Shown here in pieces: positions 1 through 64,000 of a DNA stretch of 64,000 bases. The translations under genes were made by a program, and so were the position numbers. Numbering within the stretch: position 1 is the first letter of the stretch; each line of letters opens with the position of its first letter. The stretch is from Caballeronia sp. SBC1 (lineage in GTDB: Bacteria > Pseudomonadota > Gammaproteobacteria > Burkholderiales > Burkholderiaceae): the NCBI RefSeq assembly GCF_011493005.1, contig NZ_CP049157.1:372001-436000 (forward strand), written 5' to 3'. The notes below the pieces were generated by a model. The model was given only the letters and a program-made list of their open reading frames with translations, did no database searches and was not told the DNA's origin.

Positions 1-71
1 TTCAAAATTTCCGTTAGATACGAGCCAACCAGTCCGCGATCGCCTGAGTGCAAGCTGATTCACTCACCTGT

Positions 72-842
72 TCAGATCGACTTGACCTCGCCTCCGTCCA
101 TTCGAATAGCGGAGCCTGTCATCCATCGAGCCCCCGGTGAAACCAGGAATGCCATCAGTTCTGCGATGTCTTCAGGTTCGCCGTAGCGTGTAATCCCCAC
201 TTCAAGCGGGAATCGGTCGGTTGCCTCCTCGACAGTCATGTTGTGCAGCGGCGCCCAGTGCTCGAGATAAGAGCGCCGACGCCCGGTCATCACGGGTCCA
301 GGCAACACACTGTTCACTTGAACGCCGTCAGTGATCCCTCGGTCGGAAAACGCCTTCGCGAGCGCAATGATCGCCGCGTTGATCGTCCCGACCGCCGCGT
401 ACGGTGCTTTCGGAAAGAGTGCGGAATTTCCCGAGATCAAGACGACAGAACCTTTGGACGCCTTCAAAGCAGACCACGCTTCAATGGTCAGGCGACGAGC
501 GCCGTGCAACTTCAACGCCATGCCGGCGTCCCACTGCTCGTCGGTCATGTCGAACAGGTCGATTTGAGGAACAGCGCCCGCGATATTGAGCAACGCGTCG
601 ATGCGCCCAAACTTGGCGAGTGTTCGTTCTACTACCTTCTTAGCCGACGACCGGTCAGACAGATCCAGGTCAATGACAAGGGGTTCCGCACCGCTCTCCT
701 TGACCGCTGCGGCCGTCTCCTCGAGCTTGGCCCGATTGCGTGCAACCAGCACGATCGAGTCAAAATCCCGAGCGAGACGTACTGCCGTGGAAAAGCCGAT
801 GCCTTGGCTGGCTCCTGTAACAACAGCGACTGCGTTTGACAT
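72..842 (-). CDS. SDR family oxidoreductase with altered active site
   Basis: Short-chain dehydrogenase/reductase of 256 aa with a Rossmann fold. The N-terminal cofactor motif TGASQGIG sits at residues 9-16 and the NIAGA element near residues 86-90. The catalytic region has serines at 138/140 (ISGNSA) and Tyr148, but the usual Lys of YxxxK is Gly152 (YAAVG). Ordinary reductase chemistry may therefore be changed or lost, although a lineage of SDRs with this kind of site may exist. It is the last gene of a minus-strand operon behind an alpha/beta hydrolase and a 71-aa protein. The start is an ATG preceded by a purine-rich stretch. The substrate is unknown. Confidence 0.9.
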   Translation of the reverse strand: MSNAVAVVTGASQGIGFSTAVRLARDFDSIVLVARNRAKLEETAAAVKESGAEPLVIDLDLSDRSSAKKVVERTLAKFGRIDALLNIAGAVPQIDLFDMTDEQWDAGMALKLHGARRLTIEAWSALKASKGSVVLISGNSALFPKAPYAAVGTINAAIIALAKAFSDRGITDGVQVNSVLPGPVMTGRRRSYLEHWAPLHNMTVEEATDRFPLEVGITRYGEPEDIAELMAFLVSPGARWMTGSAIRMDGGEVKSI

Positions 843-876
843 ATCAAGTCTCCTAAGTTTATGAACGCGCCAGCGT

Positions 877-1092
877 TCAGTCGTGAACGATCACCATTTT
901 TTCGTTCGCCGGAGTGACCTTCATGACTCGATGCACTTTCATTAGTTGCAAGGTCCTTGCAGGCTGATCCTCTTCGGGAGCGCCGAACTTCTCGATGACG
1001 ATCACACGCACTGCGCACCCTTTGGATTGTGCGGTCACTATCTCCGGCACCAACAGCAGGCATGACCCAACCTGTCGCGCAAGCTCGGTCAT
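877..1092 (-). CDS. Small conserved-looking protein, translationally coupled
   Basis: A 71-aa protein beginning MTELARQVGS and ending MVIVHD. Its ATG overlaps the TGA of the upstream hydrolase as ATGA (1089-1092), which is the best argument that it is translated. The composition is balanced, with one hydrophobic stretch (CLLLVPEIVTA) and no clear membrane segment. I do not recognise a family. It sits between a hydrolase and an SDR in one operon, so it may serve the same pathway. Confidence 0.6.
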   Translation of the reverse strand: MTELARQVGSCLLLVPEIVTAQSKGCAVRVIVIEKFGAPEEDQPARTLQLMKVHRVMKVTPANEKMVIVHD

Positions 1093-1943
1093 CGAGAGAG
1101 GAATTCGCCGATCGCCGCAGCAATCTCCCTGACGTGCGTTTCCAGAGCGAAGTGGCCTGTATCGTAGAAGCGGATATCGGCGCCGGGAATGTCCCTCTTG
1201 AACGCCTCTGCGCCTGGCGGAAGGAAGAACGGGTCGTGCTTCCCCCACACCGCCAGCAAGCGCGGCTTGTGATTGCGGAAGTACTCCTGGAACGCTGGAT
1301 AGAGCGCAACGTTACTCTTGTAATCACCAAACAAGTCCAGTTGGACCTCATCGGCTCCGGGGCGCGCCAGATAGAAGTTGTCCAGCGCGATACCGTCCGG
1401 CGAGACCGCAGCTTCGTCGGGCACGCCATGGGTGTACTGCCAGCGTGTCGCCTCCGGTGCCAGGAAGCCGCGAAGCGCCTGCCGATTCTTCTCTGACGAC
1501 TCCTGCCAATACGCACGGATGGGGTTCCACCCGTCGCTCAGGCCTTCCTCGTAGGCGTTGCCGTTCTGGGAAATGATCGCCGTAATTCGCTCAGGATGCC
1601 TGACTGCAATCCGCAAGCCAGTCGGCGCCCCATAGTCGAAAACATAGACTGCGAAACGGTCGAATCCGACCACTTCGGTAAAGCGATCAATGACGCCGGC
1701 GATGTTCTCGAAGTTGTACTTGAACTGCTCGCGTGGTGGCATATCCGAGCGGCCGAATCCGGGTAGATCCGGCGCAATGATATGGAAGCGATCGGCCAAC
1801 AGCGGGATCAGGTCCCGGAACATATGGCTGGAACTAGGGAAGCCGTGGAGCAACAGCAGCTTGGGCGCACCTGCGGACCCTGCTTCACGATAGAAGATAT
1901 TGAAGCCGTCGACATCCGCGGTACGGTACGTGATACCAGTCAT
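1089..1943 (-). CDS. Alpha/beta hydrolase, epoxide hydrolase/haloalkane dehalogenase type
   Basis: A 284-aa alpha/beta-fold hydrolase, the usual length for this group. The oxyanion motif HGFP is at residues 33-36 and the strand-4 motif APDLPGFGRSD near 57-67. The nucleophile elbow reads VFDYGAP, with Asp103 instead of serine; known epoxide hydrolases and haloalkane dehalogenases use Asp there. The acid region WGKHDP and the catalytic histidine in DTGHFALE are present near the C-terminus. Hydrolysis of epoxides or carbon-halogen bonds is likely, but the substrate cannot be read from sequence. It is the first gene of a three-gene operon and has an ATGA overlap with the next gene. Confidence 0.88.
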   Translation of the reverse strand: MTGITYRTADVDGFNIFYREAGSAGAPKLLLLHGFPSSSHMFRDLIPLLADRFHIIAPDLPGFGRSDMPPREQFKYNFENIAGVIDRFTEVVGFDRFAVYVFDYGAPTGLRIAVRHPERITAIISQNGNAYEEGLSDGWNPIRAYWQESSEKNRQALRGFLAPEATRWQYTHGVPDEAAVSPDGIALDNFYLARPGADEVQLDLFGDYKSNVALYPAFQEYFRNHKPRLLAVWGKHDPFFLPPGAEAFKRDIPGADIRFYDTGHFALETHVREIAAAIGEFLSR

Positions 1944-2090
1944 GGTGATTCTCCTCGTTGATGCCTACAGTTACGCCAGAAGGCCTTAGCGATAAGCCAA
2001 CAGCGCAAGGACACAAGCCCCAAGCCCGTGGGGCTGAACTCTCGTTTAACCTGGCGAGACGACGAAACTCTCGATCTATCAAACGCGCGC

Positions 2091-2798
2091 TTAAAGAACT
2101 TCGCGAACTTCACGAACTTCACGCACGGCCTGAAGAATCAGATCAACAACGAAACCCGGCGCCGTGACACTCGGCGTGTGGTCGACCGGGTGCGCGCTCA
2201 CCCGCGCCTTCATGCGATCAGCCATGAAGCGCTGGGTCTCAGCCGGAATCATTTGATCCTGCTCCGCCAGCAGATACCAGCTCGGCACCTCCTTCCAAAG
2301 CGGCCGTCCTACTGGAACGCTGATACAAGCCGGCGAAATCGGGCGCTGAACTGCTGCCAATACCGCCACTTCTTGCGCCGATGCGTTTTGGGCAAAGGCC
2401 GCGGCAAACGCCTCCTGGGGCAACCAGATCAAGCCGTGTTTATCAGGAGCGAGCTTGGGCGCTGTAGGGTGCGGCTCGTTTCGATGGAACACATCGGCTA
2501 CCGTTTCTCCCTCGTCGGGGCTAAGCGCGGCGATGTAGACCAGCGCCTTGATCCGGGGACTGCGTGCGGCGCCAATCACCGCGCCAGCGTACGCGTGTCC
2601 CACCAGCACGACGGGCCCGTCAATCCGCTCGAGGGTTCGATCAAGTGCTGCAACATCGTCGTCCAAAGTCGTCAACGGGACAGGAACCGTAACCGCTCCA
2701 ACCCCATTTTCATGGAGTCCGGTCACCACTTTGCTCCAGCTTGAACCATCGGCCCAGGCTCCAGGTACGAGCACTACCTTTACATCGCTTTCGACCAT
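2091..2798 (-). CDS. Alpha/beta hydrolase-fold protein lacking the nucleophile serine
   Basis: A 235-aa alpha/beta-fold protein. The N-terminal VLVPGAWADGSSW resembles the HG-type oxyanion loop. The elbow expected as GHSYGG reads GHAYAG (residues 67-72), so the catalytic Ser is Ala69. An acid candidate (AEQDQMIP) and a histidine (DHTPS) remain. It may be a binding protein, use other chemistry, or belong to a subfamily with this elbow. The C-terminus is a short VRE-type repeat made by a 9-bp DNA repeat. It is divergent from the CGNR regulator across a 166-bp operator-like region, which suggests control by that regulator. Confidence 0.85.
   Translation of the reverse strand: MVESDVKVVLVPGAWADGSSWSKVVTGLHENGVGAVTVPVPLTTLDDDVAALDRTLERIDGPVVLVGHAYAGAVIGAARSPRIKALVYIAALSPDEGETVADVFHRNEPHPTAPKLAPDKHGLIWLPQEAFAAAFAQNASAQEVAVLAAVQRPISPACISVPVGRPLWKEVPSWYLLAEQDQMIPAETQRFMADRMKARVSAHPVDHTPSVTAPGFVVDLILQAVREVREVREVL
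2096..2122. repeat. Three tandem 9-bp units in the hydrolase C-terminus
   Basis: GAACTTCRC occurs three times in a row (2096-2104, 2105-2113, 2114-2122). It encodes the C-terminal VREVREVREV of the minus-strand hydrolase immediately before its stop codon. Each unit keeps the frame, so copy-number change would only lengthen or shorten the tail. Confidence 0.85.
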
Positions 2799-2887
2799 TT
2801 TCGTCTCCTTTCTTCAGGGGAAATTCACGCGAAGGCAAACTCTATTACAGCGAGTCGGCCATCAATTTCAGTAACCTCATTAATGCG

Positions 2888-2944
2888 TTTGAGAAGGTTA
2901 TTACAGGATGTGATAACCTGTCAATAGTCTTTGAGAAGGTTATT
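2888..2944. promoter_or_regulatory. Operator-like repeat cluster upstream of CGNR regulator
   Basis: The 15-bp direct repeat TTTGAGAAGGTTATT occurs at 2888-2902 and 2930-2944, exactly 42 bp apart (four helical turns). Between them, ATAACCT (2913-2919) is the inverted partner of AGGTTAT (2895-2901). The cluster lies between the divergent hydrolase (start 2798) and CGNR gene (start 2965). It is a plausible binding site for the CGNR protein controlling both genes; this is inferred from position and symmetry only. Confidence 0.6.
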
Positions 2945-2964
2945 TTTCCACTGAGAGGTAGGCA

Positions 2965-3588
2965 ATGCCCCAGCAAATTCCCGCGATGTTCATTGCCGAT
3001 TCGGCTGGCCTGGATTTTTTGAATTCGGTGGCCACGCCCGTCAATGTTCCGATCGACTGGATCGACGATGGCGAGGGTCTGCTGGCTTGGCTCGAGCAAT
3101 CGCAACTGGTACCGGCGGAAGTGCTGCGCACGATGCGCAAGCGCGCAATGCCCGGCGAGTTCGATCGCCTGGCGGAACAGGCGCGCAGTCTGCGCGAGTG
3201 GTTCAGGGTGTTCGTTCGTGAGCGCAAAGGCCGTCCGCTTGAGTCTGCGGATCTGCAAGCGCTGGAGCCTCTGAACCTGCTGCTAGCGCGTGATGAAGCG
3301 TTTGGGAAGATCGTCGCTCACGAACATGCGGCTACGGGTGCGCTCACGTTTGAACGCTCGCGGCGATGGAGTTCACCGGAGTCACTGCTTCTGCCGATTG
3401 GGGAAATCCTGGCGAAGCTTGTTTGCGAGGAGGACTTCACGCACGTGAAGGCGTGCGAGGGTCCGACCTGCACGTTGATGTTCGCCGATCACACCCGGGG
3501 GCATGCGCGGCGCTGGTGCAGCATGTCGGCTTGCGGTAACAGGGCGAAGCAAGCGGCGCATCGGAATCGGATCAAGGGACAAGGTTGA
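2965..3588 (+). CDS. CGNR zinc-finger transcriptional regulator
   Basis: A 207-aa protein with an N-terminal ABATE-type domain beginning FIADSAGLDFLNSVA. The C-terminal CGNR zinc finger has cysteines in CEGPTC and WCSMSACGNR near residues 164-190, followed by a basic tail (AKQAAHRNRIK). Proteins of this architecture are known or predicted DNA-binding regulators, often of stress or detoxification genes. It is divergent from a hydrolase gene and preceded by the repeat cluster at 2888-2944, so autoregulation is likely. The ATG at 2965 follows the purine-rich stretch GAGAGGTAG. Confidence 0.88.
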   Translation: MPQQIPAMFIADSAGLDFLNSVATPVNVPIDWIDDGEGLLAWLEQSQLVPAEVLRTMRKRAMPGEFDRLAEQARSLREWFRVFVRERKGRPLESADLQALEPLNLLLARDEAFGKIVAHEHAATGALTFERSRRWSSPESLLLPIGEILAKLVCEEDFTHVKACEGPTCTLMFADHTRGHARRWCSMSACGNRAKQAAHRNRIKGQG

Positions 3589-3744
3589 AATTGTCCGCTG
3601 ATAATTTTCGTGGCAGTGACGAACCTCGCGCTTGCCGAGAAGTGTCCAGAAAATATATCGATGCGCACATGGCGGAAGACGCAAGATTTGGACTTATAAG
3701 CTGCACCAAACGCCATGCCTGAGCGCTTCCTGCTACGATCCGGC

Positions 3745-4674
3745 ATGACCGAACCCGATCTGAATTTGCTCATTGCACTTGACGTATTGCTTGCCGATGG
3801 CAGCGTGACCGGCGCTGCGCGTCGGTTGGGATTGAGTGCCTCGGCAATGAGTCGAACGTTGACCCGTTTGCGCGAGGCGATCGGCGACCCGCTATTGGTT
3901 CGCGCGGGGCGCCGTATGGTATTGACTCCTCACGCGGAGGCACTTCGTGAACGCACTCAACATGTGGTTCATGAGGCACGTGCCGTACTTCGGCCCTCTA
4001 CGACCGAACCGGATTTCCCCACGTTGCAGCGAACCTTTACGATTCGAGCCAACGACGGCTTTGTGGAAGCCTTTGGCGCTCCGCTTATCGCCGCAGTGAC
4101 GGCAATCGCACCGCTCGTGCGTTTGCGCTTCGCGCCCAAACCTGAAAAGACGGCAGCCCATTTACGAGAAGGTTCGGTCGACCTTGAGATTGGCGTCTTA
4201 GGCGAAATGGGCCCGGAAGTCCGCGTGCAGGCGCTGTTCCGGGATCACTTTCTCGGCGTTGTCAGAAAGGGCCATCCACTCGAATTGGAACGCGAGGTGA
4301 CAGCTGAACGGTACGCCGCCTTCGGCCACGTTGTCGCTTCGCGCCACGGGCGCGCAAGCGGGCCGGTGGATCAAGCGTTGGCTGCTTTAGGGTTAGAACG
4401 CACGATCGTCGCCATGGTCCCGAGCTTTCACGCCGCGCTGACCGTGGCTCGAGCCTCCGATTTGATAGCGCTCGTGCCGGCGTCGTTTCTGAGCAATCAA
4501 GCTGACCCAAAAAAATCGGCTGGATCCAGAACCACCTACGCTTTCGAGCTGCCTGTCACGACCGAAAAAATTACGGTTTCTCAGATGTGGCATCCCCGTC
4601 TGGAGGTCGACCCTGTTCATCGTTGGCTCCGGCAACTGGTGCTGACTGTATGTCGGCAAAGGGTGCCGCTGTGA
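3745..4674 (+). CDS. LysR family transcriptional regulator
   Basis: A LysR-type regulator of 309 aa from the ATG at 3745. An in-frame ATG at 3715 would add ten residues, but LysR proteins normally start just before the LNLLIALDVLL helix. The winged helix-turn-helix (GSVTGAARRLGLSASAMSRTLTRLRE) lies in the first 65 residues and the substrate-binding domain follows. No gene lies immediately next to it on the opposite strand, so its target is not obvious. Other orphan LysR genes occur in the window. Confidence 0.88.
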   Translation: MTEPDLNLLIALDVLLADGSVTGAARRLGLSASAMSRTLTRLREAIGDPLLVRAGRRMVLTPHAEALRERTQHVVHEARAVLRPSTTEPDFPTLQRTFTIRANDGFVEAFGAPLIAAVTAIAPLVRLRFAPKPEKTAAHLREGSVDLEIGVLGEMGPEVRVQALFRDHFLGVVRKGHPLELEREVTAERYAAFGHVVASRHGRASGPVDQALAALGLERTIVAMVPSFHAALTVARASDLIALVPASFLSNQADPKKSAGSRTTYAFELPVTTEKITVSQMWHPRLEVDPVHRWLRQLVLTVCRQRVPL

Positions 4675-4936
4675 ACCGGTAGCCAGGGCGATCCGGTCCG
4701 ATCCGGTCCCGCCGACCGTGCTTACTGTTCCATGTTGTTCCATGTTTTTTCATGCTGCGCCGGATCGGCGTCGTTTCACGACACGTCTTGCCGCTTCGTC
4801 GCAAATGGATGGCAGCTGAAGAGTCGAGCCGCCACCATGTGCGTCACACCAGCTAACAGGCTTGTTTCCGCGACTCCAAACCGGGTTGTCGGGGCTCGCA
4901 CGGCCGTCCGGCGAGCTGATCCCCGAAGGAATGTTG

Positions 4937-5722
4937 ATGAACCCGAAAGTCATCGCGGCTCTGCTCGTGACAGTGATGCAGATTCAATGGGCACATGCCC
5001 AGAGCAGCGTCGGAAACTTTTTAACCGGCAGCGCCAAGGTGGAATCAGTCGAACCGAATAGCCAGGGACAGATCGTTCCGAAGCCTGACCGGGTCGTGAT
5101 TCACGACTTCACCGTTCGCACCGACGACATCACGCTGGATCACTCTATTGCCGGGAGTTTGCGCAGGCACAGGCTGCTGCGTCACGGGAACGACGAAGAC
5201 TCGACGCCCCAAGTTCTGGCTCAGCACGTTCAAGCCGCGTTTTGCAAGGCGCTGACCGATCAGCTTGAGAAGGACCACATAGCGGCAGAAAGAGCCTCCG
5301 GTGAAAAAGCTGAAGGCGGCGTGTCGAGCCTGGTGGTAGACGGCGAGTTCACTGCGATCGACGAAGGCAGCAAGAGCGAGCGGGTGATGATCGGCTTCGG
5401 CAGCGGAGCGAGCGACCTCAAGACCCACGTTAACGTGTCGTCGGTGAGAGCGGGCCACTCAATGGTCGTACTGACGTTTGATCTGGATTCGAAGAGCGGC
5501 AAAAAGCCCGGCGCGATCCCGGGCGTGGTGACCGGCTCGCTGGCAGTAGACGCCGCGAAAAAGGCGGTGGGGGACAAGAAATCGACCGTTGACGCCGATG
5601 CATCCCGCATGGCGCAACTGGTCGCAAAGCAAATCGAAAGCTTGATGGGCGACCGGACTGGCCCTGCAGGCCCTCCCGCTGAAGCGGCGGGTACCACATT
5701 GGCTGGGCGTTCTGCGGGCTGA
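4937..5722 (+). CDS. Exported DUF4410-like protein
   Basis: A 261-aa protein starting MNPKVIAALLVTVMQIQWA with a Sec-type signal peptide and likely cleavage after AHA. The start at 4937 is chosen because GAAGGA lies about 7 bases upstream. The mature part contains KPDRVVIHDFTVRTDD, a pattern I associate with DUF4410 exported proteins of proteobacteria, whose function is unknown. The C-terminus is rich in Ala, Gly and Pro. It converges on the ABC exporter, with only 15 bp between the stop codons. The domain assignment is from memory and should be treated as probable. Confidence 0.75.
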   Translation: MNPKVIAALLVTVMQIQWAHAQSSVGNFLTGSAKVESVEPNSQGQIVPKPDRVVIHDFTVRTDDITLDHSIAGSLRRHRLLRHGNDEDSTPQVLAQHVQAAFCKALTDQLEKDHIAAERASGEKAEGGVSSLVVDGEFTAIDEGSKSERVMIGFGSGASDLKTHVNVSSVRAGHSMVVLTFDLDSKSGKKPGAIPGVVTGSLAVDAAKKAVGDKKSTVDADASRMAQLVAKQIESLMGDRTGPAGPPAEAAGTTLAGRSAG

Positions 5723-5737
5723 ACGGTACCGCGCTCT

Positions 5738-7576
5738 TCACGCAGAATCGACACGATCGAACACAGCGCGACTCTGCCCCGTCTGTCCCGCCTGCCCTTG
5801 TTGCTCGCCGAACTGGAGGGCAGCAAGCTGCGCATAAAGCGGCGAGCTCAGAAGCAGCTCGGCGTGCCGCCCTTGCGCAACAATGCGGCCTTGTTCCATC
5901 ACGACAATGCGATCGGCTTGCTGCACCGTAGCCAGGCGGTGCGCGATGACCAGCGTGGTGCGGTTCTGCGCGGCGTTGTCCAGTGCCTTTTGCACCAGCC
6001 GTTCGCTTGCTGCATCGAGTGCGCTGGTGGCCTCGTCGAGCAGCAGGATGGGCGGATTCTTCAGGATCGCACGGGCAATCGCAATGCGCTGGCGCTGTCC
6101 GCCAGAGAGTCGCACACCGCGCTCGCCCAGAAACGTGTCGTAACCTTGCGGCAGCTCTTCGATAAAGCCAGCCGCAGCCGCCATGTCGGCAGCTTGCTGC
6201 ACTTGCGCGAGTGTGGCTTCGGGCGCGCCGTAGCGGATGTTGTCGAGCACACTGCCAGAAAAGATCACTGACTCCTGCAGCACTACCCCTATTTCCCTGC
6301 GCAACTCGACGAGCGGCACTTGCTGCGTGGGCACCCCGTTGATCAGAATGCTGCCTGCCTGTGGATCATAAAAACGCAGCAGCAGTTGGAACAACGTGGT
6401 TTTGCCGGCGCCGGACGGTCCCACCAGCGCGACATGCTCGCCCGCGCGGACGTCGAGTGAGAGGCCTGAGAGCGCCGCGATACCAGGGCGGGACGGATAC
6501 GAAAAGCTGACGTTATCGAAGCGGATGCCCTCCCCGCGCGTCGGCAGCGGCACGGTTGTCTCGGCTTCCACCACCGGCGAGCGCGCCGACAGCAACTGCA
6601 GCAGCCGCTCGGTCGCGCCAGCGGCCCGCTGCAGATCGCCCCACACCTCGGCGACGGCTCCCACCGCGCCGGCCGTGAACACCGCGTAGAGGATGAACTG
6701 GGACAATTGGCCGGCCGTCATCCGCCCGGCGAGCACTGCCTGTGCCCCGAGCCAAAGCACGAACACGATGGCAGTGAACACAAGCACGATCACCACGGCG
6801 GTCAACCAGGCGCGCGCCCGAATGCGCGTGAGCGCTGTTTCAAAGGCCAGCTCTACTGCGCCGCCAAACCGCCGCGCCTCGAAGGGCTCCTGCGTGTACG
6901 ACTGCACGGTCGGCATGGCATTCAGCACCTCGCCCGCCACCGCGCTGGCATTCGCTACCTTGTCCTGGCTCGCGCGCGAAAGCCGGCGCACGCGCCGGCC
7001 GAAGATAACGATCGGCGCGACCACCACAACCAGCGTGGCGATAATGTACGCCGACAGGACCGGGCTGGTCACCGCCAGCATCGTCACGCCGCCGGTCAGC
7101 AGGAAGAAGTTGCGCAATCCCAACGACAGGCTGGTGCCCACCACGGTCTGGATCAACGTGGTGTCGGCGGTAAGCCGCGACAGCACCTCGCCGGTCTGCG
7201 TAGTCTCGAAGAACTGGGGACTCATCCTGAGCACGTGGTCATAGACCGCACGCCGCAGGTCAGCCGTGACCCGCTCGCCTAGCCACGATACGAGGTAGAA
7301 GCGCAGCGCCGTGGCGCCGGCCAGTACCAGCGAAACAAAGAAGAGCGCGAGAAAATAGCGATCGATGTGTGCCCTGTCGCCCCCGGCGAAGCCACGGTCG
7401 ATCAGGTATTTGAACGCCACCGGCAACGCCAGTGTGGCCCCTGCGGACGTCACCAGTGCCAGGAACGCCAGCGCCCATCGCCCAGCATAGGGGCGCAGGA
7501 AGGGAAACAGCGCAAACAGGGGGCCGATAGCCACCGAAGGCTTCGAAGGCGGCGAAGACGGGACAGCGTCTGGCAT
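5738..7576 (-). CDS. ABC exporter, fused membrane and ATPase domains
   Basis: A 612-aa half-transporter of the MsbA/LmrA type. Six predicted membrane helices lie in residues 30-310 and the nucleotide-binding domain in 350-600. Walker A GPSGAGKT is at 386-393, the signature LSGGQ at 490-494, Walker B ILLLDE at 510-515 and the H-loop histidine at 546. It should work as a homodimer in the inner membrane, exporting a lipid, peptide or drug. The C-terminal tail is Gln/Gly rich. No periplasmic adaptor or outer membrane partner is nearby, and the substrate cannot be predicted. Confidence 0.93.
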   Translation of the reverse strand: MPDAVPSSPPSKPSVAIGPLFALFPFLRPYAGRWALAFLALVTSAGATLALPVAFKYLIDRGFAGGDRAHIDRYFLALFFVSLVLAGATALRFYLVSWLGERVTADLRRAVYDHVLRMSPQFFETTQTGEVLSRLTADTTLIQTVVGTSLSLGLRNFFLLTGGVTMLAVTSPVLSAYIIATLVVVVAPIVIFGRRVRRLSRASQDKVANASAVAGEVLNAMPTVQSYTQEPFEARRFGGAVELAFETALTRIRARAWLTAVVIVLVFTAIVFVLWLGAQAVLAGRMTAGQLSQFILYAVFTAGAVGAVAEVWGDLQRAAGATERLLQLLSARSPVVEAETTVPLPTRGEGIRFDNVSFSYPSRPGIAALSGLSLDVRAGEHVALVGPSGAGKTTLFQLLLRFYDPQAGSILINGVPTQQVPLVELRREIGVVLQESVIFSGSVLDNIRYGAPEATLAQVQQAADMAAAAGFIEELPQGYDTFLGERGVRLSGGQRQRIAIARAILKNPPILLLDEATSALDAASERLVQKALDNAAQNRTTLVIAHRLATVQQADRIVVMEQGRIVAQGRHAELLLSSPLYAQLAALQFGEQQGQAGQTGQSRAVFDRVDSA

Positions 7577-7843
7577 GAGGATTCCAAGTGGATCGAAGGT
7601 TTCCCCGATTGTGCCAGTGCTGCAGATTCGAAGACGGACTAGTCAAAGCCTCGCGCTCATCGGTTGAGCGCATCTGCGTTCGCTATGTTTTTCGCTGCTT
7701 ACCGGTTCTGACTGCGCGCCTGTCCCGTTGCGTTGCGGCCGGTAAATCGCCTGCGGCGTGCTTCCGACGTGCTTGCCGCGACTGTCCATCTGTATCAAGA
7801 TTAATCTGACTCATTCGTAACAAGCCAGGAACTAGCCATTTCC

Positions 7844-8035
7844 ATGACAGACAATCCCGATCCCGACAAACTGAAGGGCCCCGGCGGCCTGACGTTGCGC
7901 CAGATCCATGAACAGGTTCAGAAGAGCGTCGAGCGCGACCGCGAAGCGCAGGCAACGCGCAACGCCGTCGCTCCACCGAAGAGCAGGTGGCAACGTTGGG
8001 TGCGCTATGTATGGGGCCGAAGCGGCCGGCGTTAA
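7844..8035 (+). CDS. Small basic hypothetical protein
   Basis: A 63-aa ORF, MTDNPDPDKLKGP to WGRSGRR. It has a charged, probably helical middle (LRQIHEQVQKSVERDREAQ) and a basic aromatic end (RWQRWVRYVW). A weak purine-rich stretch lies upstream of the ATG. No family is recognised. It sits alone between the ABC exporter and a convergent lyase, and nothing overlaps it on the other strand. It could be a real small protein or chance; codon use looks like that of the neighbours. Confidence 0.45.
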   Translation: MTDNPDPDKLKGPGGLTLRQIHEQVQKSVERDREAQATRNAVAPPKSRWQRWVRYVWGRSGRR

Positions 8036-8144
8036 CATCGCTTCGACGAGAGATTCGCCGGTCGACGGCAGGTTTCTCAGGCATTGAGCGGATCAGCACG
8101 CGCCGCGCCCTCGGCAGGCGCTTTTGCGAGCGACTACTCTCCTG

Positions 8145-9017
8145 TCACTCCGCATGCTTCTCGTCGAAATCCCATACGGCCGGGAATCCCATCAGGTCGC
8201 ACATTTTTGCGAACGAATACATGTCTGCCTGCACCGGGACGGTGCCCTTGAGAGCCTTGATCTGCTCGTAGACATTCTCGAGCGCTTTTGCCACCGCTAG
8301 AAAGCCGGATGCGGGATAAATAGCGATTGAAAAACCAAACGCCTGGAGCTCCGCGGGTGTCAGTTGCGGTGTGCGGCCACCCTCAACAATATTCACAAGT
8401 AACGGCACGTCAAATGACTTACCGATTCGCTCCAGCTCGTCAGCGCTCTCCGGTGATTCGATAAACAGCACATCGGCGCCTGCCTTCACATAAGCCTCTC
8501 CGCGGCGCAGGGCCTCGTCGAGACCTAACGATGTACGCGCGTCTGTGCGGGCAACAATCTGGAAATCGGGATCCTGGCGCGTTTGCGTGGCCACCTGGAT
8601 CTTTTTAACCATATCGTCGGCAGCGATCACGCGTCGTCCTGGCGTATGGCCACACTTTTTTGGAAACTCCTGGTCCTCTAACTGGATGCCGGCAGCACCG
8701 GCCTGTTCGTATCCGCGCACGGTGTTGGCGACGTTTAGCAGTCCCCCATAACCCGTATCACCGTCGCATATCAGCGGCGTGTTACTCGCGGCGCAAAACG
8801 CCGTCACGCGGTTGAGCATGTCCGTGTAGGTTGCAATGCCTGCATCCGGTACGCCGAGATAGGACGCAACCGTTCCAAAGCCCGTCATATACAGGCAATC
8901 GAAGCTCATTGTGTCCGCAAGCCGGACTGAGATCAGGTCGAAAACACCAGGCGCCACTACGATTTCGTCGCCAGCGAGCTTGTCTTTCAGGACGCGTCTT
9001 TTCGTACTGCTTGTCAT
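8145..9017 (-). CDS. Isocitrate lyase/PEP mutase superfamily enzyme
   Basis: A 290-aa enzyme of the PEP mutase/2-methylisocitrate lyase superfamily (TIM barrel). The metal-binding stretch DGDTGYGG is at residues 85-92, the ED pair at 114-115 and the loop KKCGH at 120-124, which in lyases carries the catalytic cysteine. These features favour a C-C lyase of a 2-hydroxy-dicarboxylic acid (2-methylisocitrate or 2,3-dimethylmalate type) or oxaloacetate decarboxylase over a P-C mutase. It is the last gene behind an MFS carrier and a GntR regulator on the same strand, so it probably acts on an imported acid or its product. Confidence 0.88.
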   Translation of the reverse strand: MTSSTKRRVLKDKLAGDEIVVAPGVFDLISVRLADTMSFDCLYMTGFGTVASYLGVPDAGIATYTDMLNRVTAFCAASNTPLICDGDTGYGGLLNVANTVRGYEQAGAAGIQLEDQEFPKKCGHTPGRRVIAADDMVKKIQVATQTRQDPDFQIVARTDARTSLGLDEALRRGEAYVKAGADVLFIESPESADELERIGKSFDVPLLVNIVEGGRTPQLTPAELQAFGFSIAIYPASGFLAVAKALENVYEQIKALKGTVPVQADMYSFAKMCDLMGFPAVWDFDEKHAE

Positions 9018-9033
9018 GATCGGTTTTCCAGAG

Positions 9034-10431
9034 TTAGTGGTTTTGCTCGCGTGGGACGTCGTGGCCCATCAGCGGAACGGGAACGGGTTCGTCTTGCTGC
9101 TCCGAAATATCTTCAAGCGAGCGCTGGTTCGTTTCAACGCCAAATACAGCCAGCACGAGGGCCATGACCAGCAACGTGCCGATGATCACCCACAGCACAT
9201 CCTTGATTCCCCCGCTTGCGTACATCAGCACGACAATCTGCGGTGCGGCGATGCCCGCAATACGGCCGGCCGAGCCCGCGATGCCATTGGCACGCATGCG
9301 GTTTTCCGTGGCGAACAATTCGGGTATGTAGGTGGCAATGCCGAGGGCCACCATCAGGTATGTCAGCGTGAACAGCACGAAGCCGAGGAGCGTGGCCATT
9401 TCGACGCTCGATGAATGACCATAGAGCCATCCGACAACTGCGGCAATTAACGCAACACCGATCAGCCCATTCTTGCGGCCTACCCTGTCGGCGATCAATA
9501 CGCCCAGGAGCGCGCCGGCAGGACCGCCCAGCGACATCAAGGTTGTATAACCGAGCGATGAAGCCATGCCGAGTCCCTGTTTGATCAGAAACGTCGGCAC
9601 CCAAACGATGAAGCCGTAGATCACCACATTGATTCCCACCTGGACGCAAATCGAGAGCAGCGTCCGGCGGATCAACGAGCGTCTGAACAGGCTGCCCAGA
9701 CTGGTGACGCGCGCCACCACAGGAGTGGTATCGGCAATTGGCGGCAACGCGCGTCCCTGCGCCGTTTCTCCCTCGATGCGAGCAAGGATCTCTTCGGCTT
9801 CGGCGAAACGCCCCTTCGACTCCAGCCAGCGCGGCGACTCGGGCATCTTTTTCCGCACGACCCAAATGACGAGCGCCCCTGCGCCAACGATCGCGAACAT
9901 GGCGCGCCACCCGATTGCCGGAATGATCAGGTATCCCAAGAAAGTCGAGAAGAAAAGCGCGGAATTGGTGATCAGGGAAAGATACGCCGACCATTTGCCG
10001 CGTACAGCCGGCGGTATGAATTCGCCGATCGACCCGTAGCCAACGACGATCTCCGCCCCCAGCCCAAGTCCCATGAAAAAGCGGCAGACGATCAGCCAGT
10101 TCATACTCGGCGCGAGCGCACCCGCGATCGAGGCCAGCCCGAAGATCGCGAGGTTGAACTGATAGGTAAACTTACGACCTTTGGCGTCACCGAGAATGCC
10201 GGCGGTGAAGGCGCCGATCAGCATCCCGACAAAGGTCGATGACAGGAACGCGGCGTTGAGTTGCATCGTGGACCAACCGCTGCGGGACAGCGCACCTAGC
10301 ACGCCGCCGGCGAGATAGATGTCGAAGGAGTCCAGGAACATGCCGCCACCAATGAGCCAGAGAATCCGCCGATGAAAACGGGAGGTGGGTAATCGGTCCA
10401 GCCGTGCGCCGGCATGTACGGTGCTCAACAT
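9034..10431 (-). CDS. MFS transporter, sugar/acid:H+ symporter type
   Basis: A 465-aa major facilitator with about 12 membrane helices. The N-terminal MFLDSFDIYLAGGVLGAL is typical of the sugar porter/aromatic acid symporter branch. The loop GDAKGRKFTYQ and its second-half counterpart ADRVGRKNGLIG are the conserved MFS motif. It lies 16 bp upstream of the lyase gene and 82 bp downstream of the GntR regulator gene. Uptake of a carboxylate fits this context; the substrate is unknown. Confidence 0.9.
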   Translation of the reverse strand: MLSTVHAGARLDRLPTSRFHRRILWLIGGGMFLDSFDIYLAGGVLGALSRSGWSTMQLNAAFLSSTFVGMLIGAFTAGILGDAKGRKFTYQFNLAIFGLASIAGALAPSMNWLIVCRFFMGLGLGAEIVVGYGSIGEFIPPAVRGKWSAYLSLITNSALFFSTFLGYLIIPAIGWRAMFAIVGAGALVIWVVRKKMPESPRWLESKGRFAEAEEILARIEGETAQGRALPPIADTTPVVARVTSLGSLFRRSLIRRTLLSICVQVGINVVIYGFIVWVPTFLIKQGLGMASSLGYTTLMSLGGPAGALLGVLIADRVGRKNGLIGVALIAAVVGWLYGHSSSVEMATLLGFVLFTLTYLMVALGIATYIPELFATENRMRANGIAGSAGRIAGIAAPQIVVLMYASGGIKDVLWVIIGTLLVMALVLAVFGVETNQRSLEDISEQQDEPVPVPLMGHDVPREQNH

Positions 10432-10513
10432 GTTCTGTCTCCGATGGTGTACTTTTTACGGCTGATGCGTGGTGATCCCCGGAACTAACTCGATAACTAA
10501 CTCAAGAACTATC

Positions 10514-11203
10514 TCAAGCCTGTCCAGGCTCCTGCCTGAATTTTTCGACTACCGATTTCTGGGCTGCACGAATGTGGCATGTCATGACGGCTTCGGCCCA
10601 TACGGCGTCCCGGCTCTCTAATGCATCCACAATCTCGATGTGCTGACGCGCGCTGCGCGCGCGGTCATCGTCGCTGTATATGTCGAACGTCCACTTGATG
10701 AGCGGCACGTCCTTCATCGACCTGAGCGATTGATCGAGACGCCCGTTCCCGGCCGCCCCGGTGATGATGTCGTGGAAAGTCCGGTTGGCCGCGAACCATT
10801 GCGCCGCCAATTCGGGCGTGATCGGATGCTTCGCAATTTCAAGCATTTCATCCGCCAATGCGCGAAGGGTCGCAAGCTCCGGGGCTGCGATGCCCGATGC
10901 TGCACGCCCAGTCAGATAAGGCTCGATAAGAACCCGAGCCTCGAAGATCTCTTCAACATCGCGTATTGACCAGCTTTTAACGCGTACGCCGTGATTGGGT
11001 TTGACCTCTAGCCAACCCTCGGCCCCGAGCCGGCGAAATGCCTCACGCACCGGTGTGCGGCTCACGCCCAACCCGCGCGCCAGTTGCTCCTCACGGAGGT
11101 ATTCACCGGGCGCATATCGCGTTTCCCCAATCGCTCGCTTAATCGCGGAATAGACGTCGTCTGCCGACTTGTTAGTGGACTGAGCGGGTTCAGTTGTATG
11201 CAA
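10514..11203 (-). CDS. GntR family regulator (FadR/FCD type)
   Basis: A 229-aa regulator. The N-terminal winged helix (YSAIKRAIGETRYAPGEYLREEQLARGLGVSRTPVREAFRRL, cited as residues 18-60) has the GntR signature SRTPVREAFRRL. The remaining residues form the helical FCD ligand domain. FCD regulators usually repress acid-catabolism genes and release on binding the acid. It is first in line with the MFS and lyase genes and divergent from an IclR regulator 195 bp away. The shared intergenic region probably carries operators for both. Confidence 0.9.
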   Translation of the reverse strand: MHTTEPAQSTNKSADDVYSAIKRAIGETRYAPGEYLREEQLARGLGVSRTPVREAFRRLGAEGWLEVKPNHGVRVKSWSIRDVEEIFEARVLIEPYLTGRAASGIAAPELATLRALADEMLEIAKHPITPELAAQWFAANRTFHDIITGAAGNGRLDQSLRSMKDVPLIKWTFDIYSDDDRARSARQHIEIVDALESRDAVWAEAVMTCHIRAAQKSVVEKFRQEPGQA

Positions 11204-11398
11204 AATAGATCCTGGATTGCGAATTTGCCAGCTTGGCGGCTGACATGTTCAATTATTGTATGCAATTCACGATGACGTCCGTTACCCGGGATTTCCCGCA
11301 GCACTCGGGCACACGCAATGGGTACGTATCGCGAGCCCCTTGACGAGCATATTTTCACCATTTACGCTAATTCACATATCTGCAATGAGTTCCTATAT

Positions 11399-12214
11399 AT
11401 GAACGATTCGGTTCGCTCCGCAGCGAGAGTGCTCGATCTCCTCGAATATTTCGCGGCGGCTTCGGAAGGACTTGCATTGACCACCGTATCGACCGTGTTC
11501 GGCATGCCGAAGAGCAGCACGCTGGCCCTCTTACGCACACTGCTCGTGCGCGGGTACCTGGTGCGCGACGAACGCGGGTTGTACAGCCTCAACGACGCTT
11601 TTCGCAGCCGTGGTTTTGGGTGGGGAGGCGATCTCCTGGCCCGGCTCGTCGCGGTGACAAAACCGGCCATGGATGCGCTCTGTGCCGAAATCGGCGAGAC
11701 AGTCATTCTTGGCGTGCTGGGCGACGAAGGCTGCATCAGGTTTCTCGCGAAATCGGTTGCGGCTTCCGTCGTCAGATACGACGTCGACCTGAGCAGCGTC
11801 AGCCCGGCTTACTGCACGGCGATCGGGCGGGTGTTGCTCTCTCCTCTGCCGCGCCATCGCCGGGATGCGATCCTCGCCGCGCAGCCGCTCGAGAAGGTGA
11901 CACAGGACACGGTAGTGGACCTGGACAGGATCAACGTTCTCATCGACGGCGCAGCGGCAGACGGCTACTGCATCGTCCAGGAAGAGTTTGCTGTGGACGG
12001 CATCGGGATCGCGATGCCCATCTTCGGGCCCGACGGCACAGCATTGGCGGCGCTCGACGTGGGATGCGTGGCAAGTCGCTTCGCAGCCAAGCGAGACAAC
12101 ATCATCGCGGCCATGCGGGCTTGCATTGCCGGATTACCTCCGCAATTTTCATCGCAGTTTTCCAATCACCCATCAATGCAAGCCGCAACGACCGAACACT
12201 CCGGCGACGACTAA
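11399..12214 (+). CDS. IclR family transcriptional regulator
   Basis: A 271-aa IclR-type regulator from the ATG at 11399; the upstream in-frame extension does not look like protein. The N-terminal helix-turn-helix (SVRSAARVLDLLEYFAAASE, then MPKSSTLALLRTLLVRGYL) precedes an effector domain. That domain includes AYCTAIGRVLLSPL and, near the end, GIGIAMPIFGPDG. IclR proteins bind small organic acids. It is the first gene of a plus-strand run with an MHS transporter and three enzymes, so it probably controls them. Confidence 0.9.
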   Translation: MNDSVRSAARVLDLLEYFAAASEGLALTTVSTVFGMPKSSTLALLRTLLVRGYLVRDERGLYSLNDAFRSRGFGWGGDLLARLVAVTKPAMDALCAEIGETVILGVLGDEGCIRFLAKSVAASVVRYDVDLSSVSPAYCTAIGRVLLSPLPRHRRDAILAAQPLEKVTQDTVVDLDRINVLIDGAAADGYCIVQEEFAVDGIGIAMPIFGPDGTALAALDVGCVASRFAAKRDNIIAAMRACIAGLPPQFSSQFSNHPSMQAATTEHSGDD

Positions 12215-12257
12215 GGAAAGTGTCCGACACGTGCGTCGTTCTTCAGGAGCCACGCGT

Positions 12258-13568
12258 ATGAATCAAGTAGATAGCCCGGTAGCGAATGCAGTGTTCGTCG
12301 CCGATGCACCTCCGCTGCTTCAAGCTCGCCGCCAATTGATGGCCGCGATGATAGGTAACGTTCTGGAGTACTACGATTTCGTGGTGTACGCGTTCCTTGC
12401 CGCCACGCTGGCCCGGAACTTCTTTCACAGCGGCGGCCTTGGCGGGTTGCTCGCCAGCTTTGCGGCGTTCGGTGTCGGATTCCTCGCGCGCCCTGTCGGC
12501 GGGGCACTGATCGGTAGGATTGCTGATGTTCAGGGCAGGCGAGTGGCATTGCTGATCACAATTTTTGGCATGGCGCTCGGCACGGTGGGTATTGGCCTGT
12601 TGCCAACCTATGACAGCATCGGTATGGCTGCGCCGGTCATGCTGGTGGTCCTGCGCCTGATTCAGGGCCTCGCCGCCGGGGGCGAATGGGGAAGCGCCAC
12701 TTCGTTCATCGTTGAATCCGCGCCCTATGCCAAGCGCGGTCTGTACGGCAGTTTTGGCCAGGCTTCGATCGCTGCGTCGTCGCTTGTCAGCAGTGTCGTC
12801 GTCGCTATTGTGAGCGCATCGTTCACTGCAACGCAAATGGAGGAATGGGCATGGCGCCTACCCTTCCTGATCGGCGGAATTTTGCTGCCCATTGGCATCT
12901 ACATGCGCCGCAATATTGCCGAAACGCCGGCTTTCGTCCAGGCGCAGGCGGAGCCGGCTAAAACGACGCTACTGCCGAAGGGCGCGGCGTTCGCCATGAT
13001 GAGCAAGGCATTCGGCTTCACCATCATCTGGACGGTCTCGTACTACGTAATGCTTAGCTATATGCCGACCTTCCTGAGCAAGTACGCAGGACTTACGCCA
13101 ACACAGGCGCTTATGTCAAATTCAGGAGCCCTACTGGTTCTTGTTCTCGCGACACCGTTGTTCGGCGCTCTGTCGGACCGTATTGGGCGCAAGCCGCTCC
13201 TAATCGGCTGTTGCGCCGGTTTTGCATTGTTATCCTATGCGTTATTTCATGTGATTCTCAACGGTGCCTCGTTTGTCACCATTCTCGGCGTGCAGATTTT
13301 CTTCAACCTGTTTATCGCGGCTTTCTCAGGGTCCGCGCCTGCTGCGCTGTGCGAGCTGTTTCCCACGCATTCCCGCACGACGCTGCTATCGATCGGTTAC
13401 AGCCTTTCGACCGCGATCTTCGGCGGCTTCGCTCCCTTCATCGCGACCTGGCTGATCGGCGCGACCGGCTCGCCTATCTCGCCTTCGCTGTATCTGACGG
13501 CGGCCGCGATCATCTCGGGGCTGGTCATTTTGACCTTCCGGGAAACAGCGCATGAGCAACTCCTCTAA
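12258..13568 (+). CDS. MHS-type MFS transporter (metabolite:H+ symporter)
   Basis: A 436-aa major facilitator of the metabolite:H+ symporter branch. It has NVLEYYDFVVYAFLAA near the N-terminus, the loop GRIADVQGRRVALL and the second-half motif SDRIGRKPLL. AGGEWGSATSFIVESAP is the usual helix-4/5 element (cf. ShiA, ProP, KgtP). The start at 12258 has AGGAG about 9 bases upstream. It is followed after 19 bases by a ketopantoate-reductase-like gene. Import of a polar acid or betaine-like compound is expected. Confidence 0.9.
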   Translation: MNQVDSPVANAVFVADAPPLLQARRQLMAAMIGNVLEYYDFVVYAFLAATLARNFFHSGGLGGLLASFAAFGVGFLARPVGGALIGRIADVQGRRVALLITIFGMALGTVGIGLLPTYDSIGMAAPVMLVVLRLIQGLAAGGEWGSATSFIVESAPYAKRGLYGSFGQASIAASSLVSSVVVAIVSASFTATQMEEWAWRLPFLIGGILLPIGIYMRRNIAETPAFVQAQAEPAKTTLLPKGAAFAMMSKAFGFTIIWTVSYYVMLSYMPTFLSKYAGLTPTQALMSNSGALLVLVLATPLFGALSDRIGRKPLLIGCCAGFALLSYALFHVILNGASFVTILGVQIFFNLFIAAFSGSAPAALCELFPTHSRTTLLSIGYSLSTAIFGGFAPFIATWLIGATGSPISPSLYLTAAAIISGLVILTFRETAHEQLL

Positions 13569-13587
13569 CCACACAGGAATCAATCCG

Positions 13588-14607
13588 ATGGGTAAAAGAA
13601 TCTTGATCTGGGGCGCCGGAGCGATTGGCGGCACGATAGGCGCGTATCTTGTCCGCGCGGGACACGCTGTGACGTTCGTCGATGTGGTGGCCGAGCATGT
13701 GCAAGCCATTCACGACGAGTCGCGCGGCCTGCGCATCACAGGGCCGGTCGACAATTTCACCGTTACCGCGCCGGCATTTCTGCCGCAACATCTCGAAGGC
13801 ACTTGGGACCGCATTTTCCTTGCGGTGAAGGCACAGGATACGGAGGCAGCATGCCGTGCGCTCGCACCGCATCTTGAGTCTGATGGCTACGTGCTGTCGC
13901 TGCAGAACGGCCTTTGCGAGAAGCTCATCGCGAGCATTGTCGGACCGCAACGCACTGTAGGCGCCTTCGTGAACTTCGGTGCGGACTGGATCGGGCCAGG
14001 CGAGATCCTCTATGGCAACCGTGGGGCAGTTGTTGTCGGCGAGATCGACGGCGCAATCACCCCGCGCGTGCGGCAACTGCATGCCGACATGCAGGCGTTC
14101 GAACCGGACGCAATCTTGAGCGATGACATCTGGTCTTTTCTATGGGGCAAGTTGGGTTATGGGTCGCTATTGTTCGCGCAGGCGATCGGCCAGCTTGGCA
14201 TCGCCGATTGTCTTGCACGACACGAACTCCTGCCGCTCTGGCGCTCCCTCGCAGGTGAAGCAATGCAAGTAGCGCACGCCGAAGGCGTCAACCCGCGCGG
14301 CTTTAACGGCTTCGACCCGGCAGCGTTCCGGGGTTCAGCCACCGAAGCCCAGGCACGCGACAGCGTCGCCGCCATGGTGGCGTTCAATCGGCCGAACGCA
14401 AAGACTCACTCCGGTGTGTGGCGCGATCTAGCGATACGCAAGCGCCGCACAGAGGTGGACATGCAGCTCGCGCCGGTCGTGGAGATCGGCCGTTCGCACG
14501 GCATTGACTGCGCGAAGTTGCACGCACTGGTGCAAATGATCCACGAAATTGAGAACGGCGACCGCCCGCTCTCTGATGACAACCTCAACGAACTGCTAGG
14601 CGTATGA
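13588..14607 (+). CDS. Ketopantoate reductase family enzyme
   Basis: A 339-aa ketopantoate reductase-fold protein with the N-terminal NAD(P) motif GAGAIGGTIGAYL and a C-terminal helical ApbA-type domain. The start at 13588 is favoured over 13552 because ACAGGAA precedes it. Homologues in catabolic clusters reduce 2-keto acids other than ketopantoate. The position between an MHS transporter and an SDR suggests a catabolic rather than a pantothenate role, so the symbol panE is not used. Its stop overlaps the next start as ATGA. Confidence 0.85.
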   Translation: MGKRILIWGAGAIGGTIGAYLVRAGHAVTFVDVVAEHVQAIHDESRGLRITGPVDNFTVTAPAFLPQHLEGTWDRIFLAVKAQDTEAACRALAPHLESDGYVLSLQNGLCEKLIASIVGPQRTVGAFVNFGADWIGPGEILYGNRGAVVVGEIDGAITPRVRQLHADMQAFEPDAILSDDIWSFLWGKLGYGSLLFAQAIGQLGIADCLARHELLPLWRSLAGEAMQVAHAEGVNPRGFNGFDPAAFRGSATEAQARDSVAAMVAFNRPNAKTHSGVWRDLAIRKRRTEVDMQLAPVVEIGRSHGIDCAKLHALVQMIHEIENGDRPLSDDNLNELLGV

Positions 14608-15356
14608 ACATCTCATTCGAAGGGAAAGTGGTAGCTGTGAGCGGTGCCGCGATCGGCTTTGGCCGTGCCATTGCGAAGCGGTTCGCTTCAATGGGCGCGA
14701 TGGTGTTCGCCTGCGACCTGAGAGCCGATGCGCTCGCTGAGCTCGCCCGCGACGGTATCACAACGACCAAGGTCGATCTGACTGACCGAGCTGCCGCGGC
14801 GGCATGGATTCAAAGCGTGGAGGAACGTGCAGGAATGGCAATCGATGTGCTCGTCAACAATGCGGGCGGCGTGGCGGGGCAAGCGCATCGACCAATCGAA
14901 AAAGTCAGTGACGACGACTGGAACCGTTTGATTGAAATCAATCTGGGCGCGTCGTTCGCGCTAAGCCGTGCAGCTGCCCCGGCGATGAAACGCGCGGGCA
15001 AAGGGGCGATCATCAATATCAGCTCGGGCGCTGCGTTGCAGGCATCGTTGACCGGCGTCCAGGCCTATTGCTCGGCAAAACACGCGGTGCTGGGACTCAC
15101 GCGGCAGCTCGCTCACGAACTCGGTCCGCATGGCGTTCGCGTCAATAGCGTCGCGCCGGGTTTCGTGCGGACTAACGAAGCAACCGAGAAGCAGTGGGCC
15201 GCTTTCGGGGAGGACAAGCAACGCTCGCTGATGGAGGGCATCGCGCTGCGCAGACTCGGCACGCCTGAAGACATCGCCAACGCCGTCATCTTCCTGGCTT
15301 CCGATCTTGCCAGCTTCGTCAATGGACAAATTCTCTCGGTCGACGGCGGCCGCTAA
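14604..15356 (+). CDS. SDR family oxidoreductase
   Basis: A 250-aa classical SDR. The cofactor motif is the variant SGAAIGFG near residues 12-19. NNAGG and the full catalytic set are present (serine in NISSG, then YCSAK). Asp in FACDLRAD suggests NAD rather than NADP. It is translationally coupled to the ketopantoate-reductase-like gene through ATGA. It probably oxidises a hydroxyl intermediate of the same pathway. Confidence 0.9.
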   Translation: MNISFEGKVVAVSGAAIGFGRAIAKRFASMGAMVFACDLRADALAELARDGITTTKVDLTDRAAAAAWIQSVEERAGMAIDVLVNNAGGVAGQAHRPIEKVSDDDWNRLIEINLGASFALSRAAAPAMKRAGKGAIINISSGAALQASLTGVQAYCSAKHAVLGLTRQLAHELGPHGVRVNSVAPGFVRTNEATEKQWAAFGEDKQRSLMEGIALRRLGTPEDIANAVIFLASDLASFVNGQILSVDGGR

Positions 15357-15383
15357 TCCGCATTCACTCGCAAGGACTGAACC

Positions 15384-16292
15384 ATGAATACACCAGCATC
15401 ATCGGGACACGCGCAGGAACCGTGGCAGTGGGCAGACGAAACATGGCGTCAGATCGTGAATCAGGCGCGTGCGGGCCGCGCGCTGCGGCCGACGTCCTGG
15501 CCCGGTGGCGCGAAGTGCGCCGTGGCCCTCTCGTTCGACAGTGACCACGAGACGAACGAACTGCGCGATGGCGGCAAGTCGATCGGGCGGCTCAGTTGGG
15601 GGCAGTACGGAAGCCGCGTCGGCATGCCGCGAATTCTCGAGATCCTCGATCGTCATCGCGTCAGGGCGAGCTTCTATGTGCCGGCGGTCGCCGCGCTGCT
15701 GCATGAGGACGAGCAGCGTCGCGTTGTCGCCGAAGGGCATGAGATCGGAATTCATGGCTGGATACATGAATTGAACTCTATCCTGCCTTACGAAGCCGAG
15801 CGCGACCTGATGCTTCGCGCAGCGGATACGCTTGAAAAAATCACCGGCATAAGGCCGGTCGGGTTGCGTACGCCGTCGTGGGATTTCAGCCCGAACACGC
15901 TTGCAATCGAGAAGGAGATGGGACTTCTCTACGACTCGTCGCTCATGGCGGACGAGGATTGCTACGAGCTATTGCTTCACGGAGAGCCGACTGGCATCGT
16001 GGAACTGCCGGTGGAATGGATCCGCGACGATGCCGTCTATTTCAGCATGCATCGCTTCCAGTCACTGCGGCCCTACACGCCACCCGCCGACGTATTCGAC
16101 ATCTTCCGCCGCGAGTTCGACTATGCCTACGAGACCGGTGGCCTGTTCCAGTTGACGATGCATCCGCATGTCATCACGGCGCGTTCGCGGATCTGGATTC
16201 TTGAAGAGATCATCCGTCACGCGAAATCGAAAGACGTCTGGTTCGCGACCCATGCGGAGGTCGCGGCTTACGTAAAGGCACATGCCGGCTGA
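15384..16292 (+). CDS. Polysaccharide deacetylase-fold hydrolase (allantoinase/imidase-like)
   Basis: A 302-aa NodB-fold hydrolase. Motif 1 is SFDSDHE, motif 2 is HGWIHE (metal histidines), then RTPSWDFS and the late TMHPHV. The absence of a signal peptide, the length near 300 and the NodB arrangement resemble cytoplasmic members such as PuuE allantoinase and cyclic imide hydrolases, rather than cell-wall deacetylases. It closes the plus-strand operon, 27 bp after the SDR. Hydrolysis of a C-N bond in an imported amide, imide or N-acyl compound is my inference. Confidence 0.83.
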   Translation: MNTPASSGHAQEPWQWADETWRQIVNQARAGRALRPTSWPGGAKCAVALSFDSDHETNELRDGGKSIGRLSWGQYGSRVGMPRILEILDRHRVRASFYVPAVAALLHEDEQRRVVAEGHEIGIHGWIHELNSILPYEAERDLMLRAADTLEKITGIRPVGLRTPSWDFSPNTLAIEKEMGLLYDSSLMADEDCYELLLHGEPTGIVELPVEWIRDDAVYFSMHRFQSLRPYTPPADVFDIFRREFDYAYETGGLFQLTMHPHVITARSRIWILEEIIRHAKSKDVWFATHAEVAAYVKAHAG

Positions 16293-16365
16293 ACAATGGT
16301 TCACTATCCCGACGCGCCCGGCTTGGACCACAGCAGTCCGCGCCTGGCACATTCACCCGTCCTGA

Positions 16366-17112
16366 TCAGCGCATGCCGCCACTCGCAACAATCTGTTCAC
16401 CCGTCAGCCAGCGTGAATCGTCCGACGCAAGAAAGACTGCGATCGACGCAATATCATCCGGCTGACCCAACCGGCCGAGCGGAGTCTGGGCGAGCGCCCA
16501 CGCATCGAGGTCAGACCCGATTATCCCCGAGCTTTGCGTACCCTCGGTCACCACTACGCCCGGATTAATCGAGTTCACGCGGATTTTCCGTGGTCCGAGT
16601 TCACGCGCCAGCACACCGGTGATAGCGTCGACCGCGCCCTTCGTGCCGCTATAGACGGCACTTGAAGGCGGCGTAATACGGCTGACGACCGAACTGACAT
16701 TGATGATGCTACCGCCCTCGCCCAGATGACCCACGGCGGCCTGCGTGGTAAGCAGTACGCCTAATACGTTCGTATTGAACTGTTTGTGGAAGTGTTCTTC
16801 GGTGATCTGCTCGATCGGCGAGAATTCGTAGACTCCTGAATTGTTGACCAGGATATCGAGGCGTCCAAACGTGTCGATAGCCGCATTGATAATGCCTTGC
16901 GCATCCGCTGCCTTCGAAACGTCGCCGCCGACGGCGACTGCCCGGCCGTCCGCTGCGGTAATGGCCGCAACAACGGCATCGGCGCCCGCTTTGCTGGTTG
17001 CATAGTTGACGACTACCGAAGCGCCCTCTGCTGCGAGTGCCTTGGCGATAGCGGCGCCGATGCCCTTGGACGCGCCCGTGACGACGGCTACTTTACCTGT
17101 GAGCTTGCTCAT
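16366..17112 (-). CDS. SDR family oxidoreductase
   Basis: A 248-aa classical SDR of the FabG/glucose dehydrogenase type, from the ATG at 17112 with AAGGAA upstream. It has VVTGASKGIGAA at the N-terminus, NNSGVYE, a serine in NVSSV and the catalytic YSGTK. The ending GEQIVASGGMR is the usual SDR tail. It converges on the deacetylase-like gene and is transcribed from a region that holds no other intact gene. Substrate unknown. Confidence 0.9.
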   Translation of the reverse strand: MSKLTGKVAVVTGASKGIGAAIAKALAAEGASVVVNYATSKAGADAVVAAITAADGRAVAVGGDVSKAADAQGIINAAIDTFGRLDILVNNSGVYEFSPIEQITEEHFHKQFNTNVLGVLLTTQAAVGHLGEGGSIINVSSVVSRITPPSSAVYSGTKGAVDAITGVLARELGPRKIRVNSINPGVVVTEGTQSSGIIGSDLDAWALAQTPLGRLGQPDDIASIAVFLASDDSRWLTGEQIVASGGMR

Positions 17113-17264
17113 GATCGTTTCCTTGAAGAGAGTGGGTACCGTGCAAAATGACTGGCTGTTTCTGGGCCAATCGACTTGCGTGGGTGCAAATGTAGACATC
17201 TCTTCGGCCGCGATAAAGCGGCGCAAAACGAATTGACTGGAGGGATTTCACGAACAATCGAAGG

Positions 17265-17510
17265 TCAGAATATTTTGACCGAGAGTTCCGTACCCCCCTT
17301 GATGGGCAACCTGACGGACAGAAAGCCATTGGAAGGATCTCGAATGAATTCGACATAGTCCGGGTCGCCGTTATCGTTCATCAAGAAGCCACCCACTCTA
17401 AGCTCCGGCGGCACGATCTCGATAACTTGCCGGGCCAGCGACGGTCCCGACCTTAGCGGCCAGCCATCGATGAGCGCGAAATCGACAGGGCCGCGTCGTA
17501 TCCAAAAAAC
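17265..17510 (-). pseudogene. C-terminal remnant of a class I SAM methyltransferase
   Basis: A minus-strand frame without a start reads GPVDFALIDGW, then MNDNGDPDYVEFIRDPSNGF and LPIKGGTELSVKIF before TGA at 17265-17267. This matches the end of small class I SAM-dependent O-methyltransferases (final strands and cap). Upstream the frame has no matching SAM-binding N-terminus, and nearby open frames in other phases are nonsense. It looks like a decayed gene. Recognition is by eye. Confidence 0.5.
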
Positions 17511-17963
17511 CGTGGCTGTTGCAAGATCGAAAGGCCCGGATGCACCTCGCTTCGCCCGGGATCACAGGAGCGCTCCCCGAAGCATGGCGTAGCGTGTGCG
17601 ATGCCATTGATGCCATTGCGCAGGCCCCTGGAATCAGGCCGTTTCAAGCGCGGGAATATTGTGGACAAGCGAGGACTAGCTAACCGCGGCCATTTGCTGT
17701 CCTTCGAACAGTTCTGCAAAACGACATCGGGATAACCTGAAGGTCGCACGACACATCAACTTCATTCCGCTGTGAAGCGCGCGCCCTGCCCGCGCCACAG
17801 AGTCGAGCCGCCCGTGCCTCGGTTGGCTTATGTCTTATCGTATGACCTCGTTGCAGCCCGGCCACACCGTCGTCGCTCAGGCCTGTCGTACGTTGCCACG
17901 GTCCGCTAAACCGGCAGGGTTCACGTACAACGCAAGTTAACTGGTTGTCGGGAGGACGAAAAA
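17511..17963. other. No intact gene seen
   Basis: About 450 bp between the methyltransferase remnant and the secreted hydrolase. Open frames here have no recognisable content. The stretch may hold more of the decayed methyltransferase and the promoter of the next gene. Confidence 0.5.
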
Positions 17964-19052
17964 ATGGAAACTTCTCTGCTGACGAAACGTAGATTGATCC
18001 GTCCTGCAATGGCACTCCTGTGCTGCTGCTTGAGCACGTGGTCTGCGATGACGCGCGCGCAAACCAATCAGCCTGGCGCTCCCTATCCTGTCGGGATGAA
18101 ACAGCTGGAATACGTAGACACGGCACAGGGCAACCGACACCTGGCGCTCACGCTATTTTACCCAGCTATGCTTAGCAAATCCGACATGCCGTTACACATG
18201 ATTTTCTTTACCAACCTGCACCTCTACAAGAACGCTCACATGGTGTCAGACAATGTGAAGCGACCGCTCATCATGTTCTCGCACGGGCATGGCAGCAATG
18301 GGCTCTACTACGCCTGGTTTGCTGAGTTTCTGGCGTCGCGCGGATATATTGTGGCTACGCTCTATCACTACCGCGCCAACACTTACGACGCAACGATCAT
18401 GTACACGAGGAGTAAGCTCTGGCAACGCCCTGTCGACATCAGCAAGGACATCACGTTCCTCCTGAACGATAAAGCCTGGGGACCGCATATCGATCCGAAC
18501 CGGATTGGCGTCGCCGGCCATTCGCAGGGAGGCTTCACGTCGCTCTGGATTGGTGGCGCAATGGTGAACCCGGACAAGTACCTCGCGTACCAACGTCGCT
18601 GGAAGAACAACGAGTTGGTTCCGGCGTCACTGCGCAAGGGGTTGCCGGTCGATGCCAGGCCTGCGCTCAAGGTGTACGACAGCCGTGTCAAGGCGGTTTT
18701 CGCGATGGCGCCAGGCGACTTGCCGGGTTTCGGAATGGACGAGGAAGGGGTTGCTCAACTGAAGGTGCCCGCCTACATCATTGTTGGTGCGAGGGACACA
18801 CAGGCGCCGCCCAAAGAGAACGCCCAATTCGCGGCCAAGTACGCTCCCCGTGCGCAACTGGATGTGATGCCAGGCCTTGTCGACCACGAAATCTTCACCA
18901 ACGAATGCGATCAGGAAGGAAGGGACACGTGGCCGGAATCGTGTATAGATGCGCCGGGCGTAGACCGCACCAAACTGCACGAGTACATTGGAAATGCCGC
19001 GCTGAAGTTCTTCGATACCAACCTGAATGTTCAGCGAAGCCCGCTGAACTAG
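17964..19052 (+). CDS. Exported alpha/beta hydrolase (dienelactone hydrolase/lipase-like)
   Basis: A 362-aa exported hydrolase. Residues 1-32 form a signal peptide (basic start, hydrophobic MALLCCCLSTW, then a TRA end). The oxyanion region is FSHGHGSN, the nucleophile elbow is GHSQGG and a histidine sits in GLVDHEIF. It resembles predicted dienelactone hydrolases or platelet-activating-factor acetylhydrolase-like proteins acting in the periplasm. It stands alone, divergent from nothing and followed by a convergent ArsR gene. Ester hydrolysis is likely; the substrate is unknown. Confidence 0.85.
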   Translation: METSLLTKRRLIRPAMALLCCCLSTWSAMTRAQTNQPGAPYPVGMKQLEYVDTAQGNRHLALTLFYPAMLSKSDMPLHMIFFTNLHLYKNAHMVSDNVKRPLIMFSHGHGSNGLYYAWFAEFLASRGYIVATLYHYRANTYDATIMYTRSKLWQRPVDISKDITFLLNDKAWGPHIDPNRIGVAGHSQGGFTSLWIGGAMVNPDKYLAYQRRWKNNELVPASLRKGLPVDARPALKVYDSRVKAVFAMAPGDLPGFGMDEEGVAQLKVPAYIIVGARDTQAPPKENAQFAAKYAPRAQLDVMPGLVDHEIFTNECDQEGRDTWPESCIDAPGVDRTKLHEYIGNAALKFFDTNLNVQRSPLN

Positions 19053-19109
19053 TCGATCTATAACAAGGTATGCCTAGGTGACCGACACCTCAGTCGATAA
19101 AACCGGCGG

Positions 19110-19409
19110 CTACAGGTGCAACCTGATCTGCACCGCAAAGGCGCGAATAACGTCTTCATTTCGCGATAGAAACATCCACTGACCAACGCGGGTTGAAACA
19201 AGCAATCCCGCCTCGATCAATGCCGCGACGTGCGCTGATACGGTCGATTGAGATAGCCCACTGAGCGCGTGGATTGCATTTGACGGTACCCCGCAGCCCA
19301 GATCGACATGTCCTTGCAAAAAGTATTTGTTCGGCGTCTTTAACCACCTCAAGACCTCGCGTCGGAACGGGTTCGCGAGCGCCCTATAAATTAAATTCTC
19401 GTCAATCAT
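19110..19409 (-). CDS. ArsR family transcriptional regulator
   Basis: A 99-aa winged-helix regulator from the ATG at 19409; an upstream TTG at 19421 is possible. ALANPFRREVLRWLK opens the ArsR fold and LSQSTVSAHVAALIEAGLL is the recognition helix region. A cysteine in DLGCGVPS is present, but no classical CxC metal motif, so it may not sense metal. It converges with the secreted hydrolase gene. Target genes are not evident. Confidence 0.82.
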   Translation of the reverse strand: MIDENLIYRALANPFRREVLRWLKTPNKYFLQGHVDLGCGVPSNAIHALSGLSQSTVSAHVAALIEAGLLVSTRVGQWMFLSRNEDVIRAFAVQIRLHL

Positions 19410-19919
19410 AGATTTCGACAAGCACCACGATAGAAGCTGAACAAACAGGCAGGAGTCGCGAAGCAGCGACTCATGAATCCGTCCTTGGGTTACCGCCCCG
19501 CATCAACCTGGAGCGCGACGTTTGAAGGGGTGGCTGTAGCCGCATCCACGATCCCCCAAGTCTAGTCAGCCGGCAGCGGAGAGGAACACATGGATGTGGC
19601 CATGTCGGGCCAATTAACGCGAGATTTGGGCCAACGCAGGGCCAACGCAGGGCCAACGGTGCTGCTGCGGTAAGGTCGTACGTTTCGTTGCGCTGCACCC
19701 GGACGCTCGACGCTCATTTCGCACCGCTTGAGCCCAGACTCGTTACACAGACGCAAAAGACTCTTACCGGCTAGTGCGTCCCCGTTTTTAGACTATTGCG
19801 GTAACCTAGGCCATCGCTCGTCACTACAGGTCAACAGGCTTGGTCCAGTCGTTCGGTCTCACCCCGACGGAATCGCCGGTATTGGGAAACGGGCTTACCC
19901 ACTCCACCAAGGTCACGGC
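19410..19919. other. Intergenic region with an 11-bp tandem repeat
   Basis: No gene is supported in this roughly 500-bp stretch. GGGCCAACGCA is repeated at 19628-19638 and 19639-19649, followed by a partial third copy from 19650. The region separates an ArsR gene from a GlxA-type regulator. Confidence 0.6.
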
Positions 19920-20930
19920 ATGAAAGTCGCCATTGTCATATTCGATGGTGTGCAAGCGCTCGATGTTGCGGGCCCCCTCGACGTGTTCGCGGAAGCAAAC
20001 ACGATCCTTTCCGAACAGCAGAAATATGAAGTCTGCCTCGTGGGCCCCCGGGCCGGTACCGTGACCTGCTCGAACGGGATGGGGCTTTCCGTTCCGTTCG
20101 GATACGCTGATCTGGACACGCAATGGGACCTGCTACTGATCGCAGGAGGGCCGCAATTGCCCGACGCTCAACTGTCAAATGACTTTCTGGCGTGGCTGCA
20201 AAATCAGGCAAAAAACGCGACACGGTTCGGCTCCGTTTGCACTGGAGCATTCGTGCTCGCACATGCGGGGCTGCTTGACGGCAAGGAAGTGACAACTCAC
20301 TGGGCGGACGCGGGCCGTCTCGCCAACGAATTTCCGCAGGCGTGTGTGCAACCCGACAAGATCTTCGTTCGCGACGGACGCCTCTTTACCTCGGCAGGCG
20401 TCACGGCTGGCATCGACCTGTGCCTGTCGCTTGTCGCCGAAGACTGGGGACACGAGCTGGCAGTGCGTGTCGCAAAGCGTCTTGTCGTCTATATCCAGCG
20501 GGAAGGCGGGCAGTCTCAGTACAGCCCCTATATGGGAACTGGGCGGGACGAAGATCCGATTATCGGCAAGGTGTACCGGTATGTGACCGAGCATATAACC
20601 GATGCGCTGTCGATCGAACAGCTCGCGGGCGCAATTGCAGTGAGCCGACGGACCTTCTCGCGATTATTTGCGAAGTATGCAAAGGTGACGCCATCCGTGT
20701 TTGTTGAGCAGGTTCGCGTCGACAGCGCGAGGAAGTTGCTCGAAGACTCAGATGCACCGCTGAAGACCGTAGCATTTAAATGCGGCTTTCGCAGCGCCAC
20801 GCATATGCGCACGACTTTCTCCCGCCGGCTGGACGTAACACCCAAGCAATATCGGCAACGATTCCGCGGCGAGGCAGGCAAAGAGCCGTGGGCTGATAAC
20901 GCTGCTGGCAAGCAGGTGTCCTATCAATGA
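19920..20930 (+). CDS. GlxA family AraC-type regulator with DJ-1/PfpI domain
   Basis: A 336-aa regulator. Residues 1-180 form a DJ-1/PfpI class I amidotransferase-like domain with the elbow cysteine in FGSVCTGAF (Cys107). The C-terminal 100 residues are an AraC helix-turn-helix pair (LSIEQLAGAIAVSRRTFSRLF, then the CGFRSATHMRTTFSRRL region). The start at 19920 has AAGGT upstream; the longer frame from 19728 is not protein-like. Members control catabolic genes such as those for carnitine or arginine. Its stop overlaps the start of a mug-like gene as ATGA. Confidence 0.92.
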   Translation: MKVAIVIFDGVQALDVAGPLDVFAEANTILSEQQKYEVCLVGPRAGTVTCSNGMGLSVPFGYADLDTQWDLLLIAGGPQLPDAQLSNDFLAWLQNQAKNATRFGSVCTGAFVLAHAGLLDGKEVTTHWADAGRLANEFPQACVQPDKIFVRDGRLFTSAGVTAGIDLCLSLVAEDWGHELAVRVAKRLVVYIQREGGQSQYSPYMGTGRDEDPIIGKVYRYVTEHITDALSIEQLAGAIAVSRRTFSRLFAKYAKVTPSVFVEQVRVDSARKLLEDSDAPLKTVAFKCGFRSATHMRTTFSRRLDVTPKQYRQRFRGEAGKEPWADNAAGKQVSYQ

Positions 20931-21472
20931 CTGTCTCATCTGTCACTGACGTCGATTCCCAACAATCTCTTCCTGATCTTCTTGAACCGGGCTTGTCGCT
21001 AATATTCTGCGGCATCAATCCAGGCATGCGGGCGGCATCGACAGGTCATCATTTTGCGGGCAGGAACAATCGGTTCTGGCGGGTCATGCATCTTGCGGGC
21101 TTTACTCCTGAACAGATTCGTCCCGAAGACGACCGCACGATTCTTCGATATGGCTGCGGTCTCACAACAGTCGTCGCGCGGCCAACAGCACAGGCCGCCG
21201 AGCTGTCGCGATCGGAGATTGAACTGGCCGGCGATGCTTTTCGGCGGAAGATCGAGCACTACGCACCGCGGTATGTCGTTTTCCTTGGGAAGATGGCGCT
21301 CTCGGCGATCTCCGGCACGCGCAATATCGATTGGGGACCACAAACCAAACCATTCGGCGGCGCCCGCGCGTGGGTCTTGCCCAATCCAAGCGGACTGAAC
21401 AGGGCGTTCGATCTCAATGCGCTGGTGGCCGCCTACCGGGAAGTCCGCATTGCAGTAGCGTCGCCGCCCTGA
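20927..21472 (+). CDS. mug: G/U mismatch-specific DNA glycosylase
   Basis: A 181-aa uracil-DNA glycosylase-fold protein. It has the Mug-type motif GINPG (residues 29-33; Asn31 is the catalytic-type residue) and the late NPSGLNR motif that inserts into DNA. Known members remove uracil or thymine-derived bases from mismatches. It is translationally coupled to the GlxA-type regulator. Its last 40 bp overlap the 3' end of the convergent LysR gene. Confidence 0.9.
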   Translation: MTVSSVTDVDSQQSLPDLLEPGLSLIFCGINPGMRAASTGHHFAGRNNRFWRVMHLAGFTPEQIRPEDDRTILRYGCGLTTVVARPTAQAAELSRSEIELAGDAFRRKIEHYAPRYVVFLGKMALSAISGTRNIDWGPQTKPFGGARAWVLPNPSGLNRAFDLNALVAAYREVRIAVASPP

Positions 21473-22365
21473 AGATGCGCGTTGTTGCGCAGTGTCTCGG
21501 TCACGAATTCCACGAAAGCGCGAATCTTGCCGCTCGCGCTTCGCCGTTCCACATGCAACAGGCTCACCGGGGTCGACTCTGGCTCGAATGCGCTCAGGAC
21601 AGGTTGGAGCCTGCCATCGGCTACCTCAGGAGCCGCCTGATACGACAGCAACTGGATTATCCCTACACCGTCGACGGCGGCGAGCACGGCAGCGGCACCG
21701 AGGTCGACAATCATCCGGGGCCGAAGCCTGACAGGCAACCTCGAACCGTTCTCGTTGAACACCCACTCAAGCGGCAGCGAGACGCCCGTGAAGGACACAC
21801 AGTGGTGATTGGCCAGATCCCTGGGGTGAAGGGGTTCCCCGTGCGCGGCGAGATAAGAAGGAGCCGCGTACGTTCGACGCCGCACAAAACCCAACGGAAC
21901 AGCGAAGGTCGAGGAGTCGCCGAGATGGCCGACACGGATGGCAATATCCACACCTTCCTCTAAAAGCCGCGTGGTTCGATCGGCGTACACCGCATTGATG
22001 TTGACGTCGGGATAACGCAGCGCGAACGCGTTGACCAGCGGAGCGACATAGCGCTGGCCAAACAGGACCGGTGCGGAAATAGTCAACGTACCCACGGGAT
22101 TGAGTTGATCAGCCGCAATGGTTGCTTCCGCATCCGTGATGGCGTCCAACACCTTCCTGCAGGCTTCGAGGTAGGTCATGCCTGCATCGGTCGGACGAAC
22201 CGTTCGAGTCGTCCGGGCAAGCAGAGGTGTGCCAAGACGGGATTCCAGCGAACTGACCGCCCGCGAGACCGCGGCGGACGACATTCCGACTTTGTCGGCC
22301 GCGCCCGTAAAGCTGCCTCGGTCGACGATGGCTACAAAAATCTCCATCTCACGCAATTTATCCAT
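21433..22365 (-). CDS. LysR family transcriptional regulator
   Basis: A 310-aa LysR-type regulator from the ATG at 22365, with a GGGAAG stretch upstream; a GTG at 22377 is the alternative. The helix-turn-helix is FTGAADKVGMSSAAVSRAVS. The effector domain has the DVNINAVYADR and VDIAIRVGHLGDSS elements typical of the oxidoreductase-linked LysR group. It overlaps mug by 40 bp and is divergent from the monooxygenase-efflux genes beginning at 22720, which are its likely targets. Confidence 0.9.
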   Translation of the reverse strand: MDKLREMEIFVAIVDRGSFTGAADKVGMSSAAVSRAVSSLESRLGTPLLARTTRTVRPTDAGMTYLEACRKVLDAITDAEATIAADQLNPVGTLTISAPVLFGQRYVAPLVNAFALRYPDVNINAVYADRTTRLLEEGVDIAIRVGHLGDSSTFAVPLGFVRRRTYAAPSYLAAHGEPLHPRDLANHHCVSFTGVSLPLEWVFNENGSRLPVRLRPRMIVDLGAAAVLAAVDGVGIIQLLSYQAAPEVADGRLQPVLSAFEPESTPVSLLHVERRSASGKIRAFVEFVTETLRNNAHLQGGDATAMRTSR

Positions 22366-22719
22366 TTCGCTTCCCACCCTTATCGGCGCGTCTACACGTC
22401 GTGATTCTATGCGTTGTGATCCGCATGGTGACGATCCACGTCATCTAATGATTCAAGGAAGATACTGAATGTTCAACGCTGAAGTCTTTTGAGCTGGCAG
22501 GTAGCGGCTTTTTATGATTTTCCCGCGTCAGCGGAGTTTGCCTTATCAGTTGGCAAAGGACTCTTTCAGGTAGTGATGGTTATAGAGGGCGTCCATGGCC
22601 GGTTGGCAAGATTCATCAATTCATTGGCCCAATACCTCACTAGCCTGAGCTCCTATGAATGTGGCTGATCTTGGACAATGACTACACGCCGCACAACCAA
22701 CCAAACGAACGAGGTGCTC
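22366..22719. other. Divergent promoter region, no gene seen
   Basis: About 350 bp between the LysR gene and the monooxygenase-like gene. I see no coding potential and no strong hairpin. It should contain the promoters and any LysR operator for the efflux genes. Confidence 0.5.
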
Positions 22720-23394
22720 ATGTTTTCCGCGATGCTTGAAGTTCACCCCATACCCGAACAGTTCGACGCGTATCTCGGCATGGCCAAGATGCTGCGCCCC
22801 GAACTCGAGAAGATTGACGGGTTTATCGACAACAACCGCTATGCAAGTCTCTCGCGTAAGGGATGGCTTCTTTCGCTGTCGAGCTGGCGCGACGAGAAGT
22901 CGCTCATCCGCTGGCGTACCCAGACGACGCACCACAAGATCATGCAAGCTGCGCGTGACCGGGTATTTTCCGACTATCGCTTGCGCATTGGCCAGACCGT
23001 CAGCGATACCCAACTACCCGCGGGACAGGTCTTGCTTGAGCAACGCCTGGATGTCACTGAGGTGGGCCAAGGCACGGCGGTGACGCTGCATGACGGAAAA
23101 TTCTCGCCGGAGTGGGTCAAGCAGAGTAGCGCAGAAATGGTGGCGAAATCACTTGGAGTGGATACAAGCGCGCCTGGCCTCGTTTCCTGGGACGTATTCG
23201 ACGCACTGATGGCACCGGGGGACGTGATCGCGGTGGTGACGTGGCGCGACCATAAGGCGGCTGTTGCGTTGGAACGCAATGAGCCGACGGCGGATGCTTC
23301 GCGCCTGCGCAATATCCGCATCATCCGGGAATATGGAATGTTCGATCGCCGGGAAGCACCGCAATACTTTAAAGAGGTGCAACCTCAGGCGTAA
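22720..23394 (+). CDS. Antibiotic biosynthesis monooxygenase-domain protein
   Basis: A 224-aa protein from the ATG at 22720 (GAGG upstream). The first 100 residues are an ABM-type ferredoxin-like domain (FSAMLEVHPIPEQFDAYL, then DGFIDNNRYAS and LSLSSWRDEKSLIRWR). The second half resembles another such domain (VISW-like VAVVTWRDHKAA), suggesting a tandem fold. These proteins oxidise quinols or aromatic compounds without a cofactor, or act as stress dimers. It precedes the efflux operon by 106 bp and may process the exported compound. Confidence 0.8.
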   Translation: MFSAMLEVHPIPEQFDAYLGMAKMLRPELEKIDGFIDNNRYASLSRKGWLLSLSSWRDEKSLIRWRTQTTHHKIMQAARDRVFSDYRLRIGQTVSDTQLPAGQVLLEQRLDVTEVGQGTAVTLHDGKFSPEWVKQSSAEMVAKSLGVDTSAPGLVSWDVFDALMAPGDVIAVVTWRDHKAAVALERNEPTADASRLRNIRIIREYGMFDRREAPQYFKEVQPQA

Positions 23395-23457
23395 GCCGGT
23401 CGCATGCCGTTACGAGTGTTGGAGGACCGTCGCTTTTCACGTGACCTTCAACTATCA

Positions 23458-25252
<1,795 letters not shown>

Positions 25253-25264
25253 GGGACCGAATTT

Positions 25265-26353
25265 ATGTCATCCGTTGCTCGCTCTCCCATCAAGATCATT
25301 CGTGTTGCCGCTCTGGTTGTCGCGGTTAGCGTTGGCGCATTCGCTTGCTCAAGGTTGTTGGGCCGCTCGAATACCGAATCCACGAACGATGCTTACGTAG
25401 AGGCCGATTTCACGCTCGTCGCACCGCGTATTGCCGGTCAGATATCCGACGTATTCGTCAAGGATAACCAATCAGTAACGGCCGGCCAATTGCTGATACA
25501 AGTTGATGACCGCGACTTCAAGGCCGCATTGATGAGTGCAGAAGCGGACGTGGCAGCGGCAAAGGCGTCAGTTGCGAACTACGATGCCGAGATTGCGCGG
25601 CAGCCCTCGCTCGTCGCGCAGGCACGCGCGACGCTCAAATCCGACGACGCATCGATCGAGTTTGCGCGAGCCAACGCATCTCGGTACCAGAATCTCTCGG
25701 AAGCCGGTGCAGGAACGGCTCAGGAACAACAGCACGCGTCGAGCACCCTCGCCGAGCAACTCGCGCAGCAGGCGCACGACCGGGCCGCGCTGGCGTCGAC
25801 CCAGCAGAACCTGGACGTACTGGATACCCAGCGCGACAAAGCGGCCGGCGCGCTCGCACGCACCGAGGCGGCGCTCGAGCAGGCGAAGCTCAATCTGTCC
25901 TATACGGAAATTCGCGCGCCGGTCGACGGCAAGGTTGGGCGGCGTTCCGCGCGGGTTGGCGCATTCGTGACGCCCGGTTCGCCGGTTCTCGCGATAGTGC
26001 CGCTTTCCGACGCCTATGTCGTCGCCAACTTCCAGGAAAACCAGATCACTAACATGCGTCCTGGCGAGAGCGTGAAGATCAAGGTCGACAGCTTTCCTGG
26101 CGTGGTGATTCGCGGCCGTGTCGATAGTCTTGCCCCTGCAACTGGCGTGAGCTTTGCCCCTATCGCACCCGACAACGCGACGGGCAACTTCACGAAGGTC
26201 GTCCAACGCGTACCGGTCAAGATCACTATTGATCAAGGTCAGGAGGCGGCGTCTGCGTTGAGCGTGGGGCTTTCTGTGGAGACGGACGTCGCCGTCGGCC
26301 AGCATGGCAAAGAGGTGGCCGAAGCAGTGGCGGAAGCGGGAGATAGAAAATGA
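25265..26353 (+). CDS. HlyD/EmrA family membrane fusion protein
   Basis: A 362-aa periplasmic adaptor. One N-terminal membrane helix (RVAALVVAVSVGAFACS) is followed by a lipoyl-type half (VEADFTLVAPRIAGQISDVF), a long Ala/Gln-rich coiled-coil hairpin near residues 80-215 and the second lipoyl half with LSYTEIRAPVDGKV. The beta-barrel follows (VVANFQENQ). It links the DHA2 pump to the outer membrane channel and overlaps the channel gene by ATGA. Confidence 0.92.
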   Translation: MSSVARSPIKIIRVAALVVAVSVGAFACSRLLGRSNTESTNDAYVEADFTLVAPRIAGQISDVFVKDNQSVTAGQLLIQVDDRDFKAALMSAEADVAAAKASVANYDAEIARQPSLVAQARATLKSDDASIEFARANASRYQNLSEAGAGTAQEQQHASSTLAEQLAQQAHDRAALASTQQNLDVLDTQRDKAAGALARTEAALEQAKLNLSYTEIRAPVDGKVGRRSARVGAFVTPGSPVLAIVPLSDAYVVANFQENQITNMRPGESVKIKVDSFPGVVIRGRVDSLAPATGVSFAPIAPDNATGNFTKVVQRVPVKITIDQGQEAASALSVGLSVETDVAVGQHGKEVAEAVAEAGDRK

Positions 26354-27900
26354 GCGAGAATAACTTTCCCTTCGGCGCGTTAGTGTTGGAGATATTGGCG
26401 TGCCTTGTGATAGCGGGCTGCACGGTCGGGCCGGATTTCCAACCTCCAATCACCTCCGCGCCGCCGGAAGTCTTTGATCGTACCCAAGCTGCGCAAGCAC
26501 CGAGCAAGGCTGTCGAATCTGGTTTCAACTCAGATTGGTGGACACTGTTTAACGACCCCACGTTGAACGCGCTCGAACAGCAACTGGCCGATGCGAACCT
26601 CGATGTGGCCGCGGCGTCGGCACGCCTTCGGCAAAGCCGGGCCGAACAGCGCGTGGCGGGTGCCGCGGAATATCCCACGCTGGACGGCGCAGCGTCGTAC
26701 GATCGCGAGCGCGGAAGCGAGAACGGTATTCTGTCGCTGCTCGGGGTTACCCCGACCGAAACACAGCCGCAATCCGCTTCGGGTAGTGCGCCGCTTGGCG
26801 TGGCGCCGTTGCCGGGCTCGAAGGGTTCACCGGCTTACAACCTCTATCAAGCAGGCTTCGATGCATCGTGGGAACTCGATATCTGGGGCCGGAATCGACG
26901 CGGCATCGAAGCCGCAAGCGCGCTGGCGGACGCTTCCTACGAAGACCGAAATGCCGTCTTGTTGTCTGCTCGCGCCGAGCTCGCGCGAGACTATATCGAG
27001 TTGCGCGACATGCAGTCATTGTTACGGATTGCGAAACAAAATCTCGAGATTGCTCGCAATACCACGAAGCTTACTCAGGTCCGGGTGCATGAAGGCGTGA
27101 CGACGGATCTGGACGTGGCCAACGCGTCCGCGCAGGCGGAGTCAATCGAAAGTCTGATTCCGACGCTTGAATCGCGATGCGAAACCACGATCAACGCGAT
27201 TGGCGTATTGCTTGCCGAGGAGCCGGGCGCGCTTCGTCAAACGCTTGGCGAGCCGCATGACGTGCCCGAGCTACCTGCACAGGTGCCTATCGGCTTTCCG
27301 TCGGAGCTGGTGCAACGCAGGCCCGATATAAGGCGAGCGGAAGCGCAACTGCATGCAGCCACGGCGTCGATCGGCATGGCAAAAGCCGATTTTTATCCGC
27401 GTATATCGCTGAATGGCAGCGCGGGTTTCCAGACTCTTCAGCTTTCGAGCCTCGCCAACTGGGCGTCGGGACAGTTTGTTGTCGGACCCTCCATCACAAT
27501 GCCGATCTTCGAGGGCGGGCGCCTCAAGGGGACACTGCACCTACGCGAGGCGCAACAACAGGAGGCCGCGATCGTCTACAAACACACGGTACTTGAAGCT
27601 TGGCGCGAGGTGGACGATGCACTTGTTGTCTACGATGCCGAGCAGCGGCGGCGCGATCGGCTGACGGCGGTGGTTGCGCTGAACCAGCGCGCACTCTCGG
27701 TAGCGCAACAGCGCTACAAAGCTGGGGCAGTTGATTATCTCGACGTGCTGAACGTGCAGAAGCAACTGCTGGACGGCCAGAGCAACCTGGAAGAAAGCAA
27801 GGCGAGCGCTGCCGCGAATCTCATCACCCTCTGCAAGGCGCTCGGCGGCGGCTGGGAATCGACTTACCCCGATAGACGTCTCGCGTTGAAGGACCACTGA
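26350..27900 (+). CDS. Outer membrane efflux lipoprotein (NodT/OprM type)
   Basis: A 516-aa outer membrane factor. The N-terminal signal ends in a lipobox (VIAGC), followed by TVGPDF, the usual start of OprM/NodT proteins. Two internally repeated channel halves are present, each with long helices and FDASWELDIWGR-type and PSELVQRRPDIRRAE-type motifs. It completes the tripartite DHA2 system and is coupled to the adaptor by ATGA. No terminator was picked out by eye downstream. Confidence 0.92.
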   Translation: MSENNFPFGALVLEILACLVIAGCTVGPDFQPPITSAPPEVFDRTQAAQAPSKAVESGFNSDWWTLFNDPTLNALEQQLADANLDVAAASARLRQSRAEQRVAGAAEYPTLDGAASYDRERGSENGILSLLGVTPTETQPQSASGSAPLGVAPLPGSKGSPAYNLYQAGFDASWELDIWGRNRRGIEAASALADASYEDRNAVLLSARAELARDYIELRDMQSLLRIAKQNLEIARNTTKLTQVRVHEGVTTDLDVANASAQAESIESLIPTLESRCETTINAIGVLLAEEPGALRQTLGEPHDVPELPAQVPIGFPSELVQRRPDIRRAEAQLHAATASIGMAKADFYPRISLNGSAGFQTLQLSSLANWASGQFVVGPSITMPIFEGGRLKGTLHLREAQQQEAAIVYKHTVLEAWREVDDALVVYDAEQRRRDRLTAVVALNQRALSVAQQRYKAGAVDYLDVLNVQKQLLDGQSNLEESKASAAANLITLCKALGGGWESTYPDRRLALKDH

Positions 27901-28009
27901 GGGGTGCATTCCGCCGGAAATGCACGCGACTGATCGCACTCCTTAGTTGCAATCCAACGTGACGAATATAAGCAATCGCCTGGTGACGAACCATGGGTAA
28001 TTTATCGCA

Positions 28010-28396
28010 CTAAAGCTGAGCTTCAATAGCCGCCTTATCTATAACCGACCATACCTGCTCGATCTTTCCTTCCCGAAACTGATAGAACACATTCTCTGTA
28101 AAGGAAACTTTCTTCCCGTTCACAGGAAGGCCAAGGAAAGTTCCCTTTGGCGTGCAGGCGAAGCCTAGCCGGGCGGCTACGCAAGGCGAATCGGAAATCA
28201 GCAGATGAATGTTGAAATAAAGGTCCGGAATTTCACTAAAGTCTCTCTCCAGCATTGCGCGATAACCTGATAAGCCAATCCGCTGATCGTTGTAGTACAC
28301 GTCCTCATGAACGAACTGCTCCAAGTGCGACCAGTCCTGCTTGTTCAGGCAGGCAATGTAGCCTCGATAGACGTTTGAGAGGTCGATTTTATTCAT
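28010..28396 (-). CDS. SnoaL-like polyketide cyclase/ester cyclase family protein
   Basis: A 128-aa NTF2-like fold protein. Motifs are YIACLNKQDWSHLEQFVHEDVYY near the N-terminus and GKKVSFTENVFYQFREGKI near the end, which match the SnoaL/ester cyclase family. It is a single-domain cytoplasmic protein, probably a dimer. It lies downstream of a LysR gene on the same strand. The function cannot be fixed. Confidence 0.8.
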   Translation of the reverse strand: MNKIDLSNVYRGYIACLNKQDWSHLEQFVHEDVYYNDQRIGLSGYRAMLERDFSEIPDLYFNIHLLISDSPCVAARLGFACTPKGTFLGLPVNGKKVSFTENVFYQFREGKIEQVWSVIDKAAIEAQL

Positions 28397-28479
28397 GGCA
28401 ATTGCCCTGTCCTTTTACAAGGTCCCTGCCGCAAAGCAGGACGAGTTGAAATTCCACACCAACCGTTCACATTGGCGCG

Positions 28480-29373
28480 CTAAGACCTGAAGCGCAACGC
28501 TTCGATCAACACCGCCAAGGCTCGTGAAGACTGGCGGCGGCTCGGGTAATACAGGTGATAGCCGGGAAACACCGGACACCAGGCCTTGAGAACCGGCTTG
28601 AGTCGTCCATCGGCAACATACGGCTGCGACAGATCTTCAGGAATATAAGCGAGCCCGCCGCCGGCAAGCGCGGCAGCGAGCATCTGGTTCGTTCCGTTGA
28701 AAATCCACTGACCGTCCACGCGCACCTTCACTTCGTGCCCTGCCTTTTTAAACTCCCACGCGTACAAACCGCCATGGGTTGGCAGCCGCAGATTGATGCA
28801 GTTGTGCCCCGTCAGCTCATGAGGCGTTTTCGGCCGCGTGCGTTTTGCGAAGTAGGAAGGCGCGCCGACAACAACCATGCGCATGTCGGGCGAAATAGGC
28901 ACAGCAATCATGTCTTTTGCCACCTGATCGCCGAGACGAACGCCAACGTCATACCGTTGCGCGACGATATCGGTCAATCCATAGTCGACGATGATTTCGA
29001 CCTTGATATCTGGATAGTCGAGCAGCAGCCCGGCCAGCTTTGGCTGAAGTATGGTTGCCGCAGCATGTTCGTCCGTCGTGATGCGAATGGTGCCGGCAGG
29101 TTTATCGCGCAGCTCGCTCAGCGCCGCCAGTTCTTCATCGATCTCGTCAAACCGCGGCCCCACGGTCGCAAGCAGCCGCTCGCCCGCAGGCGTGGGCGAG
29201 ACGCTGCGCGTCGTCCGCGTCAAGAGCCGCAGCCCTAGCCTCGACTCGAGTCCGCGGATAGTGTGGCTCAACGCCGATTGCGACACGCCAAGCTTGGCGG
29301 CCGCCTTGGTAAAGCTCTGCTCGCGCGCCACGGCGACGAACGCCAGCAAGTCGTTGAGGTTTTCGCGGGCCAT
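28480..29373 (-). CDS. LysR family transcriptional regulator
   Basis: A 297-aa LysR-type regulator. The helix-turn-helix is SFTKAAAKLGVSQSALSHTIRGLE. The effector domain has DVGVRLGDQVAKDMIAVPI and the late GYHLYYPSRRQ element, typical of the group next to aldo/keto reductases and SDRs. It is upstream of the SnoaL-like gene and downstream of another LysR gene on the same strand. The two LysR proteins resemble each other throughout, suggesting an old duplication. Confidence 0.92.
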   Translation of the reverse strand: MARENLNDLLAFVAVAREQSFTKAAAKLGVSQSALSHTIRGLESRLGLRLLTRTTRSVSPTPAGERLLATVGPRFDEIDEELAALSELRDKPAGTIRITTDEHAAATILQPKLAGLLLDYPDIKVEIIVDYGLTDIVAQRYDVGVRLGDQVAKDMIAVPISPDMRMVVVGAPSYFAKRTRPKTPHELTGHNCINLRLPTHGGLYAWEFKKAGHEVKVRVDGQWIFNGTNQMLAAALAGGGLAYIPEDLSQPYVADGRLKPVLKAWCPVFPGYHLYYPSRRQSSRALAVLIEALRFRS

Positions 29374-29507
29374 TCATGAGTCTCGCTCATATGAGTTTGC
29401 CGATTCTACCGTCTAGTCACGTGCTGACGCAGCCAGTAAATTTAGCGCTGTAGACGCGGTAGACGAATCGAACCGGCATGCGCGTGAGGCTCTAGTGTCT
29501 CTTGGCT

Positions 29508-30407
29508 CTATTGGCTCTTCACCCAGTCGCGCACGGCTTGGGCGAACAGTCTCAGCGCGGCCGGCGGATGCCGGTTGGCCGGGTAGTAAAGGCACAGGCC
29601 AGGAAACGCAGGACTCCACTCAGGAAGAAACTGGACCAGCCGGCCCGATGCCAGATGCTCGGCCACCTGATAGTCAGGAACCCAGGCAATGCCGATCCCG
29701 GCAAGCGCCGCCTCAACCATCAGATTGATATTGCCAAGCGTCATTGGACCATCGACATCAATGCTGGCGGTTTTGCCGCGATGTTCAAGGTCCCAGCGGT
29801 AAAGCGCACCGCTTTCGAACCGGAAGCGGATGCAACGGTGCTGCGCCAGATCGTCCGGCGTTTTAGGCGGTTCGTGACGCGACAGATAGTCCGGCGACGC
29901 CACCGCGGCAAAGCGCATGTCGGGGCCGAACCGGATGGCGATCATATCGCGCGGTACGTCCTGGAGGACGCGTATGCCAGCATCGAAACCATCAGCCACT
30001 ATATCGACGAGCCGCGTGTCCACAACGAACTCCACGTGGATGCCGGGATATGAGGCGAGAAACGCTGGAAGCACATGGCGGACTATATGTTTCGCCGCAG
30101 ACTCCGAGGCGCTGATCCGGATGGAGCCCGAAGGCTGGTCGCGTGCTGACGCCACCTCGTTCACCGCATCCGCGAGTTCGGCCATGGCCGGTGCAACTCG
30201 CCGCAGGAGTTGCTCGCCAGCCTCGGTTAATGCGACCGACCGCGTTGTTCGATTAAACAAGCGAACGCCCAGCCGTTCCTCCAGACCGCGCATTGAATGG
30301 CTGAGCGCCGACGGCGACACGCCCAGCGTGCGCGCCGCCGCCCGGAAGCTTCGCTGCTCGGCGATCGCGACGAAAGCGGTCAGTTCAGATAGACCAGCAC
30401 GTGACAT
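29508..30407 (-). CDS. LysR family transcriptional regulator
   Basis: A 299-aa LysR-type regulator with SFRAAARTLGVSPSALSHSMRGLE as DNA-binding motif. The effector domain has DAGIRVLQDVPRDMIAIRF and ends in GLCLYYPANRHPPAALRLF. It is divergent from an aldo/keto reductase gene (start 30538), 130 bp away. The usual arrangement would make that gene its target. Confidence 0.92.
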   Translation of the reverse strand: MSRAGLSELTAFVAIAEQRSFRAAARTLGVSPSALSHSMRGLEERLGVRLFNRTTRSVALTEAGEQLLRRVAPAMAELADAVNEVASARDQPSGSIRISASESAAKHIVRHVLPAFLASYPGIHVEFVVDTRLVDIVADGFDAGIRVLQDVPRDMIAIRFGPDMRFAAVASPDYLSRHEPPKTPDDLAQHRCIRFRFESGALYRWDLEHRGKTASIDVDGPMTLGNINLMVEAALAGIGIAWVPDYQVAEHLASGRLVQFLPEWSPAFPGLCLYYPANRHPPAALRLFAQAVRDWVKSQ

Positions 30408-30525
30408 AGATGAATTTCCCTCAACACCCCGTGCAAGTCTAGCCGGATTGTTGAGCCGGATACAACAGCCTAAGCTTCATGCCTATCGCTTCATGCCTAT
30501 TCAACGGCAGCTCGGGGCATTTTGA

Positions 30526-31521
<996 letters not shown>

Positions 31522-31603
31522 TTCAACCTTCACTGCAATCCGCTCGGCGCCCCGCTGCGTGACGCCCGCGGATTGTCGTGCTTTCGGAACAAGACCTGGA
31601 GCA

Positions 31604-31846
31604 ATGCCCTCGAATGATCAACACTTTGCCCGGCCGGCGTCGTCCGCCAGCGTTGCGATGGAAGGCGTGACGTCGCTCGCCGCCAGCCCTGCCGTCCGGC
31701 AAGACGATGATGAGATTGGCAGTGTGCTGTGCGCATTGCTTCTCGTACCGGTTGCCACAGCTACACCTGACGCAGCAAAGGCGACAGGCCAGGAAAACCA
31801 TGCGGCTTTGACCAAGGTCGCATCAAATGAGGGAATGACATCATGA
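31604..31846 (+). CDS. Possible small protein coupled to the SDR
   Basis: An 80-aa ORF whose TGA overlaps the ATG of the following SDR as ATGA (31843-31846), with a TGGAG-like stretch upstream of its own start. It has one hydrophobic stretch ([13 protein letters not shown]), followed by a polar tail. It could be a degraded exported protein or a leader ORF. No family is recognised, and the codon pattern is only partly convincing. Confidence 0.3.
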
Positions 31847-32589
31847 GCAATAACATTGAAGGAAAAGTCGTCGTGATCACCGGCGCGAGCAGCGGACTCG
31901 GCGAAGCGACCGCGCGGCATCTGAGCGCGCAGGGCGCACACGTCGTGCTGGGCGCGCGGCGCATGGATCGCATTCAGTCGCTCGCCGATGAACTGACCCG
32001 TGGTGGAGCAAAAGCCGTCGCCGTGGCAACCGACGTCACTCAATTCGAAGACGTCAAGAAACTGGTCGACACCGCCGTACAAACCTTCGGGCGCGTCGAC
32101 GTCATGATCAATAACGCAGGGCTGATGCCGCACTCGCCGCTCGAGCGCCTCAAGGTCGACGACTGGAACCGCACGATCGATGTGAATCTCAAGGGCGTGC
32201 TGTACGGCATTGGCGCGGCCTTGCCGTATATGAAGCAACAGAAAAGCGGCCAGATCATCAACGTCTCGTCCGTGGCCGGTCACAAGGTCCGGCCTGGCAG
32301 CGCGGTTTACGCAGCCACCAAAGCTGCGGTGCTGATGCTTTCCGAGGGGCTGCGTCAGGAGGTGAAGGCTTACGACATCCGCACGACCGTGATCTCGCCC
32401 GGTGCGGTGGACACGGAACTGCCGAACAGCATCACCGAGCCGGATGTAGCCGATAACGTCAATAAGTTCTACGAAGAAAATGCGATCCCTGCCGAATCAT
32501 TTGCGCGGGCGGTGGCCTTCGCGATCAGCCAGCCGCCAGAAGTCGATGTAAACGAGATTCTGTTTCGGCCCACGCGTCAGGAGCTTTAA
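31843..32589 (+). CDS. SDR family oxidoreductase
   Basis: A 248-aa classical SDR with [30 protein letters not shown], a serine in NVSSVAG and catalytic YAATK. It resembles NADP-dependent YdfG-like or serine/3-hydroxy acid dehydrogenases. It follows the aldo/keto reductase by about 320 bp, a gap that contains a doubtful small ORF. Likely part of the same LysR-controlled unit. Confidence 0.92.
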
Positions 32590-32762
32590 TCATCGCGCAT
32601 CAAGGAAACCGGCCTGCGACGTGAGCCATCATCCGAAAGGGAGTTTGGCTTACGACGCGCCAAGTGGACATCGGTCCAATACGTCCAAACCCCCGATGGA
32701 TTCGAAGCGAGACAAGGAGTAACGTTCATCCACGGAAGCGAATAAATATGAGGGAGGATGCT

Positions 32763-33089
32763 ATGCCCGACGAAGCGACTTTATGGCGTGTCTTCGAATA
32801 CGAAGGCTTTGACATCCACGTCTTGCCCCAGTTGAAGTTCAAGCCGATGCCTGCAGACGCCGCGCCGCAAGGAAGCGACCGTTATGTCTACATCGGTTTT
32901 ATCTGCCGTCACGGCGCGCAGGGCGACGCGCCGGGCGAAGCCGTCCAGTTCCACGCCAGCGGTGACGACGAATTCAAGAGCGCGGACGACGCCGTGCAGG
33001 AAGCACGGCACATCGGGCGAAGCATAATAGACGGCACGCATCCGGATATATCTGTCCTGCCGCTCGTCTCCCATCATCATCCAGGCTGA
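32763..33089 (+). CDS. Hypothetical protein
   Basis: A 108-aa protein starting MPDEATLWRVFEYEGFDI, with a strong GGAGG five bases upstream of the ATG. It is acidic, has beta-type content (VYIGFICRHG) and ends in a His-rich tail. No family is recognised. The upstream gap (32590-32762) shows nothing else. Codon use matches its neighbours, so it is probably real. Confidence 0.7.
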   Translation: MPDEATLWRVFEYEGFDIHVLPQLKFKPMPADAAPQGSDRYVYIGFICRHGAQGDAPGEAVQFHASGDDEFKSADDAVQEARHIGRSIIDGTHPDISVLPLVSHHHPG

Positions 33090-33120
33090 CAACAGTGTGG
33101 GTTATGGAGCACACCAGCCG

Positions 33121-33501
33121 ATGAACTTGCCCGCCGCTGGAACCGAGCCTGTGATCGATGGTTTAAGCGCCATCACATTGGCCACCCGCGACATGCGGAG
33201 CGCGGTGCGCTTTTACCAGGCGCTCGGCTTCTCCCTATTGCACGGCGGAGAAAATGAACCGTTTACTTCATTCGCGGCGGGCGTGTCATTTCTCAACCTG
33301 ACCGTGGAGACGCACGGCCCAATCAACTGGTGGGGCCGGGTGATCATCTATGTGTCAGACGTCGATGCAATGTACCGCAAGGCGCTCGCTGCCGGATTCA
33401 CGCCGGAGTCCACACCCAGCGATGCGCCTTGGAACGAACGCTATTTCCATATCACAGACCCCGACGGGCACGAACTCAGCTTCGCCCGGCCATTGAGCTG
33501 A
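33121..33501 (+). CDS. VOC superfamily (glyoxalase-fold) protein
   Basis: A 126-aa vicinal-oxygen-chelate fold protein. The repeat pattern LATRDMRSAVRFYQALGF (first half) and the late YFHITDPDGHELSFARPL are diagnostic. The metal-binding glutamate is in DGHELSF. A GTG at 33097 is an alternative start. It may isomerise, cleave or bind a small electrophile. It converges with the thioredoxin-reductase-like gene. Confidence 0.87.
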   Translation: MNLPAAGTEPVIDGLSAITLATRDMRSAVRFYQALGFSLLHGGENEPFTSFAAGVSFLNLTVETHGPINWWGRVIIYVSDVDAMYRKALAAGFTPESTPSDAPWNERYFHITDPDGHELSFARPLS

Positions 33502-33587
33502 GCGCGCGATGCGGCGAGACTTTTTGGGCAGCCCTTCATGGGCTCGCCCAACTCGAACGACACATACGCCTCACTTCGCACCCGATG

Positions 33588-35240
33588 CTATCTGGCGTCG
33601 TGCTGCAGATATTTGTGGGCGAACGCGATCGCCATGCTGCCCTCGCCGACCGCTGAAGCGACGCGCTTGACCGGGCTCAATCTCACATCCCCGCAGGCAA
33701 ACACGCCAGGAACACTCGATTCGAGGAGGTAGGGATCGCGGCTATGGGACCAGCGTCCCGCCTTGACGACGTCGTCACCGGTGAGCACATATCCGCGCAC
33801 ATCGCGCGCGATTTCTGCGGGCAACCATTCGGTTTCTGCATCGGCGCCAATGAACACGAACAATCCACCACAGTCGTGTCGACGCACCTCTGCGCTCAAA
33901 CCATCGCGTACGTCGATTGCTGTCAGATGGGTATCGCCGTACGCACCGACTACTTCCGATCGCAGTTGCACCCCTACGTTTGACTTCCCACGAAGCTGCT
34001 CGACAAGGTATCGAGACATGCTCTTCTCCAGCGAATCGCCCCGCAGGACAAGCGTCACCCTGCGCGCATGATTGGCAAAGTACAACGCGGCCTGGCCGGC
34101 CGAGTTTCCTCCACCGATCAGATAGACGTCGAGTCCGTGAGTAGCGTTCGCTTCGCTGCGCGACGCGCCGTAGTAAATGCCTTTACCGATAAACCGCTCG
34201 AAGCCGTCGATCGCAAGTCGGCGCCACGTGACGCCAGTCGCGAGAATGATCGTTCGCGCCCGGATGACGTCGCCTGCATCAAGGTGAACGCTACGCCCGG
34301 CGACATCGATTCGAGCGACGGACCGTGTCACCACAATCTCTGCACCGAGCCGCCTTGCCTGCTGCAATGCACGGCTCGCCAGTTCGTCGCCCGACACACC
34401 GTTGGGGAAGCCGAGGTAGTTCTCAATACGCGAGGAGGTCCCGGCTTGCCCGCCTGGCGCTTCGCGCTCCAGCACCACAGTGCGCAAGCCTTCCGATGCA
34501 CCGTACACCGCCGCAGCAAGACCGGCTGGGCCGCCACCAATGATCATCGTGTCGTATTCGGCAAGGCGAGGCTGTGTCTGCAGACCCAGCAACTCCGCAA
34601 GCTCGCGTGTCGTAGGTCGGCTCAGCACCGTCCCGTCGACCAGTCGCAATACCGGGCAATCCTGCTCTGGCGGACATGTTCCAGGCCAGCGCGCTGTCAG
34701 TTCGGGCGCATCCGGTGTCATCCAGTCGTAGCTGATCTGGTTGCGGGAGAGGAACTGGCGCAACACCGTGCAAGCGGTGTCCCAGCGACTTCCAATCATG
34801 ATCACGCGGGCCTTGGGCGGCTCGGCGGAGAGGCCCTGCAATCCGCCAATGCGCTCGCGCGCAAGGGCGCCCATCTTGAACGCAATTTCCGGCGACGCGG
34901 CAGCAAGCACGTAGTAGCGCTGAGCGTCCACGCGCATGACACGCGACGGTTCAGCAGCCCGATAGGCGCCTGGAAACGGCGAACTCAGCGCGAGCGGCAC
35001 TTCGCCAAAGATGGTTCCGGGCAGACGCCAGCCCAGCGTGCGCTCGATACCGTCGAACGTCTTGATGACTTCCATCTTGCCGGCCAGAACGGCGTACAGT
35101 GCGCCCTCTCCACCTTCATGGACCGCGAACTCACCCGCGCACAGATGCAGGTCTGCGGACGTGTGTGCGAGATGCTCCAGTTCATTGTCGGGGAGTGTTG
35201 AGAACAGCGGAATCGCCCGGATGTCGTCGATTGTCAGCAT
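33588..35240 (-). CDS. Cyclic-nucleotide-binding/thioredoxin reductase-like flavoprotein
   Basis: A 550-aa fused protein from the ATG at 35240. Residues 8-130 are a Crp-type cyclic nucleotide-binding domain, 144-220 a thioredoxin-like fold without CxxC, and 230-550 a thioredoxin reductase-like FAD/NAD(P)H module (GGGPAG at 235-240, a second IGGGNSAGQAA, and a late GVFACGDV). The redox CxxC expected after the NAD domain is replaced by a GIYYGASRSEA stretch. It may therefore be an NAD(P)H oxidase or ferredoxin reductase-type enzyme gated by a ligand or membrane signal. Neighbours suggest stress defence. Confidence 0.88.
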   Translation of the reverse strand: MLTIDDIRAIPLFSTLPDNELEHLAHTSADLHLCAGEFAVHEGGEGALYAVLAGKMEVIKTFDGIERTLGWRLPGTIFGEVPLALSSPFPGAYRAAEPSRVMRVDAQRYYVLAAASPEIAFKMGALARERIGGLQGLSAEPPKARVIMIGSRWDTACTVLRQFLSRNQISYDWMTPDAPELTARWPGTCPPEQDCPVLRLVDGTVLSRPTTRELAELLGLQTQPRLAEYDTMIIGGGPAGLAAAVYGASEGLRTVVLEREAPGGQAGTSSRIENYLGFPNGVSGDELASRALQQARRLGAEIVVTRSVARIDVAGRSVHLDAGDVIRARTIILATGVTWRRLAIDGFERFIGKGIYYGASRSEANATHGLDVYLIGGGNSAGQAALYFANHARRVTLVLRGDSLEKSMSRYLVEQLRGKSNVGVQLRSEVVGAYGDTHLTAIDVRDGLSAEVRRHDCGGLFVFIGADAETEWLPAEIARDVRGYVLTGDDVVKAGRWSHSRDPYLLESSVPGVFACGDVRLSPVKRVASAVGEGSMAIAFAHKYLQHDAR

Positions 35241-35570
35241 GGCTTCGTCCAAACAGGCAAGTGAGATGACACTCGGTCCAAGGGCTTTCGGGTCGTCGCA
35301 TGACAAAAAGGACATGCGCCAAGCAGACCGCTCAGCCACCTGACGTTCGATGTGAGGCGGGCACAAGGCCGTTAGTCTTCCGTCGCGAGCGCGCTGGTAC
35401 TGCTCGAACAGTTATGCGAACGCATAACACAACCGCGCTATAGACAGCAGGCAGACGTAGCCAGTATATGACCTTCAGATGCGAATGTTTATCCGGCGGA
35501 GCCAGTTCCTCCATGTAAGCGCGGCGGTAGCCGATCCTCCGAAGCGGCCAAGGTCGGAGCGTTTCAATAC

Positions 35571-35990
35571 TCAGGCTGCGATGTGTTTTTGCATGAACAC
35601 ACTCAGTGGATCGTTCGTGTAATCGCCAAACGGTCCCCGGTGCTCGTAGCCGACCGAGGCATACAAAGCCAGTGCTTCATGTTGATGCGGTCCGGTTTCG
35701 AGCTTGAGCAGCTTACAGCCAGAGCCTATTGCCCGGGACTCGAGCAGAGCCAGGAGCTTCTTGGCGACGCCTTGCCCCCGGCCTCGAGGTCTGACATACA
35801 TGCGTTTGAGTTCGCCAAATTCAGGGCAGAGGACTATTGCCCCACAGCCGAGTGCCTCGCCCGTACTATCCCTCGCAACGGCAAACAAGACATTCGGTTG
35901 CTTCAACGACGCCAAGTCAAGGATGTGTCTGCTCTCTGGCGGGTAAAGGGTGTCCTGGTAGGCGTCCAACTCAGCAATGAGCGCGATCAC
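35571..35990 (-). pseudogene. GNAT acetyltransferase, 3' part, cut by the IS3-like element
   Basis: A 139-codon open frame with GNAT features (VRPRGRGQGVAKKLLALLE is the acetyl-CoA loop, with the late LYASVGYEHRGPFGDY). The frame continues upstream straight into the insertion, and the ORF begins at a GTG (35988-35990) that is really an internal valine. Joining it to the fragment at 37647-37688 across a 6-bp duplication restores a 151-aa protein starting MTIAFESPDQPDVIALIAEL. It might still be translated from the GTG, but it lacks the first strand. Confidence 0.8.
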
Positions 35991-36063
35991 CCCCGGCGTC
36001 AGAATAGTTGTCGTGTTATCTGATTCTTATAGACATGGTCCGGGGGCGGTAAAATCAGGGTGA

Positions 36064-36561
36064 ATGAAAACCTACTCAGCAGAAAGAAAAGAAGCGCTGG
36101 TGCGGCGCATGATGCCACCGGAAAACGCGCTGGTTTCGGCGCTGGCCAGAGAAACGGGGATTACCGAACAGACGTTGTACACGTGGCGCCGACAGGCGAA
36201 AGGACAAGGGTTGGCCGTGCCGGGCGATGGGAAGAATCCCGAAGCATGGTCTTCGGAGGACAAGTTTGCAGTAGTGCTGGAAACCGCGCCGCTCAATGCA
36301 GCGGAGCTGGCCGAGTATTGTCGTCGAAAGGGTCTTTATCCAGAACAGATATCCGCCTGGCGAGCCGCTTGCCGTTCGGCCAATGCGAATGCCACGGAGC
36401 AGGCACGCGAGCAGCGCCATCAGTCGAAGGACGACAAGAAGCGGATCCAGCAGCTCGAGAAGGAATTGCAGCGCAAGGAGAAGGCGCTGGCGGAAGCGGC
36501 TGCGCTGCTGATTCTGAGAAAAAAAGCCCAGGCGATCTGGGGAGACAAAGAGGACGATTAA
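36064..36561 (+). CDS. IS3-like transposase OrfA
   Basis: A 165-aa DNA-binding subunit. A helix-turn-helix near residues 20-45 (VSALARETGITEQTLYTWRRQ) is followed by a second HTH-like part. A leucine-zipper-like coiled coil lies near 120-150 (KKRIQQLEKELQRKEKALAE). The A7 tract at 36519-36525 lies in its last codons, where a -1 shift joins OrfB. It ends 36 bp inside the OrfB frame. Confidence 0.85.
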   Translation: MKTYSAERKEALVRRMMPPENALVSALARETGITEQTLYTWRRQAKGQGLAVPGDGKNPEAWSSEDKFAVVLETAPLNAAELAEYCRRKGLYPEQISAWRAACRSANANATEQAREQRHQSKDDKKRIQQLEKELQRKEKALAEAAALLILRKKAQAIWGDKEDD

Positions 36562-37616
36562 TCAACGTCCCGGATCGCCTGTTATGTGTATCGTTGATAC
36601 GCGAGGCGGCGCAGTCAGGCTGCCGGCTGGAGAAGGCTTGCGACGAGCTGGGCCTGAGCCTGCGCACGTTCCAGCGCTGGGTGGGTGACGGTGACGCGGT
36701 GCACGCCGATGGCCGTACCACGACCGAACGGCCGCCGCCGGGTAACCAGCTGAGTGAGGCCGAACGGCAACAGATTCTTGAGGTAGCCAATAGTGCGGAG
36801 TTTGCCAGCTTGCCGCCCAGCCAGATCGTGCCAAGCCTGGCGGATCGCGGCGTGTATGTCGCGTCGGAATCGAGCTTTTACCGCGTGCTGCGCAGCGCCT
36901 CGCAGCAGCATCACCGGGGTCGTGCGCGCAAGCCTTCGACCCGGGTGGTGACCAGTCATTGTGCGACAGCGCCGAATCAGGTCTGGTCGTGGGACATCAC
37001 GTGGCTGCAGGCGGCGGTCAAAGGACAGTACTACTACTGGTACATGATGCTGGACGTGTTCAGCCGCAAGATTGTTGCTCACGAAGTGCATGAAGCCGAA
37101 TCGGCGGAACTGGCCGCGTTGCTGATGCGGCGTGCCAGTCTGGCCGAGGGCCTGGCAGGACGTCCTCTGGTGCTGCACTCGGATAACGGCAGCCCGATGA
37201 AGGGTGCGACGATGCTTGCCACTCTGGAGAACTTGGGGGTTGCGGCCTCGTTTAGCCGCCCGCGTGTGAGTAATGACAACCCGTACGCAGAGTCGCTGTT
37301 CCGCACCTGCAAGTACCGGCCCGACTATCCACGCAGGCCGTTCGGCAGCGTGGATGAGGCCCGTGCCTGGACGCAGAAGTTCGTGCGTTGGTACAACCAG
37401 GAGCACAAACACAGCGGCCTGAAATTCGTCACGCCGGCGCAGCGCCACAACGGCGTAGCCGCCGCAGTGCTCGCGCAACGTGAAGCCGTTTATGCAGAGG
37501 CCAGGCAGCGCAATCCACAGCGTTGGTCCCGATCGACGCGCAATTGGGAATTGAAGGATGAAGTCTGGCTCAATCCGGAGCGTATGCAGCCGGAAGAACT
37601 AAAGCAGTTTGCTTGA
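36525..37616 (+). CDS. IS3-like transposase OrfB (integrase core, by frameshift)
   Basis: The reading frame continues from OrfA after a -1 slip at A_AAA_AAA. The DDE catalytic triad is visible as Asp in WSWDITWLQ, Asp in LHSDNGSPM and Glu in NPYAESLF. The rve integrase core and the C-terminal HSGLKFVTPAQRH motif complete it. No separate good start codon is seen near the OrfA end, so OrfAB is probably made by programmed frameshifting. The element looks potentially active. Confidence 0.85.
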   Translation, partial: SPGDLGRQRGRLINVPDRLLCVSLIREAAQSGCRLEKACDELGLSLRTFQRWVGDGDAVHADGRTTTERPPPGNQLSEAERQQILEVANSAEFASLPPSQIVPSLADRGVYVASESSFYRVLRSASQQHHRGRARKPSTRVVTSHCATAPNQVWSWDITWLQAAVKGQYYYWYMMLDVFSRKIVAHEVHEAESAELAALLMRRASLAEGLAGRPLVLHSDNGSPMKGATMLATLENLGVAASFSRPRVSNDNPYAESLFRTCKYRPDYPRRPFGSVDEARAWTQKFVRWYNQEHKHSGLKFVTPAQRHNGVAAAVLAQREAVYAEARQRNPQRWSRSTRNWELKDEVWLNPERMQPEELKQFA

Positions 37617-37646
37617 AGTGACGCGACAACTACGTTGACAACCGCC

Positions 37647-37688
37647 GATCACGTCAGGTTGATCGGGTGATTCGAAGGCGATAGTCAT
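37647..37688 (-). pseudogene. GNAT acetyltransferase, 5' part beyond the IS
   Basis: Fourteen codons starting at ATG (37688) read MTIAFESPDQPDVI and then run into the insertion sequence. The last six bases, GTGATC, are the duplicated target. This is the missing N-terminus of the GNAT fragment at 35571-35990. Confidence 0.75.
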
Positions 37689-38103
37689 GGCAGAAGATGC
37701 GGGTCGGAAAGGAAATTAAAGTAGCGGACGACAAAAGAACAACCGATGAAGGCCGCTGTCTGGTGCTCATCTGCCGATTATCAACGGTCTATCCGCTGCT
37801 GTCGAACGTGTCGAAGGGGCCGACTTCGATCCGTCACCGAACAGCCGAAACCGACCCAGTGCCGCCCTTCGAATATACCCATGTCCCATGGCCGCCTGCG
37901 ACCTAGCTCGGTCGTTCGCTCATTGAGTCCGTCGCTCTCCGGTATTATTTGAATTACTTGGAATTCGTCCAGCAAGGAACGAAGTGGACCGTAGAACCTG
38001 TGTACTGTTTGTCACGTCGGTTGTCGGGGCCACGTGTACGTCCGCTTGGGCTTCCATTCAACGACCAGTCGCATCTAGGTCACAAACCAAAGGGAGTAAT
38101 TTG
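37689..38103. other. No gene seen
   Basis: About 415 bp upstream of the split GNAT gene and the NTF2-like gene. A GTG at 37984 opens an in-frame, signal-peptide-like extension of the NTF2-like protein. Otherwise there is nothing recognisable. Confidence 0.45.
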
Positions 38104-38523
38104 ATGTCGGAAAACACATCGTTGCGGGAATTGTTCGACCGATGGGAAAGCGTATGGCACGAAGCCCGATTTGATCTGGTGCCCGAATGCGTTGGCCCGC
38201 ACTACATCAGGCACGATGAAATGGGTGACCGGACAGTGACACGGGAAGCCTACGCGGAGGAGATTGCCAAGGTGCAAGCGGACCGTCCCGGCATCCGTGT
38301 CGTCGTCTACGATCATTCTTTTGAAGGCAACCGCGCATGGTTTCGCTTTGCGTTCAAATGGAACGACCCACAGACCGGAGAGCCGCGTAATCGCGCAGGC
38401 ATGCAGGCCTATCGCACCGAGTCAGGCAAGCTCGTAGAGACATGGCTTTCGATGCAGCCGCTCGGCTCGATCTGGACCGATGAACCGCAAAAGCATTGGA
38501 CCAGCCAACCGGCGATCGCATAA
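38104..38523 (+). CDS. NTF2-like (SnoaL-type) protein
   Basis: A 139-aa NTF2-fold protein beginning MSENTSLRELFDRWESVW with AAAGGGAG upstream. It has YIRHDEMGDRTVTREAYAEEI and a late GMQAYRTESGKLVETW, typical of SnoaL-like proteins. An in-frame GTG at 37984, also with AAGGAA upstream, would add a signal-peptide-like 40 residues (VLFVTSVVGATCTSAWA). An exported form is therefore possible. Function unknown. Confidence 0.78.
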   Translation: MSENTSLRELFDRWESVWHEARFDLVPECVGPHYIRHDEMGDRTVTREAYAEEIAKVQADRPGIRVVVYDHSFEGNRAWFRFAFKWNDPQTGEPRNRAGMQAYRTESGKLVETWLSMQPLGSIWTDEPQKHWTSQPAIA

Positions 38524-38538
38524 GTTTGCCACTGCTGA

Positions 38539-38784
38539 TCAGCGCGTCAACGCCATGTGTTCGCGCTGGAGCGGACGTTCAAAAATTCCGATAGGCAGAA
38601 TTTGATCGTCCGCACCTGGCCGCTCTCCGCCCTGGCAGCGTCTGACGAGTTCCGTACATTCCGAGCTTTGCAGAAGGTCAATCGGCCGACGCTGGCTGAG
38701 CCCGATGGCAGTTGTGGCAAGCCAGTGCTCCGCGGCATCCACGAAGACCAATCCGACCAGCCCCCATTCCCCACACGCCTTCAT
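38539..38784 (-). pseudogene. Remnant of a ParS/MbcA-type antitoxin domain
   Basis: The minus frame reads EHWLATTAIGLSQRRPIDLL then QSSECTELVRR. This matches the toxin-binding (DUF2384-type) domain of Xre/MbcA/ParS antitoxins, which have W-x-x-P...L...RRPIDLL. The expected ending (LLxRIEYGVYA) is missing from this strand, and the frame continues into unrelated sequence. There is no HTH upstream and no RES toxin gene nearby. It is probably a dead fragment. Confidence 0.45.
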
Positions 38785-38792
38785 CCGACCGA

Positions 38793-38887
38793 CCGCAGAG
38801 GGTCGGGCTGTACCACTCGCATACGCTAGGGTGCGCGTCGCACCGCTCGGGCTATTGGCGCGAATGGACTATGGAGTCTACGCTTGA
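38793..38887 (+). pseudogene. Second antitoxin C-terminal remnant, opposite strand
   Basis: The plus frame reads TAEGRAV and ends LLARMDYGVYA followed by TGA, which is the usual end of ParS/MbcA-type antitoxins. It lies just beyond the minus-strand fragment of the same domain. The two pieces are in inverted orientation, as if a locus had been rearranged. No toxin ORF follows. Confidence 0.4.
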
Positions 38888-38952
38888 CGCGGCGGCCGGC
38901 TGGCTTGGGCGTCTAGCGTGTGACGTTCACCGGACATTGTCCCGGCAGTGGT

Positions 38953-39150
38953 CTACTTGCATTGCGTGAGCGTCGCCGGAGTCTTCCCTCTATGGGAATG
39001 GGACGTGGACGGGCAGCAACCTTTGCAGCAGCAAGCACCTGCGGCGGCGTCATGGGCAAGATCGCCATAACCGTGAACCAGTGCGATCACTTCGCTGGCG
39101 CCACCCTGCGCAACGACCTTGGATAGTTCAACGTTCTGGTCGGAGATCAT
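38953..39150 (-). CDS. Small Cys-rich peptide ORF
   Basis: A 65-aa ORF from ATG (39150) with GAGGTCAAG just upstream. The N-terminal half looks helical and acidic (MISDQNVELSKVVAQGGAS, then EVIALVHGYGDLAHDA). The C-terminal part is AGACCCKGCCPSTSHSHRGK and a final Cys. Five cysteines in seven residues resemble a metal-binding knot or the core of a modified peptide, but no modifying enzyme or transporter is adjacent. A longer form from TTG (39225) is possible. It lies among decayed genes and could be chance. Confidence 0.35.
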   Translation of the reverse strand: MISDQNVELSKVVAQGGASEVIALVHGYGDLAHDAAAGACCCKGCCPSTSHSHRGKTPATLTQCK

Positions 39151-39347
39151 CTTGACCTCGCCGGCGATGTCAAAAAGGGCAACAATTCTGCCAATCGCAT
39201 GGAGAGATTTCACGGCGTTGAGCAACGCTACGCCGCGAGGCGCACTGAAGTGACGTTGAGTCGGGTGAATCGCTGAGGGGTGTATGGAGATCTGAGGATG
39301 AACAGCGTATGAGGGATGCTGGAACCCCGTTCAGCGAGATCTTGATT

Positions 39348-39863
39348 CTAATGATGCGTTTGAAAAGTAGTCCGGTAGTGTCCCGGAGAAACGCCGAGCA
39401 CGTCAATGAAAGCCTTCCGCATCGCTTCATCGCTCCCAAATCGGCAGTGCGCGGCAATTTTCTCAAGCCCGTGTCCTGACTCCTGAAGCAGCCCGCGCGC
39501 TGCCTCTACCCGGCTTTGACGGACGTGACTGGCCGGCGTACAGCCGAACTCCGCTCGAAATACACGCGCGAAATTTCGGGGACTCATTGCCATGCGTTGA
39601 GCCAGGGACTCAACACTCAAAGGCTTGCGGAGGTTCTCGACAATCCAGACACACAGGTCTTCAAACGTTGGCGATTATAGATGCCCTGATCTTCGACCCA
39701 TATGCTTTCCGGATCGACCCGAACATTGGGATGGCGCGTCTGTAGCTCGTTCACCCAATGCCAATGGGTGGCCGCGCGTTTTCCTTCAAGCAGGCCTGCA
39801 TCGGCCAGTATGAATGCTCCGAGGCAAACGGAAGCGGTGCGTCGTGCTCTCTTGCTCATGCGG
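39348..39863 (-). pseudogene. GlxA-type regulator, 3' part, cut by IS21 and internally deleted
   Basis: Two frames carry the rest of an AraC/DJ-1 regulator. The first (to 39863) has SKRARRTASVCLGAFILADAG, containing the elbow cysteine, up to VEDQGIY. The second has EDLCVWIVENLRKPLSVESL and the AraC HTH (MSPRNFARVFRAEFG to GVSPGHYRTTF). Between them about 60-75 codons are missing and the frame changes, so the gene was decayed by deletion as well as insertion. Its N-terminal part lies beyond the IS at 45812-46165. Confidence 0.85.
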
Positions 39864-39935
39864 TGTCACCTTTCGGCGTAATGGCGCCGGGCATTTTCGC
39901 CGTAATGACGCCACCGGAAACGAGCAATTGGAGGG
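39864..39935. repeat. IS21 end with transposase-binding repeats (istB side)
   Basis: The end begins TGTCACCTTTCGGCGTAATG and carries two copies of a TTTCGSCGTAATGRCGCC-like unit. They are inverted relative to those at the far end. Confidence 0.75.
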
Positions 39936-39947
39936 TTCGAACGGGGA

Positions 39948-40736
39948 TCAAGGTTGCTTGATTTTGCCTCCTTTTGCAAGCTCGGTTCTAGGTGACTCGA
40001 CGCCCGGTTTTAGTCCGCGATAGCTCTCGCCGTCGAGGACGATTTTGTGGGCACCATGACGCAAGCGGTCAAGGGTTGCCGCGCCGATCATCTTGTTACC
40101 TGGGAATGCTTCACCCCATTCCGGGAAGTCCAAATTGGAAGTTAAGATCGTGGCCGTGCGCTCATAACGCTCGGCGATCAGGTCGTGGAAGTCTTCATCG
40201 TCCGGCGAACGCAGTGGCTTGAGTCCGAAGTCGTCAATGATCAGAAGTGGAAGCTTGGCGAGATACTGGAAACGGCGGTCGTAGGTGCCCACGGCCGCCG
40301 CGCTGCGTAGACTTGATAGCAATTGGCTTTGCGTAGAGAACAAGACATCGTGTCCTTGCCGCGCAGCTGCATGTCCCAGCGCTTGTGCGAGATGACTCTT
40401 GCCAGTCCCACACGGGCCGGCGATCAGAACGGCTACTTTCTCGTCGATGAATCGGCACGTGGCCAGATCGTGGATGGCGGCTCGATTCAAACCTGGCAGC
40501 CGATCGAAGTCGAAGCCTTCGAGTGTCTTCTGGCTACGGAAGTTGGCGCGTCGCATGCGCAAGCTGAGTTTCTTGTTATCGCGCCGGGCTACTTCATCAT
40601 GGATGAGCAGCGAGAGGAATTCGGTGAAGGCGAGCTTGCGATCAATGGCCTCGCGGTTGCGCGCTTCCAGCGAATCGAGGATGCCAGACAAGCGCAGTTG
40701 TTTAAGCAGTGGAGTCAGTTCAGGAATGGGATGCAT
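39948..40736 (-). CDS. istB: IS21 helper ATPase IstB
   Basis: A 262-aa AAA+ ATPase related to DnaC. Walker A is GPCGTGKS, Walker B LLIIDDFG, and the sensor-type TSNLDFPEW follows. The N-terminus (LKQLRLSGILDSLEARNREA) is the usual IstB start. It loads and stimulates the IstA transposase. It lies 8 bp downstream of the istA stop. It appears intact, so it could act in trans on related elements. Confidence 0.92.
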   Translation of the reverse strand: MHPIPELTPLLKQLRLSGILDSLEARNREAIDRKLAFTEFLSLLIHDEVARRDNKKLSLRMRRANFRSQKTLEGFDFDRLPGLNRAAIHDLATCRFIDEKVAVLIAGPCGTGKSHLAQALGHAAARQGHDVLFSTQSQLLSSLRSAAAVGTYDRRFQYLAKLPLLIIDDFGLKPLRSPDDEDFHDLIAERYERTATILTSNLDFPEWGEAFPGNKMIGAATLDRLRHGAHKIVLDGESYRGLKPGVESPRTELAKGGKIKQP

Positions 40737-40744
40737 GGCCGGCC

Positions 40745-41520
40745 TTATTGGAGAATGGTTTGTGTATTGCGGCAGAAACGGCCCCCTTCGGTGTAGGTGC
40801 TCGCCAGCGCATCAAAGGCGTTTAACAGCGTCAGCTGATCCAATCCCTTTTGCAGAATGGTCTTAACTGCCGTGTAATGCGGCGTGCCGTAATGGTTGGC
40901 GCGCGAGCAAGCAGCTTCGAGTCGAATCGCGCCGTATTTCTGTTTGAGCCGCAACACGCCTTGCACCGAGCGCATCTTGATTAAGACTTTGTCGCCGAAG
41001 AGCGCATGAACCAGGGCGTAGCAGGCAGGCCCGATCTGCTCAGCAGTTGCCAGACACCATTGAGTGTCCTGCAGTTGCCACGCTTGAGCAGCGGATGGCA
41101 GATGATCGTCTACGGTGCGGCGGCCCCCCGGACGGGTAAGACGCACGTGGGCGGCAACCGATTCCTGCCCGCGATAGAGTGTCACCATAGTGTCGGTCGC
41201 CTTGAGCCACAACTCCTGGCCGACCAGTCGATACGGGACCGAGTAAAAACTCTGCTCGAACTGAACGTGAGCGTCGCGATGCACCTTCCCCTTAGCCCAC
41301 ACCGCAAGCTCTGGTGGGACGTCTGGCAAGCTGCTTAGCAGGCTTCGTTCGACTTCCGCGAAGCGTTTGAGCGGCATCTCGCGGGTGGTCCCGTGAATGC
41401 GGTTGCCGGCCTCGTTCATGACCCAAGCGTGTATCTGGCGGTTGGCGTCAGCCAGACCGCGGAACTCCCGCAGTGGCAAGAAGCCTCGCTTTACAAATTT
41501 GACGCCCGATTCCACGATTC
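40745..41520 (-). pseudogene. istA: istA transposase, 3' part
   Basis: The frame reads GIVESGVKFVKRGFLPLREF onward, with the third catalytic residue (Glu in VESGVK). It continues to a C-terminal domain and stops at 40745. It is open at its upstream edge, where the nested recombinase element begins (CCTT at 41521-41524). The first two catalytic aspartates are on the other side, so this half cannot act as transposase. Confidence 0.88.
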
Positions 41521-41562
41521 CCTTCTCGTAAGTCAGCAACTGTCTGTCATGAGGAACAACGC

Positions 41563-41841
41563 GTAGTCAAAGGCGCGTTCTTCGAGATCACCCATCCATT
41601 TCACCCGCTTCACGGAAATAGCTTCGTTTTGGTCAGCCGGCGGCTGAACTGGGGCGAGGATCGGGTGATGTATTTCGACGCGAACAAGCGCCTGCGTTCG
41701 GTTTTGGCATCCTGGACAGACGTGCCGGAACCGGATTTGTTCGCGCAAGCTTCGGGAGTTCGATCCTCGTTTAGAACGGACGACTTGCTTCGATTGCGTG
41801 CGCTAATCGACGATTTGCTAGGTGCTCGCGATGTCAAATAA
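41563..41841 (+). CDS. DUF5372-like protein, 5' end unclear
   Basis: The frame GAFFEITHPFHPLHGNSFVL, then WGEDRVMYFD and SWTDVPEPDLF, runs to the stop at 41841 and matches what I know as DUF5372. It lies next to HTH and recombinase genes, as in related elements. No ATG or GTG precedes the conserved start in frame; the frame is open back to the element edge, so the start may be unusual or lost. A TTG at 41629 would cut the domain. Confidence 0.6.
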   Translation, partial: VVKGAFFEITHPFHPLHGNSFVLVSRRLNWGEDRVMYFDANKRLRSVLASWTDVPEPDLFAQASGVRSSFRTDDLLRLRALIDDLLGARDVK

Positions 41842-41969
41842 ATTTCGCCGCTCGTGTAAGGATAAATACGCCGTCATCATGATGCTGAAGCATCTGATTG
41901 ACCAGGACGTCTTAAGTCTATCCAGCTCCAATTTGCCGTTATTTCAGAGTAAATCGATCATCGAAATCC

Positions 41970-41998
41970 TTGACAGATTGATTTTACTGTCATATTTT
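41970..41998 (+). promoter_or_regulatory. Sigma-70-like promoter of the HTH/recombinase operon
   Basis: TTGACA (41970-41975) and TATTTT (41993-41998) are separated by 17 bp and lie 31 bp before the HTH gene. GTCATATTTTA and GTCATTTTAA repeat across the -10 region (41990-42012), a possible operator. The AT-rich stretch stands out from its surroundings. Confidence 0.6.
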
Positions 41999-42029
41999 AG
42001 TTGTCATTTTAACAACAACGGATCCTCTA

Positions 42030-42482
42030 ATGACCAAGCCGCCGTCAAAGCGAGATCGACTACGCGAACTCGGCGGCCTCAATCCTCATCCCGATCGAAT
42101 ACAAGCGCCCTGGTTCCGATCGGGCGATTTCTTCGATCCCGACGACATGGTTCAGGTCAAGTACGAGATGTTGCGTCATGTTCAGGTCGACGGCGCCTCC
42201 AAGGCCGAGGCGGCCGCATTGTTCGGAATGTCCAGGCCAACGTTCTATCAAGCAGAGAGTGCCTTTGCCAGCGAGGGGCTTCCAGGGCTGCTCCCGAAAC
42301 AGCGTGGGCCCAAAGGCGCACACAAACTCAACTCGACGGTTATGGCGTTCATCGAAGAGCGCTTACAGCACGACAACACCATCCACGCTCGCGCGCTCGC
42401 GCAGGAGATAGAAACCGCGCTGGATCTATCGGTCCACCCACGCAGTATCGAACGCGCGCTGGCGCGCAAAAAAAAACCGTAG
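42030..42482 (+). CDS. HTH protein of the recombinase element
   Basis: A 150-aa protein with a helix-turn-helix near residues 50-75 (VDGASKAEAAALFGMSRPTFYQAESAF, residues 52-78). A second DNA-binding-like part follows (LSVHPRSIERALARKKKP). It resembles the helix-turn-helix partner of large serine recombinases and the N-terminal part of winged-helix transposase regulators. It ends in a nine-A tract (42468-42476) directly before TAG. A -1 slip there would add the next 90 or so residues. It probably regulates or directs the recombinase. Confidence 0.8.
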   Translation: MTKPPSKRDRLRELGGLNPHPDRIQAPWFRSGDFFDPDDMVQVKYEMLRHVQVDGASKAEAAALFGMSRPTFYQAESAFASEGLPGLLPKQRGPKGAHKLNSTVMAFIEERLQHDNTIHARALAQEIETALDLSVHPRSIERALARKKKP

Positions 42483-42763
42483 ACGATTCGGCTCAATTTA
42501 TTTCGCCATCGTCGGCGCTTGGACGCTACGAAGCGCTGCGGGCCGAGCTCTTCGGCACAGGTCCTCACTCCGAAGGCCACGCCGCAATACGCTTTCATGG
42601 TGTATTGAACGGCCTCGCGATCAAACTCTCGCACGCTCTGTGCACCGAAGTTGCCGTCCCAGCCGTGTTTGATTCCAACTCAGTGCGGGATAACGGTGCG
42701 CTCGTACGCGTGCTGGCCAACCTCGTGCTGCGCGCCCACGAGGAGCTTGCCCATGTCTACTAA
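42477..42763 (+). CDS. Frameshift extension or small ORF before the recombinase
   Basis: The frame starting within the A9 tract reads DDSAQFISPSSALGRYEALR and ends VLANLVLRAHEELAHVY at 42763. It is protein-like throughout but has no ATG, GTG or TTG near its beginning. Expression by -1 frameshifting from the HTH gene fits best, giving about 243 aa. An old single-base indel in the A-run is the alternative. It overlaps the recombinase start by 11 bp. Confidence 0.6.
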
Positions 42764-44837
42764 CTCCGCTCAGAAGGTCACCTCGGAACATCTCCGGCGA
42801 GATGCCTTTCTTTATGTTCGCCAATCGTCGCTTCGACAGGTGTTCGAGAATACCGAGAGTACGAAGCGGCAATATGCACTGCGCGATCGTGCCGTTTCGC
42901 TCGGCTGGCCAATTGAGCGTATTCACGTCGTCGATAACGATCTCGGTATGTCCGGATCCAGCGCTAAGGAACGAGACGGTTTTCAGCACTTGGTTGCCGA
43001 GGTGGCCAACGGTCACGCCGGCATCGTGCTGGGATTGGAAGTGTCCCGTCTTGCGCGCAATAATGCGGACTGGCATCGCCTGATCGAGCTTGCATCGCTC
43101 ACGCAAACTTTGATTTTGGACGAAGATGGAATTTACGATCCGGGTCAATTTAACGACCGTCTTCTACTGGGATTGAAGGGCGCCATGAGTGAGGCTGAAC
43201 TTCATATTCTCAAGGGTCGTCTGCAAGGCGGGATCAAGAACAAGGCACGCCGGGGCGAACTGGAAGTGCCTTTGCCGATCGGCCTTGTTTATCACCCGAA
43301 TGGCTCAGTGGCGCTCGATCCTGATCAACAAGTACGGGGAGCGCTGCAGTTGCTCTTCGACACGTTTCGGCAAGCTGCATCCGCTACCGCGACGGTCAGG
43401 CGATTTCGCCAGGAAGGCTGGCTGTTTCCGCGTCGCATCCGCCGCGGAATCGGGAAGGGAGACCTGCTTTGGGGGCCCCTGGAGCACTGCCGGGTCATTC
43501 AGATTCTGCATAACCCTCGTTACGCCGGTGCGTTCGTGTACGGGCGCACCCGCGGAGCATACCGTCCCGGTCGCAAATCCACATCGCTGAAGGTTGCTCG
43601 CGAGAACTGGCAAGTGCTGATTCAGAATTCTCATCCAGGTTTTATCGATTGGGACGAGTTCGAACGTAACCAGGCTACCCTTAAGCAGAATCTAACCGGA
43701 TTCGGCCTCGATCGACGTGGCAGCATGCCACGTGAGGGTGTCGGCCTCCTGCAGGGGCGTGTCGTGTGCGGTGCCTGTGGAGCACGCATGCGCGTACGAT
43801 ATCAAGAGGTCGATAATAAACTTCAGCCCTACTATATGTGCACGGAGAATCCGGTACGTCGTGCAGGCAAACCCTGCCAATCGGTTCGCGGAAGCGCCAT
43901 CGATGACGCTATCGGCTCGCTGCTTTTGGAGAGCGTTGCGCCAGCTGTGCTCGAGGTCGCGTTAGCGGTCGAAGATGAGATATCGGGGCGCGTCAAACAG
44001 GCCGCGGCGCAGCGTCAGAAGCAACTAGTTCGAGCGCGCTACGACGCCGAGCTTGCGCGCCGTCGATATATGAGTGTCGATCCAACGAACCGGCTCGTCG
44101 CCGACTCACTCGAAGCAGACTGGAATGAGCGTCTGCGCGTACTGGATGCATTGCAGCAAGAGAACGAGCGACTTCAGCATGCCGATCACAAGCTTCTGAG
44201 CAGCGACGCGCGGACCCAGATTCGCGCGCTTGCCGAAGACTTCCCTCGTGTCTGGAATGACCAACGCGTGGTGCCGGTGGAACGCAAACGAATGATCGCC
44301 TTACTCATTGAAGACGTAACCTTGGTAAAGGCAGAACGCATCGCTATCCATGTACGTTTTCGCGGCGGTCGAACGACATCGTTGGAGATCGACAAGCCCA
44401 AGCCTATCGCGCTAATTCGCAAGACGTTGCCCGAAGTCGTTGCAAAGGTCGACGAACTCCTCGAAACCTGCTCGGATAGGCAAGTCGCCGAACAACTCAA
44501 TGCGCTGGGTTATACAAACTGGAAAGGCGAATCGTTCACGCATAAGAAGGTATCTATTGTTCGCACCGCCTACCGACTCAAGAGCCGGTTCGAACGCCTG
44601 CGCGCACGCGGCATGGTGACAGCTAACGAGCTCGCCAAACAACTCGGAGTCTGCCCGACTACCATTTACCTGTGGGGCCAGCGCGGGGTGGTGCACCAGC
44701 ATCGATACGGAAACCTGCATCGCTGCCTCTACGAGCCCCTCGGTGACGTTGTCTTGGTCAAAGGGCAAGGAGGCCGCTACAGTTCGACAGAACCGACTTT
44801 TATCCCTGTTCCATCAACCACACAAGGTGCAGTATGA
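42753..44837 (+). CDS. Large serine recombinase
   Basis: A 694-aa recombinase from the ATG at 42753 (GAGGAG upstream). The N-terminal resolvase domain has the catalytic serine at YVRQSS (Ser25) and GLEVSRLARNNADWHRL. It is followed by the recombinase domain (LGLKGAMSEAELHILKGRL onward), a zinc ribbon (CGACGARMR, then the YMC and CQSV cysteines) and a coiled coil. The C-terminal HTH (ANELAKQLGVCPTTIYLWG) is an extra. It probably cuts and joins the ends of this element. Its stop lies 12 bp from the right junction. Confidence 0.92.
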   Translation: MSTNSAQKVTSEHLRRDAFLYVRQSSLRQVFENTESTKRQYALRDRAVSLGWPIERIHVVDNDLGMSGSSAKERDGFQHLVAEVANGHAGIVLGLEVSRLARNNADWHRLIELASLTQTLILDEDGIYDPGQFNDRLLLGLKGAMSEAELHILKGRLQGGIKNKARRGELEVPLPIGLVYHPNGSVALDPDQQVRGALQLLFDTFRQAASATATVRRFRQEGWLFPRRIRRGIGKGDLLWGPLEHCRVIQILHNPRYAGAFVYGRTRGAYRPGRKSTSLKVARENWQVLIQNSHPGFIDWDEFERNQATLKQNLTGFGLDRRGSMPREGVGLLQGRVVCGACGARMRVRYQEVDNKLQPYYMCTENPVRRAGKPCQSVRGSAIDDAIGSLLLESVAPAVLEVALAVEDEISGRVKQAAAQRQKQLVRARYDAELARRRYMSVDPTNRLVADSLEADWNERLRVLDALQQENERLQHADHKLLSSDARTQIRALAEDFPRVWNDQRVVPVERKRMIALLIEDVTLVKAERIAIHVRFRGGRTTSLEIDKPKPIALIRKTLPEVVAKVDELLETCSDRQVAEQLNALGYTNWKGESFTHKKVSIVRTAYRLKSRFERLRARGMVTANELAKQLGVCPTTIYLWGQRGVVHQHRYGNLHRCLYEPLGDVVLVKGQGGRYSSTEPTFIPVPSTTQGAV

Positions 44838-44849
44838 AGCGTACGCCTT

Positions 44850-45593
44850 TTTTTGCGGATCCCTTGGCGGGCATGCATCGATCTTGAAACCATATCCTTC
44901 TGCGCACTCGCCATACGCGCGTTGCACTTCGGGCTCGTAATAACACGCCCGGGTGATCGCACATTTGCAGTTGTCGATGATGACCCGGGCCGGCACGCCC
45001 CCAAATGCCTCAAAGGCGCGCCGATGACATCCCAGCCAGGTCGCTACGGTTTGGTCTCGAACAAACTCGACATATTGGTGGCGCGACCACGCCAGGGTCA
45101 TGACGAAGAACCAAGTCTTATGGATCTCGCCGGTGAGCGCGTCGGTCATCATCGGGCCGGCGCCGAAATCAACTTGCGCGGCTTCGGCCGGCTTGAACTC
45201 CAGGCGCAGCGGCACGTCGGGCGTGTGCGAGGCGTCTATATGCAGAAGGAAACGATAGACCGAGGAATAGCTGCCGCTGTATCCGTGGTTGCGAACGAGC
45301 GTGGCGTGGATCGTGGTGCATTGAACGCCGGTTGCCCGCCACTTGCTGATCTGCTCGCGCCACGGTTCCAAGGTTGAGACGCAACTCGATGGTAGCGGCG
45401 CCTCTTTGCGATCCAGGAAAGCGGCCATTACGTGTTCGTCGGGTAAAGCCGCTTCACGCGCCAACCATCCGTTCTTGGCGGCAATCTCCCGCACCTGCGC
45501 AATCTTCTTGCGCCCCATGGTCTTCGATCGTGCGATATCCCGGTCAGAGTCGCCTCGGCGCATGCGCACCAGGATCTGTCGGTATTGGTACAT
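44850..45593 (-). pseudogene. istA: istA transposase, 5' part
   Basis: Starts at ATG (45593) with GGAGG six bases upstream. It has an N-terminal HTH (MYQYRQILVRMRRGDSDRDI), then the catalytic aspartates in EAAQVDFGAGP and RVIIDNCKCA. The frame runs to PPRDPQKK and then into the recombinase element. The matching 3' part is at 40745-41520. Together they would make a normal IstA of about 500 aa. Confidence 0.88.
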
Positions 45594-45675
45594 CTCGAAC
45601 CTCCGATTGGCCACGGCCTCTCCCGGCAAAAGGCCGGCAGTCTAGCCGATCAATGAAAGTTCGAACCCTCGTTGC

Positions 45676-45811
45676 TCGTCATCCGGGTGGCGCCATTACG
45701 CCGAAAAACGACTGGCGCCTTTACGCCGAAAACGTCGTGGCTCCATTACGCCGGAAATCCGGTGGCGCCATTACGCCGAAAACGAAATGGCTCCTATATG
45801 CCGGAAATTCA
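45676..45811. repeat. IS21 end with five transposase-binding repeats (istA side)
   Basis: Five imperfect 24-26-bp units, each like TGGCGCCATTACGCCGAAAA, run head to tail to the IS end (GAATTCA-type ...AAATTCA at 45811). They mirror the two units at the opposite end. In IS21 such arrays are known IstA-binding sites. Confidence 0.82.
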
Positions 45812-46165
45812 CATGCGGCGAAGCCACTCGCGGAACTCGGGCGCTCCCACATCGTCAATCGAACGCGGGCCAGCTGTCACGAGCAGGGTATCGACTTCCT
45901 CCTCGTAGTCTTTGTAGGAGGAATGCGCAGCGAGCCTACCGCCTGCCTCGCCCTCAAGCTGACAGTTCTCCGTCGATGAAATGATCGTAAGCCGGTATGG
46001 AGGTTCATTTGCAGGTGCAAGCGAGGAGCCTGCGACGAGCTTATTGACGAGGTCGAATGCGCTCGCGGGACCAAAAAGATCGAGCTCCAGGACGGGAGGG
46101 ACGCCTACCAGCAGGATGGATCTGGTGTGCTGCGACCGACGGATCAGATTTCCCCGATTCGCCAT
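45812..46165 (-). pseudogene. GlxA-type regulator, 5' part
   Basis: The frame from ATG (46165) has ILLVGVPPVLELDLFGPASA, YRLTIISSTENC, and ends GAPEFREWLRRM at the IS junction. This is the first half of the DJ-1/PfpI domain. It joins in frame with SKRARRTASVCLGAF at 39863 downward once the IS and one CATGCGG copy are removed. It is the paralogue type of the intact gene at 19920-20930. Confidence 0.88.
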
Positions 46166-46716
46166 TTTCAACCTCTCGTGAACTGATGTGCATATTGTAG
46201 CGGCTGTGCAATCAGCCTAGAGGGTTGGACTGTTGGCGACCGAATAATTGAAAATCATCTGGCGGACCTCCTGCGGCCGCCCTACCGGGCGACGGGGTTA
46301 GAGTGAGTTTGCCAAGACCGCTTTAACCGGAAGGATGTCAACGATCCACCTCGTCACGTCGAATGACCGTAACTGCCCGCCCCTTGTTGATCCGCGATCT
46401 GCGGCACGCGGCCACTGCAATCCTTCGGGCCTTCGTGCCCCCAACGCCCATTCGAAAGTCCATCCGCGATTCGTTCACACCCTACGCCCTACGCCTTCCG
46501 CTAATCGGCCATCACTGCCGCCGGATAGTCACCGCAATCGTGCGCCTGCGAGTCGCGCTGACGACCCGTGCGGGGCTGGCCGATATCGCGACGCCCGGCA
46601 TTCCGCCCAGGCAGCATCTCCGAATTGAACGCTGCCGTGCGCAACACGCTCAAGAGCGTGCAGAAACGCCCTTCGGTCAACGCTGCCTGCTGGCAGCAGC
46701 CCACGCTTTGGTCATG
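46166..46716. other. No gene supported
   Basis: About 550 bp upstream of the split GlxA-type gene. Open frames on the plus strand (from 46336 and 46363) are Arg/Pro-rich and unlike any family I know. The stretch may be a decayed gene. Confidence 0.4.
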
Positions 46717-47238
46717 TCATGATTTACGGAAGGATAGAGAGCTCCGAGCCGCTTTGGGCTGGGGGCGCAGCAGCAAATAGAAGGCGGCAACATGCGTAAT
46801 CATCAGGAGAGGCACGTAGATGATCGGAATCGCGTACGTAGCGCCCAGCTCTCCCGCACGCGCAGGAAGATCAGACTGGATAGCGTGGTAGTAGTCGAGC
46901 ATGAGGTCGGTCGTTCCCACAAGATTGAACGCTACGACGAACGACCAAAAGAGCGGGCGTATGCGTGCTGTGAGTAGCGCCAGCATCGCCAGAACGCCTG
47001 TTGCGAAGTCACCGTACGCGGCGAACACGGCGAAGCTGGCAGGCAGATCGGGACTGACGACGCCCGGCAGAATGAAGACCAGCCCGAAGAAACGGAAGCT
47101 GTGCAAGGTGGCGATGGCGCGTTGCGCTTCGAACGGGTCCATCGACTTGAGCTTGGGCCAGACGTATGCGCGAAAGCAAAGCAGCCAAGCGAAATACCCC
47201 AGAACGAGATGCAATTGGAAAAGAAGTTCCGGTGGCAT
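46717..47238 (-). CDS. Integral membrane protein
   Basis: A 173-aa protein with about five predicted membrane helices (e.g. LVLGYFAWLLCF, FFGLVFILPGVV, VLAMLALLTA, FVVAFNLVG, PLLMITHVAAFYLLL). A strong AGGAGG lies before its ATG. I do not recognise a named family; similar hypothetical proteins of this size and helix pattern are common. It follows a 59-aa single-helix protein in an operon and is divergent from a LysR gene, a likely regulator. Confidence 0.82.
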   Translation of the reverse strand: MPPELLFQLHLVLGYFAWLLCFRAYVWPKLKSMDPFEAQRAIATLHSFRFFGLVFILPGVVSPDLPASFAVFAAYGDFATGVLAMLALLTARIRPLFWSFVVAFNLVGTTDLMLDYYHAIQSDLPARAGELGATYAIPIIYVPLLMITHVAAFYLLLRPQPKAARSSLSFRKS

Positions 47239-47249
47239 GTTGCCTCCTG

Positions 47250-47429
47250 TCAGGTGTTGTGTGGCGCGTTGAAGGATAGATGGACCGTTGTCGGAACGCC
47301 GCTAGTCGGGATAACCGGTTGCGAGTAGATCAACACGATCCACAGGACCGTCAGCACGACGATCCAAAGCAGGCTGCGCCAAGCGGGACGCGGCGAGACA
47401 ATACCAGCAGGATTTGGGGCGGCGATCAT
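47250..47429 (-). CDS. Small single-pass membrane protein
   Basis: A 59-aa ORF, MIAAPNPAGIVSPRPAWRSL to FNAPHNT. It has one strong membrane helix (LLWIVVLTVLWIVLIY) and a GGGAA stretch upstream of the ATG at 47429. It ends 12 bp before the start of the larger membrane protein gene. It is divergent from a LysR gene. Family unknown; the operon position and codon pattern make it likely real. Confidence 0.65.
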   Translation of the reverse strand: MIAAPNPAGIVSPRPAWRSLLWIVVLTVLWIVLIYSQPVIPTSGVPTTVHLSFNAPHNT

Positions 47430-47559
47430 CAGCGATTCCCCCGCGGTCTTAGCGGATTGTTCAGGGCTTGCGAGTCGACGTCGGCGTGACGCCTCATCTG
47501 CAGGCGTAGGTGTACCATGGCCTCTCGCGAGCGACTATTCATCACAATGTTGACGGGCT

Positions 47560-48498
47560 ATGAAGCAGAACTTCACAGTCAGGCAGGGCGCACTCGATGG
47601 CGTGGAGGTGTTTCTGAGCGTTGCCCAGCATCGCAGTTTTCGCCGGGCAGCCGCGGAACTCGGTGTGACGCCGTCGGCCGTCAGCCAGACGGTGCGTGTA
47701 CTTGAAGCGCGCATTGGCGCAGCGCTCTTCACACGCACCACGCGTAGTGTCGGCCTGACCGAAGCTGGCGAGCGGTTTCTGTCGCGGGCAAAGCCTGCCT
47801 TCGAGGAGCTTGTCGCCGCTAGTGATGTTGCGCGCGGACTTGGCCAGCGGCCCGCCGGATTGTTGCGTCTTTCAGTGCCGCGCGCGGTGGTGCCAATCCT
47901 GCTGGAACCGCTGATTGCATCTTTCTGCCGGGCTTATCCCGAGGTCGAAGTGGAGATCGCCGCGAGCAAGGAGCTGATCGATCTTGCAGCGGAAGGATTC
48001 GACGCCGGAATCCGGCTGGGCCAGTTCGTCGACGCTGACATGGTCGCCGTACCGTTGACGCCGCCGTTTCGTCTCATCGTCGTCGGCAGTCCAGACTACT
48101 TCGCCGGGCGCAACCCACCCAGGCACACGGATGATCTGCGCCAACACGCATGCTTGAGATGGCGGCGATCCAGCGGCGCGCTGGCGCTTTGGTCATTCAA
48201 CGACGACGGCCACGCAATCGAGATCGCCGTGTCGGGCCCTCTCATCGCTCATGATTTTCCCACCATGCTGGGCGCGGCAGTCGAAGGTATGGGCCTTGCG
48301 CAGCTACCTGAGCCGATGGTCGCTGAAGGAGTGAGAGCGGGAAGACTGGTGCACGTGCTGGAGCCGTTCGCGCCGGTGATACCGGGAGTGTTTCTCTACT
48401 ATCCAAGCCGTCGGCAGATCATGCCGAAGCTTCGCGCCTTCATCGATCATGTAAAGAGCCACCCGCCAGGCCATGACAAAGTTCCGGGTACAAGATGA
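47560..48498 (+). CDS. LysR family transcriptional regulator
   Basis: A 312-aa LysR-type regulator. The N-terminal HTH is SFRRAAAELGVTPSAVSQTVRVLE. The effector domain has DAGIRLGQFVDADMVAVPL and VFLYYPSRRQ, close to the other oxidoreductase-linked LysR proteins here. It is divergent from the two small membrane-protein genes, 130 bp away, and these are its probable targets. Confidence 0.92.
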   Translation: MKQNFTVRQGALDGVEVFLSVAQHRSFRRAAAELGVTPSAVSQTVRVLEARIGAALFTRTTRSVGLTEAGERFLSRAKPAFEELVAASDVARGLGQRPAGLLRLSVPRAVVPILLEPLIASFCRAYPEVEVEIAASKELIDLAAEGFDAGIRLGQFVDADMVAVPLTPPFRLIVVGSPDYFAGRNPPRHTDDLRQHACLRWRRSSGALALWSFNDDGHAIEIAVSGPLIAHDFPTMLGAAVEGMGLAQLPEPMVAEGVRAGRLVHVLEPFAPVIPGVFLYYPSRRQIMPKLRAFIDHVKSHPPGHDKVPGTR

Positions 48499-48947
48499 AT
48501 ACTGACGTGCCGGCCGGGGAAAAGAAGGGGTTGTTTTTTCCTTTATATGGACGTCATTCAGGTGAAGGCCCCTCCTGTACGGGAAGAATTTTCGTGAGTT
48601 ACATGCGTTTGACGAAAAGTCATCGTCGCGACCAGCACGCAAGTCTGTACCCCTTCTTGGATCTCAGTTCAATAGGCCTGTTTGAATTGCGCGCATAGGA
48701 CCGCGCTCGGCTCGCCCTGCCGCCTCGTTCTTTATCGGTTAAAGGGCAGTACCCGGAGACAGAAGGAATATTTGAGCATCCGGCAGCAGTTGCCCCTGAA
48801 CGGCCATTCCTGGCCGGGCGCGCTCCGGCGTTGAACTGGCCGCGTGCGTCGCCACTGATTGGCTCGTGTCGGGCAAAAATCGACCGCTGCGGAGACGCTC
48901 GATGAGCCATAATTGGCGTCACAAAACATTACAAAGTAGAGGCAATC
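48499..48947. other. No gene seen
   Basis: About 450 bp after the LysR gene without a recognisable ORF. Nothing distinctive was noted apart from a T-rich stretch near 48532-48542. Confidence 0.45.
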
Positions 48948-49091
48948 GTGCGGCTTGTGTGGCTTGTGTTGTTGTTAGTTGCCGTCTGTGACATTGCTGG
49001 CGCAACAGCTTTCGAAAAAGTCATACGGCCAGTCAATTGCGATTCGAGTGACGCAGCGGTATGCCTGGTCTCTCTCTTCTATCTTGAATGA
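48948..49091 (+). CDS. Possible short exported peptide
   Basis: A 47-aa ORF from GTG with GAGG upstream. The N-terminus is a signal-like helix (RLVWLVLLLVAVCDIAGATA), followed by FEKVIRPVNCDSSDAAVCLV with two cysteines. It could be an intact small exported peptide or the stump of a larger lost gene. No family is recognised. Confidence 0.3.
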   Translation: MRLVWLVLLLVAVCDIAGATAFEKVIRPVNCDSSDAAVCLVSLFYLE

Positions 49092-49282
49092 CTAGAGGAG
49101 CTGGCAGGCCATGAGAAACCTCACAACCTTCCGGCGGCACGACTCCGACTTCACACAGCTATCCGGCTGGTCGTGCCGGCAGGCGTTTCGAATGTCGTGG
49201 ATCGACCCTGAAGGGACCGTCGATTTTCTCGATAGCGGACGGTCGCGGACAACCGCCCGGATCGTTGATCAAGCGCCAGAAC

Positions 49283-49636
49283 CTACGCTGTGGGATAGAT
49301 GGGTCGTTCAGCCTTGATCAAGGAAAAAAGACGAACGTCGTGAAATGCGTCTTTCCAGTACCCCCACTGTCGCATGATGCCTTCCTCTATAAATCCCAAG
49401 CTGCGCAGAAGCCCTATAGACGCTTGGTTGTCGAGGTCGGTCGTTGCCTGAATTCGATTGATGTCCCAGCGATCGTAGGCATGGTCGACAATTGAGCTAA
49501 GAGCTTCGTGCACGAGACCTTGTCCCCAAAAGCGTCTCTCCAACTCGAAACCGATGCTCGCCGACCGGAAGGCCCCATTGATGGCGAGTCCGCAGGTACC
49601 AATAAGGCACATCTTGCCGGCAAACGGCAGGCTTGC
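49283..49636 (-). pseudogene. GNAT acetyltransferase, N-terminally truncated
   Basis: The frame carries the core of a RimJ/RimL-type acetyltransferase (LIGTCGLAINGAFRSASIGF, then FWGQGLVHEAL as acetyl-CoA loop and NQASIGLLRSLGFIEEG). Upstream it is closed by TGA at 49637-49639, and the first third of the domain is not found in that frame. A piece of another frame just upstream (EDELLMIEQA) looks like part of it, so a frameshift is likely. The ATG at 49612 is internal. Confidence 0.65.
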
Positions 49637-49891
49637 TCAATCATAAGTAACTCATCCTCCATCCTATTCAGAACGAAGAACATATGGCGTCTGGCTGTGC
49701 GACGAAACCTTCGGCAAGGATGGAATGTGAGGTGTTCGAGCGAGCAATACCAACCATGTTTCAGGGGACTGGACCGTGTTCGTACTCTTCTTCTTGAGCT
49801 TTCATGGCTCGCGCGATCAATAGGAAGTCCGCTTGACTGATCCGAAGGCTCCCCTCCGCCATCGCTGACCATTTTTCCTAAGTTCGGGCGA

Positions 49892-50782
49892 CTAAATACG
49901 CCGCGGTATAGCCTCTGCGAAAAAATCGGTGACTTGTCGCACACGCGCCGGTACAAACCGGCGTCTTGGCCAGATGAGGCTTATGTCTCTGGCGTCGCCT
50001 ATAAATTCGTCGAGAACGGTGATGACGTCCGGATGCCGGAGATCATCGGCAAGAGAGATCTTGGCAAACAGGCCGATTCCCACACCGGCTAGAACACCAG
50101 CCCGGATCGTTTCGATACTGTTGGACGTGAGATTTCCGTGCACGGACACGCTAAATCGACCTTCTGGCCCGACAAAAGGCCAATGCGTTGACTCCGTCAA
50201 GCCGCGATATAAAAGGCAATTGTGATCAACGAGCTCGACAGGAGTCTTTGGCATTCCGCGTTGCTCGAAGTAGCGACGGGATCCGACGCAGACGAGAGGA
50301 GTGCTGGCCACGCGCCTGACGATCGCGTCAGGATCGTTCACGGGCCCCACTCGGATCGCCAGATCAATCCCGTCTTCCACCATATCTCGCACGAAATCCG
50401 AGAGAATGAGATCCACCTGAAGGCCAGGATTGAGTGATAGCAGGTCGGGAATAAGCGGCAAAATATGAAGACGGCCAAAAGTACCAGATGCAGCGATCCT
50501 GATCAGACCCGAGACATTATGCGTGCTGCTGGTCAGCTCGCTGTCGGCGTCATCCATCTCGTCAAGCAGCGGTTTTGCCCGATCGTAGTATCTTTGCCCC
50601 TGATCCGTCAGGGTCACGCGGCGCGTACTTCGGTTAAATAACACCACGCCGAGGCGCCTCTCGAGCGCGCCGATAGCCTTACTTATTGCCGACTGTGAAT
50701 CGCCGGTTCGATGCGCGGCAGCTGTAAAACCGCCTGCTTCAACCACGGCTATGAAGGCGTTTAATTCGTGGAATCGATCCAC
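49892..50782 (-). CDS. LysR family transcriptional regulator
   Basis: A 296-aa LysR-type regulator with FTAAAHRTGDSQSAISKAIG as recognition region. The effector domain includes DLAIRVGPVNDPDAIVRRV. It is divergent from an SDR gene (start 50886). The 103-bp gap has an AT-rich stretch with interrupted TAAT/ATTA symmetry near 50799-50830, a plausible operator. Confidence 0.92.
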   Translation of the reverse strand: MDRFHELNAFIAVVEAGGFTAAAHRTGDSQSAISKAIGALERRLGVVLFNRSTRRVTLTDQGQRYYDRAKPLLDEMDDADSELTSSTHNVSGLIRIAASGTFGRLHILPLIPDLLSLNPGLQVDLILSDFVRDMVEDGIDLAIRVGPVNDPDAIVRRVASTPLVCVGSRRYFEQRGMPKTPVELVDHNCLLYRGLTESTHWPFVGPEGRFSVSVHGNLTSNSIETIRAGVLAGVGIGLFAKISLADDLRHPDVITVLDEFIGDARDISLIWPRRRFVPARVRQVTDFFAEAIPRRI

Positions 50783-50885
50783 TTCGATTCCTCCTGGGAA
50801 TTAATATTATGGCAAATTAAGCTATTATCATTGATTCCGACATCACTCACAATCCAGCTCTCTCCACAGCTGAAGGAATGGTGTC

Positions 50886-51680
50886 ATGAATATTGATCTC
50901 ACTGGCCGCAAGGCCGTCGTTACTGGGTCCACAGCAGGTATCGGCCGAGCCATTGCAGAAGGGCTGGGGCGCGCAGGCGCCGCGGTCGTGATCAACGGCC
51001 GCACAGAGAAGCGCGTCTCCACGGCGCTTCGGGAGCTTCGCGAACTCTTACCAAAGGCGGAGTTTACCGGCGTCATCGCAGATCTTGCGACCCCGAAAGG
51101 CGCGGCGGACTTGTTCGCGCAGGCGCCGGATGCGGACATTCTCGTCAACAATGTGGGTACTGGGCGTCCCAAGTCGTTCTTCGAAATTGAGGACAGCGAG
51201 TGGATCGATCTCTTTGAACTTAATGTCATGAGCGGTATTCGCGCCTCCCGTCACTATGTGCCAAACATGACGAAGCGCGGCTGGGGGCGCGTCGTCTTCA
51301 TCAGTAGCGAGTCCGCGCTTGCCATCCCCAAGGACATGATCGACTACGCCACGACCAAGACCGCTCAGCTCGCCATTGCGAGGGGCTTGGCCGAGGTGGT
51401 CGGCGGAACGGGCGTCACCGTTAATTCGGTTCTCCCTGGTCCGACGAATTCGGAGATCATGGGTGGTTGGGCGCAGGCAAACGCAGATGCGCAAGGAATT
51501 ACGCGTGAGGAAGCCGAGCAGCAGTTCTTGAAAACGAATCGCCCGACCACGCTCCTCAATCGCTTCGCGACAACCGAAGAAGTCGCAAACCTAGTCGTCT
51601 ATGTCTGCTCGGAGCAGGCGTCGGCGACAACAGGCACTTCCTTGCGTGTCGACGGCGGTGTCGTTCGGACAATTGCATAG
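50886..51680 (+). CDS. SDR family oxidoreductase
   Basis: A 264-aa classical SDR with VVTGSTAGIGRAIAEGL, NNVGTGRP, a serine in FISSESA and catalytic YATTK. The C-terminal loop TREEAEQQFLKTNRPTTLLN is similar to that of the SDR at 72-842, which suggests the two are related. It is divergent from a LysR gene and probably regulated by it. Substrate unknown. Confidence 0.92.
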   Translation: MNIDLTGRKAVVTGSTAGIGRAIAEGLGRAGAAVVINGRTEKRVSTALRELRELLPKAEFTGVIADLATPKGAADLFAQAPDADILVNNVGTGRPKSFFEIEDSEWIDLFELNVMSGIRASRHYVPNMTKRGWGRVVFISSESALAIPKDMIDYATTKTAQLAIARGLAEVVGGTGVTVNSVLPGPTNSEIMGGWAQANADAQGITREEAEQQFLKTNRPTTLLNRFATTEEVANLVVYVCSEQASATTGTSLRVDGGVVRTIA

Positions 51681-52019
51681 GGCGCCCGCTTTTTCACTCG
51701 CTCAACGCGGCCTCGGGAAGGGCCAAACTATCGGTTCCTTCCCGGAGTAGACGACAGCCCAAGTTGAATGTGCCTGCATTTGTACGAGTATTTCCACTCG
51801 AAAATAGCCGCCCAAAGTTGCCTTAATCGCGCCGACCGGTTGGTCCATGGTGACACGAATGTCGACGATCCTCGCCTTAGGTTCGATGGTCCGCGTCCCT
51901 TGGCCGAACTCAGCCGGATGGTGATCGGCTCAGTTCGACCCGTTGCAGCCCCCTGACGAGTGGCAGCTTCGGAGCAGTCAATTTTAGGGCACTCTCGATC
52001 AATGTTTATCCACCACCCC
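51681..52019. other. No gene seen
   Basis: About 340 bp between convergent SDR and LysR genes. No ORF with family features was recognised. A terminator may be present, but none was picked out by eye. Confidence 0.45.
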
Positions 52020-52925
52020 TCATTCCAGATACGGCGTCAGCACAACTTCGATCCATTTCATGAATGCGCGGACTCGGCGCGACAGATTGCTCCGATGAGC
52101 TACGACGAGGGACACCGCGAGCGCCCGGCGACGAGAATCGGGCATAACCTCCACAAGCGCTCCATTCTCCAGGTATCGGCCAATCCCCAAGAGTGGCGCC
52201 TGAATCAGGCCGAGGCCGGCGAGGGCAGCGGCTTCGTAGGTCTGCGCGTTGTTGACGTGTAGCGTACCCGGCAACTGAAGCGTCGCGTAGCTGTCGCCGT
52301 CCGGATATTCCCATCCATAAGGTCTTGAGCCGAGCATCGTCGAAAAATGAATTGCCCGATGTTCCTGACGCTGGAGATCTCCTATCGATCGAGGCACGCC
52401 ATAGCGCGCCAGATAGACGGGACTGGCAGCGTTGACCATGCGCAACAGGCCCAGTGGGCGGGCAATCAGCGTCTCGTCCCGTATGGGTCCAAGCCGCAAC
52501 ACGCAGTCGAACCCCTCTTGAACCAGATCGACTTGCCGATCCGTACTCGACACCTCCAGCTCCAACTCGGGATGAGTCGCCATGAACTCCGGCAAGGCTG
52601 GCATGACCGTGGTGCGCGCCACCTCGGACGGAAGATCCACCCGTAGACGCCCACGAAGTGCCACGTGCTCGCCTGCGAACATCGAGTGCAGGTCATCGAC
52701 TTCAGCAAGCAGATCGCGGGCGCGCGCATGAAACGCACGTCCGTCCTCTGTCAACTGCACGCTCCGCGTCGTCCGGTGCAGGAGTCTGACACCGACATCT
52801 TCTTCCAGCTTCCGGACAGCCGTTGAGACCCTGCCCTTTTGGATGCCCAAGCGGTCGGCCGCGCGGGTGAAGCTCCCCATTTCCGCGACCGTTACGAATA
52901 TGAGGAGGGGTTCGAGATTCTGCAT
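52020..52925 (-). CDS. LysR family transcriptional regulator
   Basis: A 301-aa LysR-type regulator. SFTRAADRLGIQKGRVSTAVRKLE is the HTH. The effector domain has CVLRLGPIRDETLIARPL. It is divergent from a DoxX-like gene 117 bp away that starts a run of NAD(P)-binding protein genes. Those genes are its likely targets. Confidence 0.92.
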   Translation of the reverse strand: MQNLEPLLIFVTVAEMGSFTRAADRLGIQKGRVSTAVRKLEEDVGVRLLHRTTRSVQLTEDGRAFHARARDLLAEVDDLHSMFAGEHVALRGRLRVDLPSEVARTTVMPALPEFMATHPELELEVSSTDRQVDLVQEGFDCVLRLGPIRDETLIARPLGLLRMVNAASPVYLARYGVPRSIGDLQRQEHRAIHFSTMLGSRPYGWEYPDGDSYATLQLPGTLHVNNAQTYEAAALAGLGLIQAPLLGIGRYLENGALVEVMPDSRRRALAVSLVVAHRSNLSRRVRAFMKWIEVVLTPYLE

Positions 52926-53042
52926 TTTCGCGCCTCGGTATTGTTACCCGCAGAGAGAACAGTTAATTCACTTTGTCGGCGTTTATCATATCTGAAAAAC
53001 ACAATAAGCTTCGAAATTGAGACCCACATCGGAGAACAACAA

Positions 53043-53438
53043 GTGACTGAAACTATGACCTTGCATCGCTCCCTGTGGGCCGGCCGGGTAATGAGCGCGT
53101 TTGTCGTTATCGCTCTGGTGGCAGACGGGATTATTCAGCTTTTCGTGCCAGCACAGATCGCGAGCATGTTGCAGGAAACCGGGTTCGCGATGGACGTTAC
53201 CCGCGTCGTGGGTCCGATCGTCCTTGCCTGCGCCATCCTTTACGCCATCCCGGCTACCGCCGTCCTCGGCGCGATCCTGGTGACGGGCTATTTGGGAGGT
53301 GCCATCTGCGCCCATGTCCGCATTGGTGAGTTGGGATCGCCGCCAGAAATCATTTCGCTGGTTCTGGGCGCGTTGACATGGGGTGGCCTCTACGCGCGCA
53401 ACTCCCGTATCCGAGCCATTCTGCCGCTCATTCGTTAA
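53043..53438 (+). CDS. DoxX-like small membrane protein
   Basis: A 131-aa protein from a GTG (GGAGAA six bases upstream); an ATG at 53055 is the alternative. It has four predicted membrane helices (MSAFVVIALVADGIIQLFV onward, IVLACAILYAIP, VLGAILVTGYLGGAI, ISLVLGALTWGGL). GYLGGAICAHVR is the characteristic DoxX-like element. Known relatives are membrane proteins linked to quinone or redox functions. It heads an operon-like set with NmrA-type genes. Confidence 0.85.
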   Translation: MTETMTLHRSLWAGRVMSAFVVIALVADGIIQLFVPAQIASMLQETGFAMDVTRVVGPIVLACAILYAIPATAVLGAILVTGYLGGAICAHVRIGELGSPPEIISLVLGALTWGGLYARNSRIRAILPLIR

Positions 53439-53483
53439 GCCAACCGGGGCAGTCCTCTGTCCCTCAATATCCGGAGAAAGCAT

Positions 53484-54356
53484 ATGTTTTTAGTAACGGG
53501 AATCACGGGAAAAGTAGGCGGCGCAACGGCAGAACATCTGTTGGCGCACGGCAAGAAAGTACGCGCGCTGGTCCGCAATCGCGAGAAGGCGGCTCACTGG
53601 GCGAACCAGGGTGTGGAACTTTTAGACGGCGATTGGAATGATTCGGCAGCCGTCGAGCACGCGCTCAAAGGCGTCGAAGGCGCGTTGGTCATGTTGCCGG
53701 CTGTCTGGGCGCCCTCGCCCGATTTCAAAGAAGCCAGGGGCGTCATTGCAAACTATGTCGAGGCGCTCACCAGGGCATCGCCGCCGCGAGTGGTTGCGCT
53801 TTCGTCGATGGGGGCGAATAGAACCGGTGGGCTGGGGATGATCACGGCGCTGGCGCTTCTGGAGCAAGGATTTCGCGACCTGACATTGCCGATCGCTTAT
53901 GTGCGCGCCGGCGGATTTTTCGAAAATTTCCTCTACGGCTTGCATGTTGCCCAAGGTGGCACGCTCCCCGTCTACTACAACCCGACCGATCGGAAATCGA
54001 CCATGGTCGCGACCAACGACATCGGTGCCGAAGTCGCAGCGCTTCTGACCGGGCCGGCATGGTTGGGGCATCGCGCCATCGAGCTCGGTTCGATGGTCAG
54101 TGCGGATGAAGTAGCGACACAATTGGGAGAAGTCCTGAAGGTCGACGTCAACGCCTTTGCTGTACCGCGGGCCGGGTGGCCGGCAGCGTTCGAGCAGCTC
54201 GGCGTTCCGAAGGGCCAGACGGGACCGGCCGAAGCGATGTATGACGCCGTCAACTCGGGCTGGATGGACCTCGGCGTCGAGGGTACGGAGCACGTCCCGG
54301 GCGCGACGTCTGCCCGCGATGTCTTCGCGGCGGCCCTGAAGGCCGCTACAGAATAG
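53484..54356 (+). CDS. NmrA-like NAD(P)-binding protein
   Basis: A 290-aa atypical SDR with FLVTGITGKVGGATAEHLL at the N-terminus (GxxGxxG). GKKVRALVRNREKA follows, and the central ALSSMGANRTGG lacks a classical YxxxK. It resembles NmrA/quinone oxidoreductase 2 (QorB)-like proteins. GGAGAAAG lies before the ATG. It follows the DoxX-like gene by 45 bp. Redox sensing or quinone reduction is possible. Confidence 0.87.
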   Translation: MFLVTGITGKVGGATAEHLLAHGKKVRALVRNREKAAHWANQGVELLDGDWNDSAAVEHALKGVEGALVMLPAVWAPSPDFKEARGVIANYVEALTRASPPRVVALSSMGANRTGGLGMITALALLEQGFRDLTLPIAYVRAGGFFENFLYGLHVAQGGTLPVYYNPTDRKSTMVATNDIGAEVAALLTGPAWLGHRAIELGSMVSADEVATQLGEVLKVDVNAFAVPRAGWPAAFEQLGVPKGQTGPAEAMYDAVNSGWMDLGVEGTEHVPGATSARDVFAAALKAATE

Positions 54357-54496
54357 GTCAGCGGATCAGCGATGGGATACGACTTTGGAAATCTACTCCG
54401 GGTATTCGTACTCCATCGTGATTCTGGCAGAGCAACCAAAAGAGCCCATTTCCATATGAAATGCGGCGTTCATACCAACAACTATCGAGATCGACT

Positions 54497-55126
54497 ATGA
54501 AGGTTCTTGTTTTGGGTGCAACGGGCGGAACCGGACGGCTGATCGTCCACGACGCCTTGGAGAAGGGTCATTCCGTAGTCGCGTTAGTTCGCTCGAAGGC
54601 GCGCGCGCCCGACTTCCCAGGCGCAGACCTCATTGAGGGGGATGCCTGCGACGAAGGCGCCCTAATGCGCGCCTTGAAAGGCTGCGATGCCGTCGTCAGC
54701 TCGCTGGGCACGGGCGTTAGCCCTTTCAGCGAAGTCAGCGTTCTGACCGAAGCGACACGCGCGTTGCTCCCGGCGATGAGTCGCAGCGGCGTCCGCCGTC
54801 TGGTCTGCATCTCCGCCCTGGGGGTGGGAGATAGCCGCGGCCACGGCGGCTTCGTGTTCGACCGGCTGTTCCAGCCCTTGCTGCTTCGCCATGCCTACAA
54901 AGACAAGGGGCGCCAGGAAGCCGCGATTCGCACCAGCTCACTCGATTGGGTCTTAGTCCGGCCCGCGATGCTCACCAACGACCCAGCTCGCGGAAGCGTC
55001 AGGGCCATCGTTGACCTCGCCGACGTCAACGGCGGCAAGGTCGCACGCGCGGATGTCGCTCAGTTCGTGGTGGAGCAACTGGCGAAGGATACGTGGTTGA
55101 AACAGACACCCGTACTCCTATGGTGA
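54497..55126 (+). CDS. NAD(P)H-binding atypical SDR (BVR-B-like)
   Basis: A 209-aa Rossmann protein starting MKVLVLGATGGTGRLIV at 54497 (GAGA upstream). It has GHSVVALVRSKARAPDFPG and CISALGVGDSRG. It belongs to the biliverdin reductase B/NmrA-like group, which reduce flavins or quinones. It lies 140 bp after the NmrA-like gene. It is probably part of the same LysR-controlled set. Confidence 0.87.
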   Translation: MKVLVLGATGGTGRLIVHDALEKGHSVVALVRSKARAPDFPGADLIEGDACDEGALMRALKGCDAVVSSLGTGVSPFSEVSVLTEATRALLPAMSRSGVRRLVCISALGVGDSRGHGGFVFDRLFQPLLLRHAYKDKGRQEAAIRTSSLDWVLVRPAMLTNDPARGSVRAIVDLADVNGGKVARADVAQFVVEQLAKDTWLKQTPVLLW

Positions 55127-55188
55127 GGACGGGTCTCGTGGATCACGTTCTTCAACCACCTAGTAGTCAGGCATACAAGAGGTCACGA

Positions 55189-55380
55189 ATGAACAGATTG
55201 GAAGGCAAGATTTCGCTCATCTCGGGAGGCACAACCGGGATGGGGGCGGCGATCGCGAAACGATTCCAGACGGAAGGGGCCACGGTGATCGCCACGGGCG
55301 CCAACCCGGAAACACTGGAGAAGGCCAAGAAGGAACCATGGGCCTCGAAGTCCACTTCATTTTTATGTTTACCGAAATGA
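55189..55380 (+). pseudogene. SDR gene truncated after the cofactor motif
   Basis: The 63-codon frame MNRLEGKISLISGGTTGMGA onward holds only the first Rossmann part of a classical SDR. At about 55335 the protein-like reading shifts to another frame (LEVHFI-type), then merges into the start of the XRE-cupin gene. A frameshift plus a deletion that removed the rest of the SDR explains it. It follows the NAD(P)-binding genes and probably once belonged to them. Confidence 0.7.
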
Positions 55381-55940
55381 AAAAAAATATTCCATCCGCG
55401 CAATTCGGCGGCAAGATCCGCGCGCTGAGACAGCGGCTAAAGCTCACTCTTGACTGTACGGCAAGGGCTGCAGGGATTTCGAAACCTTTCCTGTCACAGA
55501 TAGAGCGCGGCTTGGCCATGCCCTCGATTGCCTCGTTGAAAGGCATTGCAGACGCGCTTGGTGTTGCCGTGCAATACTTTGTTGACGCTCCAAGCGAACA
55601 GAAATTTGTGTGTCGGGGTGAGAAACTGAGTTTCTTCGAGTTCGCGGATACCGCAAACTCGTTCGCGAGACTTACGCATAAGTCTGGAGGCCGGCGGCTT
55701 GAGGCCGTCCTTGTGAGATTCCCGCCCTATCAGAGCGGACCTGCCGATATGCCAACCAGCGCAGAAGAAGAGTTTCTTTACGTCACTTCGGGTGAAATTT
55801 CGTTGACTCTTGAGGGCAAGACATTTGTGCTCAAAACAGGGGACAGTGCGCATTACCAATCGACGCTGCCCCAAGGATGGTTGAATAACCGATCCACTGA
55901 GGCGCTTGCGATCTGGGTCGGGACGCCGAACCTACTTTAA
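55377..55940 (+). CDS. XRE-cupin transcriptional regulator
   Basis: A 187-aa regulator. An N-terminal XRE helix-turn-helix (IRALRQRLKLTLDCTARAAG, then SKPFLSQIERG) is followed by a C-terminal cupin (EEEFLYVTSGEISLTLEGK, then the LKTGDSAHYQSTLPQGW barrel). Such regulators often bind small amino acid or polyamine-like ligands. Starts at 55338 or 55365 are possible, but they lie in the decayed SDR region. It joins the SDR fragment by recombination. Confidence 0.85.
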   Translation: MKKNIPSAQFGGKIRALRQRLKLTLDCTARAAGISKPFLSQIERGLAMPSIASLKGIADALGVAVQYFVDAPSEQKFVCRGEKLSFFEFADTANSFARLTHKSGGRRLEAVLVRFPPYQSGPADMPTSAEEEFLYVTSGEISLTLEGKTFVLKTGDSAHYQSTLPQGWLNNRSTEALAIWVGTPNLL

Positions 55941-56227
55941 ATGTTGAAACAGACTAATCGCAAGCCACCAATTTAGCGCGATCGCCTGGGAGCCAACGAT
56001 TCCGTGACCTTGAATCGCAACGCTGCGCAACCCGATCGAAGAATAATCGCCGTTCGCTAGGCTGCACTCAGCGCGCATAGTGACTAGGGTGCGTTCGCGG
56101 TCCGCGTCCAATAGGCAACTTGCGTGTTTTCCAGCAAAGTTGCGCAGCGACGATTGTCGACAATCTAGGGGCCAGCGTTGAACGTCCGTAAGTGGCCGAC
56201 AAGCGAACGCTCGCCGGCCACCGGTGA

Positions 56228-56854
56228 TCACACTTCGGTTTGCTCAGCCATTTCGAGTGCATCGTCTACCTCAATCCCGAGGTATCGCACGGTGCTTTCA
56301 ATTTTTGTGTGGCCCAACAGCAATTGGACCGCGCGCAGGTTCTTGGTGCGTCGATAGATTAACGACGCTTTCGTTCGACGCATGGTGTGCGTACCGTACG
56401 CGGTGTCATCGAGTCCGATCGACGCGACCCAGCGATGAACGATGCGCACATACTGGCGCGTCGACACGTGCGCTGAGGCATGCAGTCGACTTGGAAACAA
56501 ATAGTCGGCAGGCTTTAATCCCCGCGCCGAAATCCATGTGGAGACACTATGACGAGTCTGCTCTGTGATTTCGAACTGCACTGGTCGATGCGTTTTCTGC
56601 TGCATGAAAGTCGCGCGGGCTACGACATGCCCTCCCACGCAGACGTCCTGCACTTGCAGTCGCGTCAGATCACACGCCCGAAGCTTGCTATCGATCGCGA
56701 GATTGAACATCGCCAACTCGCGGGCGTTGGAAGACATCTGCAGCCTCGTTCGAATCGCCCAGATTTCTCGAAGCTTCAGCGGAGGCTTCTGGCCGGTTAG
56801 CCTCCCCTTGTTCCACGGCACCCGACGAGCGTCGGAAGAATTAAGCGGTTCCAT
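56228..56854 (-). CDS. Short tyrosine recombinase/integrase
   Basis: A 208-aa phage-type integrase catalytic domain. The full active site is visible: Arg59 (LRACDL), Lys87, His156-x-x-Arg159 (HTMR), His182 (LGHTKIE) and Tyr191. It lacks the usual N-terminal arm and core-binding domain, apart from about 40 residues. Short stand-alone integrases of this kind occur in many copies in Burkholderia-like genomes. No obvious att repeat was found around it. Confidence 0.88.
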   Translation of the reverse strand: MEPLNSSDARRVPWNKGRLTGQKPPLKLREIWAIRTRLQMSSNARELAMFNLAIDSKLRACDLTRLQVQDVCVGGHVVARATFMQQKTHRPVQFEITEQTRHSVSTWISARGLKPADYLFPSRLHASAHVSTRQYVRIVHRWVASIGLDDTAYGTHTMRRTKASLIYRRTKNLRAVQLLLGHTKIESTVRYLGIEVDDALEMAEQTEV

Positions 56855-57022
56855 GACAATCTCCTCTTCAACGAAGGGAGATCGATTCTGCGCTTGGTGA
56901 AGTGGTCAATCTTCGACCCAATTCGGTCTGTCGAATCTCTACAAACCGGCCATTCGTTCGTCGTGGCGTGCAATAGGCTACTTTCCCAGCGAAAACGAAC
57001 CGAAGCGACAAATGGCAAATTC

Positions 57023-57907
57023 CTACGCCAATCGCAGATCCCACAACACATCGAGTACGTGTTGCGTGGAACGCTCGACGTGCCCCGCACGACGCGCAAT
57101 GCCGAGCCGACGCCACAACGCCGGGCGCAGCGGACGCATGACAATGCGCCTGTCGGGTAATGGTGTAGTGGCCTCATGGGGCAACAGCGCCGCGCCATAG
57201 CCCGCCGCTACCAGACTCTTGATCGCATCGTTGTAATTGAGCTGAATGCGCGGCGCGGGATGGTGCCCTCCGGTCGCAAACCACTCCGCAGTCAGACGCG
57301 AGAGACGCGTGGTCGCATCATTAAGAATGAGAGGTTGAGCGGCGAGCCACTCAGGCGTAACGCGAGCCGGACACCGCCAATGCGCCGGCACGAATGCCAT
57401 CACCGGGTCGCGGCGCCAGGGCTTGATCACGAGTCCAGCCGCCGGAGGCTGAGGCAGTGCAACCAGCCCGATATCCAGCGTCCCATCCGCTAATCGGGTT
57501 AGCGTTTCATGCGAGGTGAGTACCGCGATCTGAATATCGATAGCGGGATGGTGCTCACGCAGCACGTCAAGCGCTTGAGGCAACAGGTGCGCAATCGCGC
57601 CGGTCGATGCTCCGAGCCGAACGCGTCCGACAAGCCCTTGAACCTGGCGGTGAACATCGTCTAACGCCTGTTCCGCGTCGGCCAGCAGTCGACGCGCGCG
57701 CTCGACCAACAGCTCGCCTATCACCGTCGGCCGAACATGTCCGCGCTTGCGTGACAGGAGCGGAGCCCCGATGCGCTCTTCCAGTTCGGCGATGTGGAGG
57801 CTGACCGTTGGTGGCGCCAGATGCAACGCACGCGCCGCGTCGGCGAATGAGCCACGGTCGGCAATAGCGACCAGGGTGCGCAAGCGGTCCAGGCTGATCT
57901 CTCGCAT
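57023..57907 (-). CDS. LysR family transcriptional regulator
   Basis: A 294-aa LysR-type regulator. [20 protein letters not shown] is the HTH and the effector domain has [15 protein letters not shown]. It is more divergent than the other LysR proteins here. It is divergent from argC (128 bp), so it may control that gene. Confidence 0.9.
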
Positions 57908-58035
57908 GTCGGCGTCCAGATTCAGAAAAACTGAATGTTCACGTTATGAAATTCAACTTTCGCTATTCTAGCGGTGCGCGGAAGATAACAGGCTCGTTCT
58001 ACTTGTTATTACCCAGTCACCGGAGTATTCCGCGC

Positions 58036-58962
58036 ATGAGCTCTCCCCTTGTTTTCATCGACGGCGACCAAGGCATCACCGGGTTGCAAATTCACGAACG
58101 GCTTCGCGACCGGACCGATCTGGAACTGGTCACGCTTCCCGCGGCGGAACGCAAGGATTCCAGGCTTCGCGCCGAAGCCATCAACGCCTGCGACATTGCC
58201 ATCCTTTGCCTGCCCGATGCCGCCGCGCGCGAGGCGGTGGACGCCATTGTTAATCCTGCCGTCAGAGTAATCGACGCAAGTTCCGCCCATCGCACACAGC
58301 CGGACTGGACATACGGCTTTCCGGAAATGACTCTGGGACAGGCTGAGCGCATTGCGAACGCACGTCGGGTCACCAATCCAGGTTGTTATCCGACCGGTGC
58401 AATTGGCTTGCTGCGTCCCCTGCTGCACGCCAGGCTCATACCAGGCAACTACCCGGTCAGCATTCATGCGGTGTCCGGCTACTCCGGACGCGGGCGTGCC
58501 GGCGTGGAGGAACACGAGGGACAGGATGCTGTCAACGCACCGTCATACCAGGTATATGGTCTGGAACTCGCACATAAGCACACCCCGGAGATCCAGCAGC
58601 ACGCCGGACTCGCGCAGCGTCCAATCTTCGTCCCTGCGTATGGTGCGTTCCGCCAGGGCATCGTGCTGACGGTGCCCTTGGATGTGCGGCTGCTGGCACC
58701 TTACGCGGACGGCGCCACGTTACACGCATGCCTCGCACGCCACTATGCTGAGGCGGCCCACGTACATGTCTTGCCGCTGCACGAATCGTGCTTCTTAAAG
58801 CACCTGGATCCGCAAGTACTGAACGGTACGGACGATATGCGCTTAAGCGTATTTCCTAACATGGAACACGGGCACGTCCTGCTATCCGCGGTTCTCGACA
58901 ATCTCGGCAAAGGCGCATCCGGCGCTGCGGTTCAGAACCTGAACCTGATGCTCACGCAGTAA
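58036..58962 (+). CDS. argC: N-acetyl-gamma-glutamyl-phosphate reductase (type 2)
   Basis: A 308-aa enzyme of the short ArgC class (argC2). [17 protein letters not shown] is the NADP fold. The active cysteine is Cys117 in NPGCYPTG, and [14 protein letters not shown] and [10 protein letters not shown] are typical of type 2. It reduces N-acetylglutamyl-5-phosphate to the semialdehyde in arginine synthesis. CGGAG lies about 10 bases before the ATG at 58036. No other arg gene is adjacent; a divergent LysR gene may regulate it. Confidence 0.92.
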
Positions 58963-59198
58963 TAGTGGCCGATGGCTTGAGCTAATGTTCGGCTGCACCC
59001 ATCTGCCAACGATTGCTGTCAATCTGATCGTGGCCGTCGAATGTCTCATACTGGCCGATTGCTGCCTCATGCGCCGCGCATACGCATGTGAACCGCGCAA
59101 GTCTGACATCGGCACGCGACCCGGAGCGGTCAGCTGCCGTTCTCATCAGCGGCTATTCGGTATCAGTCAGCAGGGAGTTGCCCAAGTGATCCAACCGA

Positions 59199-59285
59199 CT
59201 ATTTCGGCGGTTGACCAGACGCTAGCTCGGCTCGCTTTTTCAACGCGTCATTCATCGCATGCATGCTATTAACCGTTTCCCCTAG
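59199..59285 (-). pseudogene. SRPBCC protein, 3' part beyond the IS
   Basis: Downstream of the CTAG target copy (59282-59285) the minus strand reads GETVNSMHAMNDALKKRAEL and ends GQPPK followed by TAG at 59199-59201. This is the usual C-terminal helix of an SRPBCC protein. It joins in frame to the N-terminal part at 60615-61038. Confidence 0.8.
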
Positions 59286-60614
59286 CAGGCTGCGGAAATA
59301 CCTCACCCCGGAGTCACCCAAAAGGTCAGTTCAAACGTTGTTAGTGAAGACCCCACAACTGTGAGAAGCGATGCGCGGCGCGGATACCTTTACCGAGAAT
59401 TTGTTCACGTTGCGTAAGCTGGAGGACTTTGTTCCAGCCGATCATCCGCTGCGCTCGATTCGCAAGATGGCCAACGCAGCATTGGCCAGGATGGATCGCT
59501 TGTTTGCCGGCATGTACGAGGCTGATATCAAAGGTGGCCGGCCCAGCATTGCCCCGGAGAAGTTGCTGCGCGCGATGCTATTACAAGTGCTCTATAGCGT
59601 TCGCTCGGAGCGCCAGTTGATGGAGCAGGTTCAATATAACCTGCTGTTTCGTTGGTTCATCGGGCTGTCGATGGACGATGCCGTTTGGGTGCCCACTGTC
59701 TTCACCAAGAACCGCGAGCGCCTGATCAAGCATGACGCGGTCATCGAGTTCTTCAACGAGGTTGTGGGCATTGCCGAGAAGAAGTGCTGGCTTTGCGGTG
59801 AGCACTTCAGCGTCGATGGCACGTTAATTCAAGCATGGGCCGGCCATAAAAGCTTTGTGCGCCGCGATGATGATCAGGACCCCGAAGACGGTGGGAGCTT
59901 CAAGGGTGAGACGCGCAGCAATGAGACGCATGAATCGAAGAGCGACCCGGATTCGCGGCTGTATCGTAAGGGCAAAACGGCAAGCGAGCTACGCTACATG
60001 GGCCACACGTTGAGCGACAACCGCCATGGGCTGATCGCCAGCGCCGTGGTGACGCTGGCCGACGGCTATGCCGAACGCGAAGCGGCCAAAGTGATGATCG
60101 ACGATGCCCGTCAGGCGCTTGGCGATCCGACGCGCGAGATCACGCTGGGGGCAGACAAAGGCTATGACGCGGCGGAGTTCATCGAGGCCTGCAAGACCAT
60201 GAAAGTCACGCCTCACGTGGCGCAAAACAACTCAGGCCGCCAGTCGGCGGTGCCCGAGTCAATCGCCCAGAGTGCGGGCTATGCGGTTTCCCAGCAAAAG
60301 CGCAAGCTCATCGAACAAGGTTTCGGCTGGGCTAAGAGCATCGGCGGTATGCGTCAAGTGATGGTGCGCGGCTTGAAGAAGGTCGATCAGATGTTTGTGC
60401 TGACCATGGCCGCGTACAACCTCGTGCGCATGCGCACCTTGGGAGAGATCCGGCCGTTGCAGCCGCTGTGAGCCAAAAATGCCCAAGAGAGCGTCATAAA
60501 CAGGTCCGAAAACCGAAATTAACCGGTCCGCATTTCAAACTATGAGAAATTCCCCGCTGAAAATTCTGATTAAGCTCACGGCTCAGTAAAGTCGGCCTCT
60601 ATTTCCGCAGCCTG
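59286..60614 (+). mobile_element. IS5-family element, copy A
   Basis: A 1,329-bp element with perfect ends CAGGCTGCGGAAATA and TATTTCCGCAGCCTG and the 4-bp duplication CTAG (59282-59285 and 60615-60618). One transposase ORF. The YTAR-type target is usual for the IS5 group. It interrupts an SRPBCC gene. Confidence 0.9.
59371..60471 (+). CDS. IS5-family transposase, copy A
   Basis: A 366-aa DDE transposase starting MRGADTFTENLFTLRKLEDF. It has the IS5/IS4-type N-terminal part (PSIAPEKLLRAMLLQVLYSV). The catalytic Asp is in HFSVDGTLIQAW, the second Asp in GADKGYDAAEF and the Glu in KLIEQGFGWAK (YREK-like region). It is intact and almost identical to copy B. One residue differs: copy A has Asp in VMIDDARQ where copy B has Asn. 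Confidence 0.92.
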   Translation: MRGADTFTENLFTLRKLEDFVPADHPLRSIRKMANAALARMDRLFAGMYEADIKGGRPSIAPEKLLRAMLLQVLYSVRSERQLMEQVQYNLLFRWFIGLSMDDAVWVPTVFTKNRERLIKHDAVIEFFNEVVGIAEKKCWLCGEHFSVDGTLIQAWAGHKSFVRRDDDQDPEDGGSFKGETRSNETHESKSDPDSRLYRKGKTASELRYMGHTLSDNRHGLIASAVVTLADGYAEREAAKVMIDDARQALGDPTREITLGADKGYDAAEFIEACKTMKVTPHVAQNNSGRQSAVPESIAQSAGYAVSQQKRKLIEQGFGWAKSIGGMRQVMVRGLKKVDQMFVLTMAAYNLVRMRTLGEIRPLQPL

Positions 60615-61038
60615 CTAGGACGCTCTGAGTCAGGGTTCCAGCAAGAATGCCGGTGAATGTTTCACCCTGGATAAAGCGCGTTTTATTTCCCACAGCTTCG
60701 AGAATGAAGCGGTGCTCGCCGTCAAAAATACCGGGAAACCATACGTACCCTTTCCATCGCAATTCTCGAACAGCTTGCACCGCAAGTATCGTGGGATGAA
60801 ACACCATTGCGTCCGGCCCCGTCCCCTCAACAAACTCGATGACGTTGCCCTCGCGAAGCTGTCCGCGTAATCGTGAGATCTCCGGATTCCACAACGGGTA
60901 ATTGTCGGTCGCCGTGAGGATCGTCCACACTGTCTGAGGCGAGCTGTCAATCAACGTCTCAGTCTCAATCGACCCATTGTGGTGCAGCGCTAGTATTGCC
61001 AGGAAGCCTAGGAAAACCACTCCGGCAAAACCGTACAT
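60615..61038 (-). pseudogene. SRPBCC-fold protein, 5' part, cut by IS5 copy A
   Basis: Starts at ATG (61038) with a single membrane helix (GFAGVVFLGFLAILAL). An SRPBCC/START-like domain follows (ETLIDSSPQTVWTILTATDN, YPLWNPEI, then RFIQGETFTGILAG). The frame enters the IS at 60618. Adding the 3' part at 59199-59281 gives a normal protein of about 169 aa. A longer frame upstream to 61242 is less likely because it would put the membrane helix in the middle. Confidence 0.82.
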
Positions 61039-61316
61039 AACGCGCTCTGCTAATTTCAAGATGAATTCCTCGCGGTCGAAGAAATCGCATATTAACCGCT
61101 CTGGCGTGTTCACCACCCCAATCAATATGGCTTCAAGATTGTTGCGAATTTGCGAGGCGCCGTCGAGCGTCTCAAATTGGCCGAACCCGGGCCGACGCAA
61201 ACCTCGCAGGATCGCTGATCGCAGCAGATATGCGAAAGGCATGGACCAAGACCCGCATGGGACGGTCGAGTCGCTCGATACCGGGCATTCAGACGGATGA
61301 GGTGAGCATTGATTAG

Positions 61317-62645
61317 CAGGCTGCGGAAATACCTCACCCCGGAGTCACCCAAAAGGTCAGTTCAAACGTTGTTAGTGAAGACCCCACAACTGTGAGAAGC
61401 GATGCGCGGCGCGGATACCTTTACCGAGAATTTGTTCACGTTGCGTAAGCTGGAGGACTTTGTTCCAGCCGATCATCCGCTGCGCTCGATTCGCAAGATG
61501 GCCAACGCAGCATTGGCCAGGATGGATCGCTTGTTTGCCGGCATGTACGAGGCTGATATCAAAGGTGGCCGGCCCAGCATTGCCCCGGAGAAGTTGCTGC
61601 GCGCGATGCTATTACAAGTGCTCTATAGCGTTCGCTCGGAGCGCCAGTTGATGGAGCAGGTTCAATATAACCTGCTGTTTCGTTGGTTCATCGGGCTGTC
61701 GATGGACGATGCCGTTTGGGTGCCCACTGTCTTCACCAAGAACCGCGAGCGCCTGATCAAGCATGACGCGGTCATCGAGTTCTTCAACGAGGTTGTGGGC
61801 ATTGCCGAGAAGAAGTGCTGGCTTTGCGGTGAGCACTTCAGCGTCGATGGCACGTTAATTCAAGCATGGGCCGGCCATAAAAGCTTTGTGCGCCGCGATG
61901 ATGATCAGGACCCCGAAGACGGTGGGAGCTTCAAGGGTGAGACGCGCAGCAATGAGACGCATGAATCGAAGAGCGACCCCGATTCGCGGCTGTATCGTAA
62001 GGGCAAAACGGCAAGCGAGCTACGCTACATGGGCCACACGTTAAGCGATAACCGCCATGGGCTGATCGCCAGCGCCGTGGTGACGCTGGCCGATGGCTAT
62101 GCCGAGCGCGAAGCGGCCAAAGTGATGATCAACGATGCCCGTCAGGCGCTTGGCGATCCGACGCGCGAGATCACGCTGGGGGCGGACAAAGGCTATGACG
62201 CGGCGGAGTTCATCGAGGCCTGCAAGACCATGAAAGTCACGCCTCACGTGGCGCAAAACAACTCAGGCCGCCAGTCGGCGGTGCCCGAGTCAATCGCCCA
62301 GAGTGCGGGCTATGCGGTTTCCCAGCAAAAGCGCAAGCTCATCGAACAAGGTTTCGGCTGGGCTAAGAGCATCGGCGGTATGCGTCAAGTGATGGTGCGC
62401 GGCTTGAAGAAGGTCGATCAGATGTTTGTGCTGACCATGGCCGCGTACAACCTCGTGCGCATGCGCACCTTGGGAGAGATCCGGCCGTTGCAGCCGCTGT
62501 GAGCCAAAAATGCCCAAGAGAGCGTCATAAACAGGTCCGAAAACCGAAATTAACCGGTCCGCATTTCAAACTATGAGAAATTCCTCGCTGAAAATTCTGA
62601 TTAAGCTCACGGCTCAGTAAAGTCGGCCTCTATTTCCGCAGCCTG
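61317..62645 (+). mobile_element. IS5-family element, copy B
   Basis: A 1,329-bp element with the same ends as copy A and the target duplication TTAG (61313-61316 and 62646-62649). It has the same orientation as copy A. It inserted between genes. The different target duplications show that the two copies inserted separately. Confidence 0.9.
61402..62502 (+). CDS. IS5-family transposase, copy B
   Basis: A 366-aa transposase identical to copy A except for Asn in VMINDARQ and a few silent changes (for example near 62041-62050 and 62104). The DDE residues are intact. The low divergence suggests a recent duplication or transposition. Confidence 0.92.
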   Translation: MRGADTFTENLFTLRKLEDFVPADHPLRSIRKMANAALARMDRLFAGMYEADIKGGRPSIAPEKLLRAMLLQVLYSVRSERQLMEQVQYNLLFRWFIGLSMDDAVWVPTVFTKNRERLIKHDAVIEFFNEVVGIAEKKCWLCGEHFSVDGTLIQAWAGHKSFVRRDDDQDPEDGGSFKGETRSNETHESKSDPDSRLYRKGKTASELRYMGHTLSDNRHGLIASAVVTLADGYAEREAAKVMINDARQALGDPTREITLGADKGYDAAEFIEACKTMKVTPHVAQNNSGRQSAVPESIAQSAGYAVSQQKRKLIEQGFGWAKSIGGMRQVMVRGLKKVDQMFVLTMAAYNLVRMRTLGEIRPLQPL

Positions 62646-62699
62646 TTAGGGGCGATGCGTTCGACATCTCTGACCTCCAGCGAAGCGGAAGTTCGTCAT

Positions 62700-63071
62700 C
62701 TAATCGGACTGGGAAAGCTGAAAGACGTTTCCCTCAGGGTCCTCTCCGTCGCACATCAATTGGGCGAAGCCCTCGTAGCGTTTCAAGTCACGCATTCGAA
62801 CACCCGCGCTCAACAGTTTCTCGCGCAACGCTGATAGCCCAGACTCCACCGAAAAGACGATTTTCGCGTTCGAAGTATTGGCTTGCTTTGGTAGCTCGCG
62901 ATAGGGCTCGCCAACTCTGTGGAAAGCAATCTCAATTGAACCGGCCTTCAGCACAACCCATTCGTTCTCGATTTCTTCGGCGACCCGAAACCCGAAATGG
63001 ATCTGATAGAACGACTTCAGCAACTCAACATCACGGACGTAAAGTATCAACCTGGACATGAGAACCGGCAT
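62700..63071 (-). CDS. VOC superfamily (glyoxalase-fold) protein
   Basis: A 123-aa protein from the ATG at 63071 (GGAGAG upstream), with a possible inner start at 63059. LILYVRDVELLKSFYQIHFGF and the late EDPEGNVFQLSQ are the paired VOC motifs. The metal glutamate position reads Gln in VFQLSQ, which may weaken metal binding. The frame extends to 63179, but that part is not conserved-looking. It may act on a small electrophile or as a resistance protein. Confidence 0.85.
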   Translation of the reverse strand: MPVLMSRLILYVRDVELLKSFYQIHFGFRVAEEIENEWVVLKAGSIEIAFHRVGEPYRELPKQANTSNAKIVFSVESGLSALREKLLSAGVRMRDLKRYEGFAQLMCDGEDPEGNVFQLSQSD

Positions 63072-63362
63072 TGGACTCTCCGAATATGGTGAGACTGGTG
63101 ACTTGCCCGGATTGTCGTCGGTTTTGATCGAGCAGTCGACGGACCGCTCCTGGCCGGACGGAGACGGATGCTCACCCATCGATCCCGCCTGCGAGACCTA
63201 ATTGTTCTTTAGTGCAATTTGTTGCAAGGCGGTCTGTCGTTTTCTCGAATGAGATAAGCTGAATTCCTGCAATGGACGAACCGGCCATTCGGTCAAGGAC
63301 AATGCAGGCAATGGACTATCTCAACTTTATGTGTTTGCGTTTAGACCGAGCTAAAACAAGCG

Positions 63363-63953
63363 CTACTCGACAATCATGGTCGACAAAAGCCTGACCACGG
63401 ATTCATCAATACTTTTAAATGGAGCGCCCATCTTTTTACTAAAATGACAATTAAATTGATATAAATCCGAAACACCCCTTGTCATTGCATGACGGACACT
63501 CCATGAACCCGGATCAGATACAACCACGCTACCGGTTTCACTTTTGTAACCATATATTTTTGTTTGGTCAATTCTTCCAATACGTTCTGTAAATACACGA
63601 TAACCGTTCTCCGGAGCTATCTCAATCGCGCCAAAACCGCCCGACAGTATTCTGTCAGCGTCAGTTCCGTATTTCGGATAGGCTTGCACCAATATCTCTA
63701 AAGTGTCATCGTTCAACTTGAATTTGCGGGGTCCACGCGTTGGCCGCATCGAAGGGTAATCGACAAAAATTCTGAAAAATGTCTCGTGAATCTCAGGTTT
63801 ATAGGCGTCAATTATCTTAAAGCGCACCACCTTCTGATACGCGGGGTACCCTAACGATATCTCGTGAATGCTGATTGCCCCATCTTCTGGGACACCAGCG
63901 AACAACGCATTGGCGCATCCAAATATTAAAATTAGCGCAATGAGAAATTTCAT
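63363..63953 (-). CDS. Exported protein of unknown function, AT-rich
   Basis: A 196-aa protein with a Sec signal (MKFLIALILIFGCANALFAG), followed by a beta-rich domain (VVRFKIIDAYKPEIHETFFR, then VFTERIGRIDQTK). The gene is clearly lower in GC than the rest of the window and uses many AT-ending codons, which suggests horizontal transfer. No family is recognised. It has no close neighbour within the window apart from the convergent VOC gene. It may belong to a phage, toxin-immunity or surface system, but nothing shows which. Confidence 0.75.
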   Translation of the reverse strand: MKFLIALILIFGCANALFAGVPEDGAISIHEISLGYPAYQKVVRFKIIDAYKPEIHETFFRIFVDYPSMRPTRGPRKFKLNDDTLEILVQAYPKYGTDADRILSGGFGAIEIAPENGYRVFTERIGRIDQTKIYGYKSETGSVVVSDPGSWSVRHAMTRGVSDLYQFNCHFSKKMGAPFKSIDESVVRLLSTMIVE

Positions 63954-64000
63954 GCCAATTTTCCAAATTTATTGTCGCGCTATTTAACAACAGATCACTT

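Follow-up and report, generated by a model that had tools for sequence, protein, structure and literature searches.

A large serine recombinase element in istA, four residues ahead of the catalytic glutamate of an IS21 transposase: a likely case of site-specific entry

We analysed a window of 64,000 nucleotides from Caballeronia sp. SBC1 (NCBI RefSeq assembly GCF_011493005.1, contig NZ_CP049157.1, positions 372,001 to 436,000 of the forward strand), whose genome, here called G000, comprises 8.85 Mb in 5 contigs. A sequence-only reading had proposed a three-layer nest at this locus, in which a regulator gene is split by an IS21 element that is itself split by a 3,325-bp unit, and we found the arrangement as claimed (Table 1). 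The regulator pieces are present at 39348-39863 and 45812-46171 with the IS21 element between them. Within that element istA is interrupted at QKK/GIVESGV, with CCTT at 41521-41524 and 44846-44849 and 3,325 bp for the unit. No tRNA was found in 36000-49000 of the window.

Table 1. Features of the nested locus, in positions of the window
Feature	Position	Strand	Basis or remark
Empty CCTGG site, composite-bearing in SBC2	34969..34973	.	comparison with SBC2
Regulator, C-terminal part	39348..39863	-	DJ-1 piece 39617-39859 and AraC HTH piece 39348-39620, in different frames
Target duplication TGCGG, left, 5 bp	39859..39863	.	copy comparison
IS21-family element with insert	39864..45813	-	5,950 bp; intact copies 2,625 bp; ends TGTCACC...TTCACA
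istB, intact	39948..40736	-	IS21_help_AAA, 258.9 bits, cut-off 200
istA, C-terminal part, from the interrupted Lys codon (K-G-I-V-E)	40745..41524	-	NF033546 positions 226-294
Large serine recombinase (LSR) element, 3,325 bp core to core	41523..44849	+	TT at 41523-41524 and 44848-44849; empty sites L003, L004
DUF5372 reading frame	41551..41841	+	PF17342, 91.5 bits
HTH protein like the DNA-binding end of IS630/IS481/ISNCY transposases	42030..42482	+	HTH_28/HTH_23
A9 run at the end of the HTH frame	42468..42476	+	sequence
Third open frame	42473..42763	+	would be read on from the HTH frame after a shift at the A run
Large serine recombinase, 694 aa	42753..44837	+	resolvase, recombinase and zinc-ribbon domains
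istA, N-terminal part, with ...PPRDPQK as its last residues ahead of the interrupted Lys codon	44850..45629	-	NF033546 positions 3-228
Target duplication TGCGG, right, 5 bp	45814..45818	.	copy comparison
Regulator, N-terminal part, DJ-1/AraC (GlxA/FtrA-like), outside the IS	45819..46171	-	ORF 45809-46171

The outer mobile element has istA and istB, TG...CA ends and a short target duplication, as expected of the IS21 family. Two intact copies on contig C1 of the same genome are 100% identical to the window's IS minus the insert and supply the empty istA site. We found 5-bp duplications at all five IS copies compared: TGCGG in the window, TTTGT and AGAAT at the intact copies, and CCTGG and GCCAT in a second strain, Caballeronia sp. 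SBC2. A 7-bp duplication, CATGCGG, had been read at the regulator, and these letters are indeed present at both ends. However, the five copies place the IS end at ...TTCACA, so the 'CA' belongs to the IS and the real duplication is the 5-bp TGCGG; the longer version was dropped as a chance extension by the IS's own CA. In the N-terminal part of istA, the last residues matched to NF033546 run into the insert.

The related genome that had been called for as a check is provided by SBC2, in which the regulator site is empty and the flanking DNA is 100% identical on both sides. There a natural 199-aa ORF reads ...EFREWLRRMSKRARRTASV..., which is the predicted join. The in-frame joins thus hold for both layers, through the intact IS21 copies for istA and through SBC2 for the regulator. 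The joined SBC2 ORF matches DJ-1/PfpI and FtrA; the N-terminal ORF of the window alone gave no family match in Pfam and NCBIfam profile searches. The internal deletion that had been noticed in the regulator is supported, since the C-terminal pieces match the FtrA model at 105-161 and 238-325, leaving about 76 model positions missing. In SBC2 the 199-aa frame goes no further than FtrA model position 161, the middle is absent and the AraC part is again in a frame of its own, so that this strain has a damaged regulator even with no IS in it. DJ-1/PfpI and AraC HTH domains, as expected of a GlxA/FtrA-like regulator, both match, but in different frames and with the middle missing, in SBC2 too.

The serine-recombinase nature of the insert was confirmed by its domains, with PF00239, PF07508 and PF13408 all above cut-off. 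Its translation contains YVRQS, which fits Y-x-R-x-S, the catalytic motif of large serine recombinases. The empty istA sites (L003, L004) match both flanks with one TT core, as for a precise insertion with a short shared core. Upstream of the recombinase, the HTH protein also matches NF033545, NF033577 and NF033594, all under cut-off, and the third frame gave no family match in Pfam and NCBIfam profile searches. A run of 8 or 9 A was found in 16 of 19 loci inspected (6 in L023; none found in L090 and L092), and in one S. medicae copy with 8 A the HTH and third frames form one annotated protein. This suggests slippage at the A run between the two frames. The DUF5372 frame has no ATG, GTG or TTG in frame ahead of its conserved part, and our literature search found no paper on DUF5372. 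A second, identical copy of the insert lies at G000:C4:68876-72202. A phylum-wide search was positive in 3 of 398 genomes, G000 itself being one of these.

The sequence-only reading had also held the order of events to be fixed, and this was not borne out by the comparison of the two strains, G000 and SBC2. SBC2 carries the identical 5,950-bp composite of IS21 and insert at two further places, both flanked by a 5-bp duplication of their own. Both places are empty in G000, while the regulator site is empty in SBC2; the composite is thus known at three places, none of them filled in both strains. One of the SBC2 places corresponds to the CCTGG site, 4.9 kb from the regulator site in the window, and the other is on pSBC2-3, with the matching empty site in G000 contig C4. 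We dropped the fixed order on account of these reciprocal filled and empty sites. Since SBC2 has composites elsewhere and an empty regulator site, the recombinase element was probably inside IS21 before the composite came to lie in the regulator. The simplest account is that the composite moved as a whole. With its own istA broken, it would depend on intact copies for IstA.

We then considered where in istA the insert lies. The TT core is complementary to positions 1 and 2 of a Lys codon and sits four codons ahead of the codon for the catalytic Glu, which aligns with catalytic E233 of IS5376 IstA. The second copy in G000 lies on this codon too, in another istA. Nine close relatives, at about 80-99% DNA identity to the element, were available. 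In six of them (L018, L019, L020, L021, L024 and L027) an element end and its flank could be read, and all six are at that codon; L017, L022 and L028 lack a flank of this kind.

The comparison was widened to 31 loci with a TT core at which both ends could be named; loci with one flank or with other cores were left out. L063, L081 and L068, taken for Burkholderia, were dropped from this count and from those that follow. Four repeats (L085 and L086 of the window's site, L062 of L018, L164 of L149) reduce the 31 to 27 distinct sites, 24 of them in DDE transposases. When the core was read as codon positions 1 and 2, Glu stood at +4 in 28 of the 31 loci (24 of 27 distinct sites), and in each of the other two phases it did so in 0/31. 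Glu was at +4 at every one of the 24 distinct DDE-transposase sites (28 loci, window included), which belong to IS21, IS3 and ISNCY; the remaining three loci are in IS66 TnpB. Reading AAN as Lys or Asn is no evidence, since that phase is set by construction; the test is the comparison of the three phases. This phase is also the longest open frame over the joined site in 28 of the 31 loci, another frame being open longer in L062, L155 and L095. Three loci have irregularities: the right flank of L155 has no transposase continuation, L030 has lost part of its right end and L169 has a one-base ambiguity. With Glu at +4 in one phase only, a chance position was ruled out, and the insertion point in istA is not arbitrary.

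Across 22 DDE sites the full 2 bits are reached by the AA of the core, by G at +3 and by GA in the Glu codon; this GA may reflect either recognition by the enzyme or constraint from the encoded protein. A 24-bp pattern built from nine sites of the closest lineage had two matches in the 8.85-Mb genome, both in the intact istA copies, and its reversed control had none. The two matches were expected because the window's own site is among the nine, and the result is the absence of others.

Seven targets were searched as separate pieces against family models. In four the pieces abut exactly (IS3 78-313|314-368, ISNCY 2-235|236-368, IS21 64-226|227-293 and IstB 1-98|99-231), and in two a single position lies between them (a second IS3, 134-312 and 314-353; IS66 TnpB, 2-60 and 62-100). 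The seventh, the L098 reverse transcriptase of a group II intron, had a family match for its C-terminal piece only. One recombinase, identical over the compared length, was found both in IS21 (L162) and in ISNCY (L029), and another, likewise identical, in IS21 (L149) and in IS3 (L030). Since identical recombinases sit in different IS families, what the enzyme recognises seems to be the DNA that encodes a protein motif, not one particular gene.

The flanks of 82 loci were compared by blastx with 16 reference proteins of our own choosing. Both flanks fell on one reference in 33 loci, all 33 antisense to the recombinase: IS21 transposase in 16, group II intron reverse transcriptase in 11, IstB in 3, IS3 in 2 and IS66 TnpB in 1. 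The other 49 did not place both flanks on one reference, many for want of flank or of a suitable reference. In L040, L077 and L099 (reverse transcriptase) the split is not sharp because the flank matches overlap by 27-31 residues. More distant LSR clades were found in IS66 TnpB, in the Walker A motif of IstB and in group II intron reverse transcriptase. By eye, the core reads as CC on the Pro codon of G-I/V-P in the reverse transcriptase group, and lies inside the Walker A motif in the IstB group. The two core copies of L046 differ.

A target could be assigned to 47 of 56 distinct recombinase proteins from flank matches and translations, in some cases from one flank. We found that targets follow the recombinase tree, with 12 changes against a shuffled mean of 28.8, a number as low being reached in 0 of 200 shuffles. 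The reverse transcriptase group with its Pro-codon core forms one fully supported clade, as does the IS66 TnpB group; the DDE label needs 6 changes. Nine proteins had no label (L044, L083, L100, L033, L067, L155, L025, L061 and L051). Among these, L044 lies in an IS4-like gene with RWRIEEAF and then KRLK, and looks alike on reading of both flanks; L083 and L100 look alike from the right flank only. L033 and L067 had no usable flank, L155 has one flank in IS21, and for L025 and L061 no target could be assigned. L051, a distant relative at 33% identity, lies in a host dnaE-like gene and is the one clear counterexample.

The apparent address might reflect survivorship, with loose integration at many sites and only the insertions in dispensable genes remaining visible, insertion sequences being the commonest of these. 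The targets here are dispensable, and the available text of one survey describes multi-targeting LSRs with a TT core (PMC10083194). Under survivorship, insertions should be scattered over many positions, phases and orientations in transposase genes and should also lie between genes, whereas we observed a Glu at +4 in a single phase and one orientation throughout the two-flank loci. We regard it as very unlikely.

The nest anatomy would also allow IS21 to have entered the regulator first and the recombinase element to have followed at that place. Identical IS copies can receive a site-specific element more than once, and two intact copies reside in the genome. This order is nevertheless unlikely in view of the identical composites at two SBC2 places that are empty in G000 and of the empty SBC2 regulator site, and it would take a separate LSR insertion to account for every copy of the composite. 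Another route is spread of the insert among IS21 copies by homologous recombination or gene conversion rather than with a transposing composite. Because the IS copies are 100% identical, conversion would leave no internal trace, and an IS21 already in place could still acquire the LSR by this route. Conversion requires, however, a resident IS21 at the recipient, while the reciprocal sites of G000 and SBC2 have no IS, and we think it quite improbable that the insert spread in this way. Repeated insertion of a site-specific element into identical IS21 copies is possible, and this or gene conversion could mimic composite movement.

We are fairly confident of the reading that fits the core position and the strain comparison, namely that the element, with its TT core four residues before the catalytic Glu of istA, likely entered site-specifically and likely spreads onward as a passenger of the IS21 whose transposase gene it splits. 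The recombinase itself would make the insertion, by recombining the attP of a circular form with an attB in istA, and the DUF5372 frame, the HTH protein or the third frame may control direction or expression. The composite would then be moved in trans by IstA and IstB from intact copies. The Lys/Asn-x-x-x-Glu stretch would serve as a stable address, one that the target IS could hardly mutate away because it is needed for transposase activity; the available part of a study of IS5376 IstA reports that mutating the catalytic residues almost abolishes integration (PMC10122671). The antisense placement of the elements would follow from a TT core that lacks twofold symmetry.

With rather less assurance, we lean towards a broader view in which these elements form part of a superfamily of hyperparasites with serine recombinases, directed to conserved, mostly catalytic, codons in the enzymes of other mobile elements. 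Their addresses would include the catalytic Glu of DDE transposases, the Walker A motif of IstB, IS66 TnpB and motifs of group II intron reverse transcriptase. Such elements would silence the element they enter, leave its ends intact and ride along in trans, and the victim could not lose the address without losing its own mobility. If this is true, the attack of one mobile element by another at an address with no escape would be a general rule for how parasites of parasites evolve in bacteria. It would also account for broken copies of IS21, IS3, IS66 and group II introns with a common break point, and natural recombinases for disarming insertion sequences would be at hand. The idea lends itself to a direct test of whether a single recombinase recognises the DNA that encodes a protein motif in transposase genes that are unrelated.

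The element shares with those of a large LSR survey, as far as its available text goes, an LSR, a dinucleotide core, conserved target genes and a multi-targeting clade (Durrant et al. 2022, PMC10083194). The targets named there are competence genes, magnesium chelatase/protease and prolyl isomerase, whereas those of the insert family are conserved, mostly catalytic, codons of mobile elements; 'istb' has 0 occurrences in the survey's main text. DUF4368, which that text gives as present in 63% of the multi-targeting clade, had no Pfam match in the 694-aa recombinase, which on this domain stands outside the DUF4368 clade. The best NCBIfam match of the recombinase, over residues 21-396, is XisF (NF041201, fdxN element excision recombinase), at 77.9 bits against a cut-off of 375 and so outside that equivalog. 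XisF is the LSR of an element that interrupts a gene and is excised during development; we found no support for developmental excision of the insert here. IS5376 IstA (PDB 8b4h, 8q4d), with a D-D-E triad and an IstB partner, resembles the host IS21, which is the invaded element and not the insert. A 72%-identical LSR is at the same codon of an ISAzo4-type istA in Aromatoleum.

We found no account of LSRs in istA in the available text of the papers covered by our search, including PMC7371123, PMC8989519, PMC10122671, PMC11208146 and PMC10083194. Absence from print is only as strong as the literature search. Inteins and group I and II introns lodge in conserved active-site code and splice out. 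Like them, the insert has an address which the host gene cannot easily mutate away; unlike them, it leaves the target frame split, its target is another mobile element and no removal was seen in the sequences analysed. The nest as such is ordinary, but the address of the insert is not: the insert is an LSR element of a known kind, and the kind of target is new.

We found that the HTH frame of the large-serine-recombinase (LSR) element ends in a run of 9 A, and that a run of 8 or 9 A is present at this position in 16 of the 19 loci examined. In one S. medicae copy, which has 8 A, the HTH frame and the third open frame are fused into one. Programmed slippage at this run is possible. The conserved part of the DUF5372 frame is not preceded by ATG, GTG or TTG, and the frame would begin close to the element's extreme end.

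Coordinates of the features described (window positions unless a locus is named)
Feature	Position
IS3-family element	36060-37616
DUF5372 frame	41525-41841
HTH protein	42030-42482
A run at HTH-frame end	42465-42480
Second recombinase gene, Rhizobium sp. T1473	L150:1-1639
Frame of repeated segments	L003:23-1660

Relatives were also observed at other loci. At L051, a recombinase with 33% identity sits within what reads as a dnaE-like gene, outside mobile elements. At 4,394 bp, the L024 element exceeds the others by about 1.07 kb and therefore probably carries an insert of its own. In Rhizobium sp. T1473 another recombinase gene ends immediately left of the element.

The genome containing the window has several more near-identical copies of the IS3-family element. 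Elsewhere in it, one intact IS21 copy breaks a long frame of repeated segments, which to the eye look Ig-like or adhesin-type.

The HTH protein that the element encodes is similar to the DNA-binding end of IS630, IS481 and ISNCY transposases, the same kind of gene that the LSR family invades.
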